Source: Planctomycetia bacterium
GTDB taxonomy: Bacteria > Planctomycetota > Planctomycetia > Pirellulales > PNKZ01
Direction: 5' to 3'
NCBI GenBank assembly: GCA_021413845.1
Contig: JAIOPP010000092.1
Coordinates: 1-64,000, forward strand
DNA: 64,000 nucleotides
A model generated the notes under the pieces. It worked only from the letters and a program-made list of their open reading frames with translations. It was not told the DNA's origin and ran no database searches. Both the position numbers and the translations under genes were made by a program. Shown here one piece after another: positions 1 through 64,000 of this stretch (positions are counted from its first letter, which is position 1; each line of letters opens with the position of its first letter).

Positions 1-1
1 C

Positions 2-103
2 ATAGACCAGCAACGCGTCGAAACCTACCGGAGGTCGGAGTCTCGTCTCCTCACACGGCTCAACATCGCACTAAGCGAAGAGATATTCAACGCGAAGTAT
101 TAG
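2..103 (+). CDS. C-terminal end of an unidentified protein (partial)
   Basis: Reading from base 2 gives 33 codons without a stop, ending at TAG 101-103. The peptide begins IDQQRVETY and ends EEIFNAKY. Its mixed charged and hydrophobic composition looks like a real protein tail rather than a random frame. The gene would enter from the left edge, so no function can be given. An inverted-repeat element begins four bases after the stop codon, which fits the intergenic placement of that repeat family elsewhere in the window. Confidence 0.35.
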   Translation: MDQQRVETYRRSESRLLTRLNIALSEEIFNAKY

Positions 104-106
104 GCC

Positions 107-280
107 AAAGTAGCAGGCACGTTCCACGTGCCGTCCGCCACGGTTGACTTTAAGCTACGAACAAGGATCGCCCTCAGATATGCATCTGAGGCTATTGAAA
201 GATGCCGAACGTGTTGCGATCGTGCGTCGCGCTCGAACGACGCACGTGGCGGACGGCACGTGGAACGTGCCTGCTACTTT
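107..280. repeat. MITE-like element with 35-bp perfect terminal inverted repeats
   Basis: Bases 107-141 and 246-280 are exact reverse complements over 35 bases, enclosing about 104 bases. Each arm itself carries a small hairpin, GGCACG-TTCCA-CGTGCC. No protein of recognisable kind lies inside. Related sequence occurs at 57307-57415 (shorter, 25-bp arms) and as a single end near 35157-35193. Size and structure resemble a non-autonomous miniature inverted-repeat element, but no target-site duplication is obvious and no transposase is present in the window. Confidence 0.7.
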
Positions 281-810
281 CAATCGTCGTTCACGACCAA
301 CCCCGGGAGCTTCGCGCAAAGGCGGGCCACGCCGTCGTCGGTTACTTGCGTCGCTTCGAGATCGAGCGTTTTTAAGTTCGTGAGCCCGGCAAGCACTTGC
401 AGTTGTTCGTCGTCGAGCGTGCAGTGAGAGATCTGCAGACGCCGCAAGCGATCGAGCGTGCCGATTTCCCCTAGTGCCTCGTTCGTCAGCAGGTTTCCTT
501 CGATCGTCAAATAAGACAGGACGGGCAGCAACCGCAGCTGCTCGAAATCTTCCAGCGTCAACTTCGGCGCGCTTCGGAGCGCCGTCGAGCCGGCGTGCGT
601 GCGCAGTTCCGCTTCGTTGAAGACGACGCCGAACGTCGGCCCGCTCAGCGACGGCAACGAACTGACCGTCGCCCCTCGGCCGACCAAATAAGCGACCACG
701 CTATTGCGTCGAAACTCTTCGCGCCACCGGTGCCCATACCAGGCGACCGGAATCGACACGACGACCACGAGCAGCAGCAACGTCCGCAGACGTATTTGGA
801 ATCGCGGCAT
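280..810 (-). CDS. small membrane-anchored leucine-rich-repeat-like protein
   Basis: This is 176 aa if started at the Met of MPRFQIRLRTLLLL; an upstream in-frame ATG at 885 is less likely because the added 25 residues are Arg/Cys-rich. The N-terminus has one hydrophobic segment (about residues 9-24) of the RTLLLLVVVV type that is frequent in planctomycete membrane proteins. The C-terminal half has LRR-like strands such as LTNLKTLDLEATQVTDDG, typical of the short leucine-rich repeats of this phylum. It is probably anchored in the cytoplasmic membrane with the LRR part outside. The stop codon abuts the end of the inverted-repeat element. Role unknown; protein-protein contact is an inference from the LRR fold. 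Confidence 0.6.
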   Translation of the reverse strand: MPRFQIRLRTLLLLVVVVSIPVAWYGHRWREEFRRNSVVAYLVGRGATVSSLPSLSGPTFGVVFNEAELRTHAGSTALRSAPKLTLEDFEQLRLLPVLSYLTIEGNLLTNEALGEIGTLDRLRRLQISHCTLDDEQLQVLAGLTNLKTLDLEATQVTDDGVARLCAKLPGLVVNDD

Positions 811-910
811 CTCCGTTCCCTTCGCCACTGAGCATCGACGGCGACATGCCCGCGACTCATGGGGCCCATAGGGCAAAGCCTTCAACTCGCCCTAGACTGT
901 ACAAACGCTA

Positions 911-939
911 TTGACTCTGTACGTGCGTATATTACAGTT
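911..939 (+). promoter_or_regulatory. putative lexA promoter overlapping a possible operator
   Basis: TTGACT (911-916) and TACAGT (934-939) are separated by 17 bases, a good sigma-70-type promoter for lexA. An imperfectly spaced inverted repeat, CTGTA (917-921) and TACAG (933-937), lies between and over these elements. CTGTAC also occurs at 897-902, exactly 20 bases before the copy at 917-922. LexA repressors commonly regulate themselves, so an operator is expected here, but the spacing does not match the E. coli or Gram-positive consensus. Confidence 0.45.
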
Positions 940-1071
940 ATCGTAGTCGGCAGCCGAGAAAGAGACTATTCGTTCTCTGTTTTTCACGGCTTTTGCTCCT
1001 AACGACCCTTTGTTCCTCATCTCGGCCTTTAGCCCGACGTTCGGCCGAATTTGCAAGGATGGATCCGAATC

Positions 1072-1680
1072 ATGGCGAATCTCGAAAGCCTGACCCCGCG
1101 ACAAAAAGAAGTCTACGAGCTGATCCGCGACAAGATCAAGGCTCGCGGCTACGGGCCGACGGTCCGTGAGATCGGCACGCACTTTAAGATCAGCTCTCCG
1201 AACGGCGTGATGTGCCACTTGAAGGCATTAGAGAAGAAGGGGCTCATTACCCGCGAGCCGAATATGTCGCGGGCGATCATGCTTGCCACCGAGACCTTCG
1301 ACTCGCAGCGGCCGGGCCTTCCCCTCCGAGGGCGCATCGCGGCCGGCATGCTGCACGAAGCGATCGAGCAGAGCGAAACCATCGACTTCGGCGAGTTGTT
1401 CGACTCCGACGACATGTTCGTCCTCGAAGTCTCGGGCGACTCGATGATCGAAGACCAGATCGCCGATGGCGATTACGTCGTGATCCGCAAGCAAGAGACG
1501 GCGACGAAAGGGCAGATCGTCGTCGCGCTGACCGACGAAAACGAAGCGACTCTCAAACGCTGGTATCCCGAGTCCGACCGAATTCGGCTCGAACCGGCCA
1601 ACTCGTCGATGAAGCCGATTTACGTGAAGAATGCCCGCGTGCTAGGAATCTGCGTCGGCGTCGTACGCAAGATGTCTTGA
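1072..1680 (+). CDS. lexA: LexA SOS repressor / self-cleaving protease
   Basis: LexA represses DNA-damage genes and cleaves itself when stimulated by RecA filaments. The start at 1072 (MANLESLTPRQ) gives 202 aa, the usual family length. An N-terminal winged-helix DNA-binding domain (about residues 1-70) is followed by the S24 peptidase domain. The Ala91-Gly92 cleavage bond in RIAAGM, the catalytic Ser124 in SGDSMIEDQ and Lys162 in EATLKRW are all present, so the protein should be functional. An in-frame ATG at 1051 would add seven residues and is less likely. It is transcribed alone; the promoter and a possible autoregulatory operator lie at 897-939, and a hairpin at 1711-1728 separates it from the convergent regulator gene. 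Confidence 0.95.
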   Translation: MANLESLTPRQKEVYELIRDKIKARGYGPTVREIGTHFKISSPNGVMCHLKALEKKGLITREPNMSRAIMLATETFDSQRPGLPLRGRIAAGMLHEAIEQSETIDFGELFDSDDMFVLEVSGDSMIEDQIADGDYVVIRKQETATKGQIVVALTDENEATLKRWYPESDRIRLEPANSSMKPIYVKNARVLGICVGVVRKMS

Positions 1681-1710
1681 GCCAGGACAGCACAAACCGC
1701 ACCGTCGCTC

Positions 1711-1728
1711 GCTTGCGATTTCGCAAGC
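1711..1728. terminator. hairpin between lexA and the convergent response regulator
   Basis: GCTTGCGA (1711-1718) and TCGCAAGC (1721-1728) form a perfect 8-bp stem with a two-base loop in the 73-base gap between convergent stop codons. There is no strong T tract on either side, so it may act as a weak bidirectional terminator or a 3'-end stabiliser. Confidence 0.4.
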
Positions 1729-1753
1729 CGTTTCCCCCGCGCACACCAAAAAC

Positions 1754-3217
1754 CTACCCAGCCTGTTCGAGCCCGCCGGCGTTTTGGCTTAGCTTGTTGT
1801 AGAGCGTCTTCAAGCTGATGCCGAGTTCTTCCGCCGCTTTCGGTTTGTTTCCCGAGTGCCGACTGAGCGCTTCGTGGATCGCCGCCATTTCGATTTCGCG
1901 CAGCGACGGGCCGGCAGCGTTCGTCTTGAAATGCGGACCGGGCACGACGCCCCCGCCCGAGACCATCCCTGCGGTGCTGGCCTGCGTCGTGTTCGGGACA
2001 GCAGTCGTGTTCGTAGCTTTCGTCGCCGGGGCGATGCCGAGCGTGGCCGGCGAGCGGTTGAATTTGCCCGGCAGATGTTTCACGCCGATCGGGCCGGAGT
2101 CGCACAGGATCGCGGCATGCTCGACGACGTTCGCCAACTCGCGGACGTTGCCCGGCCAGGCATACGCCTGCAACAAGCGCATCGTCTCCGCGTCGATCAA
2201 CACATCGTTCGATTTCGCCAACGGCCGAAAGCGAGACAATAAGTGCTGAGCCAACATCGGCACGTCTTCCGCATGTTCGCGCAGCGACGGAAGCGTGACC
2301 TCGAACGTGTTGATCCGGAACAATAAGTCTTGGCGGAAATCTCCGGCCGCGACCATCTGTTCCAATTGCCGGTGCGTAGCGCAAAGAATACGGACGTCGA
2401 CGACGAACGAATTGTTGTCACCCACGCGCCGCACTTCGCCGCATTCTAACACGCGCAGCAACTTCGCTTGCATCGACTTCGGCAACTCGCCGATTTCATC
2501 GAGAAACAACGTGCCGCCGTCGGCGACTTCGAAGAGCCCGAGCCGGTGGTCGTCGGCCCCGGTGAAGGCCCCTTTGCGATGTCCGAAGAGCTCGCTTTCG
2601 ATCAAGTTTTCCGGCAGCGCTCCGCAATTGACCGCCACGAACGGCTTCTCCGCCCGCAGGCTTTGTTCGTGAATCGAGCGGGCCACGAGCTCCTTGCCGG
2701 TGCCCGTCTCGCCGAGAATCAGCACCGTCGACTCGGTCGGCGCGACGCGCTTCACCATCGACCGGACTTGGTTCATCGACGCGGAATCGCCGATGAGCTG
2801 CGTCTTCCCTTCGACGCGTTCGAGTCGGCGCCGCAAGGCGCGAAACTGATTCAGCCATTGGCGGCGCTCCGCGGCTCGCTCCAACATGGCCGAAAGATCC
2901 GTCATCTTAAAAGGCTTCGTCATATAGTCGAACGCGCCGAGCCGAACCGCGGCGATCGCGGAATCGAGCGTCGACTTGCCCGTGAGCACGACCGCTTCGA
3001 CCGTCGGATCGAGTTCCTTGGCCCGCGCGATCACTTGAATGCCGTTCAGGCCCGGCATGTCGAGGTCGAGAATCAAGCAGTCGTAGCTGTTCTTCTCGAG
3101 CGCAGCGACTGCCGTCAGGCCGTCGGGACACACCGTGACCTCGTGCCCGAGGCGCGGCAGCTCCAAGCTCATGAGCTGTTGCAAATGGGCTTCGTCGTCG
3201 GCGAAGAGCAACTTCAT
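1754..3217 (-). CDS. NtrC-family sigma-54-dependent response regulator
   Basis: 487 aa in the classical order. The receiver domain (residues 1-118) has the acidic pair D7/D8, phospho-acceptor Asp51 in LDLDMPG and the conserved TKP lysine near 101. The AAA+ domain has Walker A GETGTGKE (169-176), GAFTGA (216-221), the loop that touches sigma-54, and Walker B LFLDE (about 237-241). The C-terminus is a Fis-type helix-turn-helix (KAAEELGISLKTLYNKL). It therefore activates sigma-54 promoters when phosphorylated. The start lies four bases after the stop of the upstream histidine kinase, so the two form an operon and almost certainly a cognate pair. Target genes are not evident here. An Ala/Thr/Val-rich linker near residues 395-440 separates the AAA+ and HTH domains. 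Confidence 0.93.
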   Translation of the reverse strand: MKLLFADDEAHLQQLMSLELPRLGHEVTVCPDGLTAVAALEKNSYDCLILDLDMPGLNGIQVIARAKELDPTVEAVVLTGKSTLDSAIAAVRLGAFDYMTKPFKMTDLSAMLERAAERRQWLNQFRALRRRLERVEGKTQLIGDSASMNQVRSMVKRVAPTESTVLILGETGTGKELVARSIHEQSLRAEKPFVAVNCGALPENLIESELFGHRKGAFTGADDHRLGLFEVADGGTLFLDEIGELPKSMQAKLLRVLECGEVRRVGDNNSFVVDVRILCATHRQLEQMVAAGDFRQDLLFRINTFEVTLPSLREHAEDVPMLAQHLLSRFRPLAKSNDVLIDAETMRLLQAYAWPGNVRELANVVEHAAILCDSGPIGVKHLPGKFNRSPATLGIAPATKATNTTAVPNTTQASTAGMVSGGGVVPGPHFKTNAAGPSLREIEMAAIHEALSRHSGNKPKAAEELGISLKTLYNKLSQNAGGLEQAG

Positions 3218-3221
3218 TTTC

Positions 3222-4838
3222 TTAAGCGGCTTTGTGGCGATGGCTCTGCTCCTTCATGGTTGGTGCGGTCGGCAAGCGCAACCGGAATTGCGAGCCGGTG
3301 CCGGGCCCTTCGCTGTGCGCAAGAATAGTTCCTTGATGATCGGCGACGATCCGATAGCTGATCGAGAGCCCGAGACCCGTTCCTTGGCCGCTGCGGCGGC
3401 GCGTGAAGAACGGCTCGAACAGATGCGTGCGGACCTCTTCCGTCATGCCGCAACCGTTGTCGGTAAACACGATTTCGACCTCGCCGGGCCGCGTGCCGAT
3501 CTCGATCTTCACACGGCCGTCGTCGTCGAGGCTATCGAGCGCATTGGTTACGAGATTGAGCACGACTTGCTTGATCTCGCGCCCGTCGACAACCGCATAT
3601 ACAGGTAATCCGGCGGCGAACTCGATCCGTTTCGCGTGGTACTGGCCTACGTGTCGGACCATTTCGACGACGTCTTGAATCAAGGCGCGAATGTCGGTCG
3701 TGCTCCGTTGGGAATCGCCGATGCGCGAAAAGTCGAGTAGCTTTTCGGTGATCCCTTTGCAGCGAAAGGCCTCTTTCTCGATCATGCCGAGATAGGTGTC
3801 GATGATCTTATGGTCGGGATCGTCGGCGTTGAGCAGCGGCGTGACGCGCTCGTGCAAGCTCTCCGCGCAGACGGCGATCGACGCCAACGGATTGTTGATC
3901 TCATGGGCCACGCCGGCGGCGAGGAAACCGACGCTCGCCAACTGCTCGCCGCGGATCACTTGCTGCGTCCGTTCGGCGACCTCTTCGTCGAGCTTGTTGT
4001 TGATCTCCAAGAAACGATTAGTCATCGCGTTCAGGTTGCGGGCCAATTCCGACATCTCGTCGTGCGTTTCGAGCCGGATGCGATAAGAGAAATATCCCGT
4101 CGCGATGCGACGCGAACCGCTGATCAGTTTCCTAAGCGGCCGGAAAATCCAACGATAGAACAGGTAGATCAACCAAGCGGTGAACAGCACCGTCGTGGCG
4201 GATGTGATCCAGGCGAAGAAGATGAGAGTGCGATATTGCACACGCGCGTCCTCGACGGACTCTTCGATGTTTTCATGCAGAAACGTCGGCAAACGCGAGG
4301 CGAGCATTTGCAAGCGATCGACCTCGGCGGTCATGCGCAACGCGATGTCGGGATCGAAATGCCAGCGCTCGAGATCGTTTAAGCGCTCGATCTCGGCCAT
4401 CGTCTTGAGAATGGCGTACGTGCTTTCTTGCTCTTGCCGGCTATCGTTCATCGGCAGGCCGAAGTCGTACGTCAGGCCGTCGTGAATGCGCGCCTGGTAT
4501 TTTTCGAAGACGTCGCGCGAGGCGGCGACCTTGCGAGTGAGGCCGCGAGCGAGCATCGCGGCTCGTTCGTCGCGCGCTTGAGCGGCAAACGGCTCGGTCT
4601 TATTAGGGAGCGTGCTGGCTTCTTTACGCTCGGCATACCAGAGCAACCGCAGTTCGCCAGCCGCTTTGCTGAAATCGTTGGCAAGCGGCAACTCAGGCAC
4701 GCGGCGATAGAGACTGCGCACGATGCAGCGGTAGGCGTAGAGTCCGTGAATGGCGTTCCACGAGAGGGTGCCGACGACGACGACCAACAGCGCAAGCACG
4801 AAATAGAGCTTATTGCGAATCGTCCAGTTGTAGAGCAA
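3222..4838 (-). CDS. membrane sensor histidine kinase, partner of the NtrC-type regulator
   Basis: 538 aa. A first transmembrane helix (about 10-28), an extracytoplasmic region of roughly 175 residues and a second helix (about 205-227) are followed by HAMP (about 228-282), a short coiled coil, HisKA with phospho-acceptor His312 in GVAHEINNPLAS, and an HATPase domain with DNGCGM and GQGTGLGLSI. The sensor region is not recognised. The start is TTG at 4838, supported by a perfect AAGGAGG ribosome site six to seven bases upstream. That site lies in the loop of a short hairpin (4841-4856), which could modulate translation. The gene is upstream of, and almost contiguous with, the response regulator. 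The neighbouring phosphatase gene is divergent. Confidence 0.92.
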   Translation of the reverse strand: MLYNWTIRNKLYFVLALLVVVVGTLSWNAIHGLYAYRCIVRSLYRRVPELPLANDFSKAAGELRLLWYAERKEASTLPNKTEPFAAQARDERAAMLARGLTRKVAASRDVFEKYQARIHDGLTYDFGLPMNDSRQEQESTYAILKTMAEIERLNDLERWHFDPDIALRMTAEVDRLQMLASRLPTFLHENIEESVEDARVQYRTLIFFAWITSATTVLFTAWLIYLFYRWIFRPLRKLISGSRRIATGYFSYRIRLETHDEMSELARNLNAMTNRFLEINNKLDEEVAERTQQVIRGEQLASVGFLAAGVAHEINNPLASIAVCAESLHERVTPLLNADDPDHKIIDTYLGMIEKEAFRCKGITEKLLDFSRIGDSQRSTTDIRALIQDVVEMVRHVGQYHAKRIEFAAGLPVYAVVDGREIKQVVLNLVTNALDSLDDDGRVKIEIGTRPGEVEIVFTDNGCGMTEEVRTHLFEPFFTRRRSGQGTGLGLSISYRIVADHQGTILAHSEGPGTGSQFRLRLPTAPTMKEQSHRHKAA

Positions 4839-4840
4839 CG

Positions 4841-4908
4841 GCGACCTCCTTGTCGCATCGGCCGAACATGCCGTAGCGATTCCACCGCGGCGACTTCCAT
4901 GTCGCTAC
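4841..4908. repeat. paired hairpins upstream of the histidine kinase, one presenting its Shine-Dalgarno
   Basis: Read on the + strand, GCGAC-CTCCTT-GTCGC lies at 4841-4856 and GCGAC-TTCCAT-GTCGC at 4890-4905. A longer pairing, GTAGCGA (4873-4879) with TCGCTAC (4902-4908), encloses the second one. On the minus strand the first loop reads AAGGAG, part of the kinase gene's ribosome-binding site. The rest of the 343-base divergent gap up to 5181 shows nothing else recognisable. Confidence 0.5.
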
Positions 4909-5181
4909 GATTTCCAACCCATCACGACCCACGCCGGCAATGCATTCACCGCACGAGTCCGTGGCTTTCGCCGAGGCTCACGCGGGCAGGGCGGGAGTGT
5001 AGCAGCGTCGGACGCAGCCGCCAATATGCATCGCGTGCCGATCGCAGTCGCGATCGGCTGCGAGTCGCGTTGCAAGGCCCGATCGATTGTGATACCGTTC
5101 GCCCGCCTCGGCCGATGCCGGCAAACAGCATGCGCCGGCATTTTCGAATTACTCGCTTATCACGCGCTTCCTCAGAGCATT

Positions 5182-6576
5182 ATGACCTTCGGAAAATCGA
5201 CCGCCTCCGCAACCTCCGCTGCGCGAAATGAGAGCGCGAACGTTGAGCTTGCGCGCCAACGGCGCCGCCGGCGAATCGCCTGCCTCATGCCGTTGCTGGT
5301 GGTCATGGCGTTTGCGGGCTACGGAGCCTTTTGGCGTTACCATCTCAAGCGCTTTCAAACGGTCTCCGAAGGGGTCTTCTATCGCGTGGCGCAGCCGACG
5401 GAAATCGGCATGCGCCATTTGATTCATCATCACGGCATTAAAACCGTGGTGAGCTTGCAACTTTTCGACTTCCGGCTGCACGGCGGATTTCTCGATCCCG
5501 GCTCTCCCAACGGCCGTAAGGAAGCGGAATTCACCGAAGCTCTCGGGGCCCATCACGTGCAATGGCCGATGGGAACCGAAAAGAGTTGGCCTTGGCTCTC
5601 GCCTTGGCAGTTCGAAGAATTTTTTCGCCTCGTCGACGATCCAACGAACCATCCGATCATCGTGCATTGCATGGGGGGTCGCCATCGAACCGGAACCCTC
5701 TCGGCGCTGTATCGCTTAGAGTTCGACGGCTGGACGCCCGAAGATACGCTGCGGGAAATGTATTCCTTCAATTTCGGCGGCGCGATCAATTGCCAAGAAC
5801 ACAACCTCACGACGTACGTCCGCCGCGGACGCCCGAGCGGCGAACAGTGGCAAGCCTTGAGCGCCGCGTTCGGTCCGTCGGCCGGCGAACCCGCCCTAGT
5901 CGACTATGCCGATTTAGTTCGTCGCCTCCGGAAGGCCACGCCCGACAGTCGCCTGAAACACGAATTCGGGCGTTATCTAGCAGCCGGACAACCGTTCGCG
6001 CCGACACTCGCCGAACGGGTCATCGAATCGCCGCGCGATCCGCATGCCGCCGCCGCGACCGATCTCGCGAAGCGCACGCTCGTCGGACAGGCAGCCACGC
6101 CGGAGAAAGTCGACGACGCGGCAGTCGTGTCGTCGACCGCGCTGATCGCCGATTACGGAACGCCGGCCGAGCAGCAATATCTCCTCGAACTGCTTCAGCG
6201 CGAGACGCGCACCCCGGCCCCTTCGGCATTCTACGAGTCGCTCGCCCGCGGAGCGACGAATCGCTACACGCCGAACCGGATCGCATTCTTGCGCCCGTTG
6301 ATCGACGACCAGCGACAACGCATCGGTCCTTCGAGCAAGCGCTATCGCTATTGCGACACCGCGGTGATTCGCTTGGCTGCCATTACCGACTCGCTCGCGA
6401 CCGGCGGTTGGTCGGAGCAACACGTCGCCGCCGAAGGAAGACAGATCGCGCTGAAATGGTTCGACGAAAACGAGAACCAAAACAAGCTCTCCACCTTGCT
6501 GCCGCCGACCGGGCGCAACGTGGTGCAAGTCGGCGAAGGGCCGAAGCAAGAAGACCTTTCCCGCATGCGCCGGTAA
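5182..6576 (+). CDS. membrane-anchored tyrosine/dual-specificity-type phosphatase
   Basis: 464 aa from ATG 5182 (MTFGKS); earlier in-frame codons give an implausible Cys/Arg-rich extension. A basic RQRRRRR stretch is followed by one transmembrane helix (about residues 33-50), so the catalytic part faces outward or into the paryphoplasm. The phosphatase core has the CX5R signature HCMGGRHRTG with Cys163 and Arg169. The upstream VFYRVAQPTEIGMRHLIHHHGIK-type region, read in pieces, matches the N-terminal part of DSP/PTP-like families. The C-terminal 230 residues are helical and unrecognised. It could act on phosphoproteins or on phosphoinositide- or sugar-phosphate-like substrates. It is divergent from the two-component operon and convergent with a PP2C phosphatase 22 bases away. 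Confidence 0.75.
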   Translation: MTFGKSTASATSAARNESANVELARQRRRRRIACLMPLLVVMAFAGYGAFWRYHLKRFQTVSEGVFYRVAQPTEIGMRHLIHHHGIKTVVSLQLFDFRLHGGFLDPGSPNGRKEAEFTEALGAHHVQWPMGTEKSWPWLSPWQFEEFFRLVDDPTNHPIIVHCMGGRHRTGTLSALYRLEFDGWTPEDTLREMYSFNFGGAINCQEHNLTTYVRRGRPSGEQWQALSAAFGPSAGEPALVDYADLVRRLRKATPDSRLKHEFGRYLAAGQPFAPTLAERVIESPRDPHAAAATDLAKRTLVGQAATPEKVDDAAVVSSTALIADYGTPAEQQYLLELLQRETRTPAPSAFYESLARGATNRYTPNRIAFLRPLIDDQRQRIGPSSKRYRYCDTAVIRLAAITDSLATGGWSEQHVAAEGRQIALKWFDENENQNKLSTLLPPTGRNVVQVGEGPKQEDLSRMRR

Positions 6577-6598
6577 AGCAACAGGACCGGCGGCGAGC

Positions 6599-7894
6599 TT
6601 AATCGTCGAGGATCGTCGACTCGGGCTGTTTTTGCGTACGCTGTCGGCGCAGCTCGTTCATCAAGAAATTGAGCGCGTAACAATAGCGGCGCACCGCTCC
6701 GGGCAGATCCGCCGACTTCTTCGCAGCGATCGCCGTTTCGCAGGTCCGGTCGTATTGCTGCCAATTGATCTGATATTTCTGCTGCACCGCCGTCTCGCGC
6801 AACCGCGTCGTCAGGGCTGAGAGTTTGTCGAGAAACTCTTCGTTTACCGGGCAGACGAGCGACGTATGCGGGCCGCGCCCTAGTTCGCCGCCGCGCCAAG
6901 CGCGCACCGAGCGGCCGCTAGTCCCTTTCGCAAACGCAAACAGTCCGAGCAACACGGCGACCGCCGTCGACGCGAGGCCGGGAATCGTTTTTCCGGTGAG
7001 CGAAAGCATCGCTCCCAAGAGCGCAGTGACTCCTATCCCGGCCCACACGAAAGGGCTGACCGAGTCGGAACCATCACCGCGAGCCGGCATCTTCGGCGGC
7101 ACGGCATTCTTCACGCGCGAGAGATCGAGCACCTTCACGACGACGACCGTGATGTTATCCGGCCCGCCGCGCAAGTTGGCTAAGTCGACGAACGTCTGAA
7201 CCGCTTCTTGCGGCGTGAGGCAGCCGAGCAGCGCGCCGATTTCATCGTCTTCGACTTGCCCGCTCAAGCCGTCGCTACACAGCATGAAGGTATCGCCCGG
7301 CACCAGCGGAAACGGTCCTTCGAGATCGATCTGGACGTTGGGATCGTGCCCCAACGAACGCGTGATGTAGTTCTTCGGAATATGGTCGGGCACTTCGGTG
7401 CCGGTCGACTTCGCCGCGGCGCGCATCTCCCACACGACGCTATGATCGAACGTGAGTTGCTCCAGCCGGTTGCCGCGCAAGCGATAGACACGGCTATCGC
7501 CGACGTGCCCGCACATCGCCCCTTGCGGCAACAGCACGAGCACGCTCGTCGTGGTCCCCATCCCTTTGAAGTCGGGATTATTCGAGCCGCGTTCGAAGAT
7601 TCGGCGGTTCCCCTCGGCCAGCGCAAACTTCAGCGAGGTGGGGGCCGGCGCGTCGGGCTGCTTGAAATACTCGAGCGGCACGGTGTCGACCGAGATCTTG
7701 CTCGCCAGTTCCCCGGCCGCGTGACGGCCCATGCCGTCGGCCACCATGAACAAGTGGCCGCGTCGAAAGAAATCGACTTCGGTTCCGGCCAACATGCAGG
7801 CCTTCGAGTCCTGATTATTGGCGCGGCGCAAACCGACGTCCGTCAGTTCCGCATATTCGATGAAGTCTTGCCAATATCCGGCGGGATTTTGCAT
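6599..7894 (-). CDS. PP2C-type Ser/Thr protein phosphatase with C-terminal membrane region
   Basis: 431 aa. The N-terminal 250 residues are a PPM/PP2C phosphatase of the bacterial Stp/PrpC type: TDVGLRRANNQDS, VADGMGRHAAGE, GHVGDSRVYRLR, LCSDGLSGQVEDDE and GGPDNITVVVV carry the metal-binding aspartates. Two hydrophobic segments (about 285-305 and 311-327) follow, then a helical tail of about 100 residues. It would dephosphorylate Ser/Thr phosphoproteins and usually counteracts Hanks-type kinases, although none lies in this window. Transcribed alone. Confidence 0.9.
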   Translation of the reverse strand: MQNPAGYWQDFIEYAELTDVGLRRANNQDSKACMLAGTEVDFFRRGHLFMVADGMGRHAAGELASKISVDTVPLEYFKQPDAPAPTSLKFALAEGNRRIFERGSNNPDFKGMGTTTSVLVLLPQGAMCGHVGDSRVYRLRGNRLEQLTFDHSVVWEMRAAAKSTGTEVPDHIPKNYITRSLGHDPNVQIDLEGPFPLVPGDTFMLCSDGLSGQVEDDEIGALLGCLTPQEAVQTFVDLANLRGGPDNITVVVVKVLDLSRVKNAVPPKMPARGDGSDSVSPFVWAGIGVTALLGAMLSLTGKTIPGLASTAVAVLLGLFAFAKGTSGRSVRAWRGGELGRGPHTSLVCPVNEEFLDKLSALTTRLRETAVQQKYQINWQQYDRTCETAIAAKKSADLPGAVRRYCYALNFLMNELRRQRTQKQPESTILDD

Positions 7895-8177
7895 GTTGCC
7901 GTGCGACGAGGAAACAGCCGGAATCTAGGGTAGGTAAAGCTCAAAGTGCGATTTCGATCGTGCCGGCTGGTTCAGTATAGCCAGCAAATAAACTAGTTCC
8001 TATATGTGGTACGTGAAACCCCAAGGAAAAGCCTTAGGCCGTCCGCTTCGCCTCGGTCGCTCGAATCGACCTGGAACCGATCGGCCGTCGTCCCTATACT
8101 CCCGCCTCATTTCCCCCGCGATCGCCTCCCCGATCGTCACGTCGCTTCCGTTTTTTCGTCCCCCGGGCTCGCGCAGC

Positions 8178-8891
8178 ATGAGCCGTCGTTCAGCATTTCG
8201 GCATTCGTCCCATTCGACCTGGGCCCGCGCTTTGTCGTCGGCCACGGCAATTGCGGTGTTCTGCGCCGGCGGTTGCGTGCAACGCCGCATGACGATCCGC
8301 ACCAACGTGCCGGGCGCTCAGGTCTACGTCGACAACTACGAGATCGGCCGAACTCCGGTTTCGACCGATTTCATCTATTACGGGCAACGAGACGTGCGCC
8401 TCGTGAAAGACGGCTACGAGACTCTCAAGGTCAAGCAATCGCTGAACGCTCCCTGGTATCAACTACCGGGCATCGACTTCTTGGTCGAGAACGTGTGGCC
8501 GTTCGAGATTCGCGACGAGCGCAATTTCAACTATCAGATGCAGCCGCAATACATGGTGCCGACGGAAACCATTCTGTCGCGCGCCGAAGAACTGCGGCTG
8601 ACCAATGCGACAACGCTCGCCGCAGCACAGCCGGTTGCCGGTCAGCCGGTTCCAGCGCAACAGGTTCCCGTTCAGGCGATCCCTGGGCAACCGGTTCCTG
8701 GACAGCCGTACGTCGCGCAACCTTATGCCGTGCAGCCGGGCTACGGACTTCCGCCCGCTGGAACGACCGCTCCGCAAGCGATGCCGGGCGCCCCGATCAC
8801 GGCTCCGGCTCCCAGCTATGCACCGGCTCCGGCATACTCGACGCCCCCTGCGTTCGCGCCGCAAGGAACGACGGGCGCTCCGCGGCTTTAA
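8178..8891 (+). CDS. PEGA-domain lipoprotein
   Basis: 237 aa from ATG 8178. The signal peptide ends in a lipobox-like AGGC (Cys about residue 33). The sequence after it, TNVPGAQVYVDNYEIGRTP, is a PEGA domain, a small beta module found in surface proteins. The C-terminal 80 residues are a Pro/Gln/Ala-rich tail with repeated QPVP and GQPV units that probably spans the envelope or is flexible. Upstream in-frame ATG codons extend into Ser/Arg-rich non-signal sequence and were not used. It is convergent with the GT39 gene. Role inferred as structural or cell-surface only. Confidence 0.7.
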   Translation: MSRRSAFRHSSHSTWARALSSATAIAVFCAGGCVQRRMTIRTNVPGAQVYVDNYEIGRTPVSTDFIYYGQRDVRLVKDGYETLKVKQSLNAPWYQLPGIDFLVENVWPFEIRDERNFNYQMQPQYMVPTETILSRAEELRLTNATTLAAAQPVAGQPVPAQQVPVQAIPGQPVPGQPYVAQPYAVQPGYGLPPAGTTAPQAMPGAPITAPAPSYAPAPAYSTPPAFAPQGTTGAPRL

Positions 8892-8947
8892 GATCGCGAG
8901 CGCGATTCTCAACTTCGCCGCTTAACACAGTCGCTTAGTAGCGCCGC

Positions 8948-11188
8948 CTAATACTGCACCGGCTCGCCGTACGTCGTCGGGTTAGGGCGCGGCTTCTCGG
9001 CCAAGTCTTGCGAGAAGGCCCCGTTGAGGTCATCGGCACTCAGCCGGTAGACGAGAATCGAGCCGTTGACGATATGCACGGGCTCACGGTTCCGAAGATA
9101 CGCACAGAGCCGGCCGAGACGGAGCAGCTCGAAGTCGGCGGTTACTTTCAATAACTGCGCTCCGTACTTTTCCAGAATCGCCGCGCGGCGCTTCGGGTCG
9201 GCTCCACTCCGCTCGAACTCGGCGATATACGGCAAGATCTTGCGATAATTCTGCTCGTAGCTCTCGAGCCACGGCCCGCTGAACGGCGGCAGATATACGG
9301 TTTGCAACATCGTAGCGCTGATGCAGTACACGCCGTCGCTCAAGCTGGGCTCGAACGGTTGCCGCAATGTCGACTCCAAGCTTTGCCGGTCGAAGAACCC
9401 CGGGAGCAGCGTCACACCATGCTCGGTCAAGGTCTGCATCTTGAGACCGACGGAGCTAGGCGGAGTCGTGCCGAAATACGAAAGATAGATGCGCGGCCCG
9501 TTCTCGCCGCCGATGAGCCCTTCCTGATCCAGCCACTCCTTGAGCGCCGGCAAATCCTGTCCCCAATCGAGCGAGCTATCGACGAGGTGCTTGTAGCCGT
9601 TCTGCGTTCCGCCCGAGGCGACGTTGAAATACGAAAGATAATTCGGAAACACCGCCACGGTTTCTAGGACGAGAACCCCGAGCATCGCGAAGACCGCCCC
9701 ATACATAGCGCGCAGGAAACCATCGGGGCAGGAAGGCCAACCCGCCGGCGGCGCGACTTCCACATCCGTCGCAGCAGCTTGCGCGAGCGGAGAATTCCTC
9801 TGACCCGCGAAACGCCGCGCACCGGCCGTAATCCATTCACCTGCCAAGCCGCTAAGGATGAAGAGTGGGGCGAAGATCGGCAGGATGTGGCGAATGCCGA
9901 TGTTGATCCCGCTGAAGATCGAAACACCGCCGTAAACCACAATGAGCACCACCAGCGGCAGCGTGGCATAAGCCCCTTCCCACAGCAACGAACCTGCGCG
10001 TCGTTTCTCGACCCGCATCTGATGCAAACGCCGCGCGGCATGCGCGGCGACCCCGAGCAAGAACAAGCCGAAGACCGCGAGCGGAGTCTTATAAAAGAAG
10101 GCGAGCGGAAAGAAGCTGCGAAAGCCGAAGATGCCGAACCAGCCGTCGAGATACGAAGCCCGGCCGACCGTCGTGCGCATCGTTTCCGCGAAGCAATAGA
10201 GATACCCTTCCGGGAACAAATGATAACTGCGAGCAAAGTTGAGCAGCCCCGTGTACCGCACGGCCTGCTCCGCCACTTGCTCGAACGTGCCGGTGTAAAT
10301 CTGCTTGAGGTCGTTCGGGTAGTCGCGAAACGTCTGGAATTGAAACCCGAACAAAGCCCAAATGGTCAACCAGACGCCGACGATGTGCGCAAGCATGACG
10401 AGCCCGCTCAGGGCGAAGATGCGCAAGCGGGTCGTCACAACACGCGGCTTGCCGAGTTGGACGTCCCAGGGGCGACCATCGGCAATGCGCGCGGCGACCA
10501 ACACAAGCCCCATCGGAATCAGCAGCAATGCCGAAAACTTCGCGCAAAACGCCAAGCCCCAGACAAGGCTGCTCAGCGCGAGGCGGCCGTAGGTCAGGCG
10601 CTGCAACACGCGCCACAGCGTCCCCATCGCCCCGGTGAAGGCGAGGGCGGCGCTCATGTCGAGCGTCGCGAGGGCGCCGTTGGAGAGGGTGACCGGATTC
10701 AAAACGTAGAGCAAGAGGGAGACGAAGCCGCCGGCAGTGCCGAAGAGCTTGCGCGACCAACAGAAGACGATCAGCGCCAACGCGGCGCTTAGGAGCGAAG
10801 TCATCCAGCGGGTCCAGCGCAGGATCGACGTCCCGTCGTTTCCCATTTCGTACAGCAGTTGGCGCGCGTAGCCCCAGTTGTCGGAATACCACCAAGTAGC
10901 CTGATCGGTCGCCGGGGCCGGAACCCCTTGCAGCACCAGCGGCAGGGTCATCCAGCGCTGCTGTGCGATGGCGACTGGAAACATCCGGTAGTCGCCGGTC
11001 GCCGCGATGCTATAGGCGTTGGCGATGTGGCTCCCTTCATCGAAGGTGGCGCATTTATTCCAAGCGGCGCCGTTCGCCAAAACGAGATGCAACACAATGA
11101 GCCCGGCCACGCCCGACCACAGGGGCCAAGCTTTCGGCGGGAGAATCTGCGCGCGACTGACTTCTTCGGGCATGACTTCTTCGGGCAT
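8948..11188 (-). CDS. GT39/ArnT-like membrane glycosyltransferase
   Basis: 746 aa integral membrane protein with about ten or more hydrophobic helices. The acidic first loop CATFDEGSHIANAYS has the Asp-Glu arrangement of GT-C fold enzymes that use polyprenyl-phosphate sugars (PMT/ArnT-like). The C-terminal soluble part holds DSSLDWGQDLPALKEWL, a motif common in this bacterial family. It probably transfers a lipid-linked sugar onto a protein or lipid at the outer face of the membrane. GAAGGA lies just upstream of ATG 11188. The first ten residues are a perfect duplication, MPEEVMPEEV. It is the last gene of a leftward block with a heptose-type kinase/adenylyltransferase and a GT87-like protein. 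Confidence 0.75.
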   Translation of the reverse strand: MPEEVMPEEVSRAQILPPKAWPLWSGVAGLIVLHLVLANGAAWNKCATFDEGSHIANAYSIAATGDYRMFPVAIAQQRWMTLPLVLQGVPAPATDQATWWYSDNWGYARQLLYEMGNDGTSILRWTRWMTSLLSAALALIVFCWSRKLFGTAGGFVSLLLYVLNPVTLSNGALATLDMSAALAFTGAMGTLWRVLQRLTYGRLALSSLVWGLAFCAKFSALLLIPMGLVLVAARIADGRPWDVQLGKPRVVTTRLRIFALSGLVMLAHIVGVWLTIWALFGFQFQTFRDYPNDLKQIYTGTFEQVAEQAVRYTGLLNFARSYHLFPEGYLYCFAETMRTTVGRASYLDGWFGIFGFRSFFPLAFFYKTPLAVFGLFLLGVAAHAARRLHQMRVEKRRAGSLLWEGAYATLPLVVLIVVYGGVSIFSGINIGIRHILPIFAPLFILSGLAGEWITAGARRFAGQRNSPLAQAAATDVEVAPPAGWPSCPDGFLRAMYGAVFAMLGVLVLETVAVFPNYLSYFNVASGGTQNGYKHLVDSSLDWGQDLPALKEWLDQEGLIGGENGPRIYLSYFGTTPPSSVGLKMQTLTEHGVTLLPGFFDRQSLESTLRQPFEPSLSDGVYCISATMLQTVYLPPFSGPWLESYEQNYRKILPYIAEFERSGADPKRRAAILEKYGAQLLKVTADFELLRLGRLCAYLRNREPVHIVNGSILVYRLSADDLNGAFSQDLAEKPRPNPTTYGEPVQY

Positions 11189-11303
11189 GACGTTCCTTCG
11201 TCGGGTTCGCTAAGACTTCATCCGTGTCGTGCCGCGGCGGCACGGCCGTTTTCTTCGTCGAGGGTGCTTCGCACCGGCCGCTGATCTTACTTCAAGATCG
11301 AAG

Positions 11304-12845
11304 TCACTTGAACAGCGAACAGAGAAAACGGAGCAGGGGAGTTCGCTCGATCGGGGCCCGATTGCCGACCGTTTCGACCGCCATCGCTCCGACGGCGTTG
11401 CAAATCAGCCCCATCATCTCGGCCGGCGCTCCCTGCGGCACGCACAACGATGAGACCGCGAGAACGGCATCTCCGGCGCTCAGGCGGTCGTTGAAGTGGC
11501 CGGCCAACGCGGGAGCGATCGAGAAGCCTTCGTCTCTGCCCCAGCACAAAACCCCTTGCCGGCCGCGCGTGATCAGGGCCCGCCGGGCCCCGAGCTTCTC
11601 GGCCGCTTGTTCGACGATCCGATAGAGATCCTTCTGCCGTTGACGGGCTTCCAGCCGAATTTCCTTCTCGGAGACGCAAATAAAATCGGCGCGAGGGTAC
11701 TTCGCCACGGTATTGAAGCCGAAGTTTCCGGCATTGGCTTGCGCATGCAGGGCCAAGCACTTCGCTTCGCGCGAGAGGAGCTCGACCGTCCGCTCGTCGA
11801 GCATCCCGTGGCCGTAGTCGGAGACGACGACGAGATCGTAGCGCGGCAGGGTGTCGCGCAACATCGAGAAGAGCCGCTCGGAGTTGGCGGCCGCGTCTTG
11901 ATCTTCCCCCATCCGATACACTTCGAACATCTTCTGAAACGGATAGCTTTCGATGAATCGTTTCTTCACGATCGTCGGCGCGCCGGCCATATAGAGAAAC
12001 GAAGCCGCGACTTTCGCGTTCAGCTTTTCGCGCACGAACGCTTCGCAACCGTCGTGCTTGCCGAGCATGCTCGCGAGGCCAACCTGATCGGTGAACTCCG
12101 CGAGATGATTTGCCACGGCCAGCGCGCCGCCGGCGAACCGCTCGGTCGACAACTCCTTGACCGCGAGGATCGGTTCTTTGCCGCTTTTGCCGAGCGCCTC
12201 GCAGTAGTTGTATTCATCGATGATCGACTCGCCGATCACGAGCACCCGGAGCTTCTTCGCCCCTTCGAGGTAGGCCGCCACGTCGTCGAACGTATACTTC
12301 GCTTGAAAGCGCTCGACGAACTCCGACGCCTCTTTCGAGATCTGCGGCAGATAGCGATTGATCAGATGCGAAGAGCTGAACGTCACGTCGTCGGTAAACT
12401 CGAGCCGACCGCCGATCGAGCGGACGGCCGCTTCTTCTTCGGCGATCGCGCCGGTTAGGTCTTTCGCACGGTCGGTGAACTCCGACCCCTTCACGAATAC
12501 GTCCGGCTTCACGAGCCGCAGCGTTTCCACGGCGGTCGGCCATTCGTTTAGCGCGACATAGTCGACGCAGTTCAGGCCTGAGAGCATTTCCAAACGCAAT
12601 TGCTCGTCGAAGGCGGGGCGGAGCGGGCCCTTGTTCACCCAGCGATCGGGCGTGAGCGTGACGATCAGGACGTCGCCGAAACGACGCGCCGCTTCGAAGT
12701 GGCGCAAATGCCCGACGTGCAGCAGATCGAACACGCCGTGGCAATGCACGACTTGCTTCCCCTGCGCGCGGAGCGCGGTCGTGAGCTCGGCCAATTCGGC
12801 GAGCGTCCGGATCTTCGAGAGGTTCGTCGATTCGGCTACGGACAT
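11304..12845 (-). CDS. bifunctional sugar-phosphate adenylyltransferase / PfkB-type kinase (HldE-like, reversed domain order)
   Basis: 513 aa from ATG 12845. The N-terminal domain (about 1-165) is a nucleotidyltransferase with HGVFDLLHVGHLRHF, including the HxGH nucleotide motif at 43-46. The C-terminal domain (about 199-513) is a PfkB/ribokinase-type kinase with VLVIGESIIDEY, GGALAVANHL and the catalytic motif RLSAGDAVLA. E. coli HldE joins the same two activities in the opposite order, kinase first. The likely job is phosphorylation of D-glycero-D-manno-heptose 7-phosphate and its activation to ADP-heptose for LPS-like glycans; a different sugar is possible. The neighbouring glycosyltransferases support envelope sugar synthesis. 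Confidence 0.8.
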   Translation of the reverse strand: MSVAESTNLSKIRTLAELAELTTALRAQGKQVVHCHGVFDLLHVGHLRHFEAARRFGDVLIVTLTPDRWVNKGPLRPAFDEQLRLEMLSGLNCVDYVALNEWPTAVETLRLVKPDVFVKGSEFTDRAKDLTGAIAEEEAAVRSIGGRLEFTDDVTFSSSHLINRYLPQISKEASEFVERFQAKYTFDDVAAYLEGAKKLRVLVIGESIIDEYNYCEALGKSGKEPILAVKELSTERFAGGALAVANHLAEFTDQVGLASMLGKHDGCEAFVREKLNAKVAASFLYMAGAPTIVKKRFIESYPFQKMFEVYRMGEDQDAAANSERLFSMLRDTLPRYDLVVVSDYGHGMLDERTVELLSREAKCLALHAQANAGNFGFNTVAKYPRADFICVSEKEIRLEARQRQKDLYRIVEQAAEKLGARRALITRGRQGVLCWGRDEGFSIAPALAGHFNDRLSAGDAVLAVSSLCVPQGAPAEMMGLICNAVGAMAVETVGNRAPIERTPLLRFLCSLFK

Positions 12846-12939
12846 AACGACTGCCGCGAGAGAGGAATTCGAACCGGAAAGGAATGCCGTCGGCCGGCGA
12901 TTTCCAATATATCCGCAACCCCTCGAGCGCGAACAGGCA

Positions 12940-14064
12940 TCACGCCGGGCTGCCCGAACGCGCCGGCAAGCCTTCCGTTTCGGCGGCGGCTTCCGCGCGG
13001 CTTCGCACATACACCAGCAACCCGAGCAGCAGCAATTGGCAAAGGGTATGCAGATGCCAACTGAGGAGCACGTAGTACAGGTCGCGGCCGAGCAACTCGC
13101 GATTCAGCCCGAGCGAGATCAAGAGAAAGAGGCCCAAGCTGAATTTCGCAGCTTTGCACCACGGCGGAGGGACGCGATACGACTCGGCGATGAGCCATAC
13201 TGCCGGGACGACCCAAGTGAGATGCTGTAGCCACGTCGCCGGAGAATAGAGGGTCATCAAGATCAGGAGCGCCGCGAATTCCGGGAGCCGCGCCGGATCG
13301 TAGCCGGCGCGATAGGGCTTGCGCGACCAATAGCCGAACGCCGCCAGCAAGCCGGCCAGCCCCGCTGCGGCAACGAGCTTGGCCGTGCGCGGCGGGAGAT
13401 CGAGCAAGGGGAAATCGAGCGGGTGGTCGACCTTTAGGATATGCCCGTTGGGATAGGCCGTCAGCAATCGCAACAACGCCGGCTTCAACGATTGATTTTG
13501 GATTCGTTGCTCGTTGTCGTCGGGCGGGCCGCTCAGAGCCCGGATCGCCACGAGATTCCATTCCGACTGCGCCGCATACCAAGTGCTCGGGCCCATGTAG
13601 GCCGCCGGTAAGGCGATCCAACCAACCGTGGCGATCGTCGAATAGATCGCGGCGCGAAAGCGCATGATGTAGTGCCCGGCGAAGATGATCGCCATCGCCG
13701 CGGAAGTAAACAGATCGCTCGTCGTTCTAGAAGCGGTGCCGGGCGACATGCGTTGCAGCGTGCGCAACGCATAGATCAAGCAGGCCAGGCCGGTCAGGCT
13801 GCGTAAGACCGAGCCGAGGGGGGCGGGAAAGGGGGCCAGCGGCGCGGCATAGAGGGCCGCGATCGGCATGTAGTTGTAGCACAGCCGATCTTGATAGATC
13901 GGCTTGCCCAGCAGCAGATGGATGCCGAACTGACGCTGCACGTCGAAGTCGCCGAACTTGTACGACCGCTTGTACGCAGTGAACGCGACGAGCACCGCGA
14001 GCACGATCGCGCCGACGAAGAACAAGCGACGTTGCCCTACCGTCAATTCACGAAGGAACTGCAT
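12940..14064 (-). CDS. GT87-like (DUF2029) integral membrane glycosyltransferase
   Basis: 374 aa with eight or nine hydrophobic helices. After the first helix the loop FGDFDVQRQFGIHLLLGKPIYQ-type region, with an acidic residue and a conserved GKPIY, is typical of GT87 polyprenol-dependent mannosyltransferases. The C-terminal WLQHLTWVVPAVW is also seen in that family. The central region is short and rich in polar residues (about 165-220), and the whole is on the short side for the family. It is the first gene of the leftward sugar block; the HldE-like gene follows 94 bases later. Confidence 0.65.
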   Translation of the reverse strand: MQFLRELTVGQRRLFFVGAIVLAVLVAFTAYKRSYKFGDFDVQRQFGIHLLLGKPIYQDRLCYNYMPIAALYAAPLAPFPAPLGSVLRSLTGLACLIYALRTLQRMSPGTASRTTSDLFTSAAMAIIFAGHYIMRFRAAIYSTIATVGWIALPAAYMGPSTWYAAQSEWNLVAIRALSGPPDDNEQRIQNQSLKPALLRLLTAYPNGHILKVDHPLDFPLLDLPPRTAKLVAAAGLAGLLAAFGYWSRKPYRAGYDPARLPEFAALLILMTLYSPATWLQHLTWVVPAVWLIAESYRVPPPWCKAAKFSLGLFLLISLGLNRELLGRDLYYVLLSWHLHTLCQLLLLGLLVYVRSRAEAAAETEGLPARSGSPA

Positions 14065-14152
14065 GACTTTTTCTTGGCGAATCCGATTTTAACGTCGACA
14101 CGGCGCAACGAAAAAAGCCGGGGCCCACAGTGCAGGCCGCGGCTTTTGCGAG

Positions 14153-14225
14153 TGGTCAGTCCCGGGCTCGAACCGGGGACACATGGATTTTCAGTCCATT
14201 GCTCTACCAACTGAGCTAACTGACC
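14153..14225 (-). tRNA. tRNA-Phe (anticodon GAA)
   Basis: The minus strand folds into a full cloverleaf of 73 bases. The acceptor stem GGTCAGT pairs perfectly with ACTGACC; the D arm starts GCTC; the anticodon loop is CTGAAAA, giving GAA; the T arm contains GGTTCGA. The discriminator is A and CCA is not encoded. Confidence 0.97.
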
Positions 14226-14384
14226 CGAAGTAGACGGGACATAGTAAGTTGCGTCCGAATCGTTGTCAATCGGACCTGCCCGACCGCGTTGACCGCGGCG
14301 GACGAAAGTGGTAAAAATGTGGTTTCGCCGCCGAACGTCGCGCGGCCTGGGATGTCTTGAATCGTTAGCCGGAGTGGCGCAACC

Positions 14385-14579
14385 GTGGGTGGAATCAGCG
14401 ATCGGAAACAGGAAATCAAGCGACGTCGCAATCAGAAGAAGAAGATGCTCGTCATCAAGCGCAAGTTGAAGAAGGCTTCCGCTTCCGAGAAGGTCGTGCT
14501 CGCCGACAAGATCCGCCGCATGACCACCGGTGCCGAGTTTATTCTGGCAAACCTCGGGCTCGATGAGAAGAAGCGCTAA
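14385..14579 (+). CDS. small basic planctomycete protein (DUF6800-like)
   Basis: 64 aa, starting with GTG 14385 and preceded by GGAG ten bases upstream. The product is strongly basic at its N-terminus (GGISDRKQEIKRRRNQKKK) and helical, with an acidic-basic tail ending DEKKR. The GGISDRK opening recalls a small conserved planctomycete family that I believe is called DUF6800; this name is from memory. Composition suggests binding to RNA or the ribosome, which is inference. It has its own strong terminator 50 bases downstream, so it is a monocistronic and probably well-expressed gene. Confidence 0.75.
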   Translation: MGGISDRKQEIKRRRNQKKKMLVIKRKLKKASASEKVVLADKIRRMTTGAEFILANLGLDEKKR

Positions 14580-14627
14580 GCTTCGTGCTCTCGGCTTGAA
14601 TATCGAACAAGAGTCATCGAACACAAG

Positions 14628-14663
14628 AAGCCTGCCGGTGGAAACCATCGGCAGGCTTTTTTT
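14628..14663 (+). terminator. Rho-independent terminator of the small basic protein gene
   Basis: A 14-bp stem with one G-T pair (14628-14641 with 14645-14658), a three-base AAA loop and a run of seven T residues (14657-14663). The T tract is on the + strand, so it terminates the rightward gene. Confidence 0.9.
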
Positions 14664-14717
14664 GCGCGCGAAACCGCAAGCGAAGCACGGTCTCCGGGAT
14701 AGCTTGAAGTCTTCCGC

Positions 14718-16895
14718 TTACTTCTTCTTCGCCGGATCCACCACCGCGGTCGACGGCGTTATGGTCACCGTCACCGTGTTCGACGGGTAGACGCACCGGA
14801 CGTTTTTCGCCGGGCCGGTCGGCTGTGCAACGGGGACTTGCGCGTCGCCGTTGATGAGGAAGCTGTACGTTCCGGGTGCCATCTTCGCGGTATCGATGGA
14901 AACCTTCGCCTGCGATTTGTCCGGCGCAATGTTCGTCGTCGGAATCTCCATGCGGGGCGGAAGCTGATAGCCTGCCCCGACGAGTTGAACCGCGTTCTTC
15001 ATAGTGCCGTGTCGGCGGACGTCGACCGTCAGCTCGATCGGCTTGCCGACCTCGAGCGTGGCGCCGGCAACGGTCGCTTTCAACTCGAACGGCGCACCTT
15101 CGCGCACCGCCAGCACGATCGATTGCGTCTGCCGACTGATCGCCGGCGTGTTCACCGTGTCCCAGACGACGACCCCGCCCCGAGCCGCATGTTCGCGCTT
15201 CACGCCTTCGACCTCGCTCCGACCGACGATCCGGATGTCGGATTCCGTGAGCTCGGCATCGGCCGCGGCCGTGAGCACGAGCGTTCCCCAATTCACGCCC
15301 GGCCCCAGCACGATCGGGTCGGCGGTAACTCCCTTCGGTAGCCCTAGCACTTCGACGTCGATCGGCCCGACGTGACCGTCGAGGCGCCAAGCGAGAATGT
15401 CGACCCGAGCCCGTCCGCCTTGAAGCACGAGATGCGAATCGCGATGTACTTCATGCGGCGGCTGGCAAACGAGAGCGAAGTCGGGCACCGGATCGGCGCG
15501 GACCACGAGGCGATACGTGTACTGCGGCCCGCCTTGCACGGCGCGGTAAAGATGCTCGAGCCGTAACTTGAACTCGCCGTCTTTCGTAGCCGTAAAGAGT
15601 CCGCGAATGTCGCGACCGTTCGTGTAGAAGCGGATCTGGCCGATGTTCTGGTTGTCGTCGGCCAAGGCTTGCACCAAGTCTCCCTTTTCATTGAGAATTT
15701 CAAGATCGGGATCGGCTGGCGAGCCGAGGCGTTGCGAGATCACTTCGATCGCGTACTTCTTTCCCTTTTGCGCAGCGAACGCATAGAAGTCGAGATCGTT
15801 CGTGAGGAACTGCCCGCTCACGGCGGCCGGCAGCGTCAGACGTTGGGCATGTTCGGCGTCGTCGTTCGGTTCTTGTTCGAGCGTCTCTTCGGCTTCGCTG
15901 AACACGACGAGCTTCGGGTTCGAGATACCGGTCGGCCCGGGGGCATGAATCTCGAAGCCCGAGATTTGCGACGCTTGCGGACGAATCAGATCGGCGGTCT
16001 TTAAGGCATCGACCTCGGCCGGATCGCGCGGCGCGGCGACTTCGACAACCACCGACTCCAACGGCTTGCCGTTCACTTCGATTCCCGCCGGCTTGCCGCC
16101 GGGAAGGCCGCGACCGTAGAGCGTGATCTTCCGCTTCTCGCCCGGCCGGAGGCCGCTCGGAGCGATGAAGTCGAGATACGGAGCCGTGCCGATCGAGAGG
16201 CGGTAGTAGTAGTCGCTGCCGCCGGCGTACATGAAGTCGACGAGCTTCAGCGCGTAGTCACCGTCGGCCGGCAGCACGACGTCGATAAACGGATCGCGCA
16301 TCTGATCACGGATACTTTCGTCTTGGCTCGCCGCCAATTCGCGACCGTCGGGCCCATGCAAAAACAGATAGCCGTCGAACTTCGAGTCGATCCGCCAAGC
16401 CGTGCATTCGACGAAAACCCGTTGCCCCTTCTTGCCCGGGAACACGAACCAATCGACATCTTCCGACTTCTGCATCTGGCCGTTGACGACGCTCTCCAAG
16501 GGCACGCGCTGCGCTACGGCCGACTCGTCGTTCGGCTCGACTTCGAGCGACTCCGCGCGATCGCCGACGACGAACGTGCGCGGGTTCGACACGCCGAGCT
16601 TGCCGACGACGCGGACATCGTAATATCCGGGAGCGACGTCTTTCGCTACGCTGACGCGGAAGCGGCCCTTCTCGTTCTTTTGCGGCTCGAGCTTTTCGCT
16701 CTTCAAGCCGGGATGGCTGAAGTAGAGCCGCGACGGTTCATCGAGGCCGTCTCCTTCGACGACCGCTTCGACCGACGTTCCTTGCCTTGCCCCCGGCGGA
16801 TAGACGGAGCGCAACTTCGGCATCGGCAACTGCGCCGAGGCAATCGCGACGAAAGAAAGACACAACCAGACGGCGACGAAGGGGCGGAGCGACAT
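14718..16895 (-). CDS. secreted pre-peptidase C-terminal (PPC) domain protein
   Basis: 725 aa with a clear signal peptide (cleavage after IASAQ, about residue 22). An IPT/TIG-like opening, LRSVYPPGARQGTSVEAVVEGDGL, is followed by PPC-like beta domains with EPNDESAVAQRV and EQEPNDDAEHAQRL motifs, around residues 117-250 and 340-470. The C-terminus ends in VDPAKKK. Such proteins stand beside DUF1501 and PSCyt genes in planctomycetes and are probably exported accessory proteins. It is the third gene of a leftward operon; only 68 bases separate it from the DUF1501 gene. No catalytic residues were recognised. Confidence 0.75.
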   Translation of the reverse strand: MSLRPFVAVWLCLSFVAIASAQLPMPKLRSVYPPGARQGTSVEAVVEGDGLDEPSRLYFSHPGLKSEKLEPQKNEKGRFRVSVAKDVAPGYYDVRVVGKLGVSNPRTFVVGDRAESLEVEPNDESAVAQRVPLESVVNGQMQKSEDVDWFVFPGKKGQRVFVECTAWRIDSKFDGYLFLHGPDGRELAASQDESIRDQMRDPFIDVVLPADGDYALKLVDFMYAGGSDYYYRLSIGTAPYLDFIAPSGLRPGEKRKITLYGRGLPGGKPAGIEVNGKPLESVVVEVAAPRDPAEVDALKTADLIRPQASQISGFEIHAPGPTGISNPKLVVFSEAEETLEQEPNDDAEHAQRLTLPAAVSGQFLTNDLDFYAFAAQKGKKYAIEVISQRLGSPADPDLEILNEKGDLVQALADDNQNIGQIRFYTNGRDIRGLFTATKDGEFKLRLEHLYRAVQGGPQYTYRLVVRADPVPDFALVCQPPHEVHRDSHLVLQGGRARVDILAWRLDGHVGPIDVEVLGLPKGVTADPIVLGPGVNWGTLVLTAAADAELTESDIRIVGRSEVEGVKREHAARGGVVVWDTVNTPAISRQTQSIVLAVREGAPFELKATVAGATLEVGKPIELTVDVRRHGTMKNAVQLVGAGYQLPPRMEIPTTNIAPDKSQAKVSIDTAKMAPGTYSFLINGDAQVPVAQPTGPAKNVRCVYPSNTVTVTITPSTAVVDPAKKK

Positions 16896-16963
16896 AGCGA
16901 TGACGACCGAACTCGAAGGTCGGAACGAAACGGAACGACGACTGACGTAATGCGCCGCGACGA

Positions 16964-18295
16964 CTACATGATTTCGGGAATCGGCTCGCCGTAGTTCAGG
17001 ATCTCGACCGGCCGATTGGCGTCATTGACGAACGACTTCGAGCGGTCGATGCCGAGCCGCGAGTACATCGTCGCCAGCACATCTTGCGGCGAGACGGGAC
17101 GCGAGGCGGGGAACTCGGCGCGAGCATCGCTCGAACCGAGGACGAGCCCTTGCTTCAAGCCGCCGCCGGCCATTATGACCGAGAAGACGTTCGACCAATG
17201 GTCGCGACCGGCACTCGAGTTGATGCGTGGCGTCCGCCCGAACTCGCCCCAGACGAGAACCATCGTCGTTTCCAATAGGCCGCGGTCGGCGAGGTCTTCG
17301 ATAAGGGTCGAGAAGCATTGATCGAAGCGCGGCAGCTTATCCTTCAAACCTTCGAAGTTGTTGGCGTGCGTGTCCCAGCCCCCCATGTCGACCGTGGTGA
17401 AACGCACACCACGCTCGATCAAGCGGCGGGCGAGCAATGTGCTTTGGCCCCAAGTGTGTCGGCCGTAGCGATCGCGAAGCTTGTCGTCTTCGCGGCTCAA
17501 GTCGAACCCTTCGCGCACGGCGCTCGACGTGACCAAGTCGAAGGCTTGCTCGGAGAATTGATCGAGCCCTTTCACCAGGCCCGCGCGATCGATATCGCGG
17601 CGAACTGTATCGACTTTCGTCAGCAACGAACGGCGGCTGTCTAAGCGGCGGGCATCGATCTGGCCCGGCAGCTTGAGATCGCGGACGTTGAAGTTGGCCT
17701 GCGACGGATCGCCGAGGACCTCGAACGGATTGTAGGCGACGCCGAGATACGCGGCGGCGGAGCTCTTCGGAGCTCGCGGCACGGCGACATAAGCCGGAAA
17801 GCCGGGCTTTCTGGCACCCATTTCATGCGCGACGATGCTGCCGTAGCTCGGCACTTCGTTCGAAGGAATGTCGTTCGTCGGCTTGTAGCCGGTAAGGAGC
17901 GTATGCGTAGCCGATTCGTGGCCGGAATCAGGATGCGTGACCGAACGGAGCACGCAAAGCTTGTCGCAGATCGTAGCGATGCGCGGCATGTGCTCGCAGA
18001 CGTCGAGGCCCGGCAGGTTCGAGGCGATCGGGTTGAAGGTGCCGCGAAACTCGGCCGGCGCTTTCGGCTTGAGGTCCCACATGTCGAGATGGCTCGGGCC
18101 GCCCCCTTGCCAGAACAGGATCACGTTCATATCGGCCGCCTTGGCCGCGGAGCCGCCGGCTTGCTTCGCCCGGGCCGAGCCGCGCAGCGCATCGGCCAGC
18201 GTGAGCCCGCCGAGCGCGAGCGTGCCGGCGCGGAGAACGTCGCGGCGAGAAAAGCCGTCGCAAGTACGATGGCCGCCGGTGCTGATGTTGAGCAT
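16964..18295 (-). CDS. DUF1501 protein with Tat-type signal
   Basis: 443 aa. The N-terminus SRRDVLRAGTLALGGLTLADAL is a twin-arginine export signal. The mature part has the family motifs NVILFWQGGGPSHLDMWDLKP, GTFNPIASNLPG and WGEFGRTPRIN, which resemble the metal-binding fold of the sulfatase/alkaline phosphatase superfamily. It is exported folded, perhaps with bound metal. ATG 18295 is preceded by AAGGATCA at suitable spacing. It lies between the PSCyt gene (upstream) and the PPC gene, the usual planctomycete arrangement; the substrate is unknown. Confidence 0.88.
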   Translation of the reverse strand: MLNISTGGHRTCDGFSRRDVLRAGTLALGGLTLADALRGSARAKQAGGSAAKAADMNVILFWQGGGPSHLDMWDLKPKAPAEFRGTFNPIASNLPGLDVCEHMPRIATICDKLCVLRSVTHPDSGHESATHTLLTGYKPTNDIPSNEVPSYGSIVAHEMGARKPGFPAYVAVPRAPKSSAAAYLGVAYNPFEVLGDPSQANFNVRDLKLPGQIDARRLDSRRSLLTKVDTVRRDIDRAGLVKGLDQFSEQAFDLVTSSAVREGFDLSREDDKLRDRYGRHTWGQSTLLARRLIERGVRFTTVDMGGWDTHANNFEGLKDKLPRFDQCFSTLIEDLADRGLLETTMVLVWGEFGRTPRINSSAGRDHWSNVFSVIMAGGGLKQGLVLGSSDARAEFPASRPVSPQDVLATMYSRLGIDRSKSFVNDANRPVEILNYGEPIPEIM

Positions 18296-18379
18296 GTCGT
18301 GATCCTTAAATCTAAAGCGAAGCTTGAGTTTCGAAGCGTAGGGCCGAAGAAGCCGAACTTCACGGCCGGCAAAAATACG

Positions 18380-20935
18380 TTAGCGGTTGAACATGAATTC
18401 TTTGCTGCACAGCAGGGACCAAACGATGTCTTCGAGAGCCGACTTCCGATCCGGCTCGGTCTTGATGTAGTTTTGCGCGGTCGCCATTTCGTCGGCGCGA
18501 GGGCTGCGTCCGAACGCCCGCAAATACAACTCGACGATGAACTGGTCGTCGGACTTCTTCGAGGCGACATGCATGCCGACGCGCCCTTTGGAGTCGCCGA
18601 TTTTGTTTTGCGTTTCCTGCGAGTTCATTAAGTGCAAGAGTTGCGACAAGCTCGGCTCGTAGCTTCGTCCGCATTCGCACGGCGTCTCGCGAATCGAGCG
18701 GCCGAAGATTTCGAGGAAATAGCTGTTCGAGCCTTCGTCCGGTAGCCCGATCGCGCGCGTTCCTTGCGGCAAGCCGCCGAAGCGTTCGGGCCGATCGGTG
18801 ACCTTGCCGACCGCATCGAGCAACACTTCCGCCGGCAAGCGGCGGGCATAGTAACGAGCGTAGTTCTGCCGATCTTTCTCGTTCCACTGGCTCGGCTCGG
18901 AGCTCAGCTGATAGGTCCGCGAGTTCATGATCGTGCGAATCAAATGCCGGATATCGTAGTTATGCTCGACGAAGTCGCGCGCCAGCGCGTCCATCAGAGC
19001 GGGATTGCTCGGCGGATTGGTCACGCGCATGTCGTCGACCGGATCGACGAGGCCGATCCCCATGAAGTGGCCCCACACGCGGTTGACCATCGCCTTGGCG
19101 AAGAACGGATTGTCGCGCTCCGTCATCCAATCGACGAGCTTGCCGCGCGGGTCTTCGCCGCGGACATACTCCGACTCCTCGCCGCCGAGGCCGCGCGGCT
19201 TCATCGCCTTGTTCGTCATCGGGTTGCTGACGCCGCCGTCTTTGCGGACGAAGATCGAATCTTCGCCGGAGACTTCTCCCGGCTTCCGCCCGAGCCGACC
19301 GAAGTAAGCGGCGAAGCTCCAATAGTCGTCTTGGCTCCAACGCTCGTACGGATGGTGATGGCAATTCGCACAGTTGATGCGCGTGCCGAGGAAGAGTTGC
19401 GCCGTGTCGTTGACTTGGTGCGTGATGTTGCGAACTTCGCGATACCAAATCACGGGCGGATTGTCCGACACGTTGCCTTGCGCCGTGAGCACCGAGCGCA
19501 CCAGCTGATCGTACGGCATATTCTGGGCAAAGGCGTTGCGCAGCCAAGCGGCGAAAGCAAACGTACCGCGCTTCGCTTGGTCGCCGTTGCGACGTTTGTT
19601 GCGCAACAACTCGCCCCACTTCTGCGACCAGAACTCGGCATACTCGCCGCGCTCGAAGAGCGCTTCGATGGTACGAGCCCGTTTGTCGGGGGAAGAGTCG
19701 GCGAGAAACGCCGCGATCTCGCTCGGCTCCGGCAACGTGCCGATCAGGTCGACATGCGCGCGACGGAGAAACGTCTCGTCGTCGATACCCGGACTCGGAG
19801 CGATGCCGAGCAGCTTCCATTTTTCGAGCGTCAGCTTGTCGACAAAGTTTACCGGTTGAAACGCAGCATAGGCATCGGCCGGCAGATCGTTGCCGAACGG
19901 CACGGTGACGCGGGCCACGTCGACAAGGCCCATATAGCGGACCATCACGGCCCCTTCGCCGGTCGTGCCGAGCGTGCGAATCGTGCCGCGAACGTCGACG
20001 TCGATGATGTCGGGCTGTTGGCTTTTGTATTCGGCTTCGCGCGTCACATCGCGCCGCTTGCCGTCGCTATAGGTGGCGACGACACGGATCTGTTGTTTGC
20101 CGTCGGCGGTGAGCTTGCGCGAAGCCGGCTCGACCGCGATCGCTTCGACGCGCGGGTCGTCTTTCTCGCCCCACGGCATCCCTTGCACGATCCAGCGTCG
20201 CAATAGCCGGTACTCGGCCGAACCTTCTTCGATCCGCTTGCCGCCGCCGTGCGGAAGCCGGCCGGTCGATTTGAGGAGCAAGAGCGAACGATCGGGAGCG
20301 GCCGGCGATAGTCGGCGGCCGCGATCTTGTTTCACGAGCGCTTCGAAATCGTAAGCGGCATCGAAGCCGAACAACGACAGGCGAAAGCCGTTTTGTCCGC
20401 TCGCCTTGCCATGGCAGCCGCCGCTATTGCAGCCGTGTTTGCTCAAGATCGGAACGATGTCGTTGTTCATGTTCAGCCGGCGTTCGTCGGCGAGGCCGGC
20501 AACCGTAAACGGCACCTGAGCCTCGACTCCCTTCGCGGCGCCGCCGGTCTGCTGCCAATGGACGACGAGCGTGCCGGCACCATCGGCGACCGGCAACACG
20601 CGCGCATCGGCGACGAGCACGACGCCGGCCTTGCTCATGACGACCTTGGCTTCGGCGGTCACGTCGCGGAGCGAACCATCGGCCAGTTCGGCCGTGACGA
20701 TCAGTTGCGCCGAATCGTCTCGATCGACCAATACGACTTCGGCCGGAGCGACGCTCAAGCGAACGACCTGCGCCGCTGAGCCTGCATCCGAGGTCATGCT
20801 GCGGGCCGGCACGACCGAAGCCGGAGCGGCAGCGAACACCGATGAAGAAGCCGTGGAAACTCCGACGATGCTAACGAGAATCAACGCTACCGAGACGGAA
20901 CGCGAACGGATGCAATGGCTCGACGGAGTCGGCAT
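18380..20935 (-). CDS. PSCyt1/DUF1549-DUF1553 (PSCyt2-PSD1) c-type cytochrome-like protein
   Basis: 851 aa from ATG 20935 (MPTPSSHCIRSRS), which places a signal peptide at the N-terminus; a longer form from 21013 adds a Cys/Pro-rich stretch and is less likely. Domains in order: a PSCyt1-like heme site CNSGGCHGK near residue 170, a bacterial Ig-like domain (RKLTADGKQQIRVVATYSDG), DUF1549 with a canonical CxxCH heme motif in NCANCHHHPYERW, and DUF1553 with NRVWGHFMGIGLVDPVDDMR. The family is characteristic of planctomycetes; electron transfer in the periplasm is inferred from the heme motifs. First gene of the operon with DUF1501 and PPC genes. Confidence 0.88.
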   Translation of the reverse strand: MPTPSSHCIRSRSVSVALILVSIVGVSTASSSVFAAAPASVVPARSMTSDAGSAAQVVRLSVAPAEVVLVDRDDSAQLIVTAELADGSLRDVTAEAKVVMSKAGVVLVADARVLPVADGAGTLVVHWQQTGGAAKGVEAQVPFTVAGLADERRLNMNNDIVPILSKHGCNSGGCHGKASGQNGFRLSLFGFDAAYDFEALVKQDRGRRLSPAAPDRSLLLLKSTGRLPHGGGKRIEEGSAEYRLLRRWIVQGMPWGEKDDPRVEAIAVEPASRKLTADGKQQIRVVATYSDGKRRDVTREAEYKSQQPDIIDVDVRGTIRTLGTTGEGAVMVRYMGLVDVARVTVPFGNDLPADAYAAFQPVNFVDKLTLEKWKLLGIAPSPGIDDETFLRRAHVDLIGTLPEPSEIAAFLADSSPDKRARTIEALFERGEYAEFWSQKWGELLRNKRRNGDQAKRGTFAFAAWLRNAFAQNMPYDQLVRSVLTAQGNVSDNPPVIWYREVRNITHQVNDTAQLFLGTRINCANCHHHPYERWSQDDYWSFAAYFGRLGRKPGEVSGEDSIFVRKDGGVSNPMTNKAMKPRGLGGEESEYVRGEDPRGKLVDWMTERDNPFFAKAMVNRVWGHFMGIGLVDPVDDMRVTNPPSNPALMDALARDFVEHNYDIRHLIRTIMNSRTYQLSSEPSQWNEKDRQNYARYYARRLPAEVLLDAVGKVTDRPERFGGLPQGTRAIGLPDEGSNSYFLEIFGRSIRETPCECGRSYEPSLSQLLHLMNSQETQNKIGDSKGRVGMHVASKKSDDQFIVELYLRAFGRSPRADEMATAQNYIKTEPDRKSALEDIVWSLLCSKEFMFNR

Positions 20936-21392
20936 CGGCTTCTCTCGAAGGGCAGGGGGGAGGCAAGGCGGGCAGATCGGGCAGCAGCAATTACTAGCCG
21001 GCGGGAACGACACGGCACGGGAAGCCGAGGTCGTCGTATTAGGGTTATCGACACACCAAGCGAGGCTCGCGGCAATCGATTCTCCGAAAGGCAGTATATG
21101 CGGGCTGCGTAAATAGTTGCAAGTGCTTTGCCGGATGATGTTTGTGTCGAAAGTGAATTGACTTTGCGCTCCATCTCGGAAGAGGGGGCCTTCAGCGCGG
21201 CCTGGAACTTTGCCAATCCATTGAAGGCAAACGGTTTGCGACGACCGATACTATCATTAATCGATCCCGATTCGTAAGATTCAAGCGACGGCGACCCGGG
21301 TGGGGCCGAAGGCTGCCGGCTTTCGGGCTACGGACAGTTGCCGATCGTGAGCGAAATTCGAGGGAACAACGGCGGGGCGGGGGAGCTTGCTT
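20936..21392. other. divergent intergenic region
   Basis: This 457-base gap separates the leftward PSCyt operon from the rightward FHA kinase. It holds AT-richer stretches near 21110-21170 and 21230-21280. No convincing promoter pair, operator or small gene was found. The kinase ribosome site GGGGGAG lies at 21380-21385. Confidence 0.4.
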
Positions 21393-23171
21393 GTGGCGTC
21401 GATGTTCGTCGTCCGAGGCAACGATCAGGGTTGCCGATTCGAATTGGATGCCGATCAGGTGACGATCGGCCGCGACGTCGGCAACACGATCCAGTTGCAC
21501 GACACGGAGATTTCGCGCCGCCATGCCGTGATCACGCGGGAAGGGCGGCGCTATAAGCTCGTCGACAACCGCAGTTCCAACGGCACCTTCATCAACGGCA
21601 AGCGAGCCACCACGCATGTGCTCGCCGCCGGCGACGAGCTCTTGCTCGGCAGCACGCTCTTGCTGTTTACCGGCGGCGGCGACGAGCCGAGCGAGTTGGC
21701 GAAGAAGATCGACGTGATCGCGCGGCATCGTTCCGACGATCGGTCGCGCATCGTGCGGACGATGCCGCAGTCGGAAGGGCGCGACATGTTCGAAACGCCC
21801 GACGCTTCGGCCGTGACGAGCCCTTGGCTGGCGAAGGCGCGCGGCAACCTCGACATCATGTATCGCACGACGATGGCGATCCGCCACACGCTCGACATCG
21901 ATCAACTGCTGCATGCCGTGATGCAATTGATCTTCGAGTGGGTCGAGTGTGATCGGGGCTGCGTGATGCTGCTCGACGCCGACTCGAAGCGCCTCGAGCC
22001 GCGCGTGCGGCGGAATCGTAAATCGTCGCAAGACGACGAGCGGATCGTCCTCTCGAAGACGATTCTCGATTACGTCATGGAGAAAAACGAAGGAGTGCTC
22101 ACGAGCGACGCCTCCGGCGATCAGCGCTGGAATTCGGCCGCGAGCATCCTGCAGGCCGGCATTCGGGAAGCCATTTGCGCCCCGATGCAAGGCCGGCACA
22201 GCCTCGTCGGCGTGATTTACATCGACACCTCAATGACGCCGCAACAGGTGATCCAAGGGGGGACCGCAACGAAGTTCAACGAGGAGCATCTCCGGCTACT
22301 CGTTGCGATCGCCTACCAGGCGGCGCTCGCCGTCGAAGACACGCGCTACTATTCGGCGATGGTGCAAGCCGAGCGATTGGCGGCCGTCGGGCAGGCCATC
22401 GCGACTCTCTCGCATCATGTGAAAAACATTCTGCAAGGGATCCGCAGCGGCAGCTACCTAATCAAAGAAGGAATTTCGAACCACGACGAGCGAATGGTCT
22501 CGAAGGGTTGGGAGTTCGTCGAAAAGAACCAAGACCGCATCTCGCACATGGTCATGGACATGCTCACGTTCAGCAAAGAGCGTGAGCCGGAGATGCAGCC
22601 GGCCGACTTCAACAAAGTGGTCGGCGAAGTCGTGGAACTGATGGAAGGGCGCGCAAAAGAACGGAACGTGCAGTTGCATTACGAACCGGCCGCGTTCATG
22701 CCGAACCTCACGTTCGACGCCGAAGGGCTGCACCGCGCAGTGTTGAACGTCGTCTCGAATGCGATCGACGCGAGCGACCCGCGGCACCGGCCCGACCCCG
22801 TGGAAGACATTCACGCGACGCACATCGAGAGCGCCGAACCGGCCGAGCCGACGCCGGGCATCGTCGTCGTGCGCACGGCGTTCGAGCCGGGCGAGTCGCT
22901 CGTTTGGGTCAGCGTCGAAGACAACGGCGGGGGCATTCCGCTGGAAGAACAAGAACACATCTTCTCGCTCTTCATCTCCACGAAAGGAAGCCGCGGCACA
23001 GGGCTCGGGCTTCCCGTCAGCATGAAGATCATGAAGGAACACGGCGGCCGAATCACACTCGTCAGCCAACCCGGCCAAGGGGCGACCTTCACCCTGGAAA
23101 TGCCCGCCGTGCTCGTCGACATGACAAGGAACTTAGACGACCCGCCGCTGGGGGAAATGACTAATCACTAA
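21393..23171 (+). CDS. FHA-GAF sensor histidine kinase
   Basis: 592 aa if started at GTG 21393, seven bases after GGGAG; TTG 21387 and ATG 21402 are alternatives. The N-terminal FHA domain has VTIGRDVGNTIQLHD, ISRRHAVI and NRSSNGTFING and should bind phosphothreonine. A GAF domain follows (about 150-310). HisKA has the phospho-acceptor His in ATLSHHVKN, and HATPase ends with EDNGGGIPLEE and GSRGTGLGLPVSM. There is no transmembrane segment, so it is cytoplasmic. FHA input suggests that it couples Ser/Thr phosphorylation to two-component signalling; no response regulator is adjacent. The stop codon lies in the first unit of a 14-bp tandem repeat, and 86 bases of its ATPase region recur exactly at 26032-26117. 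Confidence 0.9.
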   Translation: MASMFVVRGNDQGCRFELDADQVTIGRDVGNTIQLHDTEISRRHAVITREGRRYKLVDNRSSNGTFINGKRATTHVLAAGDELLLGSTLLLFTGGGDEPSELAKKIDVIARHRSDDRSRIVRTMPQSEGRDMFETPDASAVTSPWLAKARGNLDIMYRTTMAIRHTLDIDQLLHAVMQLIFEWVECDRGCVMLLDADSKRLEPRVRRNRKSSQDDERIVLSKTILDYVMEKNEGVLTSDASGDQRWNSAASILQAGIREAICAPMQGRHSLVGVIYIDTSMTPQQVIQGGTATKFNEEHLRLLVAIAYQAALAVEDTRYYSAMVQAERLAAVGQAIATLSHHVKNILQGIRSGSYLIKEGISNHDERMVSKGWEFVEKNQDRISHMVMDMLTFSKEREPEMQPADFNKVVGEVVELMEGRAKERNVQLHYEPAAFMPNLTFDAEGLHRAVLNVVSNAIDASDPRHRPDPVEDIHATHIESAEPAEPTPGIVVVRTAFEPGESLVWVSVEDNGGGIPLEEQEHIFSLFISTKGSRGTGLGLPVSMKIMKEHGGRITLVSQPGQGATFTLEMPAVLVDMTRNLDDPPLGEMTNH

Positions 23172-23248
23172 TGTCTAATCACTAATGTCTAATCACTAAT
23201 GTCTAATCACTAATGTCTAATCACTAATGTCTAATCACTAATGTCTAA
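23161..23248 (+). repeat. 14-bp tandem repeat, six copies
   Basis: The unit CTAATCACTAATGT is repeated six times without mismatch from 23161 to 23244, plus four more bases. The first unit supplies the stop codon (TAA 23169-23171) of the FHA kinase. The unit is itself two related heptamers, CTAATCA and CTAATGT. No spacers are present, so this is not a CRISPR array. Confidence 0.95.
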
Positions 23249-23301
23249 GAGATCCTGAACTAGGGAAGGCTAAGCAGCCTCGTCGTAGGTCGACCATGCT
23301 T

Positions 23302-24978
23302 CTATGACGAGCTGCGGCGCACGAGCGCACGAATCGTGGCGCGAGCTAGACGCAAAGGCGAACGCAGAATTGCCTTGTGCTCGGTCAATTGTTGTGCCAG
23401 GCGAGCCTGCTCTGACTCTGTCGCCGCGAGTTGGTTGTGCAGTTGCTCCACTTCAACCAAGTGAAGTGCCTTGTGTTCGGCAAATTGTTCCGTCAGGCGT
23501 GCTTGCTCTTCCTTTAAGCGAATTTGCTCGGACTCGGCCGCCGCGAGTTGGCGGCCCCGTTGCTCCAGTTCGACCAAGAGCGGATCTTGAGGAATCCTGA
23601 TTTCGGAACACTGCTTTTCGGCTTCGGCACGAAAGGCGAGAAATTCTTCGTAGCGGATCTCTGCCGGTCCTGCATCAGCAGGGGTGTAAGCGGCGAATCG
23701 ACCGAGAAGCAACGCCAGATCGGCGACCTTAAGCCTTGTCGGAACCAGGTCGTTCAAGCCGAACATATCGTGTTCCATCATCGACACGATTAATGCCCGA
23801 CCGCGTTCCAGGCGCTCGCTCCACCGCCGACGCTCCAGCGCGGCTCGCAGCATCGGCCCGAGTTGCTCGGCCGAAGTGGCCTCATAGGCAATGTCGCGCC
23901 CCATCAGGAACCCATTGCCTAATGTCACCAGCGGTCGGTCATAGACTAAGGCGAGAAACTGGACACCCGACGCGATAGTAACGCACACGTCGGCCGCTTG
24001 CACGAGCGTGTGTATGTCAACACGCGAGAAGTTGCGAACGAGTTGTGAACTCGTGTCGGTCGGGAGCGTAAATTGCACCCCAGGATGGGGCTTCGACCAG
24101 AAGGACGCCTGCGGAGCGACGGACGCTAGAGCCAGCGCGGTCTGTTGCGCGGCCGACTCCGACGATTTGACCCAAGTACCGAAACGTTCGCCGAGGGCGT
24201 GATGATCGAGCGCGCACCCGCTGCCGATGTCTTGCGTCCCCAGATACAGTACGCGAGGCCTCGGATCGTGAGCTAAAAACCGCTGTTCTTCGGTGCTGCT
24301 GGAGATGTTGTGCGTCGGATAGCGGCGATCGGAAATGCTTCGATAGTATTCTTCAATGTGGTTCCAAGCTTCCAGGCAGCGACCTTCGAGCGGCGCAGGG
24401 CGCGCCAATGCCGGTGAGGTGTTGATGCCGCTGAGCGCAATCTGACCGCTCAATGAAAGGCTTAGCGTGTTGTCCAACGGCCCGCGCTCCATCATATAGG
24501 CGGGCACCTGCTGCCGTTGGGCGAGACGCACCATGAGGCGCGAAAACGGTAAAGTGCTGCCCCAGCCCAGGACGACCGAGGGCTGCATGATTGCAAACGC
24601 TTTTTTCCAAAATGCAATCGCACAGAGTACCAAGTACTCGGCTTCCGCTTCAGGCAGCGACATCCCCCAGGCGCGATCGATGGCGACCATTTCCGAGCAG
24701 AGGGCGGCTTCCGGAGTAGGTCGTCGACTAGCGCAGTGCTCGGCAAGCAAGCGTCCTTGTTCAACCAGCAAGAAGGGACAGCCGATGTGTCTGAAACCCG
24801 GGTAGGGTTGGTAGTCGCCGATCGGTCTGAAGACGATCAACTCCATTCCAACTTCGCGCAGCATGAGGCCTACTGCGGACAGCGCATCCCAGAGTGGATC
24901 TCCGGGGCCCAAGGCGCAACAAGCCCAAGCGATGGCGCGGGATGCTCGGCCGCCACCGCTTTCGGATGCGGAAGTCAT
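23302..24978 (-). CDS. capsule/surface-polysaccharide-type protein with C-terminal coiled coil
   Basis: 558 aa from ATG 24978, which overlaps the stop of the upstream cytidylyltransferase gene as ATGA; this overlap fixes the start. The central part (about 280-430), with KPHPGVQFTLP, DVCVTIASGVQFLALVYDRPLVTLG and a following C-terminal helix, resembles the C-terminal halves of capsule polysaccharide synthesis/export proteins and CMP-sugar-using transferases (KpsC/S-like). Residues about 485-545 are a heptad-rich coiled coil containing two copies of a unit, LAAAESEQIRLKEEQARLTE and LAATESEQARLAQQLTE, followed by a short basic tail. It probably uses the CMP-sugar made by the neighbouring enzyme; that is inference. 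Confidence 0.6.
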   Translation of the reverse strand: MTSASESGGGRASRAIAWACCALGPGDPLWDALSAVGLMLREVGMELIVFRPIGDYQPYPGFRHIGCPFLLVEQGRLLAEHCASRRPTPEAALCSEMVAIDRAWGMSLPEAEAEYLVLCAIAFWKKAFAIMQPSVVLGWGSTLPFSRLMVRLAQRQQVPAYMMERGPLDNTLSLSLSGQIALSGINTSPALARPAPLEGRCLEAWNHIEEYYRSISDRRYPTHNISSSTEEQRFLAHDPRPRVLYLGTQDIGSGCALDHHALGERFGTWVKSSESAAQQTALALASVAPQASFWSKPHPGVQFTLPTDTSSQLVRNFSRVDIHTLVQAADVCVTIASGVQFLALVYDRPLVTLGNGFLMGRDIAYEATSAEQLGPMLRAALERRRWSERLERGRALIVSMMEHDMFGLNDLVPTRLKVADLALLLGRFAAYTPADAGPAEIRYEEFLAFRAEAEKQCSEIRIPQDPLLVELEQRGRQLAAAESEQIRLKEEQARLTEQFAEHKALHLVEVEQLHNQLAATESEQARLAQQLTEHKAILRSPLRLARATIRALVRRSSS

Positions 24979-25685
24979 GCCAGGCGCCGTCTGTCGACGA
25001 CACCGGAAGCCAGAAGCGCTTCGGCCATGCGAAAGTCGTCTTCGTCGTCGATGTCGTGGCATTCGATGCCCGACATGTGAAAGAACGACAAAGGGGGCGA
25101 GTACAAGCAATATCCGTGCTGCTCGTATTTCGAAATGACTTGCTCGCGTGCCGTAATGAAGATGATGAAATTAATGAACTCGAACGGCTTGAGATCTTGG
25201 GTGCGCGGCGACTTGCCTTCCGCCGCGAAATTCAACGGCGCGCGATCGAACACCAGATGCCGCCGCATCGCGGTCGTGGAGAAGAGCGTCCCGTGCGGAT
25301 TGCTGCGATAGGCGCGCACCGCCTGATCGATGGTTTCAGCCCGCAGAAACGGGGCGGTCGGATTGATTACGACGATGGTTTCGCAGTCCACGGCCTTGGC
25401 GAAGTCGTACAAAATTTCGTCGGTCGAAGTGGAGTCGATCGCGAGAGCCGGGTCGCGCCGATAAACACGCACGCCCGTGGGCGCAACTGCGGCTGCGATA
25501 TCTCGACTCTCGGTATTCACGTACACCTGATCGAGCGTGGCGGCTTGCAGCGCGGTGTGAGCGACGTAGGTCACTAAGGGCCGGCCGGCGAGCAAGCGAA
25601 GATTCTTGGCCGCGACGCGAACGCTTCCTAATCGCGCGGGAATGTAAGCGACGACTTTCGACGATTGTGGAAGCGAATGATGCAT
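24975..25685 (-). CDS. acylneuraminate/Kdo-type cytidylyltransferase
   Basis: 236 aa. The N-terminal IPARLGSVRVAAKNLRLLAGRPL is the CTP-binding signature of CMP-acidic-sugar synthetases (PF02348), followed by VYVNTESRDIAAA, TDEILYDFAKA and NPTAPFLRAETIDQ. It would activate a nonulosonic or related acidic sugar to its CMP form. Sequence alone does not distinguish a neuraminate, pseudaminate/legionaminate or Kdo substrate. The sugar-synthesis genes that usually accompany such enzymes are absent here. Translationally coupled to the polysaccharide-type gene by a four-base overlap. The upstream side is AT-rich and broken, suggesting a region of past rearrangement. Confidence 0.85.
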   Translation of the reverse strand: MHHSLPQSSKVVAYIPARLGSVRVAAKNLRLLAGRPLVTYVAHTALQAATLDQVYVNTESRDIAAAVAPTGVRVYRRDPALAIDSTSTDEILYDFAKAVDCETIVVINPTAPFLRAETIDQAVRAYRSNPHGTLFSTTAMRRHLVFDRAPLNFAAEGKSPRTQDLKPFEFINFIIFITAREQVISKYEQHGYCLYSPPLSFFHMSGIECHDIDDEDDFRMAEALLASGVVDRRRLA

Positions 25686-25734
25686 GCCGATCCGTTCTCA
25701 GAGTTGCTTATCACTGCAGATGCTTTAGAGAGAT

Positions 25735-25764
25735 TTGCCGTCGTGTGTGCGGTCGACATATAAC
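25735..25764 (+). promoter_or_regulatory. putative sigma-70 promoter in AT-rich gap
   Basis: TTGCCG (25735-25740) and TATAAC (25759-25764) are separated by 18 bases. The pair would drive rightward transcription into the small reading frame at 25781. It lies in the AT-richest stretch of the region, where chance matches are more likely. Confidence 0.35.
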
Positions 25765-25780
25765 ATAATCCAGAGTCGAA

Positions 25781-25897
25781 ATGCAATATAGAAAAGCGAT
25801 GCCTCGTCGGAGCAAAAAGAAGCACGACAAATTGTCGCACCGGATTAAAAACATCAAGGATAGTTACACACTTCCTTTCGGCTTAAGAGCTGCGTGA
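25781..25897 (+). CDS. possible 38-aa basic peptide
   Basis: ATG 25781 to TGA 25895-25897 encodes 38 residues, strongly basic at the start (MQYRKAMPRRSKKKHDKLSH). A plausible promoter lies 17 bases before it, and a T-rich run follows at about 25910. There is only a weak AGAG before the ATG. It may equally be the remnant of a longer gene or part of a small RNA. No homologue is recognised. Confidence 0.25.
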   Translation: MQYRKAMPRRSKKKHDKLSHRIKNIKDSYTLPFGLRAA

Positions 25898-25971
25898 TAG
25901 GCAGATTTTTTTAGTGTTTTCGAACGCCCTATCCGACTTCTTACGGGAAGCCTTCACTTACCACCAAAAAG

Positions 25972-26253
25972 ATGGGGGAGCATGAACGAGATCGTATTGC
26001 TGCGCCGGGCGAGTCGCTGGTCTGCGTGAGTGTCGAAGACAACGGCGGGGGCATTCCGCTGGAAGAACAAGAACACATCTTCTCGCTCTTCATCTCCACG
26101 AAAGGAAGCCGCGGCACGGGGCTCGGACTGCTCGTAAGCAGGAAGAGCGTGAAGGAAGATCGACCGGCCCGACGCATCGTGCTGTCATGCGTCGCTAAGC
26201 GACGCGCCGGTCTTCGTCGCGTTTCCATTCCGGGGATTGAAATGCCCGGCTAA
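25972..26253 (+). pseudogene. histidine-kinase ATPase-domain fragment
   Basis: The reading frame encodes the core of an HATPase domain (VEDNGGGIPLEEQEHIFSLF then TKGSRGTGLGLLVS) and nothing before or after it. Bases 26032-26117 are identical over 86 positions, including synonymous sites, to 22914-22999 of the FHA kinase gene, with weaker similarity on both sides. The fragment lacks HisKA, the N box and the end of the domain and runs directly into the composite hairpin repeat at 26186, so it is not functional. Confidence 0.8.
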
Positions 26254-26414
26254 CGCCAGCCGGTCGCGATGCGACCGAAGAACGGGGCGATCGAAGACTA
26301 TGCGACTTTAGTATGCCGAAGCGAGTCGCGGAGCGACGATCCGCTGGTAGCCGTGGATTTCAATCCACGGCAGAGATGACGCAACGAGGATCGTTTGCGT
26401 CGCATTAGCAACGC
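26186..26414. repeat. composite six-hairpin dispersed repeat, copy 1
   Basis: This 229-base stretch matches 34870-35097 at roughly nine positions in ten over most of its length. It contains in order: GCGTCGC/GCGACGC (26189-26205), a near-perfect CCGGGGAT/ATGCCCGG hairpin, CGGTCGC-GAT-GCGACCG, GTCGC-GGA-GCGAC, CCGTGGATT-TC-AATCCACGG (ends 26370) and GCGTCGC-ATTA-GCAACGC (26397-26414). It follows the kinase fragment. The remaining bases up to 26472 hold only the short GACCACTGATCACC-type simple sequence (26438-26467). Confidence 0.85.
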
Positions 26415-26472
26415 CCGACTATTTCTTTCTTCCCGCCGACCACTGATCACCGGCCACCGACCACTTCCTCCG

Positions 26473-27135
26473 CTACCCTCTCTTCCCCGGCACGAACGGG
26501 TTCGTTCGCTTCTCTTCTCCCGTCGTCGTGGCGGGGCCATGGCCGGGCAACACTACCGTGTCGTCGGGGAGCGTGTAGAGCTTCTTGTGGATGCCCGCTG
26601 CGAGGAGCGGCATGCTGCCGCCGGGGAAGTCGGTTCGGCCGACGCTCCCTTGGAACAAGATGTCGCCGCCGAAGACGATCTTCCGCTTCGGGCCGCTCCA
26701 GATGAAGACGATGTGGCCCGACGAGTGGCCGGGAATTCGGGCCGTCTCCCAAGTCATGCCGGCCGCGGAGTAGGGTTGCGCTTCGTCGAGCAATACATCG
26801 GCCGGCGGCGTCGTGATCGGAATGCCGTACTTCGCCGAGAGGTTCGCGACAGGATCGATCAGCTTATTCGCTTCGTCCCAGCCGATCACGATCGGGCAAT
26901 CCGGCCACTCGGCTTTCATCGCGGGAATGCCGGCGATGTGGTCCGCGTGGCCATGCGTGATGAGCAGCGCTGCCGGCACCAGCTTTCGCTGACGAACGTA
27001 ATCGACGATCAGGTCGGGCTCCATGCCGGGATCGACGATTACGCAATCGCTTCGTCCGGCGAGATGCGCAACGTAGGTATTTTCAGCAAACGGTTGCGAC
27101 TCGACGCATTCGATCGTAGGTTCGTCCGGCGTCAA
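26473..27135 (-). CDS. metallo-beta-lactamase-fold hydrolase (glyoxalase II-like)
   Basis: About 220 aa from TTG 27135, which has GGAG seven bases upstream; GTG 27150 is the alternative. The N-terminal IECVESQPFAENTYVAHL and the THGHADHIAG metal motif (HxHxDH) with the later GHSSGHIVF and GGDILFQGSVGRTDFPGG define a two-metal hydrolase of the glyoxalase II / persulfide dioxygenase-like branch. It probably hydrolyses a thioester such as an S-acylglutathione-type compound, but the substrate cannot be read from sequence. Single gene. The stop lies just after the simple GACCAC-rich sequence. Confidence 0.85.
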   Translation of the reverse strand: MTPDEPTIECVESQPFAENTYVAHLAGRSDCVIVDPGMEPDLIVDYVRQRKLVPAALLITHGHADHIAGIPAMKAEWPDCPIVIGWDEANKLIDPVANLSAKYGIPITTPPADVLLDEAQPYSAAGMTWETARIPGHSSGHIVFIWSGPKRKIVFGGDILFQGSVGRTDFPGGSMPLLAAGIHKKLYTLPDDTVVLPGHGPATTTGEEKRTNPFVPGKRG

Positions 27136-27438
27136 AGCTGGTCTCCGCACAAGTCCGCATTTTAGGTAGAGTACGCCCGAAGTTTCACTTCGCCGACGCC
27201 TGCCGCGCGTGCCTCGGATTGTAAGAGTTTCCGTTCGGCAGAGCGAGCCGGAGCGAGGAATCGCGGAGCATAAAAACTTTTGAGGCTGGAAAACACGGAC
27301 TTTCACGATGCCGGCAGGCCACCGCAAGCACCGGCTCGGCACCACGATTGCAACAAGCTTGGTACGCACGAACATTTCGCATTCAGCTAGAGACCGGTTC
27401 GCCGAACTCCTCTCACACAGACATGGAAGGTCGAAACG
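27136..27438. other. intergenic region upstream of the DUF1571 gene
   Basis: About 300 bases between divergent genes. One small hairpin, CGAAGT-TTC-ACTTCG, sits near 27179-27193. GGAAGG just before 27439 is the ribosome site of the DUF1571 gene. Nothing else was recognised. Confidence 0.4.
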
Positions 27439-28944
27439 ATGAAGCGCACGCAGCCATTTTTTGCTTCATACCTTTTCAATTCATACCGTCCCGCATCGCT
27501 CGTCGCTTGGCCGCTGGCCGTGGCCGGGCTCTTCGGCAGCGAGCTGCCGCCGGCGCAAGCGCAGCAAACGCTGCTTGAATACTCGCAACCGACGGCTCCG
27601 CAAGCCGGCCGGTATGCCACGCAACAATACGCGGTTCCCGCTACGAACAACGGTGCGCCGATGGCAGGTGCCCCCATGACCGGCGCCGCTCCGGTTGTGG
27701 GAAGCGGCAATCCGTTCGTCCGCTCCGGCCCGCCGCGCGCGAGCTTGCTCGCTGCGCCGACCTCGGCTTCGAACGCCGCCGTGCCGGCTTCGCGTTACCC
27801 GGCAAATCCCTATGTCGTCGCGGCACAGCCTACGACTGCACAGCCTACTGCGACTCAGGCACCAACCGAGCTGCCGACCCGTCCGCGCTACGACGAACAA
27901 GTACGACCTGCCACGTACGAGATGCCTGCGACGACGCCGATGACGCCGGTTGCCCCTGCGACCCCGATCGCGACGGTCGGCGGCCCGGCGTTGGCCGTGG
28001 CTCCGAACGACACACGCTATTCGCAATCGCCACTGCCGCAATCGCCACAATCGCAAGCCTATCCGCAGAGTTCGCCCTATTCGCAGTCGCAGCAATTCGG
28101 CTCGACGCAGGCTAGCGCCGCGGGCGGTTCGGCGACCATTCAAACGGCTGCGACCCTGCCGGTGCCGCCGCTGGCCGGGCAACCTCCGCATCAACTGAGC
28201 GGCCTCGCGATTCTGCGCCAAAAGCCGCTCGATGAGAATGCGGCTCGGATGCAGCATCCCCTCACGCCGCTCGTGGCTTGGCTGGAAGACGACCTGCGGC
28301 AGATGGATACCTTGCGCGATTACAGCTGCACGTTTAAGAAGCGTGAGTTCGTCGACGGCAAGCTGCAAGATCAGCAGTCGATGTTCGTGAAGATGCGCAT
28401 GCAGCCGTATAGCGTTTATTTCTACTTCCTCGATCCGGCCGTGCAAGGGCAGGAAGCCCTCTACGTCGCCGGCCGAAACAACGGCAACCTGCTGGCCCAT
28501 CCGATCGGCATCAAGAAAGCGCTCGTCGGCACCCTCTCGCTCGCTCCCAACGATCCGCAAGCGATGGACGGCAACCGTTACCCGATCACCGATTTCGGTA
28601 TTCGTCGCTTGGCGGAACGCTTTCTCGAACGCTCGCGCTACGAGATGCAGTTCGGCGAGTGCGATGTGAAGGTGATCGAAAACGCAAGGGTCAACGATCG
28701 CGTTTGCACCTGCGTGCAAATCGTGCATCCGGTGAAGCGGAGCGAATTCCGCTACCACATGGCTCGGCTCTACATCGACAACGAATTGAACTTGCCGATT
28801 CGCTGCGAAGGGTACGACTGGGCGGATCGCGCCGGCGGCGAGCCGCAATTGATCGAGGAATACACCTACTCGAATCTCAAGCTCAACGTCGGCCTCACCG
28901 ACGCCGACTTCGATCCGGCGAATCCGCAATACGGATTCAAATAG
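27439..28944 (+). CDS. secreted DUF1571 protein
   Basis: 501 aa with a long signal peptide ending in AQAQQ (about residue 42) and a GGAAGG ribosome site. Residues 45-250 are low-complexity, rich in Ala, Pro, Thr and Gln, including SQSPLPQSPQSQAYPQS. The C-terminal 230 residues are a DUF1571 domain: DTLRDYSCTFKKREFVDGKL, MRMQPYSVYFYFLDP, GQEALYVAGRNNGNLLAHP and LPIRCEGYDWADRAGG. Families of this type are secreted lipoprotein-carrier-like beta folds typical of planctomycetes. It is followed seven bases later by an alpha/beta hydrolase in the same direction, so the two are probably co-transcribed. Confidence 0.85.
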   Translation: MKRTQPFFASYLFNSYRPASLVAWPLAVAGLFGSELPPAQAQQTLLEYSQPTAPQAGRYATQQYAVPATNNGAPMAGAPMTGAAPVVGSGNPFVRSGPPRASLLAAPTSASNAAVPASRYPANPYVVAAQPTTAQPTATQAPTELPTRPRYDEQVRPATYEMPATTPMTPVAPATPIATVGGPALAVAPNDTRYSQSPLPQSPQSQAYPQSSPYSQSQQFGSTQASAAGGSATIQTAATLPVPPLAGQPPHQLSGLAILRQKPLDENAARMQHPLTPLVAWLEDDLRQMDTLRDYSCTFKKREFVDGKLQDQQSMFVKMRMQPYSVYFYFLDPAVQGQEALYVAGRNNGNLLAHPIGIKKALVGTLSLAPNDPQAMDGNRYPITDFGIRRLAERFLERSRYEMQFGECDVKVIENARVNDRVCTCVQIVHPVKRSEFRYHMARLYIDNELNLPIRCEGYDWADRAGGEPQLIEEYTYSNLKLNVGLTDADFDPANPQYGFK

Positions 28945-28951
28945 GCCGGCA

Positions 28952-29779
28952 ATGAACCGTGCGAGTATGATGAAGATCGTTTGGCGCACGCTGCGCACGG
29001 CGCTCATCGTTTATCTCGGGCTCATCCTCGTGTTGTTGCTGCTGGAAAACTACCTGATCTATCGGCCGAGCCGTTTCGACCGCGGCGGCTGGAACCCGCC
29101 GACGCCGAACAGCGAGCACGTCGCGTTCACCTCGGCCGACGGCACCGAGCTGACCGGCTGGTACATGCCGCATCCGAAGCCGCGCGGCGTCGTGCTGTTC
29201 GCCTGCGGCAACGGCGGCAACATGTCGTATTGGGCCGACACGTTCCATACGCTGCACGATGAGTTGCAGCTCACGGTGCTCGGCTTCGACTATCGGGGCT
29301 ACGGCCGGAGCGCGGGATCGCCGAGCGAAGCCGGAGTGCTGGCCGATGCCCGAGCAGCCCGCGCGTGGCTCGCCGCGCGCGAAGGGATCGCAGCGGACCG
29401 AGTCATCTTGATGGGGCGCTCGCTCGGCGGAGGCGTGGCGACCGACTTAGCGCAAGACGGCTGCCGCGCGCTCATCATCGAGAGCAGTTTCACCTCGCTG
29501 CCGGATGTCGCCGCGCGGATCTACCCGTTCTTACCGGTTCGCTGGGTGATGCGCTCGCGCTACGATTCGCTGAGCAAAATCCGCAACTACCGCGGCCCCC
29601 TCTTCATCAGCCACGGCAACGCCGACGGCCTCGTGCCGTTCGAGATGGGGCGGCAACTCTACGACACCGCTCCCGGCACGCTCAAACGGTTCTTCACCGT
29701 CGAACGAGGCGACCACAACGACCCGCAACCGGCCGCATACTATCGCGAACTAAGCCGGTTTATCGAAGAGTTGCCGTAA
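28952..29779 (+). CDS. membrane-anchored alpha/beta hydrolase (BEM46/ABHD13-like)
   Basis: 275 aa. One N-terminal transmembrane helix (about 14-32) is followed by an alpha/beta-hydrolase fold with GFDYRGYGRSAG, the nucleophile elbow GRSLGGG (Ser about residue 155), catalytic Asp in SHGNADGLVP and His in ERGDHND. A serine hydrolase acting on esters or thioesters at the membrane is inferred; the substrate is unknown. It may start at ATG 28952 or at the ATG pair from 28967. Second gene after DUF1571. The end is marked by a hairpin at 29818-29839 shared with the convergent LysM gene. Confidence 0.8.
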   Translation: MNRASMMKIVWRTLRTALIVYLGLILVLLLLENYLIYRPSRFDRGGWNPPTPNSEHVAFTSADGTELTGWYMPHPKPRGVVLFACGNGGNMSYWADTFHTLHDELQLTVLGFDYRGYGRSAGSPSEAGVLADARAARAWLAAREGIAADRVILMGRSLGGGVATDLAQDGCRALIIESSFTSLPDVAARIYPFLPVRWVMRSRYDSLSKIRNYRGPLFISHGNADGLVPFEMGRQLYDTAPGTLKRFFTVERGDHNDPQPAAYYRELSRFIEELP

Positions 29780-29817
29780 CGCAGCAACGCTTTTCTCTTT
29801 AATCGCTCCGTTCAATA

Positions 29818-29839
29818 GCCGGGCATGCATATGCCCGGC
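29818..29839. terminator. solo CCGGGCAT hairpin between convergent genes
   Basis: GCCGGGCAT (29818-29826), loop GCAT, and ATGCCCGGC (29831-29839) form a perfect 9-bp stem. It is the same hairpin as the second module of the composite repeats but stands alone. It may act as a bidirectional terminator or transcript-end stabiliser for the hydrolase and LysM genes. Confidence 0.55.
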
Positions 29840-29867
29840 AGCTCCGTTTGAGCAGCGAATTTGCTCC

Positions 29868-31568
29868 TTACTGCGGCAACACCAACTGCGTCCCCGGGCG
29901 AAGGTTCTCTAAGTTGTCGCCGAGCGTTTGCCGGTTGAGTTCGTAGAGTTCGGTCCAGCGGCCGGCCTTGCCGAGTTGTCGCCGGGCGATGTCGAACAGC
30001 GTATCTCCCTCGCGCACGGTGTAGGTCGCGGCCGGAGCGGCGGCAGCGCGGCCGCCGGCGAGGGCGTTGTCGGTCGGTCGGCCATCGGCGGCGACTGCGC
30101 CGCTGACCAACTCCGGATAACGCTGCTTGAGCACTTCGGCCGGCGGCACGTCGAGCACGCTGCCGGCGCGGACGTCTTCAGCATGGGGATAACGGTCGCT
30201 GTTGTAGGCGAAGAGGGCGCGATAGTAGCTGCCGTCGCCGTAGACCTTGCGGCTGATGTTCCAAAAGTTATCGTCGGGCGTCACCACATACGGCGTGTTC
30301 TTCACGGCCGGCAAAGCGCTAGCCGATGACACTGTGCCGGTTGATGACACAGCGCCGGCCGACGGCAGAGGGTTAGCCGACAACACGGCGCTCGCCGACG
30401 GAGCAGCCGCAGCCACCGGAAGCGTCGCCGCCGTCGGAGCGATCGTGCCGTTGCCGGTCGATGGTTCCGAGGCCGAAGCGCGCAGCGCGTTGGTGTTGGC
30501 GAATTGCGAGCCCGCCGGCGGCAGAGCGCCGAGCGCGGCGACTCCCGGTGCGCGGCCGTAACCGGAGTTCGCGGTTGCCGCGAGGGGCTGCGAAGCGGTC
30601 GCGGAAGCATCGAACGGACGAGGTTCGCGCAAGACGTTCGTCGCGGCGGCGGACGTCGGCACGATGGCGTTGGCTGTCGGATTGGTGACTGGGTTGGCGA
30701 CTTGGCTGGTCGCCGGGGCCGACGCGATGTTCGGAGCGGCATAGCGGCTATCGGTCGTCGGCATCGTCGGTGTTGCCGGAGCGGCTTCCTCCGGACGACC
30801 GGCGCGCAAGGGGTTGTCCGTCGCGCCGCCGACGGGGGCGGAACTCGCGGCCGAACCGGCATACGCTGCCGCAGGGGGCGCGTAGCCCGGCTTCGCGGTA
30901 TACGGCGACGACGCCGGAGCCACCGGAGGGGACAACGTCGCCGAGGCGGTCGGCGTGGAATTGGCAAAGCTCGGCGGTGCGGCCGGCGTTGTCGAAGGGG
31001 TTCCATAGCGGGAGGGATTGGCTCCCATGCCGTAAGGAGACGGTGCCCCGGTTGCCGCTGTGGTTGTCGCCGGATTCATGGCTGCCGGATTCACTGTTGC
31101 CGAGTTCATTCCGGCAACGGCCGGCGGCGGCTGCGTCGGCGACGAAGCCGGAGCACCCGGGGTGCCGTAGCGCGAGCCGGTCCCGTAGCCGGGGTTGCCC
31201 CCGGGCGCGCCGTTGCCGTAGCGCGCATCGGCGACACCGGCCGACGGAGCGCCGGCTTTCGGCAGCGGCGGCAAATAACTCCCCGACTTCGGCGGCGTTG
31301 CGGTTTCAGGGCCGGTCTTCGAGGCCGTGGCGAAGCTCGGTGCGGCCGGCGTCGATGGTGCCGGCGCGACAGGCAGCTTCGCTTCCGCGATGATCGCCGC
31401 GTCGTCGGTGCGGGTCGCGAACGGCGGGGCCGAGGTGGTCGGAGGGCCGACGTTGATGTCGATCTGCTCGGCCTTATTGGCTTCGAGCAACCGCATCGTC
31501 AGCACGCCGCAAAACGAGACCCCGAGAATTCCCACGAACGTCAGACCGAGCTTTTTTTCCGCATTCAT
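29868..31568 (-). CDS. membrane-anchored protein with two LysM domains
   Basis: 566 aa from ATG 31568, with AGGAGG seven bases upstream; the preceding GTG at 31571 is possible. An N-terminal signal-anchor (about residues 7-25) is followed by 400 residues of Ala/Pro/Thr/Ser-rich linker with YGTGSRYGTP-like repeats. Two LysM domains end the protein: one starting YVVTPDDNFWNISRKVYGDG and one YTVREGDTLFDIARRQLG, ending LRPGTQLVLPQ. LysM binds N-acetylglucosamine polymers, so it probably holds peptidoglycan or another glycan near the membrane. It directly follows rsmH, in the position where ftsL normally stands in the dcw cluster. Confidence 0.8.
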   Translation of the reverse strand: MNAEKKLGLTFVGILGVSFCGVLTMRLLEANKAEQIDINVGPPTTSAPPFATRTDDAAIIAEAKLPVAPAPSTPAAPSFATASKTGPETATPPKSGSYLPPLPKAGAPSAGVADARYGNGAPGGNPGYGTGSRYGTPGAPASSPTQPPPAVAGMNSATVNPAAMNPATTTAATGAPSPYGMGANPSRYGTPSTTPAAPPSFANSTPTASATLSPPVAPASSPYTAKPGYAPPAAAYAGSAASSAPVGGATDNPLRAGRPEEAAPATPTMPTTDSRYAAPNIASAPATSQVANPVTNPTANAIVPTSAAATNVLREPRPFDASATASQPLAATANSGYGRAPGVAALGALPPAGSQFANTNALRASASEPSTGNGTIAPTAATLPVAAAAPSASAVLSANPLPSAGAVSSTGTVSSASALPAVKNTPYVVTPDDNFWNISRKVYGDGSYYRALFAYNSDRYPHAEDVRAGSVLDVPPAEVLKQRYPELVSGAVAADGRPTDNALAGGRAAAAPAATYTVREGDTLFDIARRQLGKAGRWTELYELNRQTLGDNLENLRPGTQLVLPQ

Positions 31569-31693
31569 CACTGCTCCTCCTTGAGCGAGGGTTCGGCATC
31601 CTTGCCGGACCGTGTTTCCGTCGTCGAATTATTTCGAGTTCCAAGCCGATGTTTTTTTGAAGCGATCTCTTCCACGCCAAGCGTATTTCAAAA

Positions 31694-32590
31694 TCAAAGC
31701 ACTCCCGACGAACGTGCTGCGACGCGCAACTTCGCGCTCCGCGAGCGCGGGTTCGCCGCCAACTCCGCTTCGCTTGCCTCGATCGGTTTCCGCGTGACGA
31801 TCTCCCACCGGGGGTCGTTGCGAAAGGCGTGCTTTACCAAGCGATCTTCGAGCGAATGAAACGTAATGATCGCCACGCGTCCGCCCGGCGCGAGGCAGCG
31901 CGGAGCGTCGTGGAGAAATTGTTCAAGAGCGCCGAGTTCGTCGTTCACCGCGATGCGCAAAGCTTGAAAAGTGCGCGTGGCGGGATGAATCCGTTCCGAA
32001 TCGGCCGTGCGCGGCACGCAGCGACGCACTAGTTCCGCGAGCTCGCCGGCCGTCGCGATGGGTTGCGTTCGGCGTCGTTCGACGATCCCCTTCGCGATGC
32101 GTCGGCTGAAGCGTTCTTCGCCGAGGCGATAAATCAGGTCGGCCAGCTCTTCCTCTTCCTTCTTCGCCAGCAACTCGCTCGCGGGGACCCCTTCGGTCGT
32201 GTCGAAGCGGAGATCCAAAGGGCCCTCGGCGTTGAAGCTAAAGCCCCGTTCGGCATCAGCCAATTGATCGCTCGACAGGCCGATGTCGATCAGGATGCCG
32301 TCGACCTGCTTGCGCTCGATGTCTTCAAGCACCAAGGCGATGTCGCGGTAGTCGGCCCAGAGGGGCGTTATCGGGAGGTCGGCCAGCGCGCGCTGCGCCG
32401 CTTCGACTGCGGCCCGATCGCGATCGAGCGCGAAGACATGGCCGCCGGGAGCGACGAGCTCGGCCAAGCGCCGGGCATGGCCGCCGCCGCCGAGAGTGCC
32501 GTCGATCAAGGTCTGGCCGGGCTGCGGAGCAAGCCCTTGCAAGACTTCGTCGACCAGCACCGGCACGTGCTTCGTTTCGCTCTGACTCAT
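31694..32590 (-). CDS. rsmH: 16S rRNA (cytosine1402-N4)-methyltransferase RsmH
   Basis: 298 aa, close to the family norm. HVPVLVDEVLQGLAPQPGQTLIDGTLGGGGHARRL is the SAM-binding N-terminus (read in pieces), with DRDRAAVE, IDIGLSSDQLADAERGFSF and the C-terminal FHSLEDRLVKHAF. It methylates N4 of C1402 in 16S rRNA. It normally follows mraZ at the head of the division and cell-wall cluster; here a 59-aa gene and a hairpin lie between, and no fts/mur genes follow. Confidence 0.96.
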   Translation of the reverse strand: MSQSETKHVPVLVDEVLQGLAPQPGQTLIDGTLGGGGHARRLAELVAPGGHVFALDRDRAAVEAAQRALADLPITPLWADYRDIALVLEDIERKQVDGILIDIGLSSDQLADAERGFSFNAEGPLDLRFDTTEGVPASELLAKKEEEELADLIYRLGEERFSRRIAKGIVERRRTQPIATAGELAELVRRCVPRTADSERIHPATRTFQALRIAVNDELGALEQFLHDAPRCLAPGGRVAIITFHSLEDRLVKHAFRNDPRWEIVTRKPIEASEAELAANPRSRSAKLRVAARSSGVL

Positions 32591-32670
32591 GAAACTTCCG
32601 CAACGAACGATCGGGAAGGAAGCGCGCGCAACCTCGGCTTCAAACGGGGCGGGAGTGTAGCAGGAGGTCC

Positions 32671-32717
32671 GGAAAAAGAAGAGCCCACCTAGGCCACGTC
32701 CTTGTGGCCTGGTGGGG
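32671..32717 (-). terminator. terminator between the 59-aa gene and rsmH
   Basis: On the minus strand, CCCACCAGGCCAC and GTGGCCTAGGTGGG pair around a six-base AAGGAC loop, with one bulged base. A CTTCTTTTT run follows (complement of 32671-32680). It probably ends or attenuates the mraZ transcript before rsmH. Its GGCCAC arms and short loop resemble the hairpins of the dispersed repeat families. Confidence 0.6.
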
Positions 32718-32723
32718 CTTGGG

Positions 32724-32903
32724 TCATATCGGAATGACCGCTTCTTGTCGCATGCGGCGCTTCATGCAACCGTTGCACTGCGGAAACAGGGAAAGATCGG
32801 TGGCCTTGACCTTCCCCCACTCCGCCGTGCTGCGATCTCGGACGGACTCTGCTTCAAAAACCCAGCGTGATCTCGGTTCATCCCCATTTTGCCCCCGTTC
32901 CAT
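32724..32903 (-). CDS. 59-aa CxxC protein between mraZ and rsmH
   Basis: ATG 32903 to TGA 32724-32726 encodes 59 residues, starting 20 bases after the mraZ stop in the same direction. The sequence MERGQNGDEPRSRWVFEAES...TAEWGKVKATDLSLFPQC, then NGCMKRRMRQEAVIPI, has the composition of a real protein. CNGC followed by a basic helix could be a metal or disulfide site. There is no clear ribosome site, so translation may be coupled to mraZ. A hairpin with a T-rich tail follows at once. No family is recognised; a spurious frame is possible but the fit of start, spacing and terminator argues against it. Confidence 0.55.
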   Translation of the reverse strand: MERGQNGDEPRSRWVFEAESVRDRSTAEWGKVKATDLSLFPQCNGCMKRRMRQEAVIPI

Positions 32904-32923
32904 CGAGGCGGCACTAGCGGAAA

Positions 32924-33385
32924 TCAGTCGTTGCTCGAAAAAGCCTGCTCGGCAATTTGGTCATACTGCGCAGCCTGGGACAAAAGGTAAGCATCCCACT
33001 TCACCTTGTCCCAGATTTCGAGGTGGTCCTGCACCCCTACGACTACCACTTCTTTGCCGAGGGTCGCCAGTTGGGCGAGGCTCGGCGGAATACGAAAACG
33101 TCCTTGTTCGTCGAGTTCGAGCCGTTCGGCTCGGGCATAAAACAGTCGGTTGAAAGCTCGCACGTCTTGCCGGGTCGGCGAAGCGTCTGCGAGACGACGG
33201 GCCAATGCCGTAAGAGATTCCTCCGTGTACAAGGCCAGTGAGCTATCGGTCCCTGGAGTGAGGAACAGGGGAGGAGTCGCGCTTCCTTGCGGACCGGCCT
33301 GTTCCAGTGCTTCGCGGAGACGTTTCGGCAAGGCGATCCGCTGCTTGTCGTCGACGGCTCGCACAAAGGTGCCGGTCAACAACAT
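32924..33385 (-). CDS. mraZ: MraZ transcriptional regulator
   Basis: 153 aa. Two AbrB-like SpoVT domains: LTGTFVRAVDDKQRIALPKRLREAL at the start and ARAERLELDEQGRFRIPPSL in the second half. MraZ binds direct repeats in its own promoter and controls the dcw operon. Its cognate repeats are visible immediately upstream (33390-33424), within a promoter, so autoregulation is strongly indicated. The first gene of the leftward unit mraZ, 59-aa gene, rsmH, LysM gene. Divergent from queA. Confidence 0.93.
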   Translation of the reverse strand: MLLTGTFVRAVDDKQRIALPKRLREALEQAGPQGSATPPLFLTPGTDSSLALYTEESLTALARRLADASPTRQDVRAFNRLFYARAERLELDEQGRFRIPPSLAQLATLGKEVVVVGVQDHLEIWDKVKWDAYLLSQAAQYDQIAEQAFSSND

Positions 33386-33389
33386 GAAT

Positions 33390-33424
33390 CACCACCGATC
33401 CCCACTGAACACCACTTCGCCCCA
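33390..33424 (-). promoter_or_regulatory. MraZ operator: four TGGKG repeats at 10-bp spacing
   Basis: Read on the minus strand towards mraZ, TGGGG (33420-33424), TGGTG (33410-33414), TGGGG (33400-33404) and TGGTG (33390-33394) recur with an exact 10-base period, the last ending five bases before the mraZ ATG. Known MraZ-binding sites are three or four TGGGN-type repeats with 10-base spacing in the mraZ promoter, so this is a strong match. Confidence 0.88.
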
Positions 33425-33452
33425 AACATAACGGTTGCGACAGAACCGTCAA
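33425..33452 (-). promoter_or_regulatory. mraZ promoter
   Basis: On the minus strand, TTGACG (33447-33452) and TATGTT (33425-33430) are separated by 16 bases. The predicted transcription start falls inside the MraZ repeat block, so MraZ bound there would block initiation. The remaining bases to 33703 show only an ACGGTT/AACCGT inverted repeat inside the spacer and the queA leader. Confidence 0.65.
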
Positions 33453-33703
33453 GCAAGGTTTTGCGCAAGTCCTTGGTCTCGGCCTGCGGCTCGGCCGTAG
33501 GCTATTTTGCCGCCGCGAGTTACGACGAATTAAATATAGTTTTCGCAACGCGGAAGCAGGCATCGGAAGCATGTTCAGACGTGCAATTCGGTCCGGACCA
33601 CAGCAGGGGTTACGCCCGCATAGCGAACTGCGGTACAGTGCCGTTCGAGAGGCGTGTTTTCTTCCGAAATACGCTCTCAAGCTCCTCCGTTGCCGGACGA
33701 TCG

Positions 33704-34756
33704 ATGTCTGAAATCGACGAATACGATTACAAGCTTCCGCCCGAGCTCATCGCGCAAGACCCGTTGGCCGTGCGCAGCGATGCGCGGCTGATGCTCGTCG
33801 ATCGGAAGACACAGAAGATCGAACATCTGCATGTGCGCGATCTGCCGAGCTTGCTCGTGCGGGGCGATTGCCTCGTGATCAACGATACGAAAGTGATCCC
33901 CGCGCGGCTCATCGGACGGCGCGTAAAGACCGGCGGCAAATGGGAAGGGTTGTTTCTTTCGACCACCGAAGACGGCTTTTGGCGGATCCTCTGCAAGACG
34001 CGCGGCAAGCAAGAGCCGGGCGAGCCGATCGAGCTGCTCAATCGCCGCGCGAAGGAAGACATTCAGCTCCGGCTCATCGAGAAGCAAGACGGCGGCATCT
34101 GGCTCGTCTATCCGGAAATCGAAACCGAAGAGAGCGTGTGGGATACGCTGGCCCGAGTGGGGCGCGTGCCGCTGCCGCATTACATTCGGGGCGGCGAAAT
34201 GACGGAAGAAGACCGGACGCGCTACCAAACGATCTACGCGCGCGAGCCGGGCTCGGCAGCCGCGCCGACGGCAGGCCTGCACTTCACCGACGAGCTGATG
34301 CGGAAGCTGATCGACCGGGGTGTGACGCCGGTGCGCGTGACGCTGCATGTCGGCCTCGATACGTTTCGGCCGATCAAAGTCGAAACGCTCGCCGAGCATG
34401 TGATGCACACCGAATGGTGCCATGTCGACGAAGCGGCCGCCGAGCGCATCAACGCGCTGCGCGGCAAAGGAGGCCGCTGCATCGCCGTCGGCACCACGGC
34501 CGCGCGGACCTTAGAAACCGCCGCCCGTAGCGGGGAAGTCGCACCGTTCGACGGCCCGACCGATATTTTTATTCGGCCCGGCTTCGCAATCCACGCCGTC
34601 GATGGCTTGATGACGAATTTCCATCTCCCGCGCTCGACGCTGCTGGTGCTGGTGCGCACCTTCGGCGGCGACGCACTCCTGCGCCGCGCGTATGAAGCAG
34701 CGATCGCGGAGAAGTACCGCTTTTATAGCTACGGCGATGCGATGCTGATCGTGTAA
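33704..34756 (+). CDS. queA: S-adenosylmethionine:tRNA ribosyltransferase-isomerase QueA
   Basis: 350 aa from ATG 33704 (MSEIDEYDYKLPPELIAQ), which matches the usual N-terminus; the longer open frame upstream is not coding. Motifs include DPLAVRSDARLMLVDR, LPSLLVRGDCLVINDTKVIPARL, YQTIYAREPGSAAAPTAGLH and HVGLDTFRPI. The enzyme transfers the ribosyl part of SAM to preQ1 at tRNA position 34 in queuosine synthesis. Full length, divergent from mraZ, with the second composite repeat about 110 bases downstream. Confidence 0.96.
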   Translation: MSEIDEYDYKLPPELIAQDPLAVRSDARLMLVDRKTQKIEHLHVRDLPSLLVRGDCLVINDTKVIPARLIGRRVKTGGKWEGLFLSTTEDGFWRILCKTRGKQEPGEPIELLNRRAKEDIQLRLIEKQDGGIWLVYPEIETEESVWDTLARVGRVPLPHYIRGGEMTEEDRTRYQTIYAREPGSAAAPTAGLHFTDELMRKLIDRGVTPVRVTLHVGLDTFRPIKVETLAEHVMHTEWCHVDEAAAERINALRGKGGRCIAVGTTAARTLETAARSGEVAPFDGPTDIFIRPGFAIHAVDGLMTNFHLPRSTLLVLVRTFGGDALLRRAYEAAIAEKYRFYSYGDAMLIV

Positions 34757-34789
34757 AGAGAATCGCAAGCGAATGGCGACGTCGACGAC

Positions 34790-34860
34790 CGGGGGCTAAC
34801 GCCCTGCGGCTAATCGGTCGCACGCATTAGCCGGTACGCGTTAGCGTCCGGTTTCCGGCG
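34790..34860. repeat. short imperfect repeats of a GGCTAACGCC type
   Basis: GGGGGCTAACGCC, GCGGCTAATCGG, GCATTAGCCGG and GCGTTAGCGTCCGG follow each other in alternating orientation, making weak stem-loops. They lie directly in front of the composite hairpin repeat and appear to be degenerate members of the same intergenic repeat population. Confidence 0.5.
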
Positions 34861-34869
34861 CACGATATT

Positions 34870-35097
34870 CATGCGTCGCTACGCGACGCGCCGGTTTCGT
34901 CGCGTTTGCATTCCGGGCATTGAAATGCCCGGCTACCGTCGGCCGGTCGCGATGCGACCGAAGAACGAGGCGATCGAAGACTGTGCGACTGTGGTGAGTC
35001 GAAGCGAGTCGCGGAGCGACGATTCGCTGGTAGCCGTGGATTTCAATCCACGGTATCGAGTTGCAGCGAAAGTTAAAGTGCGTCGCGTTAGCGACGC
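34870..35097. repeat. composite six-hairpin dispersed repeat, copy 2
   Basis: Six perfect stems in order: GCGTCGC/GCGACGC (34873-34889), CCGGGCAT-TGAA-ATGCCCGG (34913-34932), CGGTCGC-GAT-GCGACCG (34944-34960), GTCGC-GGA-GCGAC (35008-35020), CCGTGGATT-TC-AATCCACGG (35034-35053) and GCGTCGC-GTTA-GCGACGC (35080-35097). The same order and spacing occur in copy 1 at 26186-26414. The differences between copies fall largely in loops and linkers, with one stem mismatch in copy 1. No protein is encoded. Confidence 0.85.
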
Positions 35098-35156
35098 TTG
35101 AATCGCTAACACATCGATGGCGTCGCGATCTTGCCTTGCGCTGCCGGGATGCTTGT

Positions 35157-35193
35157 GGTTACGGCACGTGGAACGTGCCTACTACTTTAAAGC
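35157..35193. repeat. solo end of the inverted-repeat element family
   Basis: GGTTACGGCACGTGGAACGT and the following bases up to ACTACTTTA match the right end of the element at 57307-57415 with one substitution. No matching left end is found nearby. The sequence runs to within ten bases of the DUF1501 stop codon. Confidence 0.75.
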
Positions 35194-35201
35194 CTTCTAC
35201 T

Positions 35202-36620
35202 TTAAAACAGCTCGCTGATCGGCTTGCCTTCTTCGATGATGTAGGTCGGGCGGCCGCGGAAGTCGGGGAAGGAGATGCCTGGGTCGACGCCGAGGTGCTG
35301 GAAGATCGTGGCATGCAGATCGCCCGGGCGGAGCGGGTGGTCTTTCGGGCGTTCGCCGCGAGCATCGGTGGTGCCGATGAGCCGGCCCCCTTTTACGCCG
35401 CCGCCGGCGATCATGACCGACAGCGCGTTGCCCCAATGGTCGCGGCCCGGCGTTCCTTGGCTGCGCGGAGGGCCGCCGTTGCCGCCGTCGTTCATCTTCG
35501 GTGTTCGGCCGAATTCGCCGCACATCAGCACCATCGTGCTGTCCATGAGGCCGCGGTCGGTGAGGTCGTCGAGCAGGGCGGCGACCATTTGGTCGACCTG
35601 CGGCAAGTAGCGATGGTAGCCGGCTTGCAGGTCCCAGTGATGGTCCCAGCCGCCGCAATGGATCGAGACGAACGTCGTGCCGGCTTCGACTAAGCGGCGG
35701 GCGAGCAACGTGCTTTGGCCCCACGAATGCCGGCCGTAGGTGTCGCGCAGCTTGTCGTCTTCCTTCGCGATATCGAAGGCGTCGATGGCCCGCGCACCGG
35801 TGACGAGCTCGTAGGCTTGCACTTGAAACTTGTCGGCCGATTGCAGTATGCCGCCGCCGTCGATCTTGCGGCGCAGCTTATCGAACGAATCCAACAGCGT
35901 GCGCCGTTCTTGCAGCCGGGCCATGTCGAGCGCCGGCAGCTTATCGAGGTTCTGCACCGCGAACTTCTTTGCGTTCGGATCGCCGCCGGTTTCGAACGGA
36001 TCGTATTCTTTGCCGAGATAGCTGCCGCCGAAATAGCCCGGACGGATCCCGATGCTCATGCCGTACGGTACGCCGATATGCGCGGGCATGCCGGGCTTGC
36101 GGGGGCCGGTGACTCTCGTCGCCGCGGCGCCGATGAACGGATGCTTGCCGGGGGTGTCGCCGCCGGAAGCGCCCCCCTTGCCGGTGAGCATCCAGTGGCC
36201 GCCGGCGAAGTGGTCGCCGTTGTCGTGATGGATCGAACGAATGACGGAGAACTTGTCGGCACGTTGGGCCTGGAGCGGAAACAGCTCCGTCATGTCCATG
36301 CCCGGCACGTTCGAGCGAATCGGATTCCAAATGCCCCGATACTCGGAAGGGGCGTCGGGCTTCATGTCGTAGGTGTCGATATGGCTCGGCCCGCCGTCGA
36401 GCCAAATCAGAATGACCGAAGTCTCTTTCTTCGAGGTTTTCTTCACCGCGCGCGAAGCGTCGGCGGCGCGCAGCATGTCGGCCACGCCGAGCGAGCCGAT
36501 GCCGGCCATGCCGACTTGGAGGAAACTGCGACGCGAAATACCATCGCAATAGCGGGCGTTGCCGGCAGTCGAGCCGGTGCCGTTGGGGAGGTCGCGTTCG
36601 CCTAGATTTATGCGCAACAT
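35202..36620 (-). CDS. DUF1501 protein with Tat signal (second paralogue)
   Basis: 472 aa from ATG 36620, preceded by GAGGAG with seven bases between; a Met codon 15 bases upstream would lie in the ribosome site. Export signal SRRSFLQVGMAGIGSLGVADML (twin-arginine). Motifs VILIWLDGGPSHIDTYDMKP, GIWNPIRSNVPGMDM and MCGEFGRTPKMNDGGNGG mark the family. Unlike the copy at 16964-18295, it has no PSCyt or PPC partner next to it. It contains a loop with GKGGASGGDTPGK that the other copy lacks. Periplasmic location inferred; reaction unknown. Confidence 0.88.
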   Translation of the reverse strand: MLRINLGERDLPNGTGSTAGNARYCDGISRRSFLQVGMAGIGSLGVADMLRAADASRAVKKTSKKETSVILIWLDGGPSHIDTYDMKPDAPSEYRGIWNPIRSNVPGMDMTELFPLQAQRADKFSVIRSIHHDNGDHFAGGHWMLTGKGGASGGDTPGKHPFIGAAATRVTGPRKPGMPAHIGVPYGMSIGIRPGYFGGSYLGKEYDPFETGGDPNAKKFAVQNLDKLPALDMARLQERRTLLDSFDKLRRKIDGGGILQSADKFQVQAYELVTGARAIDAFDIAKEDDKLRDTYGRHSWGQSTLLARRLVEAGTTFVSIHCGGWDHHWDLQAGYHRYLPQVDQMVAALLDDLTDRGLMDSTMVLMCGEFGRTPKMNDGGNGGPPRSQGTPGRDHWGNALSVMIAGGGVKGGRLIGTTDARGERPKDHPLRPGDLHATIFQHLGVDPGISFPDFRGRPTYIIEEGKPISELF

Positions 36621-37112
36621 CGTGTTGCTCCTCAAAGCGGAGCCCTAGCGCGAGGTGGGAATTCGAGCGGCAGGGCGGGGCGGGGTGTCGGGAACGGCAG
36701 TCGGACGCGGCATGAATTCCACGGCCGAACAGCCCTTACGTTATCATCAAATCGTACCAATGTGAGCGCAGAATACCGTGAAGTTACGCTTATTGTCAAT
36801 TTTATCCAGACAAAAGCCGGGCGAGGGGTTAAATCAGGCCCAAATTATCACGCTCTTAACAGGAGCCGATCTGCCGGCCGGAGCAGAGTCGGCTAAATTG
36901 CGCAACCACCGCCGACCGGACGACTTGTATTTCGCCGACCGGTGCGTGTACGGCGAAGGTAAAAGCCATGATTCTTCCTCGTTCCTCACATTTCTCTAAC
37001 ATCCGACCACTATGCTCTCAGCGCTCGCTGAGCGATGGTGAGGCCGAAGAGGTCGGGCCTGTCGCGGCATGCGCCATTTGAGATTTCGATTCCCAAGCAG
37101 AGGTAGTTGAGC
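36621..37112. other. intergenic region before pstS
   Basis: This 490-base gap contains AT-richer sequence at 36735-36860, a CTCAGCG-CT-CGCTGAG hairpin (37017-37032) and the pstS ribosome site AGAGG (37099-37103). A 73-codon open frame starting at 36778 was not accepted because its composition is not protein-like. No clear Pho box was seen, although phosphate control would be expected here. Confidence 0.4.
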
Positions 37113-38198
37113 GTGCAACTTAGATTTCGTCTTTCTCGATACTTGTTCCTCGCCCTCCTGACGGCGGCCCTCGGCGGCTGCAGCGGAGGTCGCGAAAGTT
37201 CCTCCGGCAGCGGTTCCGCTAGTGGCGGCTCCGGCAGCGGCGGTGCAAGCGAAGCCACTTTCGCCAAGGGGGCGCTCGTCAAGGTCGACGGCTCCAGCAC
37301 CGTCTTCCCGGCGACGGAAGCGGTCGCCGAAGAGTTTCAGAAAGAAATGAAAGGGAAAGTCCACGTCACGGTCGGCATCTCGGGCACCGGCGGAGGATTC
37401 AAAAAATTCTGCCGCGGTGAAACCGATATCTCGAACGCCAGCCGGCCGATCCTGACGGAAGAGATCGCCCTCGCGAAAGAAAACGGCATCGAGTTTATCG
37501 AACTGCCGATCTGCTTCGACGCTCTGACGGTCGTCGTCAATCCGCAAGCCACTTGGGTCGACGAGATCACGGTCGAAGACTTGAAAAAGATCTGGCATAC
37601 GGATGCCCAAGGCAAGATCACGACCTGGAGCCAGATCCGTCCGGAATGGCCGAACGAAAAGTTTACGCTGTTCGGTGCCGGGTCCGACTCCGGAACTTTC
37701 GACTACTTCACCGAAGCGGTCTGCGGCAAGGCCAAGGTCAGCCGCGGCGACTACACCGGTAGCGAAGACGACAACGTGCTCGTGCAAGGAATCGAAGGAA
37801 ACAAGTACGCGCTCGGCTATCTACCATACTCCTACTACGAGCCGAACAAGACGAAGCTCAAAGCGCTCGGCATCAACTGGGAAAAGAACAAGCTCGGGGC
37901 AGTGAAGCCGAGCCTCGAAGCCGTCGTCGAAGGGAAATACAATCCGCTCTCGCGGCCGCTCTTCATCTACGTGAACAAAAAAGCCGCAGGCAAGCCGGAA
38001 GTGAAGGCGTTCGTCGATTTCTACATGGCACACGCCAAGGCGCTCGTCGCCGAGGTGAACTATCTGCCGCTGCCGGAAAAGGCGTATGAAATGGGTCGCG
38101 AGCGATTCAAAAAGCTGCAGACCGGTTCCGGTTTCGGCGGCGTGCCGGAAGTCGGCCTGCCGGTCGAAGAGATCCTCAAGCGAGAGCCGAAGAGTTAA
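37113..38198 (+). CDS. pstS: phosphate ABC transporter substrate-binding lipoprotein PstS
   Basis: 361 aa from GTG 37113, nine bases after AGAGG; TTG 37107 is too close to that site. A lipobox-like LGGC (about residue 22) is followed by a Gly/Ser linker of about 25 residues, then VKVDGSSTVFPATEAVAEEF, GISGTGGGFKKFCRGETDI and TLFGAGSDSGTFDYFTEAV, the phosphate-binding signature of the family. It is anchored to the membrane and delivers phosphate to PstCA. First gene of pstSCAB. A 14-bp hairpin follows at 38214-38251, likely allowing higher pstS expression than of the downstream genes. Confidence 0.93.
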   Translation: MQLRFRLSRYLFLALLTAALGGCSGGRESSSGSGSASGGSGSGGASEATFAKGALVKVDGSSTVFPATEAVAEEFQKEMKGKVHVTVGISGTGGGFKKFCRGETDISNASRPILTEEIALAKENGIEFIELPICFDALTVVVNPQATWVDEITVEDLKKIWHTDAQGKITTWSQIRPEWPNEKFTLFGAGSDSGTFDYFTEAVCGKAKVSRGDYTGSEDDNVLVQGIEGNKYALGYLPYSYYEPNKTKLKALGINWEKNKLGAVKPSLEAVVEGKYNPLSRPLFIYVNKKAAGKPEVKAFVDFYMAHAKALVAEVNYLPLPEKAYEMGRERFKKLQTGSGFGGVPEVGLPVEEILKREPKS

Positions 38199-38213
38199 GC
38201 GCGCTACGTCGAT

Positions 38214-38251
38214 CGGTTCGAGCGCCGCCGACAACAACGGCGCTCGAACCG
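38214..38251 (+). terminator. hairpin between pstS and pstC (attenuator or mRNA stabiliser)
   Basis: CGGTTCGAGCGCCG (38214-38227) and CGGCGCTCGAACCG (38238-38251) form a perfect 14-bp stem with a 10-base loop. There is no T tract, so it is more likely an RNA-processing or 3'-protecting structure than a full terminator. Confidence 0.65.
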
Positions 38252-38288
38252 CTTCGCTCACCTTCGCATAAGTTCACAACCGAACCGC

Positions 38289-39245
38289 ATGGCATCCGAC
38301 GAAACTCTCCGCGGCCCACTACAGCCTCCGGGGAGCGCTGCGCTCGATTCGGTCGCGCGGCTGATCGTGAAGCGCCGGGCCTACAACGGCCTCGCGGCCA
38401 CGCTGCTCTGCGCCGCCGCCCTGTCGTCGATCGCGATTACGTGCGGCATCGTCGCGATTCTGCTCTACGAGTCGTCGTCGTTCTTCGAGCATGTCTCGCT
38501 CTACGACTTCTTCACCGACACGATGTGGACCCCGCTGTTCTCGAACCCACACTACGGCATCTTGCCGCTCGTGGCGGGGACGCTCGTTACGACGGCCGTG
38601 GCACTCACGATCGCGCTGCCGGTCGGCACGATCGTCGCGATCTATCTGAGCGAGTTCGCCCCGGCGACGGTGCGAGAGATCATTAAGCCGCTTTTGGAAT
38701 TGCTCAGCGCCGTACCGACCGTCGTCTACGGTTTCTTCGCCTTGGAATTCGTCACCCCGAAGTTGCAAGCCATCATCCCAGGCCTGCCGACGTTCAACAT
38801 GCTCAGTGCCGGGATCGTGATGGGAATCATGATCATTCCCTATATCAGTTCGCTGAGCGAAGACGCGATGCGCTCCGTGCCGATGCTCTTGCGCGAAGGC
38901 TCCTACGGCATGGGAGCGAACCGCCTGCAAACGGCGCTGAACATCGTGTTTCCCGCGGCGTTCTCCGGCATCGCCTCGGCGTATGTGCTCGGCATTTCGC
39001 GAGCGATCGGCGAGACGATGATCGTCGCCGTCGCGGCCGGAATGCAACCGAACCTAACGCTCGACCCACGCCAACCGGCCGAAACGATCACGGCTTATAT
39101 CGTGCAGGTCAGCCTCGGCGATCTCCCGCACGGTACGGTCGGCTATCAATCGATCTTCGCCGCCGGCATCACGCTGTTCGGCATGACTCTCATCTTCAAC
39201 ATCCTCGGCTACTACCTAAGAAAACGCTTCCGCCAGGTGTACTAA
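38289..39245 (+). CDS. pstC: phosphate ABC transporter permease PstC
   Basis: 318 aa with six predicted transmembrane helices. The N-terminal cytoplasmic stretch (1-38) precedes the first helix LCAAALSSIAITCGIVAILL. The ABC permease motif is EGSYGMGANRLQTALNIVFPAAFSGIASAYVLGISRAIGET. It forms the translocation channel with PstA. The ATG lies 90 bases after the pstS stop, beyond the hairpin. Length and motifs are normal. Confidence 0.93.
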   Translation: MASDETLRGPLQPPGSAALDSVARLIVKRRAYNGLAATLLCAAALSSIAITCGIVAILLYESSSFFEHVSLYDFFTDTMWTPLFSNPHYGILPLVAGTLVTTAVALTIALPVGTIVAIYLSEFAPATVREIIKPLLELLSAVPTVVYGFFALEFVTPKLQAIIPGLPTFNMLSAGIVMGIMIIPYISSLSEDAMRSVPMLLREGSYGMGANRLQTALNIVFPAAFSGIASAYVLGISRAIGETMIVAVAAGMQPNLTLDPRQPAETITAYIVQVSLGDLPHGTVGYQSIFAAGITLFGMTLIFNILGYYLRKRFRQVY

Positions 39246-39249
39246 GCGC

Positions 39250-39286
39250 GCAACCGACCCCTGAACACTGACCTCTGACCACTGCC
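39250..39286 (+). repeat. degenerate CTGACCACTGACC simple sequence before pstA
   Basis: CCCCTGAACACTGACCTC and TGACCACTGCC form an imperfect heptamer-like repeat that fills the gap between pstC and pstA and ends at the TTG start codon. Similar simple sequence lies at 26438-26467, and the 14-bp repeat at 23161-23248 is of the same style. Confidence 0.6.
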
Positions 39287-40195
39287 TTGGACAACCTCTC
39301 TCAAATCATCGCTCGCCGTAAGCTGCAAGACCGCATCTTCAATGTGGTGGGGATCGCTTGCACCTCGCTCGGCATCATCACGCTGCTCTTGCTGATGGCG
39401 AATCTCTTGATTGCCGGGCTCGGTCAGATCGATTGGCAGTTTCTGACTTCGTTCCCTTCGCGTCGCGCCGCCAACGCAGGCATTCTTTCCTCGTGGGTCG
39501 GTTCGCTGTTGATCATGCTCGTCACCGGCTCGACGGCGGTGCCGCTCGGGATCGCCGCCGGCGTCTATATGGAAGAGTACGGCCGCAAGGGACGGATCAA
39601 CAACATCATCGAGATCAACATCTCGAACCTCGCCGGCGTTCCCTCGATCATCTACGGACTCATGGCCTTGGGGATCTTCGTCCGCCTCTTCGGCCTAGGG
39701 CAGACCGTGCTCGCCGGCGGGCTGACGCTCGCGGCGCTGATCTTGCCGATCGTGATCGTGGCGACGCGCGAGGCCTTGCGCACCATTCCCGTCCATATTC
39801 GTGAAGCGGCCTACGCACTGGGCGCGACGAAGTGGCAAGTCATTCGGCATCATCTATTGCCTTATTCACTCGGCGGAATCTCGACGGGCGTGATCATCGC
39901 GCTCTCGCGCGCGATCGGCGAGACGGCCCCGTTGATCACGATCGGCGCACTGACGTTCATCGCGTTTTTGCCGCCGTCGCCGGTCTCGTCCGATTTTCCG
40001 TTTCTGTCGTTCGAGTGGCTGCATTCCCCGTTTTCCGTGCTGCCGATCCAGATGTTTAATTGGACCTCCCGTCCGACGGAAGACTTTCACAAGATCGCCG
40101 CGGCGACCGGGATCGTGCTGATCGCGATCACCCTGAGTATGAATGCCGTCGCGATCGTAGTACGCTATCGGGCTCGGCGGCGTATCAAATGGTAG
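39287..40195 (+). CDS. pstA: phosphate ABC transporter permease PstA
   Basis: 302 aa. The start is TTG 39287 (codons for [17 protein letters not shown] follow); there is no ATG or GTG near and no Shine-Dalgarno-like sequence. Six helices and the [41 protein letters not shown] permease motif are present. The frame is clean. It pairs with PstC. The last codons overlap the first possible start of pstB (ATG 40189). Confidence 0.93.
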
Positions 40196-40203
40196 AGAAC
40201 CCT

Positions 40204-41139
40204 ATGAAATCGGCGACCGGCGAACTCGCTCGTGAAGCGGCGGCCCCGTCATCACCCTCTATGTCGAGAAGCAGCGACGCTCCACGATCGACTCCTAGTT
40301 TGAGTCCCCTCGGCAGAAGCACTATGGCTGACCGCGAATCGATTCCCGATCATATCCAACTGACGCCGCTGGTCGATAAGCCGCATAAGGCGCTCGTCAA
40401 GTCGCTGAGTTTTTATTACGGTCAGCATCGCGCTCTGAAAGAAGTCACGCTTCCGATCGCCGAGAACAACGTCACCGCGCTGATCGGCCCGTCGGGCTGC
40501 GGCAAGAGCACGTTGCTGCGCTGCTTCAATCGTATCCACGATCTTTATCCCGGCACCCGCTACGAAGGGGAGATTCTCCTTTACCCGAGCGGGGCGAACA
40601 TCGTCAGCCGCGCGGTCGACCCGATCGAAATGCGGATGCGTATCGGCATGGTTTTTCAAAAGCCGAACCCGTTCCCGAAGTCGATCTTCGAGAACATCGC
40701 CTACGGTCTGCGGCTCAAGGGGATCAAGAACAAGGGAGAGCTGTGGGGGCGCGTCGAAGCGGCGCTGAAGTCGGCTGCGATTTGGCCGGAAGTGAAAGAC
40801 CGACTGCACAAGCCGGCCTACGACATGTCGGGCGGACAGCAACAACGGCTTTGTATCGCCCGCGCGCTGGCGACCGAACCGGAGATCATGCTGCTCGACG
40901 AACCGACCTCGGCCCTCGACCCGATCGCGACGAAGCACATCGAAGAATTGATTCGCTCGCTGGAAGAAAAGGTGACGATGATCATCGTCACGCACAATAT
41001 GTCGCAAGCCTCGCGCGTGTCGAACTACACGGCGTTCATGTACCTCGGCGAGATCATCGAGATGGGAAAGACCAGCCAAATCTTCGAGAAGCCGCGGAGC
41101 AAATTCACGGAAGAATACATCACCGGCCGCTTCGGTTAA
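40204..41139 (+). CDS. pstB: phosphate ABC transporter ATPase PstB
   Basis: 311 aa from ATG 40204; ATG 40189 and ATG 40324 (271 aa, the usual length) are alternatives. The core has Walker [16 protein letters not shown] loop [10 protein letters not shown], signature [15 protein letters not shown], Walker [14 protein letters not shown] and the switch His in [12 protein letters not shown]. It powers phosphate import by PstCA. The first 40 residues of the long form are Ser/Pro-rich and unlike the family. phoU, often the next gene, is absent. A perfect palindrome (41136-41150) spans the stop codon. Confidence 0.92.
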
Positions 41140-41150
41140 GAACTTCTTAA
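41136..41150. repeat. palindrome over the pstB stop codon
   Basis: TTAAGAA-C-TTCTTAA is a perfect 7-bp inverted repeat; it contains the TAA stop. It could be a protein-binding site or simply chance; there is no T tract. Confidence 0.4.
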
Positions 41151-41599
41151 CGCCTCATAACCGAATATCCATCGGCACGATCCGAATTGGAACTGCGGCA
41201 CAGCGCGAGAAAATTCTGCGAATCTCGCGGCAATAATTCGGGCTTTTCGAAACGAATTGCTCGAATCGAGCGTCTATAAGCCGTTCTGGATCGGCAGACG
41301 AAGCGGATTTGCTCCGTTTTCGCTCGCAGAGGGTGCGGCCGGCCCCCGAGTGGGCTTCGCTACATCTTTCTTGCTGAAAAACTTCCTTTTGCCAATAATA
41401 GATGGCTACTCGCGAATACCCTCCGGCGCTTCCATGCGCGGCCGTTCTACGTCCGCAGCGGAAATCGCTCGACCCCCGACCCGACGCCGTTCGCTCCGCA
41501 AGCCCGACGTGAATGTCCTGCTTCGACGACCCCATTCGTTTACATGGGGCATCTCTTAGCAGCGACGACGCGCCGGCATATTCATCACAGGTGACTCTC
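41151..41599 (+). promoter_or_regulatory. gap with putative promoter for the J-like protein gene
   Basis: Within this 449-base gap, TTGCTG (41371-41376) and AATAAT (41394-41399) are separated by 17 bases and would give a leader of about 190 bases. AGG at 41590-41592 is the probable ribosome site for GTG 41600. No other gene or repeat was recognised in it. Confidence 0.35.
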
Positions 41600-43711
41600 G
41601 TGGCAGAGAAATTTAATCCGTTGAAGTCGTGGCTCGGCATCAGCACGAGCGGCAAGCCCAGCTATTACGATTTGATCGGGCTCGCCAACTTCGAAACGGA
41701 ACCGCCGATCATCGCCGATGCCGCCGACAGCGCCATCGCGAAGGTTTCGGAAAATCTCGGCGGCGAGCATCATGCCGCCGCAGAAAAGCTCGTGCGCGAT
41801 CTGAAGGGATTGAAAGGGGTACTGCTCTCCGCCGACAAACGTCGCGCCTACGACGAGCAACTCCGCAACCAACTCGGCATCGCGGCGCCTCCGAAACCCG
41901 CCGCGCCGTTGTTGCCCGGCATGTCGCCTCATTCGCTCGAAGCGGCCGACTCGCCGACGATGATGCTCCCGCCCGGCGCGCTCTCCGCTTTGCGCAGCAG
42001 CCTGGATCAAGTTCTGAACTCCGCCCCTCCCGCAGCGCAGGGCTACGGCGCTCAGCCGAACTTCCCGCCGGGAAGCGCTCCGGCGCCGGCGTACGGTGCT
42101 CTTCCGCAAGGCGGTCTACCTCCGGGTGCTCCTCCGCAAGGCGCTCCTTCCTATGGTGCTCTTCCGCAAGGTGCTCCTCCTTACGGTGCTCCCGGATACG
42201 GAGCACCTGGATATGGCGGCCAACAGGCCGGTGCGCAGCCATACGGCGGACAAGCTTACGGCGCGCCGCAGCCGAACGGGCCGCAATATGGTGATCCGCA
42301 GTACGGCGGTCAGCAACCGCAGTATGGCGCTCCCGTCGGTCACGCCCCGAATCCGTATCAGCAACAAGCTCCTTACGGAGCCGATCCGAACGCAGGGTAC
42401 AACCCCAACGCCGGATACCCGAACAACGGCTACGGCGCTCCGATGGGTGCGGGCCCAATGGCACCGAATCAAGGCTTCGAGCAACCCGGCTTCGGCGGCA
42501 ATCCGTACGGTGCGCCTGGGATGGGCGGGCCTGCCATGGGTGGCCCGAACCTCGGCCTCGGCGGCCCGAGCCCGCTCCCCGGCGACCCGATGGGATTCAA
42601 CGCTCCTGCGCCGGCCGGTACGCTTCCGCGGGCTCCCGCTCCGCGCACTCGTGCGCGTGTCGCCGCTCCGGCGAAGTCGCAACTCTCGAACGTCACGCTG
42701 GCGCTGTTGGTTCTCGGCGGCGCGGCTGCCGTCCTGGCCGTCGTCATCATCGTCGTGCAAAAGAATAAGGGGAACAACCTCGCCGTCGCGATCAAAACGC
42801 CGACGCGCGACACGATGAACAAGCCTCTTCCGCCGATGCCGCCGGTCGCCGGCGTGCCGCTGCGAACTCCGTTCGAGGCGGGCCCGCCGAAGCCGCGCGC
42901 CAAGCTGCCGGGCGAAGACGTCGCCGTGAGCATCGACGTCTCGAAAGAGATGGACCGCCGCGAGCGCATGAACCAAGCGATGAACACGGACACCCTCGTC
43001 CCGAAAATGCTGCCTGAAGGGGCGAAGCCCGCCATGGGTACGCCGGCCGGCACCGTGCCTACGACGTCGTCGCCTCCGACAACCACGATGACCCCGGAGA
43101 AGAAGACGCCGGAACCGCTCGGAGGGGTCGATGGCTTGAAGGGGGTCGTCGTCGCGCAGGTCGCGATGGAGCCTGCCTTGCCGGAAGACGCCGTGCGGGC
43201 GAAGTCGGTGCCGACGATGCTCAAGGGAGGTCGGGCCTCGCTGCAAGCGCGCGACTACAACAAAGCGGAAGAGATGATCTTGCTCGCTCAGATCACGGCC
43301 GATACGCCGACGCTGGTGAAGCGGTCGATCGAACATGGCCGCGCGCTCGATCTGATGCGCGGCTTCTGGACCTCGGTGCGCGACGGAATCAAAACCCTTA
43401 AGGCCGGCGACGAAGTCACGCTCGCCGCCAAGACCGGCACGGTCGTCAAGCACGACGAAGTCTCGCTGGTCGTGAAGCTCGACGGCAAAGATGTGCCGCT
43501 GCTGATCGACAAGCTCGTGCCGGCCCTCGCCGTGCAGATGGCCGAACGGGCCATCGGCAAAGATGCTCCCGGCGCGAAGCTCGTCTTGGGAACTTTTCTC
43601 GTCCTCGATCAAGGCGCCGACCACGCGCGGGGTTTCACCCTGATCGACGAAGCCGCCGGGGGCGACATCATCGTCGGCGACTATCTGGAGATGCTCCAAG
43701 CGAAGGACTAA
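41600..43711 (+). CDS. large membrane protein with planctomycete J-like N-terminal module
   Basis: 703 aa from GTG 41600, seven bases after AGG. The N-terminus FNPLKSWLGISTSGKPSYYDLIGL and SADKRRAYDEQLR (about residues 5-95) is a J-domain-like module seen at the start of many planctomycete proteins, normally YHKWLGIPP...NHYRLLGI. A Gly/Pro/Gln/Tyr-rich stretch of about 200 residues follows, with near-repeats GALPQGAPPYGAPGYG. One transmembrane helix (about residues 372-392) leads to a C-terminal domain of 300 residues, mainly helical, containing SLQARDYNKAEEMILLAQ. Its HPD motif is not visible, so classical DnaJ activity is unlikely. Function unknown. Confidence 0.7.
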   Translation: MAEKFNPLKSWLGISTSGKPSYYDLIGLANFETEPPIIADAADSAIAKVSENLGGEHHAAAEKLVRDLKGLKGVLLSADKRRAYDEQLRNQLGIAAPPKPAAPLLPGMSPHSLEAADSPTMMLPPGALSALRSSLDQVLNSAPPAAQGYGAQPNFPPGSAPAPAYGALPQGGLPPGAPPQGAPSYGALPQGAPPYGAPGYGAPGYGGQQAGAQPYGGQAYGAPQPNGPQYGDPQYGGQQPQYGAPVGHAPNPYQQQAPYGADPNAGYNPNAGYPNNGYGAPMGAGPMAPNQGFEQPGFGGNPYGAPGMGGPAMGGPNLGLGGPSPLPGDPMGFNAPAPAGTLPRAPAPRTRARVAAPAKSQLSNVTLALLVLGGAAAVLAVVIIVVQKNKGNNLAVAIKTPTRDTMNKPLPPMPPVAGVPLRTPFEAGPPKPRAKLPGEDVAVSIDVSKEMDRRERMNQAMNTDTLVPKMLPEGAKPAMGTPAGTVPTTSSPPTTTMTPEKKTPEPLGGVDGLKGVVVAQVAMEPALPEDAVRAKSVPTMLKGGRASLQARDYNKAEEMILLAQITADTPTLVKRSIEHGRALDLMRGFWTSVRDGIKTLKAGDEVTLAAKTGTVVKHDEVSLVVKLDGKDVPLLIDKLVPALAVQMAERAIGKDAPGAKLVLGTFLVLDQGADHARGFTLIDEAAGGDIIVGDYLEMLQAKD

Positions 43712-43894
43712 GCGCCGGAGCGGCCCCCTTGTTCGAGCCGCCCCCGCTTCGCACGACCGCTACAATCGCACCGTCGCCCGGCTTGCAAGTGCCGTTGCGT
43801 GGTCGTCCGTACGGTACCGTAATCTCAACCTAGACTTGTGTCGAATCGGAGCGGCTTCGCACACCGCTCCCGAACTCTTCGCAAGGGGCATGTT

Positions 43895-44791
43895 GTGAAT
43901 TCGGCCGCCAGCACGTTGATTACCTACAATCCGGTCACGGTTTCCGCCGGCGACTCCCTCGCGCAAGTGCTGCGGCTGATGGAGGAATGCGAAACCCATC
44001 ACATTCCGGTCGTCGACGACGACTTTCACTTGCTCGGCATCATTTCCGATCTCGACGTCGCCCGCTGCCTCGAAGCAAGCGGCGGCGACGACCGCAATGC
44101 GAAGCCCGAGATTCGTTCGTCGTACGAAGACTCGCTGCTACAGCGCGAGCCGTTCGATGAATCGCTGCCGACCGCCGGCGACATGATGACGCGTACCGTT
44201 ACGGCGCTCGAGTCCGACCTGGCGCCGCTCGTCGCCTTGCAGTCGCTCTTGGCGAAGCGCTTTCATTCGATCCCGATCACCTGCGACGGCCGGCTCGCGG
44301 GCATCGTGACCTCTTCGGATTTCCTCCGTGAGTTCGCCGTGCTCGCTCCGACGACCGCGCGCACGCCGATCGCCCAGGCGATGTCTCCGTGGCGGCCGAC
44401 GATCGGCATCGAGGCCGGCTGCTTGGCCGCGCGGCAGATGATGGCTGCCCACCATGTCGACTTCCTCGGAGTCGCCGAAGGGGTTCGTCCGCGCGGCGTC
44501 CTCTCGCAACGCCGGCTGCGCCGCGCCAATCGCTTGGAAGTCATCGCCGACGGCTCGTTCGCCGGCGACGATTTGCTGCTGATGAACGACGTCGCTTCGA
44601 TCGGCGACTTGATGAGCGCCGAGCCGGAATCGATTCCCGCGCTTCGTTCGCTCGGCGAGGCGGCCGCCGTGCTCTACGAACGGAAACTCGACGGGCTCGC
44701 CGTGGTCGACGCCGCCGGGCAAGTAAAAGGAATGATCACCGAGACCGATCTGCTGCGAGCGCTGAGCCGCTCGCTCGCCCGCCACGCTTAG
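43895..44791 (+). CDS. protein of four CBS domains
   Basis: 298 aa from GTG 43895, preceded by AAGGGG with six bases between; an upstream GTG at 43838 would add 19 residues. Four CBS motifs are readable: LITYNPVTVSAGDSLAQVLR, MMTRTVTALESDLAPLVALQ, AMSPWRPTIGIEAGCLAARQ and LMSAEPESIPALRSLGEAAA, each followed by a G(I/V/M)I/V...D turn except the third, which is degenerate. Two Bateman modules that bind adenine nucleotides are expected; no catalytic domain is attached, so it is probably a regulatory sensor. Partner unknown. Confidence 0.85.
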   Translation: MNSAASTLITYNPVTVSAGDSLAQVLRLMEECETHHIPVVDDDFHLLGIISDLDVARCLEASGGDDRNAKPEIRSSYEDSLLQREPFDESLPTAGDMMTRTVTALESDLAPLVALQSLLAKRFHSIPITCDGRLAGIVTSSDFLREFAVLAPTTARTPIAQAMSPWRPTIGIEAGCLAARQMMAAHHVDFLGVAEGVRPRGVLSQRRLRRANRLEVIADGSFAGDDLLLMNDVASIGDLMSAEPESIPALRSLGEAAAVLYERKLDGLAVVDAAGQVKGMITETDLLRALSRSLARHA

Positions 44792-44932
44792 CCCGCCGGC
44801 TTCTCTAACGCCGATTTATCGAATTCGAAATTCGACAGAGCGAGCGGCATCCGTTATCATCCCCGCCGTCGGCAAGTGTTGCGCGCGTCGCGTCGACGTC
44901 GCGATTTCGCCCTCGGATAAGGATGCAGCATC

Positions 44933-47386
44933 ATGGCAGCCGCCGGACTTTCCGAATTCGTCGTCGTTCTCTTACTTCTCTTCGGCGGCCACGGCGCGAT
45001 CCCGGTCGGCGTTCCGCTCCCGCCCGACGCCGGCTTGCAATCGGCCGTTCCGCCGAAAGCTCTCGTCTATGTCTCACACTCCGGCAGCACCGCGCCGGAC
45101 GCGAAGAGCACGAACCAGATCGAGCAATTGCTTGCCGAACCGGAGATTCAAGGTTTCCTCGGAGAAGTGAAACGGCTCATCGACGAAGGACTGAAACGCG
45201 TTCCGGCGAACAACGAGAAGGAAAAGATCCTCACGGCCGCGCTGCCCGTCATCGGCAAGACGCTGCTCGTCCGGCCGAGCATGTTCTATCTGTCCGAAGT
45301 GAAAGTGCCCCCGGAGCAGCCGACCGGTAACGCGGCCTTTGTCGTCGCGGCGGGAGATCAGGTCGAACCGCTCACGGCCGCGCTCGAAGAACTCGAACGC
45401 TTGCTCTTGATGAACGTGCCGCCGAATCAAACGATCGAGCGCACCGAAGTCGGCGGCGCCAAGCTGCACAAAATGCCGATGCCCCCCGGCGCGCCGCCGG
45501 TCGTCTGGGGTGTGAAAGATCAGTATGTGTTCATCGCCGTCGGCGAGCAGGAAGCCGAGACCATCGTCGCACGGCTGACCGCGAAAGCCGCCCCGCCCGA
45601 ATGGCTCGCGCAACTGCAAGCCGAACTCGATCTGAAACGGACGAGCGGCCTCTTCTACTTCAATGCTCAAGCCGTGATTGCGCAGGCCGAACCACTCTTG
45701 AAGCAATTCGCTCGCGCACCGCCGCCGCTCGACGACGTCTCGAAGCTGCTCGACATCTCCGGCCTGCGCCACTTGAAGCACATCGCGCTGGCCGCAGGGC
45801 TCAACGACACCGTCGCGGTCTCGAAGGTGCTCATCGCCCACGACGGCACCACGGCCGGGCTCTTAGACATCGGCCAAGCGAAGCCCCTGACCGCAGCCGA
45901 TTTCAAAACGATTCCGCGCAATGCCGATATCGCGTTCGTCGGCCGCTTCGCCCCGCAAGGGATGTATGCTCGCCTGCTCGAGCTCGTCGAAAAGGTCGAG
46001 CCGGGCGTTCGCAAGAAGACCGAAGCGCAACTCGCGGAAGCCGACGAGCAACTCGGGTTCAGCATCCAAAACGATCTGCTGGCCGGGCTCGGCGATACCT
46101 GGACCTTTTACAACTCGTCGGAAGAGGGAGGCTTGCTTCTCACCGGCCTGTGCGCCTCGGTCGGCGTGCGCGATCAAGCGAAACTCGAAAAGGTGATTGA
46201 ACAAGCGCTCCGCATTATCGCGGCCCAAGTAAGAACGCGCGACGATCAGCCGGCGTTCGGCGTTCGCAAGACCGAAGTCGACGGCAAGACGATCTCCTTC
46301 ATTCAAGTCACGGCCGAAGTCTCGCCGGTCGCTCCGGCTTGGTGCTTCACGGACGATCGCCTCATCTTCGCGCTCTCGCCGCAGATGGTTCGCGCCAGTA
46401 TTTCGCGGCCAGAGTCGGAGGGCTCGCTCGGCGATATCGCGGAGGTGGCCGAGCACCTCAAGACGGGCGACGTCACGAGCCTCAGCTATTCCGACACGAC
46501 GCTGTTGCTGCGCTTCGGCTATTCGTATGCCCAATATATCGCCACGCTCGGCGCGAGCGCTTTGGAGAAAGAGATCGGCATTCGGACCGACATCTCGAAG
46601 TTTCCTTCGCTCGGATCGATTCGTCGCCACATGCGGCCGGCGGTCTCCGTCACGCGGCAAACCAAAACCGGCATCCTCCTCGAGTCGTACGCGACGGGCC
46701 CTTCGATCGACGCCGTTACGGTGCCGTTCGTCGTCGGCGCGGGAGCGGGCCTCTTGGTTCCTGCGGTTCAGAAAGCTCGCGAGACCGCGGCTTCGGCTTC
46801 GTCGTTGAACAATCTTCGGCAGATCACGCTCGCGATGATCTTGTATGCCACCGAGAAGGGAACGCTTCCTCCGCGCGTGATCAAAAGCCCCGCAGGAAAG
46901 CCCCTCTTGAGTTGGCGCGTCGCCATTCTGCCGTATCTGGATGAGAACGCACTCTACGAGCAATTCCACTTGGACGAACCGTGGGACAGCGAGCACAACA
47001 AGACGCTGCTCAAGCTTATGCCGAAAGCCTACGCGCATCCCGGCGCCGGCGGCCGGCCCGGAGCGAGCAACACGCAGTACCAAATTCCGACGGGCAAGGG
47101 AACGGTGTACGACGCGTCTCAACCACCGAAGCTCGAAGACGGCAAAGCCTTCGGGGAAGGGACCTCGAACACGATCTTGATCGTCGAAACAAGCGCAGAG
47201 AAACAAGTGCCGTGGAGCAAACCCGACGACATTACCCTCACTTCCGAGAGTCCGGCGGACGATCTCAACAGAAACCGCAACGGAACGATCAACGTCGGCT
47301 TTGCCGACGGCTCCGTTCGCGGCCATACGATTTACGATCTCGAAGCGCTCCGCAGCGCGCTGTTTCCGCGAGCGGAACAGCCCTGA
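44933..47386 (+). CDS. 817-aa protein with internal pilin-like helix and C-terminal DUF1559 domain
   Basis: The N-terminal signal-type helix (about 5-22) is followed by about 560 residues without a recognised domain, mostly alpha/beta. At about 600-640 lies GAGAGLLVPAVQKARETAAS and SLNNLRQITLAMILYATEKG, the hallmark that in ordinary DUF1559 (prepilin-like) proteins sits near the N-terminus. The DUF1559 domain follows to the end with PYLDENALYEQFHLDEPWDS and NVGFADGSVRGHTIY. So a long unknown module has been placed before the pilin-like helix. An exported, membrane-associated protein is inferred. Neighbouring genes give no further clue. Confidence 0.8.
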   Translation: MAAAGLSEFVVVLLLLFGGHGAIPVGVPLPPDAGLQSAVPPKALVYVSHSGSTAPDAKSTNQIEQLLAEPEIQGFLGEVKRLIDEGLKRVPANNEKEKILTAALPVIGKTLLVRPSMFYLSEVKVPPEQPTGNAAFVVAAGDQVEPLTAALEELERLLLMNVPPNQTIERTEVGGAKLHKMPMPPGAPPVVWGVKDQYVFIAVGEQEAETIVARLTAKAAPPEWLAQLQAELDLKRTSGLFYFNAQAVIAQAEPLLKQFARAPPPLDDVSKLLDISGLRHLKHIALAAGLNDTVAVSKVLIAHDGTTAGLLDIGQAKPLTAADFKTIPRNADIAFVGRFAPQGMYARLLELVEKVEPGVRKKTEAQLAEADEQLGFSIQNDLLAGLGDTWTFYNSSEEGGLLLTGLCASVGVRDQAKLEKVIEQALRIIAAQVRTRDDQPAFGVRKTEVDGKTISFIQVTAEVSPVAPAWCFTDDRLIFALSPQMVRASISRPESEGSLGDIAEVAEHLKTGDVTSLSYSDTTLLLRFGYSYAQYIATLGASALEKEIGIRTDISKFPSLGSIRRHMRPAVSVTRQTKTGILLESYATGPSIDAVTVPFVVGAGAGLLVPAVQKARETAASASSLNNLRQITLAMILYATEKGTLPPRVIKSPAGKPLLSWRVAILPYLDENALYEQFHLDEPWDSEHNKTLLKLMPKAYAHPGAGGRPGASNTQYQIPTGKGTVYDASQPPKLEDGKAFGEGTSNTILIVETSAEKQVPWSKPDDITLTSESPADDLNRNRNGTINVGFADGSVRGHTIYDLEALRSALFPRAEQP

Positions 47387-47675
47387 TTCTTCGATCCGTT
47401 CGAGCCTTACCAAGGTCGTAGACCGCATGCAAGCGTCGGCTGGCGCGATATTCCGCGCCGGCGATCTTGCGGCGGAATAATCGGTATAATCGACATCGCA
47501 GGCGATCTCGAATCGCAAGCGGCAACCTACAATTGCTTGCTGGAATTCGCGCGCGAGCACGGGCTTCGTCCCCCCGACGGTTCGACTCGCGGTGTTTCCG
47601 GATGTTGCTCTACAATCAGTTCGGCGGCGGTAGGCGGCACCGTCGAACACTTCCCCTTCATTAGGTCCGCTCGTT

Positions 47676-50600
47676 ATGGAAACGCAGGGCGTCTGGGGCG
47701 TCACGAACGCCGAACTCGAGACCGCGGTCGCTGCCGTTGATTCGGCGGCGTTCCTCGTGCCGCCGCGCATCGTGCGCCGCGTCTTGCGCCACGACCGTCA
47801 GCTCAGCGACTCGGGCCTCCGTCTGCCTCATCGCAAGATCTTCTTCGTGCGTCGCGACTCGCTACTCGAGGTCGTCGAACCGGAAGAACTCGGCCTCGGT
47901 TCGCCGGCCGATGTTCCAGAGATGTCGATTTTGCTCGCGCGTCCCGAGGCCGAGCAGTTGTCGGCCACGACACGCCCGCGCGTATTGCTCAAGTATTGGC
48001 GGCTGCTGTTCCACGGTCGGGTGCATGTCGAATTCGAAAAACTGATCGCCTCCGAGCAGCTGACGCCGACGATCGTTCGCCGCCGCATCGCCGAGATCGG
48101 ACGCTTGGAGTTCGAAGAAATCCGGACGATGCTCAAGCAGGAAAACCTGCTGCTGCCGCCGGTCGACGAGACCTCGACCTACGTCGAGTTCGCGGCCGTG
48201 TATTTGGAATTGAAATACTTCGCGCCGCGCCTACTGAGCGATTACTTCCCCTCGATCCGCGACTGGGCGAAGATCGACGCCCTGATCGCCGTCGATTTCA
48301 ACGGCCCGCAATGGTTCGAGGCGACCCGACTTCCCGGCGCCCCGGAACCGCACGAACAGACGATCGAAGACGAAGAAGCGCTGACGGTCCGCCGCATCGA
48401 TCCGGCGGCGACGAATCCGCGCAAACAGTCGGAACGGCTCTATTGCCGCTTGATGAACTTGGCCGACAGCTCGCGCGTGCGCGGCAACGACGTGCGCTCG
48501 TCGATCATGCGCTGGTGGGCCGCGCTGCGCATCGGGCCGAAGCTGGCGCGCACGGCGCGCGAACAAGGCCGCGAAGACCTGCATCATTTGGCCGACCGGC
48601 TCGCGCTCGCGGTCGGCATGCCCGAAGCCGAACGAGCGGCCTGGGGCGAGTTGCTCGCGGAGTTGCTTCCCGTAGCGGCGCGCGGCATCTGGTCTCCGGA
48701 AACTCGCTTTCTCTACGACTTGCAGAAAGTCTGCCTCGATCACGAACGGGGCATCTTCCAACTCGACGTCGTCGGCTGGCTGCGCAGCTTCGGGCGGGCG
48801 CCGCTCAAACGCGAATTGCCCAACCAGCGCGAGGTGCTCATCTCGAAGCATCTGCGCGGCGCGCTCTATCGCATGCCGTCGCTGCGTATGACGGGCATGC
48901 TGCGCGATCGGCTGACTTCGCTGCTCCGCATCACGGTCGAACGGGCCGAGCGCGAGCTGCGCGACACGATGCGCCCTCGGCTGGAGCAAGCCCTTGATGA
49001 AGTCGGCCTCACGCCGACGAACCGGCCGGAGATCGTGGCGCGGAAAAAGCTGACCGAAGAACTTCTCGATCGGATCGTGAAACGCGGCTTCTTCAACCTC
49101 GGCGACTTGCGCGATGCCGTTTCGCACAACAATCTGAAACTCCGCGACATCACGGAGTGGAGCGAGCTCTGGAGCGGCGACGAAGCCCTCCGCGCCGACG
49201 CCACGCTCGGCCGGCGGCTCGACGGCGTTTATCGGCGGGGCGAGTTGTATCGGCGGATTCCGCAATGGCTCAGCTCGGCCGCGTTCGGCACGAAGCCGGG
49301 GCGATTCGTGACGAAATACGGCATCATCCCGTTCGGCGGTGCATATATCCTGCTGGAGTTCCTCCAGCATTTGGTGCATGAATTCATGCACCACGTCGTT
49401 CACAAGCATCACGAGCCGGGCCAAGTAAAGCATCTGCATTTGCTCAACGGTTATACCGTCGGCCTGCTCGGCATCTTCATCATCTTGCTCTACTCTCCGA
49501 ACTTTCGTGCAGGCTGCGGCGAGGTGCTCGGAGCGATCGGCCGGCTGCTGGCCGACCTGTTCGTCGCGTGGCCGAGGCGCGTCTTGCAGGCCGATCTCGT
49601 GCGGCAATTCATGCGCACGTCCCTCTATCGCGCCCTCCAGCAATACTTCTTTAAGCCGCTCGTTTCGACGATCGTCCTCGCGCTGCTGCTCTCGATCGCG
49701 CAGCTGCGCGTATTGTCGTGGAAGGAGCTGGGGCTCGTCTTTCTCGTCGCCAATTTGCTGGTCAACTCGAAGTGGGGTCGGGCCGTCGACGAATGGCTGA
49801 CCGATCTCGCGCACCGCTCTTGGCACCAACTCCGGTTGCGCGTCTTCACGACGGTGCTGCATGCCGTCATGGAGTTCTTTCATGAAGCGCTCGAAGCGAT
49901 GGAACGCTTGCTGTATGCCGTCGACGAATGGCTCCGTTTCCGCACCGGCGAGTCGCGGCTTGCCACCGGCGGCAAGGCCGTGCTGGCTTTCTTCTGGTTC
50001 TTCATCAACTACGTCGTGCGCTTCGCGGTGACGCTATTGATCGAGCCGCAGATCAATCCGATCAAGCACTTCCCGGTCGTTACGGTATCGCACAAGATCA
50101 TCCTCCCGCTCGCGATCACGACCTCGGCAAGCACCGTTCCCTCGGCCCTCGGCGGCCTGCTGATTTGGCTATTCGGCATGCAAATCGAAACGGCGAACTT
50201 CGTCGCCGCGAGCGTCGTATGGCTGATTCCGGGCATCTTCGGCTATGCGGCGTGGGAGCTTCGGAGCAATTGGAGTCTGTACGAAGCGAATCGTTCGCCG
50301 AACCTGAAACCGGTCGTCGTAGGCGATCACGGCGAGTCGATCGTAAGGCTCTTGCGCGCGGGCTTCCACTCGGGCACCGTGCCGAAAACCTTCGCCCGGC
50401 TGCGTCGCGCCGACCGTAAGGCGCAAGCGATCGGAGCATGGGACGCGCCGCGCAAATATCGAGGCCGGCTCGAAGAGGTTTGCGAATCGGTCGAGAAGTT
50501 CGTCGAGCGCGACTTGATCGAGCTCTTGTCGATGAGCGAGCATTGCCGCACGCTCGGGCTTGAGCTCGAGCAGGCGACCATGGGAATCACGCATCTTAGG

Positions 50601-51098
50601 ATCTCACTTTCCGGCCATGCCGAATACGGTGAACCACTCGTGATCACGCTGCAAGAAAAAGCCGGCTGGCTGATCGCGCGGATGGAAGTGCCGCAGTGGT
50701 ACGACCGGCTTTCGGTCGAGCAAACCCGCACGCTGACGATCGCCGTGATGGGCTTCTATAAGATGTGCGGAGTCGACTTCGTACACGAACAGATAGAGAA
50801 GCGCTTCGTTCCCGAACTTCCGCGCTACGACTTCAACGAACGAGGCTTGGTCGTTTGGACCGATCCGGAAGGGGAGCCCGAAGCGACGTACGACCTGCGC
50901 CGTCGCAACGACGCGGAGCAATTGGTCTCCCCTTCGGTGCCCTGTGCGCTGCCGACCTTGGACCGCCAACGCTTGTTCTTCGCCTCGGCTCCGATCCGCT
51001 GGACGCAATGGGTCGAGATGTGGGACCGCGAAGGCCAGCTTTCTACGGCCGACGCGGGGACCATCGTCGCGATCCGATCCGCCACGCCCGGTCAGTAG
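47676..51098 (+). CDS. 1140-aa integral membrane protein of unknown family with HExxH
   Basis: Not recognised. Residues 1-520 are soluble, rich in Arg, Leu and Glu. A membrane region of about 350 residues follows, with roughly six hydrophobic segments between residues 545 and 890. Inside it is LVHEFMHHVVHKHHEPG, where HEFMH (568-572) fits the zinc-protease pattern HExxH and further histidines follow. The C-terminal 230 residues are soluble (ISLSGHAEYGEPLVITLQEK). A metalloprotease or another metal protein is possible but no third ligand or M50-type NPDG motif is obvious. There is no strong ribosome site; the ATG at 47676 is the first good Met. Upstream 47387-47675 contains TATAAT at 47485-47490 but no suitable -35. 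Confidence 0.6.
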   Translation: METQGVWGVTNAELETAVAAVDSAAFLVPPRIVRRVLRHDRQLSDSGLRLPHRKIFFVRRDSLLEVVEPEELGLGSPADVPEMSILLARPEAEQLSATTRPRVLLKYWRLLFHGRVHVEFEKLIASEQLTPTIVRRRIAEIGRLEFEEIRTMLKQENLLLPPVDETSTYVEFAAVYLELKYFAPRLLSDYFPSIRDWAKIDALIAVDFNGPQWFEATRLPGAPEPHEQTIEDEEALTVRRIDPAATNPRKQSERLYCRLMNLADSSRVRGNDVRSSIMRWWAALRIGPKLARTAREQGREDLHHLADRLALAVGMPEAERAAWGELLAELLPVAARGIWSPETRFLYDLQKVCLDHERGIFQLDVVGWLRSFGRAPLKRELPNQREVLISKHLRGALYRMPSLRMTGMLRDRLTSLLRITVERAERELRDTMRPRLEQALDEVGLTPTNRPEIVARKKLTEELLDRIVKRGFFNLGDLRDAVSHNNLKLRDITEWSELWSGDEALRADATLGRRLDGVYRRGELYRRIPQWLSSAAFGTKPGRFVTKYGIIPFGGAYILLEFLQHLVHEFMHHVVHKHHEPGQVKHLHLLNGYTVGLLGIFIILLYSPNFRAGCGEVLGAIGRLLADLFVAWPRRVLQADLVRQFMRTSLYRALQQYFFKPLVSTIVLALLLSIAQLRVLSWKELGLVFLVANLLVNSKWGRAVDEWLTDLAHRSWHQLRLRVFTTVLHAVMEFFHEALEAMERLLYAVDEWLRFRTGESRLATGGKAVLAFFWFFINYVVRFAVTLLIEPQINPIKHFPVVTVSHKIILPLAITTSASTVPSALGGLLIWLFGMQIETANFVAASVVWLIPGIFGYAAWELRSNWSLYEANRSPNLKPVVVGDHGESIVRLLRAGFHSGTVPKTFARLRRADRKAQAIGAWDAPRKYRGRLEEVCESVEKFVERDLIELLSMSEHCRTLGLELEQATMGITHLRISLSGHAEYGEPLVITLQEKAGWLIARMEVPQWYDRLSVEQTRTLTIAVMGFYKMCGVDFVHEQIEKRFVPELPRYDFNERGLVVWTDPEGEPEATYDLRRRNDAEQLVSPSVPCALPTLDRQRLFFASAPIRWTQWVEMWDREGQLSTADAGTIVAIRSATPGQ

Positions 51099-51134
51099 CT
51101 TGGGCGGGGAGCGTCGATTCCGTTCGCCCGGCGG

Positions 51135-52352
51135 TTAGCGTCGAATGCCTACGTCGTCGGGGCGTTGGCCGATCGTGATCGTAAGCTTCACTTCCGCATC
51201 GTCGCGCAGCACGACGACCGCGATCTTCGTGCCGATCTTCGTGCGGGCCACTTCGAGCGTAAGTTCCATTGCGTCGGTCACCGGCTTGTCGTTCCAGCGG
51301 AGGATAATGTCTCCCTTGCGCAAGCCTCCTTGAGCGGCAGGCGAATCCGGCACGATGCGCGTGACGAGAATCGCGACCGGCACGTCGACGCCGAGTTGCT
51401 TCACTTGATCTGCGCTGAGGTTATCCAACCCGACGCCGAGCCAACCGCGCGCGACTTTACCTCCTTCGATCAGTTTGTTGTATACCTCGTGTGCGGCGTT
51501 GCTCGGAATCGCGAAACTGATCCCTTGAAACGATTCGCCGATGATCGCCGTATTGATGCCGATCAATCGGCCGTGGATATCGACCAAAGGGCCGCCGCTA
51601 TTGCCGGGATTCACGGCCGCGTCGGTTTGCAGGAATTCTTGATACGGGGTCGCGGAGCCTACGCCTCGGCGATCTTTCGCGCTCACGATGCCGAACGTCA
51701 CCGTGCGGTCTAAGCCGTAGGGATTGCCGATCGCCAAGACCCAATCGCCGACTTCCAATTCGTTGCTGTCGCCCCAGTCGATCGCGGTCAGGCGTTCGAG
51801 GCCGATCTTCAGTACCGCGAGATCGGTTAAAACGTCATAGCCGACGAGCTTCACATCGTCGCTCTTCCGCCCGTCGGCCAGTTTCACGTTGACCGACGAC
51901 GCATCTTGGATCACATGGAAGTTCGTGAGGACGTAGCCGTTCGCCGCGTCGACGATCACGCCGGAGCCTTGCCCGCGCATCCGCTGCTGGCCTCGAGTGC
52001 GCGGCCCGCGAAAGCCCCATTCGTCTTGCACTTCTTTCTGCACGACCCGAACCGACTCGGTGTTGATATGCACGACGCTCGCTTCGACGCGTTGCGCGAC
52101 CAGGCGGAAGGCCCGCGACGTATCGGAAAGTTTCACTAGTTCGGCGTTCTCGCCGAGGCGTACCAACTCGGCGGCGGCCGTTTCCGATTTCGCGCGCAGT
52201 TCGCCGCGCTTCATCGCATAGCTCAATTGCTCGGCACCGTACGGCAACACCATCGCCCCGACGAGCAGCAAGAGAATCAAGATTAAAATCGGCACCCGAT
52301 ACGTCGACGGCGGGGGTGGAGCAGCGGGCGGAAATAGCATCGGGTCTTGCAT
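51135..52352 (-). CDS. HtrA/DegP-family serine protease with one PDZ domain
   Basis: 405 aa. A Pro-rich N-terminus and one transmembrane helix (about 20-37) anchor it; the protease faces the periplasmic side. Catalytic triad His146 (VLTNFHVIQ), Asp177 (VLTDLAVLKI) and Ser252 (NPGNSGGPLVD) are all present. The single C-terminal PDZ (about 300-395) has GLRKGDIILRWNDKPV. It degrades or refolds damaged envelope proteins and may cleave regulators. The gene is convergent with the 1140-aa gene, separated by 36 bases, and divergent from aat. Confidence 0.93.
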   Translation of the reverse strand: MQDPMLFPPAAPPPPSTYRVPILILILLLLVGAMVLPYGAEQLSYAMKRGELRAKSETAAAELVRLGENAELVKLSDTSRAFRLVAQRVEASVVHINTESVRVVQKEVQDEWGFRGPRTRGQQRMRGQGSGVIVDAANGYVLTNFHVIQDASSVNVKLADGRKSDDVKLVGYDVLTDLAVLKIGLERLTAIDWGDSNELEVGDWVLAIGNPYGLDRTVTFGIVSAKDRRGVGSATPYQEFLQTDAAVNPGNSGGPLVDIHGRLIGINTAIIGESFQGISFAIPSNAAHEVYNKLIEGGKVARGWLGVGLDNLSADQVKQLGVDVPVAILVTRIVPDSPAAQGGLRKGDIILRWNDKPVTDAMELTLEVARTKIGTKIAVVVLRDDAEVKLTITIGQRPDDVGIRR

Positions 52353-52546
52353 GGTCGTATACTATCGAAGAGCGGCCAGCGCGGCGGCGAAGATACCCGC
52401 AGAGTCGGCCCGAAAAGGTTCGTCACATCCGGCGATGACGCAGAGGGATTATATCGCCTCGGCGCAATGAAGGGAGCCCGAGACTGCGAAATCGGAAGCC
52501 TCCGCCGATGCGAATGGAGAGCGGCTTAGTTTAAGAGTTTCATTTG

Positions 52547-53194
52547 ATGTCGACCCCCAAATACTTTCCGCCTCCGGAATCGACGGATGAAGATGGCTTC
52601 ATCGGCATCGGCGGCAAACTCACGACCGACTGGCTACTCGACGCCTATCGGCACGGCATCTTTCCCTGGCCGCTGCACGACGGCACGTTGGCGTGGTTTT
52701 CGCCCGACCCCCGCGCTGTCATCGAGTTCGATAAGTTCCACGTTTCGCGTCGTCTGCGCGAAACGGTTCGCAGCAAGAAGTTTACGACCACGATCGATCG
52801 CGACTTTCGCGGCGTGATGCAAGGCTGCGCTTCCGCCAACGGCCGCGACGACAACACCTGGATCACCGACGAGATGCTGGCCGCTTACGTTCGCCTACAT
52901 CAGGCCGGTCATGCGCATAGCGTCGAAACGTGGCTCGGCGATCGACTCGTCGGCGGCACTTACGGCGTCGCGATCAACGGGCTCTTCGCGGCGGAGTCGA
53001 TGTTCTATCGCGAGCCCGATGCGTCGAAGGTGGCGCTCGTGCGACTCGTCGAGCATTTGGTCGAGCGCGGCTTCGCGCTGCTCGACATTCAGCAGATGAC
53101 TCCGAATTCCGCCCGCTTCGGGGCGACGGAAATCCCGCGGCGCGAATACCTGGGCCGCGTGGCGGAAGCCGTCGGAAAGCAGACGGCGTTCTAA
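52547..53194 (+). CDS. aat: leucyl/phenylalanyl-tRNA-protein transferase
   Basis: 215 aa from ATG 52547 (a TTG directly before it is possible). Family motifs FPPPESTDEDGFIGIGGKL, LLDAYRHGIFPWP, WFSPDPRAVI and ETWLGDRLVGGTYGVAINGLFAAESMF are intact. It transfers Leu or Phe from tRNA to basic N-terminal residues, marking proteins for ClpAP/S in the N-end rule. The stop codon interlocks with that of the following convergent gene in CTAA. Confidence 0.96.
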   Translation: MSTPKYFPPPESTDEDGFIGIGGKLTTDWLLDAYRHGIFPWPLHDGTLAWFSPDPRAVIEFDKFHVSRRLRETVRSKKFTTTIDRDFRGVMQGCASANGRDDNTWITDEMLAAYVRLHQAGHAHSVETWLGDRLVGGTYGVAINGLFAAESMFYREPDASKVALVRLVEHLVERGFALLDIQQMTPNSARFGATEIPRREYLGRVAEAVGKQTAF

Positions 53195-54105
53195 CGCTTC
53201 GGCGCGGTCGTCGTCGCCGGGGCGCGGCGCTGCGCCGTGCGCGCCGGAGTCGTTTCGGGCGTGCCGACCGGCTTGTCGACGCCGGCAACCGAAAGACCCA
53301 TAACTTCGCGGTAGATCCGATCGGTAATCGAGACGAACTGCTGCTTCGTCTGCGGCGAGACCCGTTCGCACTTGTCCGAAATACGTTGCAGGCCTTCCGG
53401 GCCCGACTCCGCCGCTCGGCTCACGGTCGAAGCGAAGCCGGTCGTCTCGCGGAAGTTGTGGTCGGCGATCGTGCCGATCATGTTCTGAAAGGTCTTGGCG
53501 AAGATCTCGATGCCGATATTGTCTAATTGCACGAACGAGTCGAGCCGGCATTGAATGACGTCGTGGTCGTCGGCGTCGCGCACATGCGCGCTGCGCATCG
53601 ACAGCAGGCAGCGTCCTTTGATCGCCCGCGGCACGAGCGTGCCGACATACGTTCCCTCGCAATAGACGAGGTGTTGCGAAGCGGAGCGATACAGGTAGTG
53701 AATGTCCCCCGTGGTTCCTTGTCCGTCGTCGAGATGATACGACGCGGGTCCGATCTTTTTCATCGAGACCTTCGACACGCCCATCACTTCCCACATGTTG
53801 ATGACCATGTCGGGATGATCGACCAAGAAGGTAAACATCTCGGGATCGCATTCGATCACGGAGTGCGGCAGCCGACGGAAGACGGTGACGTTTTTGAGCA
53901 CCTTGTCGGTCAGGCTTTTACCTTGCGGCGTAAGCTTCGCGACCGGCAGCGTGCGGAGCGCGTCTTGCTCCAATTCGCGATGCGAGCCGTGCGACGGGGC
54001 CGGCTCTGCGGCCGAGCTTCGTTCGTACGCCACCGGCACGAAGGCGCAAGCCAGCGCGATCGCAAAGCCGGAACGTCGCACAAGCTGGCTGAAATTCGTT
54101 CGCAA
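53191..54105 (-). CDS. secreted protein of unknown function
   Basis: 304 aa from TTG 54105, preceded by AAGGGGGG at about six bases; an ATG at 54294 would add 63 implausible residues. The signal peptide FAIALACAFVPVAYERSSAAEP (about 14-35) is clear. The mature part has no recognised domain; VTVFRRLPHSVIECDPEMF, INMWEVMGVSKVSM and DVIQCRLDSFVQLDNIGIEI are its most distinctive parts. The C-terminus is Thr/Ala/Pro/Arg-rich. It could be a distant relative of other planctomycete secreted beta proteins; sequence alone does not show. The stop overlaps that of aat. Confidence 0.65.
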   Translation of the reverse strand: MRTNFSQLVRRSGFAIALACAFVPVAYERSSAAEPAPSHGSHRELEQDALRTLPVAKLTPQGKSLTDKVLKNVTVFRRLPHSVIECDPEMFTFLVDHPDMVINMWEVMGVSKVSMKKIGPASYHLDDGQGTTGDIHYLYRSASQHLVYCEGTYVGTLVPRAIKGRCLLSMRSAHVRDADDHDVIQCRLDSFVQLDNIGIEIFAKTFQNMIGTIADHNFRETTGFASTVSRAAESGPEGLQRISDKCERVSPQTKQQFVSITDRIYREVMGLSVAGVDKPVGTPETTPARTAQRRAPATTTAPKR

Positions 54106-54324
54106 AACGCCCCCCTTCGAACCACGATTCGCGTCGTGTGCAGCAGACCGCCGGCGTCGTCGACCACACCCTCTAACGCGTGGTAAACTTTGCCGACCTC
54201 CGGATAAATCGGCTTCTCCGAAAGGATCCGCCACTGTTTTTCGGCGAGTCGTCCGGCAATCTTCGGAAGCCGTGCCGCACGTCTTGGCGCACATTGATCT
54301 TGTGAAAAATCGAGATCCTCGCGC

Positions 54325-55836
54325 ATGATGCTCGGCGCTATGCGAAAACCTCTTTCCACTGCCGCGAAATCCGCGAGTTTCCGCAGCCCCGCCAAGCCTG
54401 CGCCCGTAGCGACTCTAGGGGCTTCGCAAAGCTTAGCGCGATCGGCGAACCCACCTTCATCGGCGCGCCCGAGCGCCACGAAACCTCCCGAGCCTCAGCC
54501 TCGGCGGCGTAAGCTCTTCTTCGCCGCTTCGCTATCGCTGCTGACGTCGGCCGTAGGCGCGGTCGGGTACTTAGAGTTGTGGCCCAAGTATTTGTGCCGG
54601 CAATGGGAGGCTCGCGCCGCGACCGCTTCCGAAACCGATGCCGAGTACATCGTCGATCGCCTCGAAGGTTGCGGCCCGCTGGGGACGACCGCTCTGGTGC
54701 GACTACTAGCGTTCGAGCGCCCGCATGTGGCGCAAGCAGCTTATGGCCGGCTCTCGTCGCTCTGTCGTAATCTGCGCGGCACCGCCCCCGGCGAAGAGCT
54801 GACCGAAGCCGGTCGCGAACAATTGCAAGCACTGGCCGCGGGGCTCGAAGAGCTGGCCCATAAATACCAGCACGAAGTTCCCGCGCCGGTCGCCGACTTC
54901 GCTTGGCAAGCCCTCGAGCTGACCGGCCGGATGTCGCTCGACGATCGAGTGCCGATGCTGGCTCGCGGCCGGCTCGCCACGGTTTCCGATCAACTGCTGC
55001 AACGTCCGACGCGCCCGCGTACCGTGGTCGCAGCCGATGCTCCTACGCCGAAGAGCCCCACGCCTCCGCCGACGGACGCCGCCACGCAACATCGCCTCGC
55101 CGCACAACGGACTCTGGCTTCGCTCTACAACTTACCGGTGCCGGCGACGGCGCCGAATGCCGCGACCGCTCCGGCCGGGCTCCCCACGGCAATGCCCGCG
55201 ACCCCGCTCGCAGCGTCGATGCCGGCAAGCACATCGGGCAGCATTAATCCGAACGAGGCCGGCTCCGCATCCACTCCCGAACAGCGGAGCGTGGCGAATT
55301 CGGCGGCTCGGATCAACCCGATTCGGGACGGCTCCGAACCTTCGGCGATTCAACAAGTCTCGACGGCACCGCCTCGCACCACCGATGTAGAATCTTCCGG
55401 CGCATCTTCGTCGCCGAGCGCCGCGCTGCAGCGGCATCTCACGACCCGTTCCGCTTGGGCTCTCCTCGGAGATCTGCAAGAAGCCGGCACGCCGCAAGCC
55501 TCGGCAGCCGCGGCGGAGCTCCATCGCCGAGGGTTCAGCTTGCGCGAGATCGAGATCGGCAAGCATCTCACGAGCTCCGACCCCGGCGAGCGAACGCGCT
55601 ACACCGAGATGCTGCCTTCGGCGGGCATCGCCGTGAAGCCGTGGTTGTTGTACTTGAGCGGCGATCCGGATGCCGATGTTCGTCGCGCCGCGGTCGCGAT
55701 CATGGCAACGAGCAACGACCCGGAACTTCGCGCCAAGCTCCGCGATCTTGCGATCACCGATGCCGATGAAGCGGTGCGCAACCAAGCCGCGAAAGCCGGC
55801 CGACCGGCCACGATGCGGGCACCCTCAGGCTATTAA
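54325..55836 (+). CDS. membrane-anchored protein with HEAT-like C-terminus
   Basis: 503 aa from ATG 54325; ATG 54328 and 54340 are alternatives. An N-terminal Ser/Pro/Ala-rich cytoplasmic stretch and RRRK precede one transmembrane helix (about 63-82, FFAASLSLLTSAVGAVGYLE). A helical part (about 95-225) and a Pro/Ala/Ser-rich linker lead to a C-terminal region with HEAT-type helix pairs, GDPDADVRRAAVAIMATSND and DADEAVRNQAAKAG. HEAT repeats usually bind proteins. Divergent from the secreted protein gene; function unknown. Confidence 0.65.
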   Translation: MMLGAMRKPLSTAAKSASFRSPAKPAPVATLGASQSLARSANPPSSARPSATKPPEPQPRRRKLFFAASLSLLTSAVGAVGYLELWPKYLCRQWEARAATASETDAEYIVDRLEGCGPLGTTALVRLLAFERPHVAQAAYGRLSSLCRNLRGTAPGEELTEAGREQLQALAAGLEELAHKYQHEVPAPVADFAWQALELTGRMSLDDRVPMLARGRLATVSDQLLQRPTRPRTVVAADAPTPKSPTPPPTDAATQHRLAAQRTLASLYNLPVPATAPNAATAPAGLPTAMPATPLAASMPASTSGSINPNEAGSASTPEQRSVANSAARINPIRDGSEPSAIQQVSTAPPRTTDVESSGASSSPSAALQRHLTTRSAWALLGDLQEAGTPQASAAAAELHRRGFSLREIEIGKHLTSSDPGERTRYTEMLPSAGIAVKPWLLYLSGDPDADVRRAAVAIMATSNDPELRAKLRDLAITDADEAVRNQAAKAGRPATMRAPSGY

Positions 55837-55872
55837 TAAAAGCCAGACTATTGAGAGCCGCTCGACTCACCG

Positions 55873-57186
55873 TTACTTGCGGCGCGTCCGCGAGCCTGCT
55901 TCCGCCGACCGGTTGCCGAGCACGTCGATATGCTTGGCCGTGATCTGTTCGATTCGCTGATCGGTGACGAAGCCGCGAATGCCGCTCACCCCGACGTCGA
56001 GGCCGAGGTATTGCCGCAAGTTCATTCCCGGCGCGGCGACCACATAGGCCGCGATCTGGCCCGAGGCGTTGGCGAGCGCATAGTTCGGGCTCCCGGCCTT
56101 GGCGTTGACCACTTGCATCAACCGCCCGACCCCATCGTAGCGCGACACATCCACGCCGGCTCTCACGACCGCGGGAGCTTCCGGTTCCGGCATGATTGGC
56201 GTTGTTGCGACCGTCGGTGTTGCCGTGCTTGCGGCAACTGCGGCCGGTTGTGGTTTCGTGAGTTCGCGATCGACCGTCGCCGTTTGTTCGCGCAGTTGCA
56301 CGATCGACGAGTACCGTTTGCGAATGTCCTCGAAACGCGCAAGCTTCCCGAGATACATTCGGGCCCGACTCCGCTCCACGGCAGTTTGCGAGCGTTCCAC
56401 GAGCGTTTCGGCCCGTTGCTTCAACTCGTCGAAGCTCCAGGCGGTCGGTTCGGTCGTCACCATGCGCGAGAGGACCAATTCCATTTCATCGAGTTGCGTG
56501 TCGACGGAAGCATCGGCCGGCAACCGACGCAAATCGGCCAGCAGATCGCTCGACGGAGCTCTCGCTTCGCCGACGGGTGCGTTGAACGAAACCGGCTGAA
56601 TCTCGCCGGAGCCCGCACCGGTCGCCAAGTTCGGCAGGGCAGCCGCCGGGAGTTGCGAAGGATGCAACACGACATGCCGCGCCGCGATCCAGCGAAACTC
56701 ACCGGCCGGCGGCAAAATCTTGTACCACAGCGTCTCTTGATCGCCGGTGCGCAGCGTGCGACTTTCAAGAATGTCGACCTCGTCGCCGGCACTGAGTTGC
56801 ACCTGGATCGCATCGCGCAGATCGCTGAACTTCGTGCCGACCCGCGCGTTCACTTCGTTGCCGACGACGCGCCCGGTCTTCTCGCCGGTCTGTTGAATGA
56901 AGTCGGCCGAGACCCAACTAAACGCCCCCTCAGGCGGCCGCACTGCCAGCCAACCGCCCGGATCTTGCCGCCAAACTTCCACGGCATCGCCGAGCTTTAG
57001 GTTCAGCACGGGATAGTACGTTTCGCCCGGACCGGAACGAACCGGCGCTTCCGTAGGGGCGACGAACGCCGAGTAGGGAAACTGCGCGGCAGGCTCGGCT
57101 CCGTAAGACGTGTCGAACGAGCCGGCGCCAGCGAGTTGTAAACAAAGCGCAGCGACGAGCAACGAAAGTTTCGTAAGTCGAGCCAT
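55873..57186 (-). CDS. secreted protein with two SH3b-type domains
   Basis: 437 aa from ATG 57186 with GAGG nine bases upstream; the longer frame from 57384 reads through repeat DNA. A signal peptide (MARLTKLSLLVAALCLQLAGAG, about 1-22) is followed by SH3b-like domains: VRSGPGETYYPVLNLKLGDAVEVW with GWLAVRPPEGAFSWV, and VNARVGTKFSDLRDAIQVQL. A helical middle part (about 240-330) and a final domain with GVGRLMQVVNAKAGSPNYAL follow, ending in a basic tail. SH3b domains often bind cell-wall material. The upstream repeat family element lies 120 bases before the start codon. Confidence 0.75.
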   Translation of the reverse strand: MARLTKLSLLVAALCLQLAGAGSFDTSYGAEPAAQFPYSAFVAPTEAPVRSGPGETYYPVLNLKLGDAVEVWRQDPGGWLAVRPPEGAFSWVSADFIQQTGEKTGRVVGNEVNARVGTKFSDLRDAIQVQLSAGDEVDILESRTLRTGDQETLWYKILPPAGEFRWIAARHVVLHPSQLPAAALPNLATGAGSGEIQPVSFNAPVGEARAPSSDLLADLRRLPADASVDTQLDEMELVLSRMVTTEPTAWSFDELKQRAETLVERSQTAVERSRARMYLGKLARFEDIRKRYSSIVQLREQTATVDRELTKPQPAAVAASTATPTVATTPIMPEPEAPAVVRAGVDVSRYDGVGRLMQVVNAKAGSPNYALANASGQIAAYVVAAPGMNLRQYLGLDVGVSGIRGFVTDQRIEQITAKHIDVLGNRSAEAGSRTRRK

Positions 57187-57306
57187 GTGAGAACCTCGGG
57201 CCGTGCGGAAGTGTCTGCCTACACGGTGGATAGATGGGAGCGATCGGGGGCGAATCTTGTAGCGAATTCGGGAAATGCGATCAAGCTCGCTCATGCCGGC
57301 AGCAAC

Positions 57307-57415
57307 GTAGCAGGCACGTTCCACGTGCCGTCCGCCAAGCGCGCCTTCAAGTGGCCGAATCCGACTCTTTTCTGAACGACGCATGCGGTTACGGCACGTG
57401 GAACGTGCCTGCTAC
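57307..57415. repeat. short copy of the inverted-repeat element
   Basis: Bases 57307-57331 and 57391-57415 are exact reverse complements (25 bp) and are nearly identical to the arms of the element at 107-280. The internal part is shorter (about 60 bases) and differs. It sits in the 320-base divergent gap between the SH3b protein and leuS. Flanking this, only the ribosome region of the SH3b gene and the leuS leader were seen. Confidence 0.75.
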
Positions 57416-57507
57416 TTTATGGTCCGTTTGCCGGAAAGTCGCCGTGTCAGTAGAATCGCGATCTTCGCTCCGTTGAAACTTCCAAAGTCGAAGCCCTGTC
57501 GATCTTT

Positions 57508-60369
57508 ATGCCGCGCTACAATCCCGCCGTCGTCGAACCGAAATGGCAACGATACTGGTCCGAACGGAAGACGTTCGCCGCCCCGCGCTTGCCGCTCGGG
57601 CCGAAGTGTTACGTCTTGGATATGTTCCCCTATCCGAGCGGCGACGGCCTGCACGTCGGCCATCCCGAGGGCTACACGGCGACCGATATCGTCTGCCGCT
57701 TCGAGCGGATGAACGGCAAGAGCGTCGTCCACCCGATGGGCTGGGACGCCTTCGGCCTGCCCGCCGAGCAACATGCGATCAAGACGCAGCAGCCTCCGCG
57801 CACGACCACGGAGCGGAACATCGCCACGTTCCGCCGGCAACTCAAGATGCTCGGCTTCAGCTACGACTGGGACCGCGAACTTTCCACCACGGACGTCGAA
57901 TACTTCCGTTGGACCCAATGGATTTTTCTCCAACTCTTCGACACTTGGTACGACGCCGCGCAACAGAAGGGGCGCCCGATCGGGGAACTGCCGATCCCGC
58001 CCGACGTTTCGGCGGCCGGTGATCTGGAAGTCGAAAAATATCGAGACGACCATCGCCTCGCCTATCAATCGTTTGCCCCGGTGAATTGGTGCCCGGCCTT
58101 GGGCACCGTGCTGGCGAACGAAGAAGTGCAGGGGGGCGTGAGCGAACGGGGCGGGCATCCGGTCGTGCGCATTCCGCTCCGGCAATGGATGCTCCGCATC
58201 ACGGCCTATGCCGACCGGTTGGAAAACGATCTCGCAGGGCTCGACTGGTCGGACAGCATCAAAGCGCTGCAGCGCAATTGGATCGGCCGAAGCACGGGTG
58301 CCGAGGTCGACTTCTTCATCGGCCGCGATGCGAAGAACGGCAAGCCGAACCCGCAAGAGTTTAAGCACTGGCGCGACAACCGCGCCGCGGCCGGCTTCCC
58401 GCGCACGGCGGGTCCGGAAGTGGTGCGCGTCTTCACGACCCGTCCCGACACGCTCTACGGCGCAACGTATCTGGTCGTCGCTCCCGAGCACCCATTGGTC
58501 GCACGGCTGACGACTCCCGATCGCGCGGCCGATGTGCAAGCCTATTGCGAAAAAGCGGCCCGGAAGAGCGATCTCGACCGCCAAGACGCTTCGAAAACGA
58601 AGACGGGAGTCTTCACCGGTTCGTTTGCGGCGAACCCGGCGAACAACCGACCGGTCCCGATCTGGATCGCCGATTATGTGCTCGCCGGATACGGCACCGG
58701 CGCGATCATGGCCGTGCCTGCACACGATGTGCGCGACTATGAATTCGCCAAGCAATTCGAGTTGCCGATCGTCCCCGTCGTCGATCCCGGCGACAAAGAC
58801 CCGGCCTTGCGGGCCGAGGTGCTGGCGGGAAGCGTCTGCTTCGCCGAATACGGCACGGCCATCAACTCCAGCGAGTACGACGGCACGCCGACGCTGGAAT
58901 TCAAACAGAAGATCACGGCCGAGCTTGCGAAGCGCGGCAGCGCGCGCGAAGCGGTGAACTACAAACTCCGCGACTGGCTCTTTAGCCGGCAACATTTCTG
59001 GGGTGAGCCGTTCCCGATTCTCCACGAACTCGACGACGCCGGAAACGCGACCGGCCGACTTCGGGCCGTCGAGGCGAAGGACTTGCCGGTGAACTTGCCG
59101 ACGATGACGGAGTTCAAACCGCACGGCCGTGTCGACCCGCCGCTCGAAGAAGCGCCGCAGGACTGGCTCTACATCACCGTTGACGGCAAGCGCTACAAGC
59201 GCGAGACGAATACGATGCCGCAATGGGCCGGATCGTGCTGGTATTTTCTGCGTTTTCTCGACCCGAAGAACACCGAACGCTTGATCGACCCGGAGATCGA
59301 AAAGGCCTGGATGCCGGTCGATTTGTACATCGGCGGGGCTGAGCATGCCGTGCTGCATCTGCTCTATGCTCGGTTCTGGCAGAAGGTGTTGTTCGATCGG
59401 GGCATCGTCTCGATGGCCGAGCCGTTTCAGAAGCTCGTCAATCAAGGAATGATTCTCGGCGAACTCGAAATTACCGGCTACCAGACCTCGACCGGAGCCT
59501 GGGTGAGCGCGAAGGATGCGAAAGAAGGAGACGACGAAAAGCCGGTCGATCGCCGCACGGGCGAGCCGCTGAAATCCGTCAGCGTGCCCGCCGTCGATAC
59601 GAAAAAGGATGGCGAGTCGTTCGTCCTCGCGGCCGATCCGTCGATCCGGCTCGATTCCCGTTCGTACAAAATGTCGAAAAGCCGGGGCAACGTCGTGAAC
59701 CCCGACGCCGTGGTGAAGGAATACGGAGCCGATTCCTTGCGGCTCTACGAAATGTTTATGGGCCCGCTCGAGCAAGTGAAGCCGTGGGCGACGAGCGGCG
59801 TGAACGGCGTGCGCGGGTTTCTGGACCGCGTTTGGCGCATGATCGTCAACGATAAGGCCGAGGCCAATGAACTGCACTCGGCCGTGCAACCGATCGCGCT
59901 CAATGAAGAGCAGAACCGCGTGTTGCACCGGACGATTCGCGATGTGACGCTCGACATTCGTCGGCTGCAGTTCAACACGGCGATCGCGAAGATGATGGAG
60001 TTCACCAACTTCTACACCGGCTGCGAGGTTCGCCCGCGCGAGGCAATGGAGAAGATCGTGCTGTTGCTCGCGCCGTTTGCTCCGCACGCGGCAGAAGAAC
60101 TGTGGGAAATCCTCGGCCACGGGCCGACGCTCGCCTACGAGCCGTGGCCGGTCTACGACGATGCGCTGATCCGCGAATCGTCGATCGAGGTCCCCGTGCA
60201 GATTCTGGGCAAAGTGCGCAGCCGGGTGGTCGTCGCAGCCGACGCCGACGACGCGACGCTCGAAGCCGCAGCCCGAGCCGATGAGAAGATCGCGCCGCTA
60301 TTGGAGGGGAAGACCGTCGTGAAGACGATCATCGTCCCGAAGCGGCTGATCAACTTCGTAGTGAAGTAG
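57508..60369 (+). CDS. leuS: leucyl-tRNA synthetase
   Basis: 953 aa class I synthetase. [18 protein letters not shown] contains the HIGH-type HVGH at 49-52, followed by [20 protein letters not shown] lies at 721-725 in [14 protein letters not shown]. The editing domain with [20 protein letters not shown] and [12 protein letters not shown] is present, as is the C-terminal anticodon-binding part, ending [11 protein letters not shown]. It charges tRNA-Leu. Somewhat longer than the E. coli enzyme, partly owing to insertions around 160-185 and 655-690. Normal in all catalytic motifs. Confidence 0.97.
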
Positions 60370-60697
60370 CGATAAACCGGCGACGGGTTGGATTCACTTC
60401 GCTTGCCGCGCGGTTGGGCAGTTGTCGCACCGACCGGCCCGAAGGACGCGCACCCGGCGGAACCCTCACGACGACGTAACCTCAACTGAGATAGCGTTCT
60501 ACGGGCGTTTCTCGTACTCTGAAATCGACCTGCGCTCGGCAGCGGCACAGCTTTTGCCCGTTGCACGCGCGTCGCTCCGTGCGATCCGATGAGCCGACGG
60601 GCTCGGTAAGCGGATCGTAAACGTCGCGTAGTGTTCGTCCTCGCCGGATTGCATCGTCCGGTGTTCCGCATCGCCGCACCTCCAGAGTCGCTCTTCC
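60370..60697. other. intergenic region between leuS and the ATP-grasp gene
   Basis: About 330 bases of ordinary GC content. No promoter pair, terminator, repeat or plausible small gene was recognised. Confidence 0.4.
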
Positions 60698-62254
60698 ATG
60701 CGCTTCGAATCCTACGAATCCGAATCGTTCTACGACGAGATGTTCGGGCCCGACGGCGTGCCGCGCAAAAGCGCGGAGCTTCTCGTCCGGAAGATCTCGG
60801 CCCTCGGCGACGGCGAATTGCAACGCCGTCAGCAATCGGCCGAGCGCGCCTTGCTGAACATGGGAATCACGTTCAACGTCTACGGCCACGAAGCCGGCAC
60901 GGAGAAGGTGTGGCCGTTCGACGTGCTCCCCCGCATCATCGAACACTCGGAGTGGCAATACATCGAGCGCGGGCTCAAACAGCGAATTCGCGCGCTGAAT
61001 CTGTTCATCGATGACTTGTACCACGATCGCAAGATCGTGAAAGACAAGATCGTGCCGCACGACTTGATCGACTCCGGCAAGTGCTACCTGCCACCGTGCC
61101 AAGGCTTCGATCCGCCGGGAGGGGTCTGGTGCCACATCACGGGGACCGATCTCGTACGCGATAGCGACGGCCAATTCTACGTGCTCGAAGACAACCTACG
61201 CTGCCCGTCGGGCGTGTCGTACGTGATCGAGAACCGCGAAGTGATGAAGCGGACCTTGCCGCAAGTGTTCGAGGGGCTCGGCGTCGTACCGATCGAAGAC
61301 TATCCCGAACGGCTATTGGAAACCTTGCAACATTGCTCGCCGCGCGGAGTCGACGATCCGACAGTCGTCGTGCTGACGCCGGGCGCTTACAACTCGGCCT
61401 ATTTCGAACATTCGTTCCTCGCGCAGCAGATGGGGGTCGAACTCGTCGAAGGGCGCGATCTCGTCGTGACCGACGGCTATGTCTACATGCGAACCACGCA
61501 CGGCTTGAAACGGGTCGACGTGATCTATCGCCGCATCGACGACGACTTTCTCGACCCGCTCGCGTTCCGCAAAGACTCGACCCTCGGCGTGCCCGGCCTC
61601 GCCGAAGTTTATCGCAACGGAAAAGTCGCGCTCGCCAACGCGCCGGGCACCGGCATCGCCGACGATAAGGCCGTGTATGCGTACGTGCCGCAGATGATCA
61701 AGTATTACCTCGGCGAGGACATGATCTTGCCCAACGTGCCGACGTTTCTCTGCTCCGACGAGAAACAATGTCAGCACGTATTGGCGAACCTCGACACGCT
61801 CGTCGTCAAGCCGACGAACGAATCGGGCGGCTACGGCATCATGCTCGGCCCGAAGTCGACGCCGGAAGAACGCGCCGCGTGCGGCGAGAAGATCCGCGAA
61901 AATCCACGCAATTACGTTGCCCAACCGATGCTCGGGCTCTCGCGCGTGCCGTCGTTGATCGGCGACCACTTCGAAGGTCGCCACGTCGACCTCCGCCCGT
62001 ACATTCTCTACGGCAAAGACATCTTCGTGCTCCCCGGCGGTCTGACGCGAGTCGCCTTGAAGAAGGGCTCGATGGTCGTCAACTCGTCGCAAGGGGGCGG
62101 AAGCAAAGATACTTGGGTGCTCGGTGCCGATCTCGTCTCTACGAACGGCCACGCCGCAGCGGTCGAAGGCCAAACGCAATCGGCGGATGGAATGACGCAG
62201 ACGCTCAACGGCATGACACAAACGATGGCCTCGGCCGGAAAGACCGAATCGTAA
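60698..62254 (+). CDS. circularly permuted ATP-grasp protein (DUF404/DUF407 type)
   Basis: 518 aa. The family signatures [97 protein letters not shown] and [11 protein letters not shown] (read in pieces) are clear. The fold is an ATP-grasp ligase with permuted order, predicted to form an amide or peptide bond. It is the first gene of a trio with an alpha-E protein and a transglutaminase-like protein, a conserved bacterial cluster thought to make and cut a peptide or amide modification. The C-terminal 40 residues are a Thr/Gln/Met-rich tail ([18 protein letters not shown]). Confidence 0.9.
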
Positions 62255-62333
62255 GGCTTCGCCCGCGGCTCTACGCCGGCACACTCACTTTAACAACGCA
62301 TTCTCTCGCCCCACTTTTCGAGCCATCGCACCC

Positions 62334-63317
62334 ATGCTCAGCCGCGTCGCCGAATCCGTCTACTGGATGAATCGTTATCTCGAACGGGCCGAGAACGTGG
62401 CTCGCTTCGTCGACGTGAATCACAACCTCTCGCTCGATCTCGGGCGCGGCGTGCGCGAGCAGTGGGAGCCGCTCGTCTACACCACGGGCGATCAAGAAGT
62501 CTTTCAAGAGCACTACGGCCACGCTTCGCAGCGCAACGTGATCAACTTCCTCACGTTCGATCTGAAGAACCCGAACTCCGTGCTGTCGTGCCTGAAGAGC
62601 GCCCGGGAAAATGCGCGAACCGTGCGCGATATCATCTCTTCCGGCGTCTGGGAGGAGATCAATAAGTTCTATCTCTATGTGAAGAACGCCTCGCACGATG
62701 CCCGCGTGCTGGAAGAACCGCACGACTTCTACAACCAGGTGAAGCGCAGCAGTCACCTGATTCTCGGCCTGACGCACGCGACCATTTCGCGCGACGAGGC
62801 GTGGTACTTCGCACAAATCGGCCGGCTCCTCGAACGGGCCGATAAGACGTCGCGCATCCTCGACGTGAAGTATTACATTCTGCTTCCCTCGGCGGCCGAC
62901 GTCGGCACGCCGCTCGACACGATCCAATGGGCCGCGTTGCTGAAATCGGCCGGCGCGCTCGAAATGTACCGCAAAAGCCGGGGCCGAATCACGCCGCGCG
63001 ACGTCGTCGATTTCCTCTTGCTCGACGGGGAATTTCCGCGAGCCATTCGCTACTGCTTGGCGCAAGCCGAGAGCTCGCTCCGCGCGATCCTCGGCACCGC
63101 GCATTCCATGTTCCGCAACGAAGCCGAACGGCGTATCGGCCAGCTCCGGGCCGAACTCGACTACGCGCAGATCGACGACATCATCAACAGCGGACTCCAC
63201 GAATATCTCGACGGCTTCCAAACCCGCGTCAACGCGATCGGCGGTGCGCTCAGCGACACGTTCTTCGAAATTCGTCCGGTCGGCGCCAACGGGCAGCATG
63301 CCGGTCAGTTTCAGTAA
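62334..63317 (+). CDS. alpha-E (DUF403) protein
   Basis: 327 aa, helical. MLSRVAESVYWMNRYLERAENVARFVDVN is the exact family opening, followed by WEEINKFYLYVKN and the paired helix motif RDVVDFLLLDGEFPRAIRYC. The family has two conserved Glu/Arg-rich helices and always appears beside CP-ATP-grasp genes. It is the second gene, 79 bases after the first. Its role in the trio is not known; a partner or product-binding subunit is inferred. Confidence 0.92.
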   Translation: MLSRVAESVYWMNRYLERAENVARFVDVNHNLSLDLGRGVREQWEPLVYTTGDQEVFQEHYGHASQRNVINFLTFDLKNPNSVLSCLKSARENARTVRDIISSGVWEEINKFYLYVKNASHDARVLEEPHDFYNQVKRSSHLILGLTHATISRDEAWYFAQIGRLLERADKTSRILDVKYYILLPSAADVGTPLDTIQWAALLKSAGALEMYRKSRGRITPRDVVDFLLLDGEFPRAIRYCLAQAESSLRAILGTAHSMFRNEAERRIGQLRAELDYAQIDDIINSGLHEYLDGFQTRVNAIGGALSDTFFEIRPVGANGQHAGQFQ

Positions 63318-63401
63318 CAGCTTTTCCGATTCGATCCGCCGAGGAGCCGCACCTCCTCTTCAGCCCGTTCGCTCATTTGCTTTTGTCGGCCGAAATCGTC
63401 G

Positions 63402-64000
63402 ATGCTTTTTCACATCAAACATGCGACTCGCTACCGTTACACTCGGCCCGTCTTTTGCGAGCCGATGACGATTCGGCTCCGGCCGCGCGAAGACGTGGCG
63501 CAGCGCCTGCTGCGTTACAACTTGTGGATCGATCCGGAACCGGCCGGCATGTCGCACTTCGTCGACCTCGACGGCCACACCGCGACGCAAGTTTGGTTCG
63601 ATCGACTGGTGACGTCGTTGTCGATCGTCGTTTCGAGTACGGTCGAAACGCTGCGGACCAACCCATTCGATTTCCTGCTCGACCCCGTCGCGCTGCGCCT
63701 CCCGATGGTCTACCCGACCCCGATCCAGCATGGGCTCATGCCCTATCTGGAGCTTTCGCCTCCGGAGCCGGGCACAACGGTCGACACCTGCTGCGGCGAG
63801 CGGGCCCGCGATCCGGCATTTGCGGAAACGCTGGATCGATTGCTGCGGATCACCGGCGCGCAGACGCTGCCGTTTCTTTCCGAATTGACGAACTGGATCC
63901 ACAGCACGTTCGAAAAGATCATTCGCGATGAAGGGGCCCCGTGTTCGCCGTCGGAGACGTTACGCACGCGGCGTGGTTCGTGCCGCGATTTGACTGTGCT
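63402..64000 (+). CDS. transglutaminase-like protease, N-terminal part (partial)
   Basis: The frame from ATG 63402 runs to the edge of the window (199 codons visible). The N-terminal domain, FHIKHATRYRYTRPVFCEPM and IDPEPAGMSHFVDLDGH, is the bacterial transglutaminase-associated type. At the edge RRGSCRDLTV contains the catalytic Cys of the transglutaminase/cysteine-protease fold. The His and Asp of the triad would lie beyond the window. Third gene of the ATP-grasp/alpha-E trio. A cysteine peptidase or amidase activity is expected. Confidence 0.88.
   Translation, partial: MLFHIKHATRYRYTRPVFCEPMTIRLRPREDVAQRLLRYNLWIDPEPAGMSHFVDLDGHTATQVWFDRLVTSLSIVVSSTVETLRTNPFDFLLDPVALRLPMVYPTPIQHGLMPYLELSPPEPGTTVDTCCGERARDPAFAETLDRLLRITGAQTLPFLSELTNWIHSTFEKIIRDEGAPCSPSETLRTRRGSCRDLTV

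Follow-up and report, generated by a model that had tools for sequence, protein, structure and literature searches.

REP/BIME (REPIN) repeats and the RAYT or TnpA_REP genes with which they form REPtrons have been described in E. coli, Pseudomonas and Stenotrophomonas. Their transposases fall into classes 2.2-2.8 (PMC6006769), and the repeats form a GTAG superfamily (PMC3733652) marked by a GTAG that immediately adjoins the foot of a perfect palindrome (PMC3733652; PMC6006769). Y1 genes also lie between long inverted repeats that are in some cases doubly palindromic, an arrangement known as TIRYT with double palindromic TIRs (PMC3733652). Subclass 1.2 of the TnpA_Y1 proteins is tabulated as lacking REP and IS structures and as occurring mostly in Cyanobacteria and Bacteroidetes (PMC6006769). 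The Rfam family RF01687 (Acido-Lenti-1) was rated "probably" RNA in its 2010 discovery paper (PMC2864571), and a paper of 2026 continues to treat it as a regulatory ncRNA, speculating that it regulates proteases; among the papers searched, none linking it to a transposase was found.

The window analysed here, a 64,000-nt stretch from a Planctomycetia bacterium, carries two copies of a six-hairpin element for which the original prediction knew no fitting feature class. The element has the defining REP/BIME layout with a cognate tyrosine transposase, and it is very probably (about 85%) a composite, BIME/REPIN-like REP whose transposase is a Y1 HUH tyrosine enzyme of subclass 1.2 type.

Two copies of a six-hairpin element

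The two copies lie exactly where they had been placed, are 87% identical over 229 bp without large gaps, and both contain all six palindromes, equally ordered and spaced (Table 1). The expectation that changes avoid the stems was borne out, with differences at 2 of 84 stem, 2 of 21 loop and 30 of 115 linker positions. Identity is 97.6% in stems and 73.9% in linkers (stems against loops plus linkers, Fisher p = 6e-6), and both copies fold much better than shuffled sequences (z -5.8 and -6.6). Beyond the outer feet of hairpins A and F the copies are no longer similar, and no target-site duplication of >=4 nt was seen by eye at these feet.

The first description overlooked the imperfect inverted symmetry of the element: hairpins A-B-C are the reverse complement of D-E-F, and the element is therefore a head-to-head dimer of one ~90-nt unit. 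Each unit consists of a P1 hairpin (GTCGC..GCGAC), a gap of 8-9 nt, GTAG with hairpin E (CCGTGG..CCACGG), a further ~25 nt and a P2 hairpin with the same core as P1. In copy 2 the gaps from P1 to GTAG and from E to P2 are 9 and 26 nt in the right unit and 8 and 23 nt in the left unit. Two stem pairs, the equivalents of 34918 and 35093, are broken in copy 1, so this copy is slightly decayed. The central spacer, with 7 differences in 47, is common to both copies, so the inward-facing composite was copied as a whole.

Table 1. Positions of the element copies, their parts and the transposase locus (window positions unless contig C57 is named)
Feature	Position	Strand	Detail
Composite element, copy 1	26186..26414	.	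same six-hairpin arrangement as copy 2
Copy 1 hairpins A-F	26189-26205, 26230-26249, 26261-26277, 26325-26337, 26351-26370, 26397-26414		
Copy 1 tetranucleotides	26347-26350 (GTAG)		left unit degenerate (TTAG)
Composite element, copy 2	34870..35097	.	inward-facing inverted units: P2'-E'-P1' spacer P1-E-P2
Copy 2 hairpin A, left-unit P2	34873..34889	-	GCGTCGC TAC GCGACGC
Copy 2 hairpin B, left-unit E, a-type	34913..34932	-	CCGGGCAT..ATGCCCGG
Copy 2 CTAC (GTAG on minus strand)	34933..34936	-	foot of hairpin B
Copy 2 hairpin C, left-unit P1	34944..34960	-	CGGTCGC GAT GCGACCG
Copy 2 central spacer between units	34961..35003	.	conserved in both window copies
Copy 2 hairpin D, right-unit P1	35008..35020 (outer pairing to 35004-35027)	+	GTCGC GGA GCGAC
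Copy 2 right-unit GTAG	35030..35033	+	9 nt after P1, directly at foot of hairpin E
Copy 2 hairpin E, right unit, b-type	35034..35053	+	CCGTGGAT-TTCA-ATCCACGG
Copy 2 hairpin F, right-unit P2	35080..35097	+	GCGTCGC GTTA GCGACGC
Unit left of the transposase gene	C57:14904-14993	+	P1-E-P2
Y1 HUH transposase gene	C57:15010-15483		Pfam PF01797, intact 157-aa frame
Unit right of the transposase gene	C57:15503-15593	-	P2'-E'-P1'

The original prediction also reported the second stem alone at 29818-29839, and this part was mistaken: that stem (29816-29838) is a member of another family of dispersed palindromes. This family reads TAGCC(S)GGATGNATATCC(S)CGG, written also (TTCAA/TTCGA)TAGCCSSGGATGNATATCCSSGG, and has about ten copies in the genome, some of them as inverted pairs 35-60 nt apart and without P hairpins. 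A cognate transposase for it was not found.

Near copy 1, 154 bp of a histidine-kinase gene (21387-23171) are present twice, at 22886-23039 and again 3.1 kb downstream at 26004-26157, where the duplicate stops just before the element at 26186. A tandem 14-bp repeat, AATGTCTAATCACT, follows right after the kinase stop codon with about seven copies (23150-23260). In the congener G002 the kinase gene directly adjoins a metallo-beta-lactamase-fold gene, so a 3-kb segment with capsule/CMP-sugar-type genes appears to have been gained or rearranged in the window. The element is absent from this locus of G002 together with the 3-kb segment, the kinase and metallo-hydrolase genes being adjacent; since the segment is missing too, the absence is suggestive only and provides no clean single-element empty site. 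Among the draft genomes compared, the queA neighbourhood was not syntenic in G002, G003 and G006, and the C8 locus was syntenic on one side only in G003.

A Y1 transposase gene between inverted units

The source genome (7.08 Mb) holds 10-11 units: four in the window, two on contig C8 (one without P2), one on C69, one on C133 (without P2) and two on C57. GTAG stands at the 5' foot of the palindrome in 9 of 10 of them. The two C57 units flank, in inverted orientation, a Y1 HUH gene that is the sole intact gene of its transposase type in the source genome (Table 1). This gene, its flanking units and the scattered units elsewhere have the layout of a REPtron with scattered REPs. The remaining Y1 genes of the genome, namely the IS200-type genes on C155 and C116 (where the check covered the retrieved loci) and the class 2 types on C6, C167 and C67, have neither such units nor RF01687 matches. 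Inverted dimers or clusters in intergenic DNA and a cognate HUH Y1 gene between inverted copies, both expected of REP/BIME systems, were found. The number of units falls short of the tens to hundreds of typical REPs, whereas relatives reach high numbers, with 46 covariance-model matches in G010 and 68 RF01687 matches in G019. Because copy number varies among REP families, the low count in the source genome lowers the case for REP membership and does not exclude it.

Two other palindromes were observed alongside. A second, more abundant REP family, AAAGTAGCAGGCACGTTCCACGTGCCGT, has five copies in the window (107-134, 245-280, 35161-35188, 57303-57331 and 57391-57418) and, by extrapolation, about 500 per genome; two of its pairs flank a class 2-like Y1 transposase frame (NHVH, WQ, YIAENP) on C67, a second REPtron of the source genome. 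A fourth palindrome, GAGCGGCCGGTGTGARCCGRCCG, adjoins two element copies on other contigs (L066:5186 and L067:9306).

The C57 transposase carries the signature of subclass 1.2 (DH[VI]H, WQ, Y---Q--HH, about 150 aa), and DHxH, W and Y---Q--HH are invariant in 21 of 21 aligned homologues, all of which have Y---Q--HH instead of the class 2 Y---NP motif. On these sequence motifs we class the element as REP-like and assign it to subclass 1.2 instead of to the class 2 REPs. Since all 21 homologues bear the signature of a subclass published without REPs, a substrate-like repeat is added to subclass 1.2; the departure from "no REP or IS structures nearby" is a re-description of the subclass and not an exclusion from it.

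Of 58 genomes of the order, 37 have homologues of the transposase, and most of these homologues stand between inverted units with the same layout and other sequences, for instance GTCCCGTAGGGAC / GTAG-CCCAGCGATTCATCGCTGGG / GTCCCGTAGGGAC, so that stem sequences differ between genomes while the geometry around homologous genes stays. A strict descriptor (a P hairpin, an NAGCC hairpin and a P hairpin with the same core), designed after the first 30 loci had been viewed, matched 14 of these 30 homologues and 20 of 60 flanks, with 0 matches in 40 rounds of shuffled flanks. Applied unchanged to 80 new loci from named genomes, it matched 27, compared with 1 of 149 distal stretches. The 27 loci represent at least nine phyla: Planctomycetota, Verrucomicrobiota, Lentisphaerota, Acidobacteriota, Calditrichota, Nitrospirota, Bacteroidota, a deltaproteobacterium and Zixibacteria. 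The gap from P1 to the guide is 8 or 9 nt in 31 of 35 units, and the guide is relaxed to NTAG across genomes. By looser criteria, an outward-pointing NAGCC hairpin is present at 60 of the 80 loci (121 hairpins point outward and 23 inward), and the P1 and P2 cores agree in 42 of 90 cases, compared with 19.5 when permuted (maximum 29 in 2000).

Arrangement of the units varies. The two window copies and the one on C8 have their units turned inward (P2'-E'-P1' / P1-E-P2), which is unusual, since outward-facing units make up 21 of the 22 dimers from other genomes. Inward dimers would be left behind by a circle junction, or by the centre of an outward-outward array such as that on G010 C143. The inverted dimers of G001 are a/b heterodimers. 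In G010, where about 20 sites were read directly, the six-hairpin composite recurs, and P1 is at times swapped wholesale for a different palindrome. Upstream of one transposase (L076, G040:C42) lies a tandem array P-E-P-E-P-E-P whose units have P hairpins in common, so (P-E)n-P may be the basic repeat. Three genomes (G026, G033 and G056) have unit or RF01687 copies and no close subclass 1.2 transposase; these are possibly orphan repeats left after gene loss.

The same architecture bears on whether the short P palindromes belong to the repeat unit at all. They could be pre-existing target sites between which only the E hairpin, a classical REP, inserts, as other GTAG REPs reportedly lie inside target palindromes (T. 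roseum GTAG-23; PMC3733652), and the core common to P1 and P2 would suit such an origin. Against this, the P core GTCGCGTAGCGAC is nearly confined to units in the source genome (9 of 10 exact sites in 7.08 Mb), and complete palindromes stand on both sides at fixed gaps of 8-9 and ~25 nt in many phyla. Insertion into ready-made palindromes is thus an unlikely account, and the reading of P1, E and P2 as one composite REP unit is preferred.

Probable DNA-level palindromes and the RF01687 motif

Conservation of the structure was examined in an alignment of 19 units from the source genome and the congener G001. Pairing is kept in 97.3% of stem cells, and two-sided stem changes number 37 cells, compared with 13.6 in shuffles, in agreement with the suggested selection on structure. 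These changes are of the types T-A to G-C, G-C to C-G and G-C to A-T. A genome-wide covariance-model search, the check proposed along with the original prediction, also succeeded. The model, trained on G000 and G001 units only and with rough E-values, found units in 14 of 58 genomes, the highest count for one genome being 46. When the two training genomes are left aside, there are 113 matches in 12 other genomes of the order; 6 of these matches, in 4 genomes, are no more than 300 nt from a homologous Y1 gene.

The prediction had left the level of selection as DNA or RNA, and the first alternative fits better. A structured non-coding RNA family, in the form of dispersed RNA genes or mRNA 3' elements, is suggested by the covarying stems, by the position of each window copy between convergently oriented genes or gene remnants, where transcription could occur, by the listing of RF01687 as an sRNA and by the discovery paper's "probably". 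The one-sided (G-U type) cells, however, are about 3 against the 37 two-sided ones, and such a near-absence of G-U intermediates would be expected of DNA palindromes and less of RNA, which points to the former. Copies also form mirror-image pairs that occupy both strands. The element showed no promoter-like site, and its only terminator-like site is at chance level. The scarcity of one-sided changes, the inverted flanks of a single-strand-DNA transposase and the lack of a promoter-like site together fit DNA palindromes over an RNA gene. At Rfam gathering thresholds no riboswitch or known RNA was found in the window, the sole match being a tRNA.

The distribution of RF01687 itself speaks further against an RNA gene. 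An Rfam scan of the REPtrons placed this "sRNA" on the E + P1 half of the unit, as the complement strand. In the first 20 loci, which were not chosen blindly, 29 of 31 matches are no more than 350 nt from the transposase gene; of the 29, 26 are on the minus strand if upstream of the gene or on the plus strand if downstream. The matches thus cluster beside the gene on both sides in a fixed orientation. A further 20 loci, mostly failures of the strict descriptor, gave 8 more matches, all near the gene and 7 in the expected orientation. Controls at eight loci (five further Y1 genes in the source genome and three distant homologues) gave a single match, at L098, a distant homologue that is flanked by units. 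Over 58 genomes the presence of RF01687 tracks that of the transposase (25/3 versus 7/23, p = 3e-7). The window copies score 30.0 bits (35007-35053) and 21.4 bits (34913-34959), below the gathering cut-off of 37, and so by the rule are not RF01687 members; the C57 REPtron scores 33.7 and the homologous units of relatives 37-59. Homology between the window copies and RF01687 is supported by the shared architecture and the intermediate genomes. Considering these observations, an RNA family is a very improbable explanation of the element, and the DNA-level composite REP is retained.

An origin from an ordinary IS200/IS605 insertion sequence, as a miniature form made of its decayed ends, is equally hard to credit: the transposase is nearest in sequence to IS200/IS605 TnpA, with ISHp608 and other IS200-type transposases as its PDB relatives, but the end hairpins of those elements are recognised on one strand while the flanks here are inverted, and in place of a near-identical multi-copy gene there is one gene of this type in the source genome and a single- or low-copy gene with 33-53% identity between genomes, yet multi-copy units. 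We know of no IS counterpart to the internal P-E-P modularity or to tandem P-E-P-E-P arrays such as that at L076.

Proposed mechanism and relation to known systems

For the composite REP reading, we infer by analogy that the transposase mobilises the units. Hairpin E would be bound on single-stranded DNA, for example the lagging-strand template, as suggested by TnpA_REP and IS608 (PMC8266576), and NTAG would act as the guide that chooses the cut site, as with TnpA_REP and IS608 TnpA (PMC8266576; PMC6006769). The enzyme could then cut, copy and rejoin the units, which would multiply as non-autonomous elements. To judge from the constant 8-9 nt gap, the flanking P hairpins would be part of the recognised substrate; a dimeric mode of action, or a role of these hairpins in holding the strand open, might be the reason. 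The window copies would represent a circularly permuted, inward-facing dimer that spread whole at least once. Inspection of the P2 tails by eye gave no universal CT cut site, with CT, CA, CC and AT all seen.

With less confidence than the REP assignment itself, we lean towards a broader proposal in two parts: that the substrate of subclass 1.2 is tripartite (P, 8-9 nt, NTAG-E, ~25 nt, P) in at least nine phyla, its P hairpins being recognition parts absent from known REP and IS200/IS605 systems, and that RF01687 is a fragment of this substrate and not an RNA gene. If so, a transposase subclass described as having no substrate would gain one, and hence a testable role, and an orphan Rfam family still in use as an sRNA annotation would be accounted for. 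The naturally varied stems on a fixed geometry would suit studies of how hairpin, guide and spacing are read and of what the extra hairpins contribute.

Among described systems, the REPtrons of REP/BIME type share with the element a perfect palindrome with GTAG at its 5' foot, an intergenic location, inverted dimers of two subtypes, a cognate HUH Y1 gene between inverted copies, and units that outnumber the gene. Differences are the two extra palindromes (P1 and P2) at fixed distance, the guide relaxed to NTAG, a transposase with Y---Q--HH and not the class 2 Y---NP, the low copy number in the source genome and the inward dimers. TIRYT resembles the element in its Y1 genes between long, partly doubly palindromic inverted repeats, but the element lacks the GGGGWSAS motif, has a GTAG-type REP foot and belongs to another transposase subclass (PMC3733652). 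Published subclass 1.2 TnpA_Y1 proteins agree in DH[VI]H, WQ, Y---Q--HH, a length of about 150 aa and low copy number (PMC6006769), whereas most members examined here carry hairpin units on one or both flanks and, unlike the published range, come largely from Planctomycetota, Verrucomicrobiota and Acidobacteriota. RF01687 corresponds in its two hairpins, in the CUA beside the long hairpin and in the spacing, all as the complement of E + P1; its Rfam entry differs in having no P2 and no transposase context and in being labelled an sRNA (PMC2864571).
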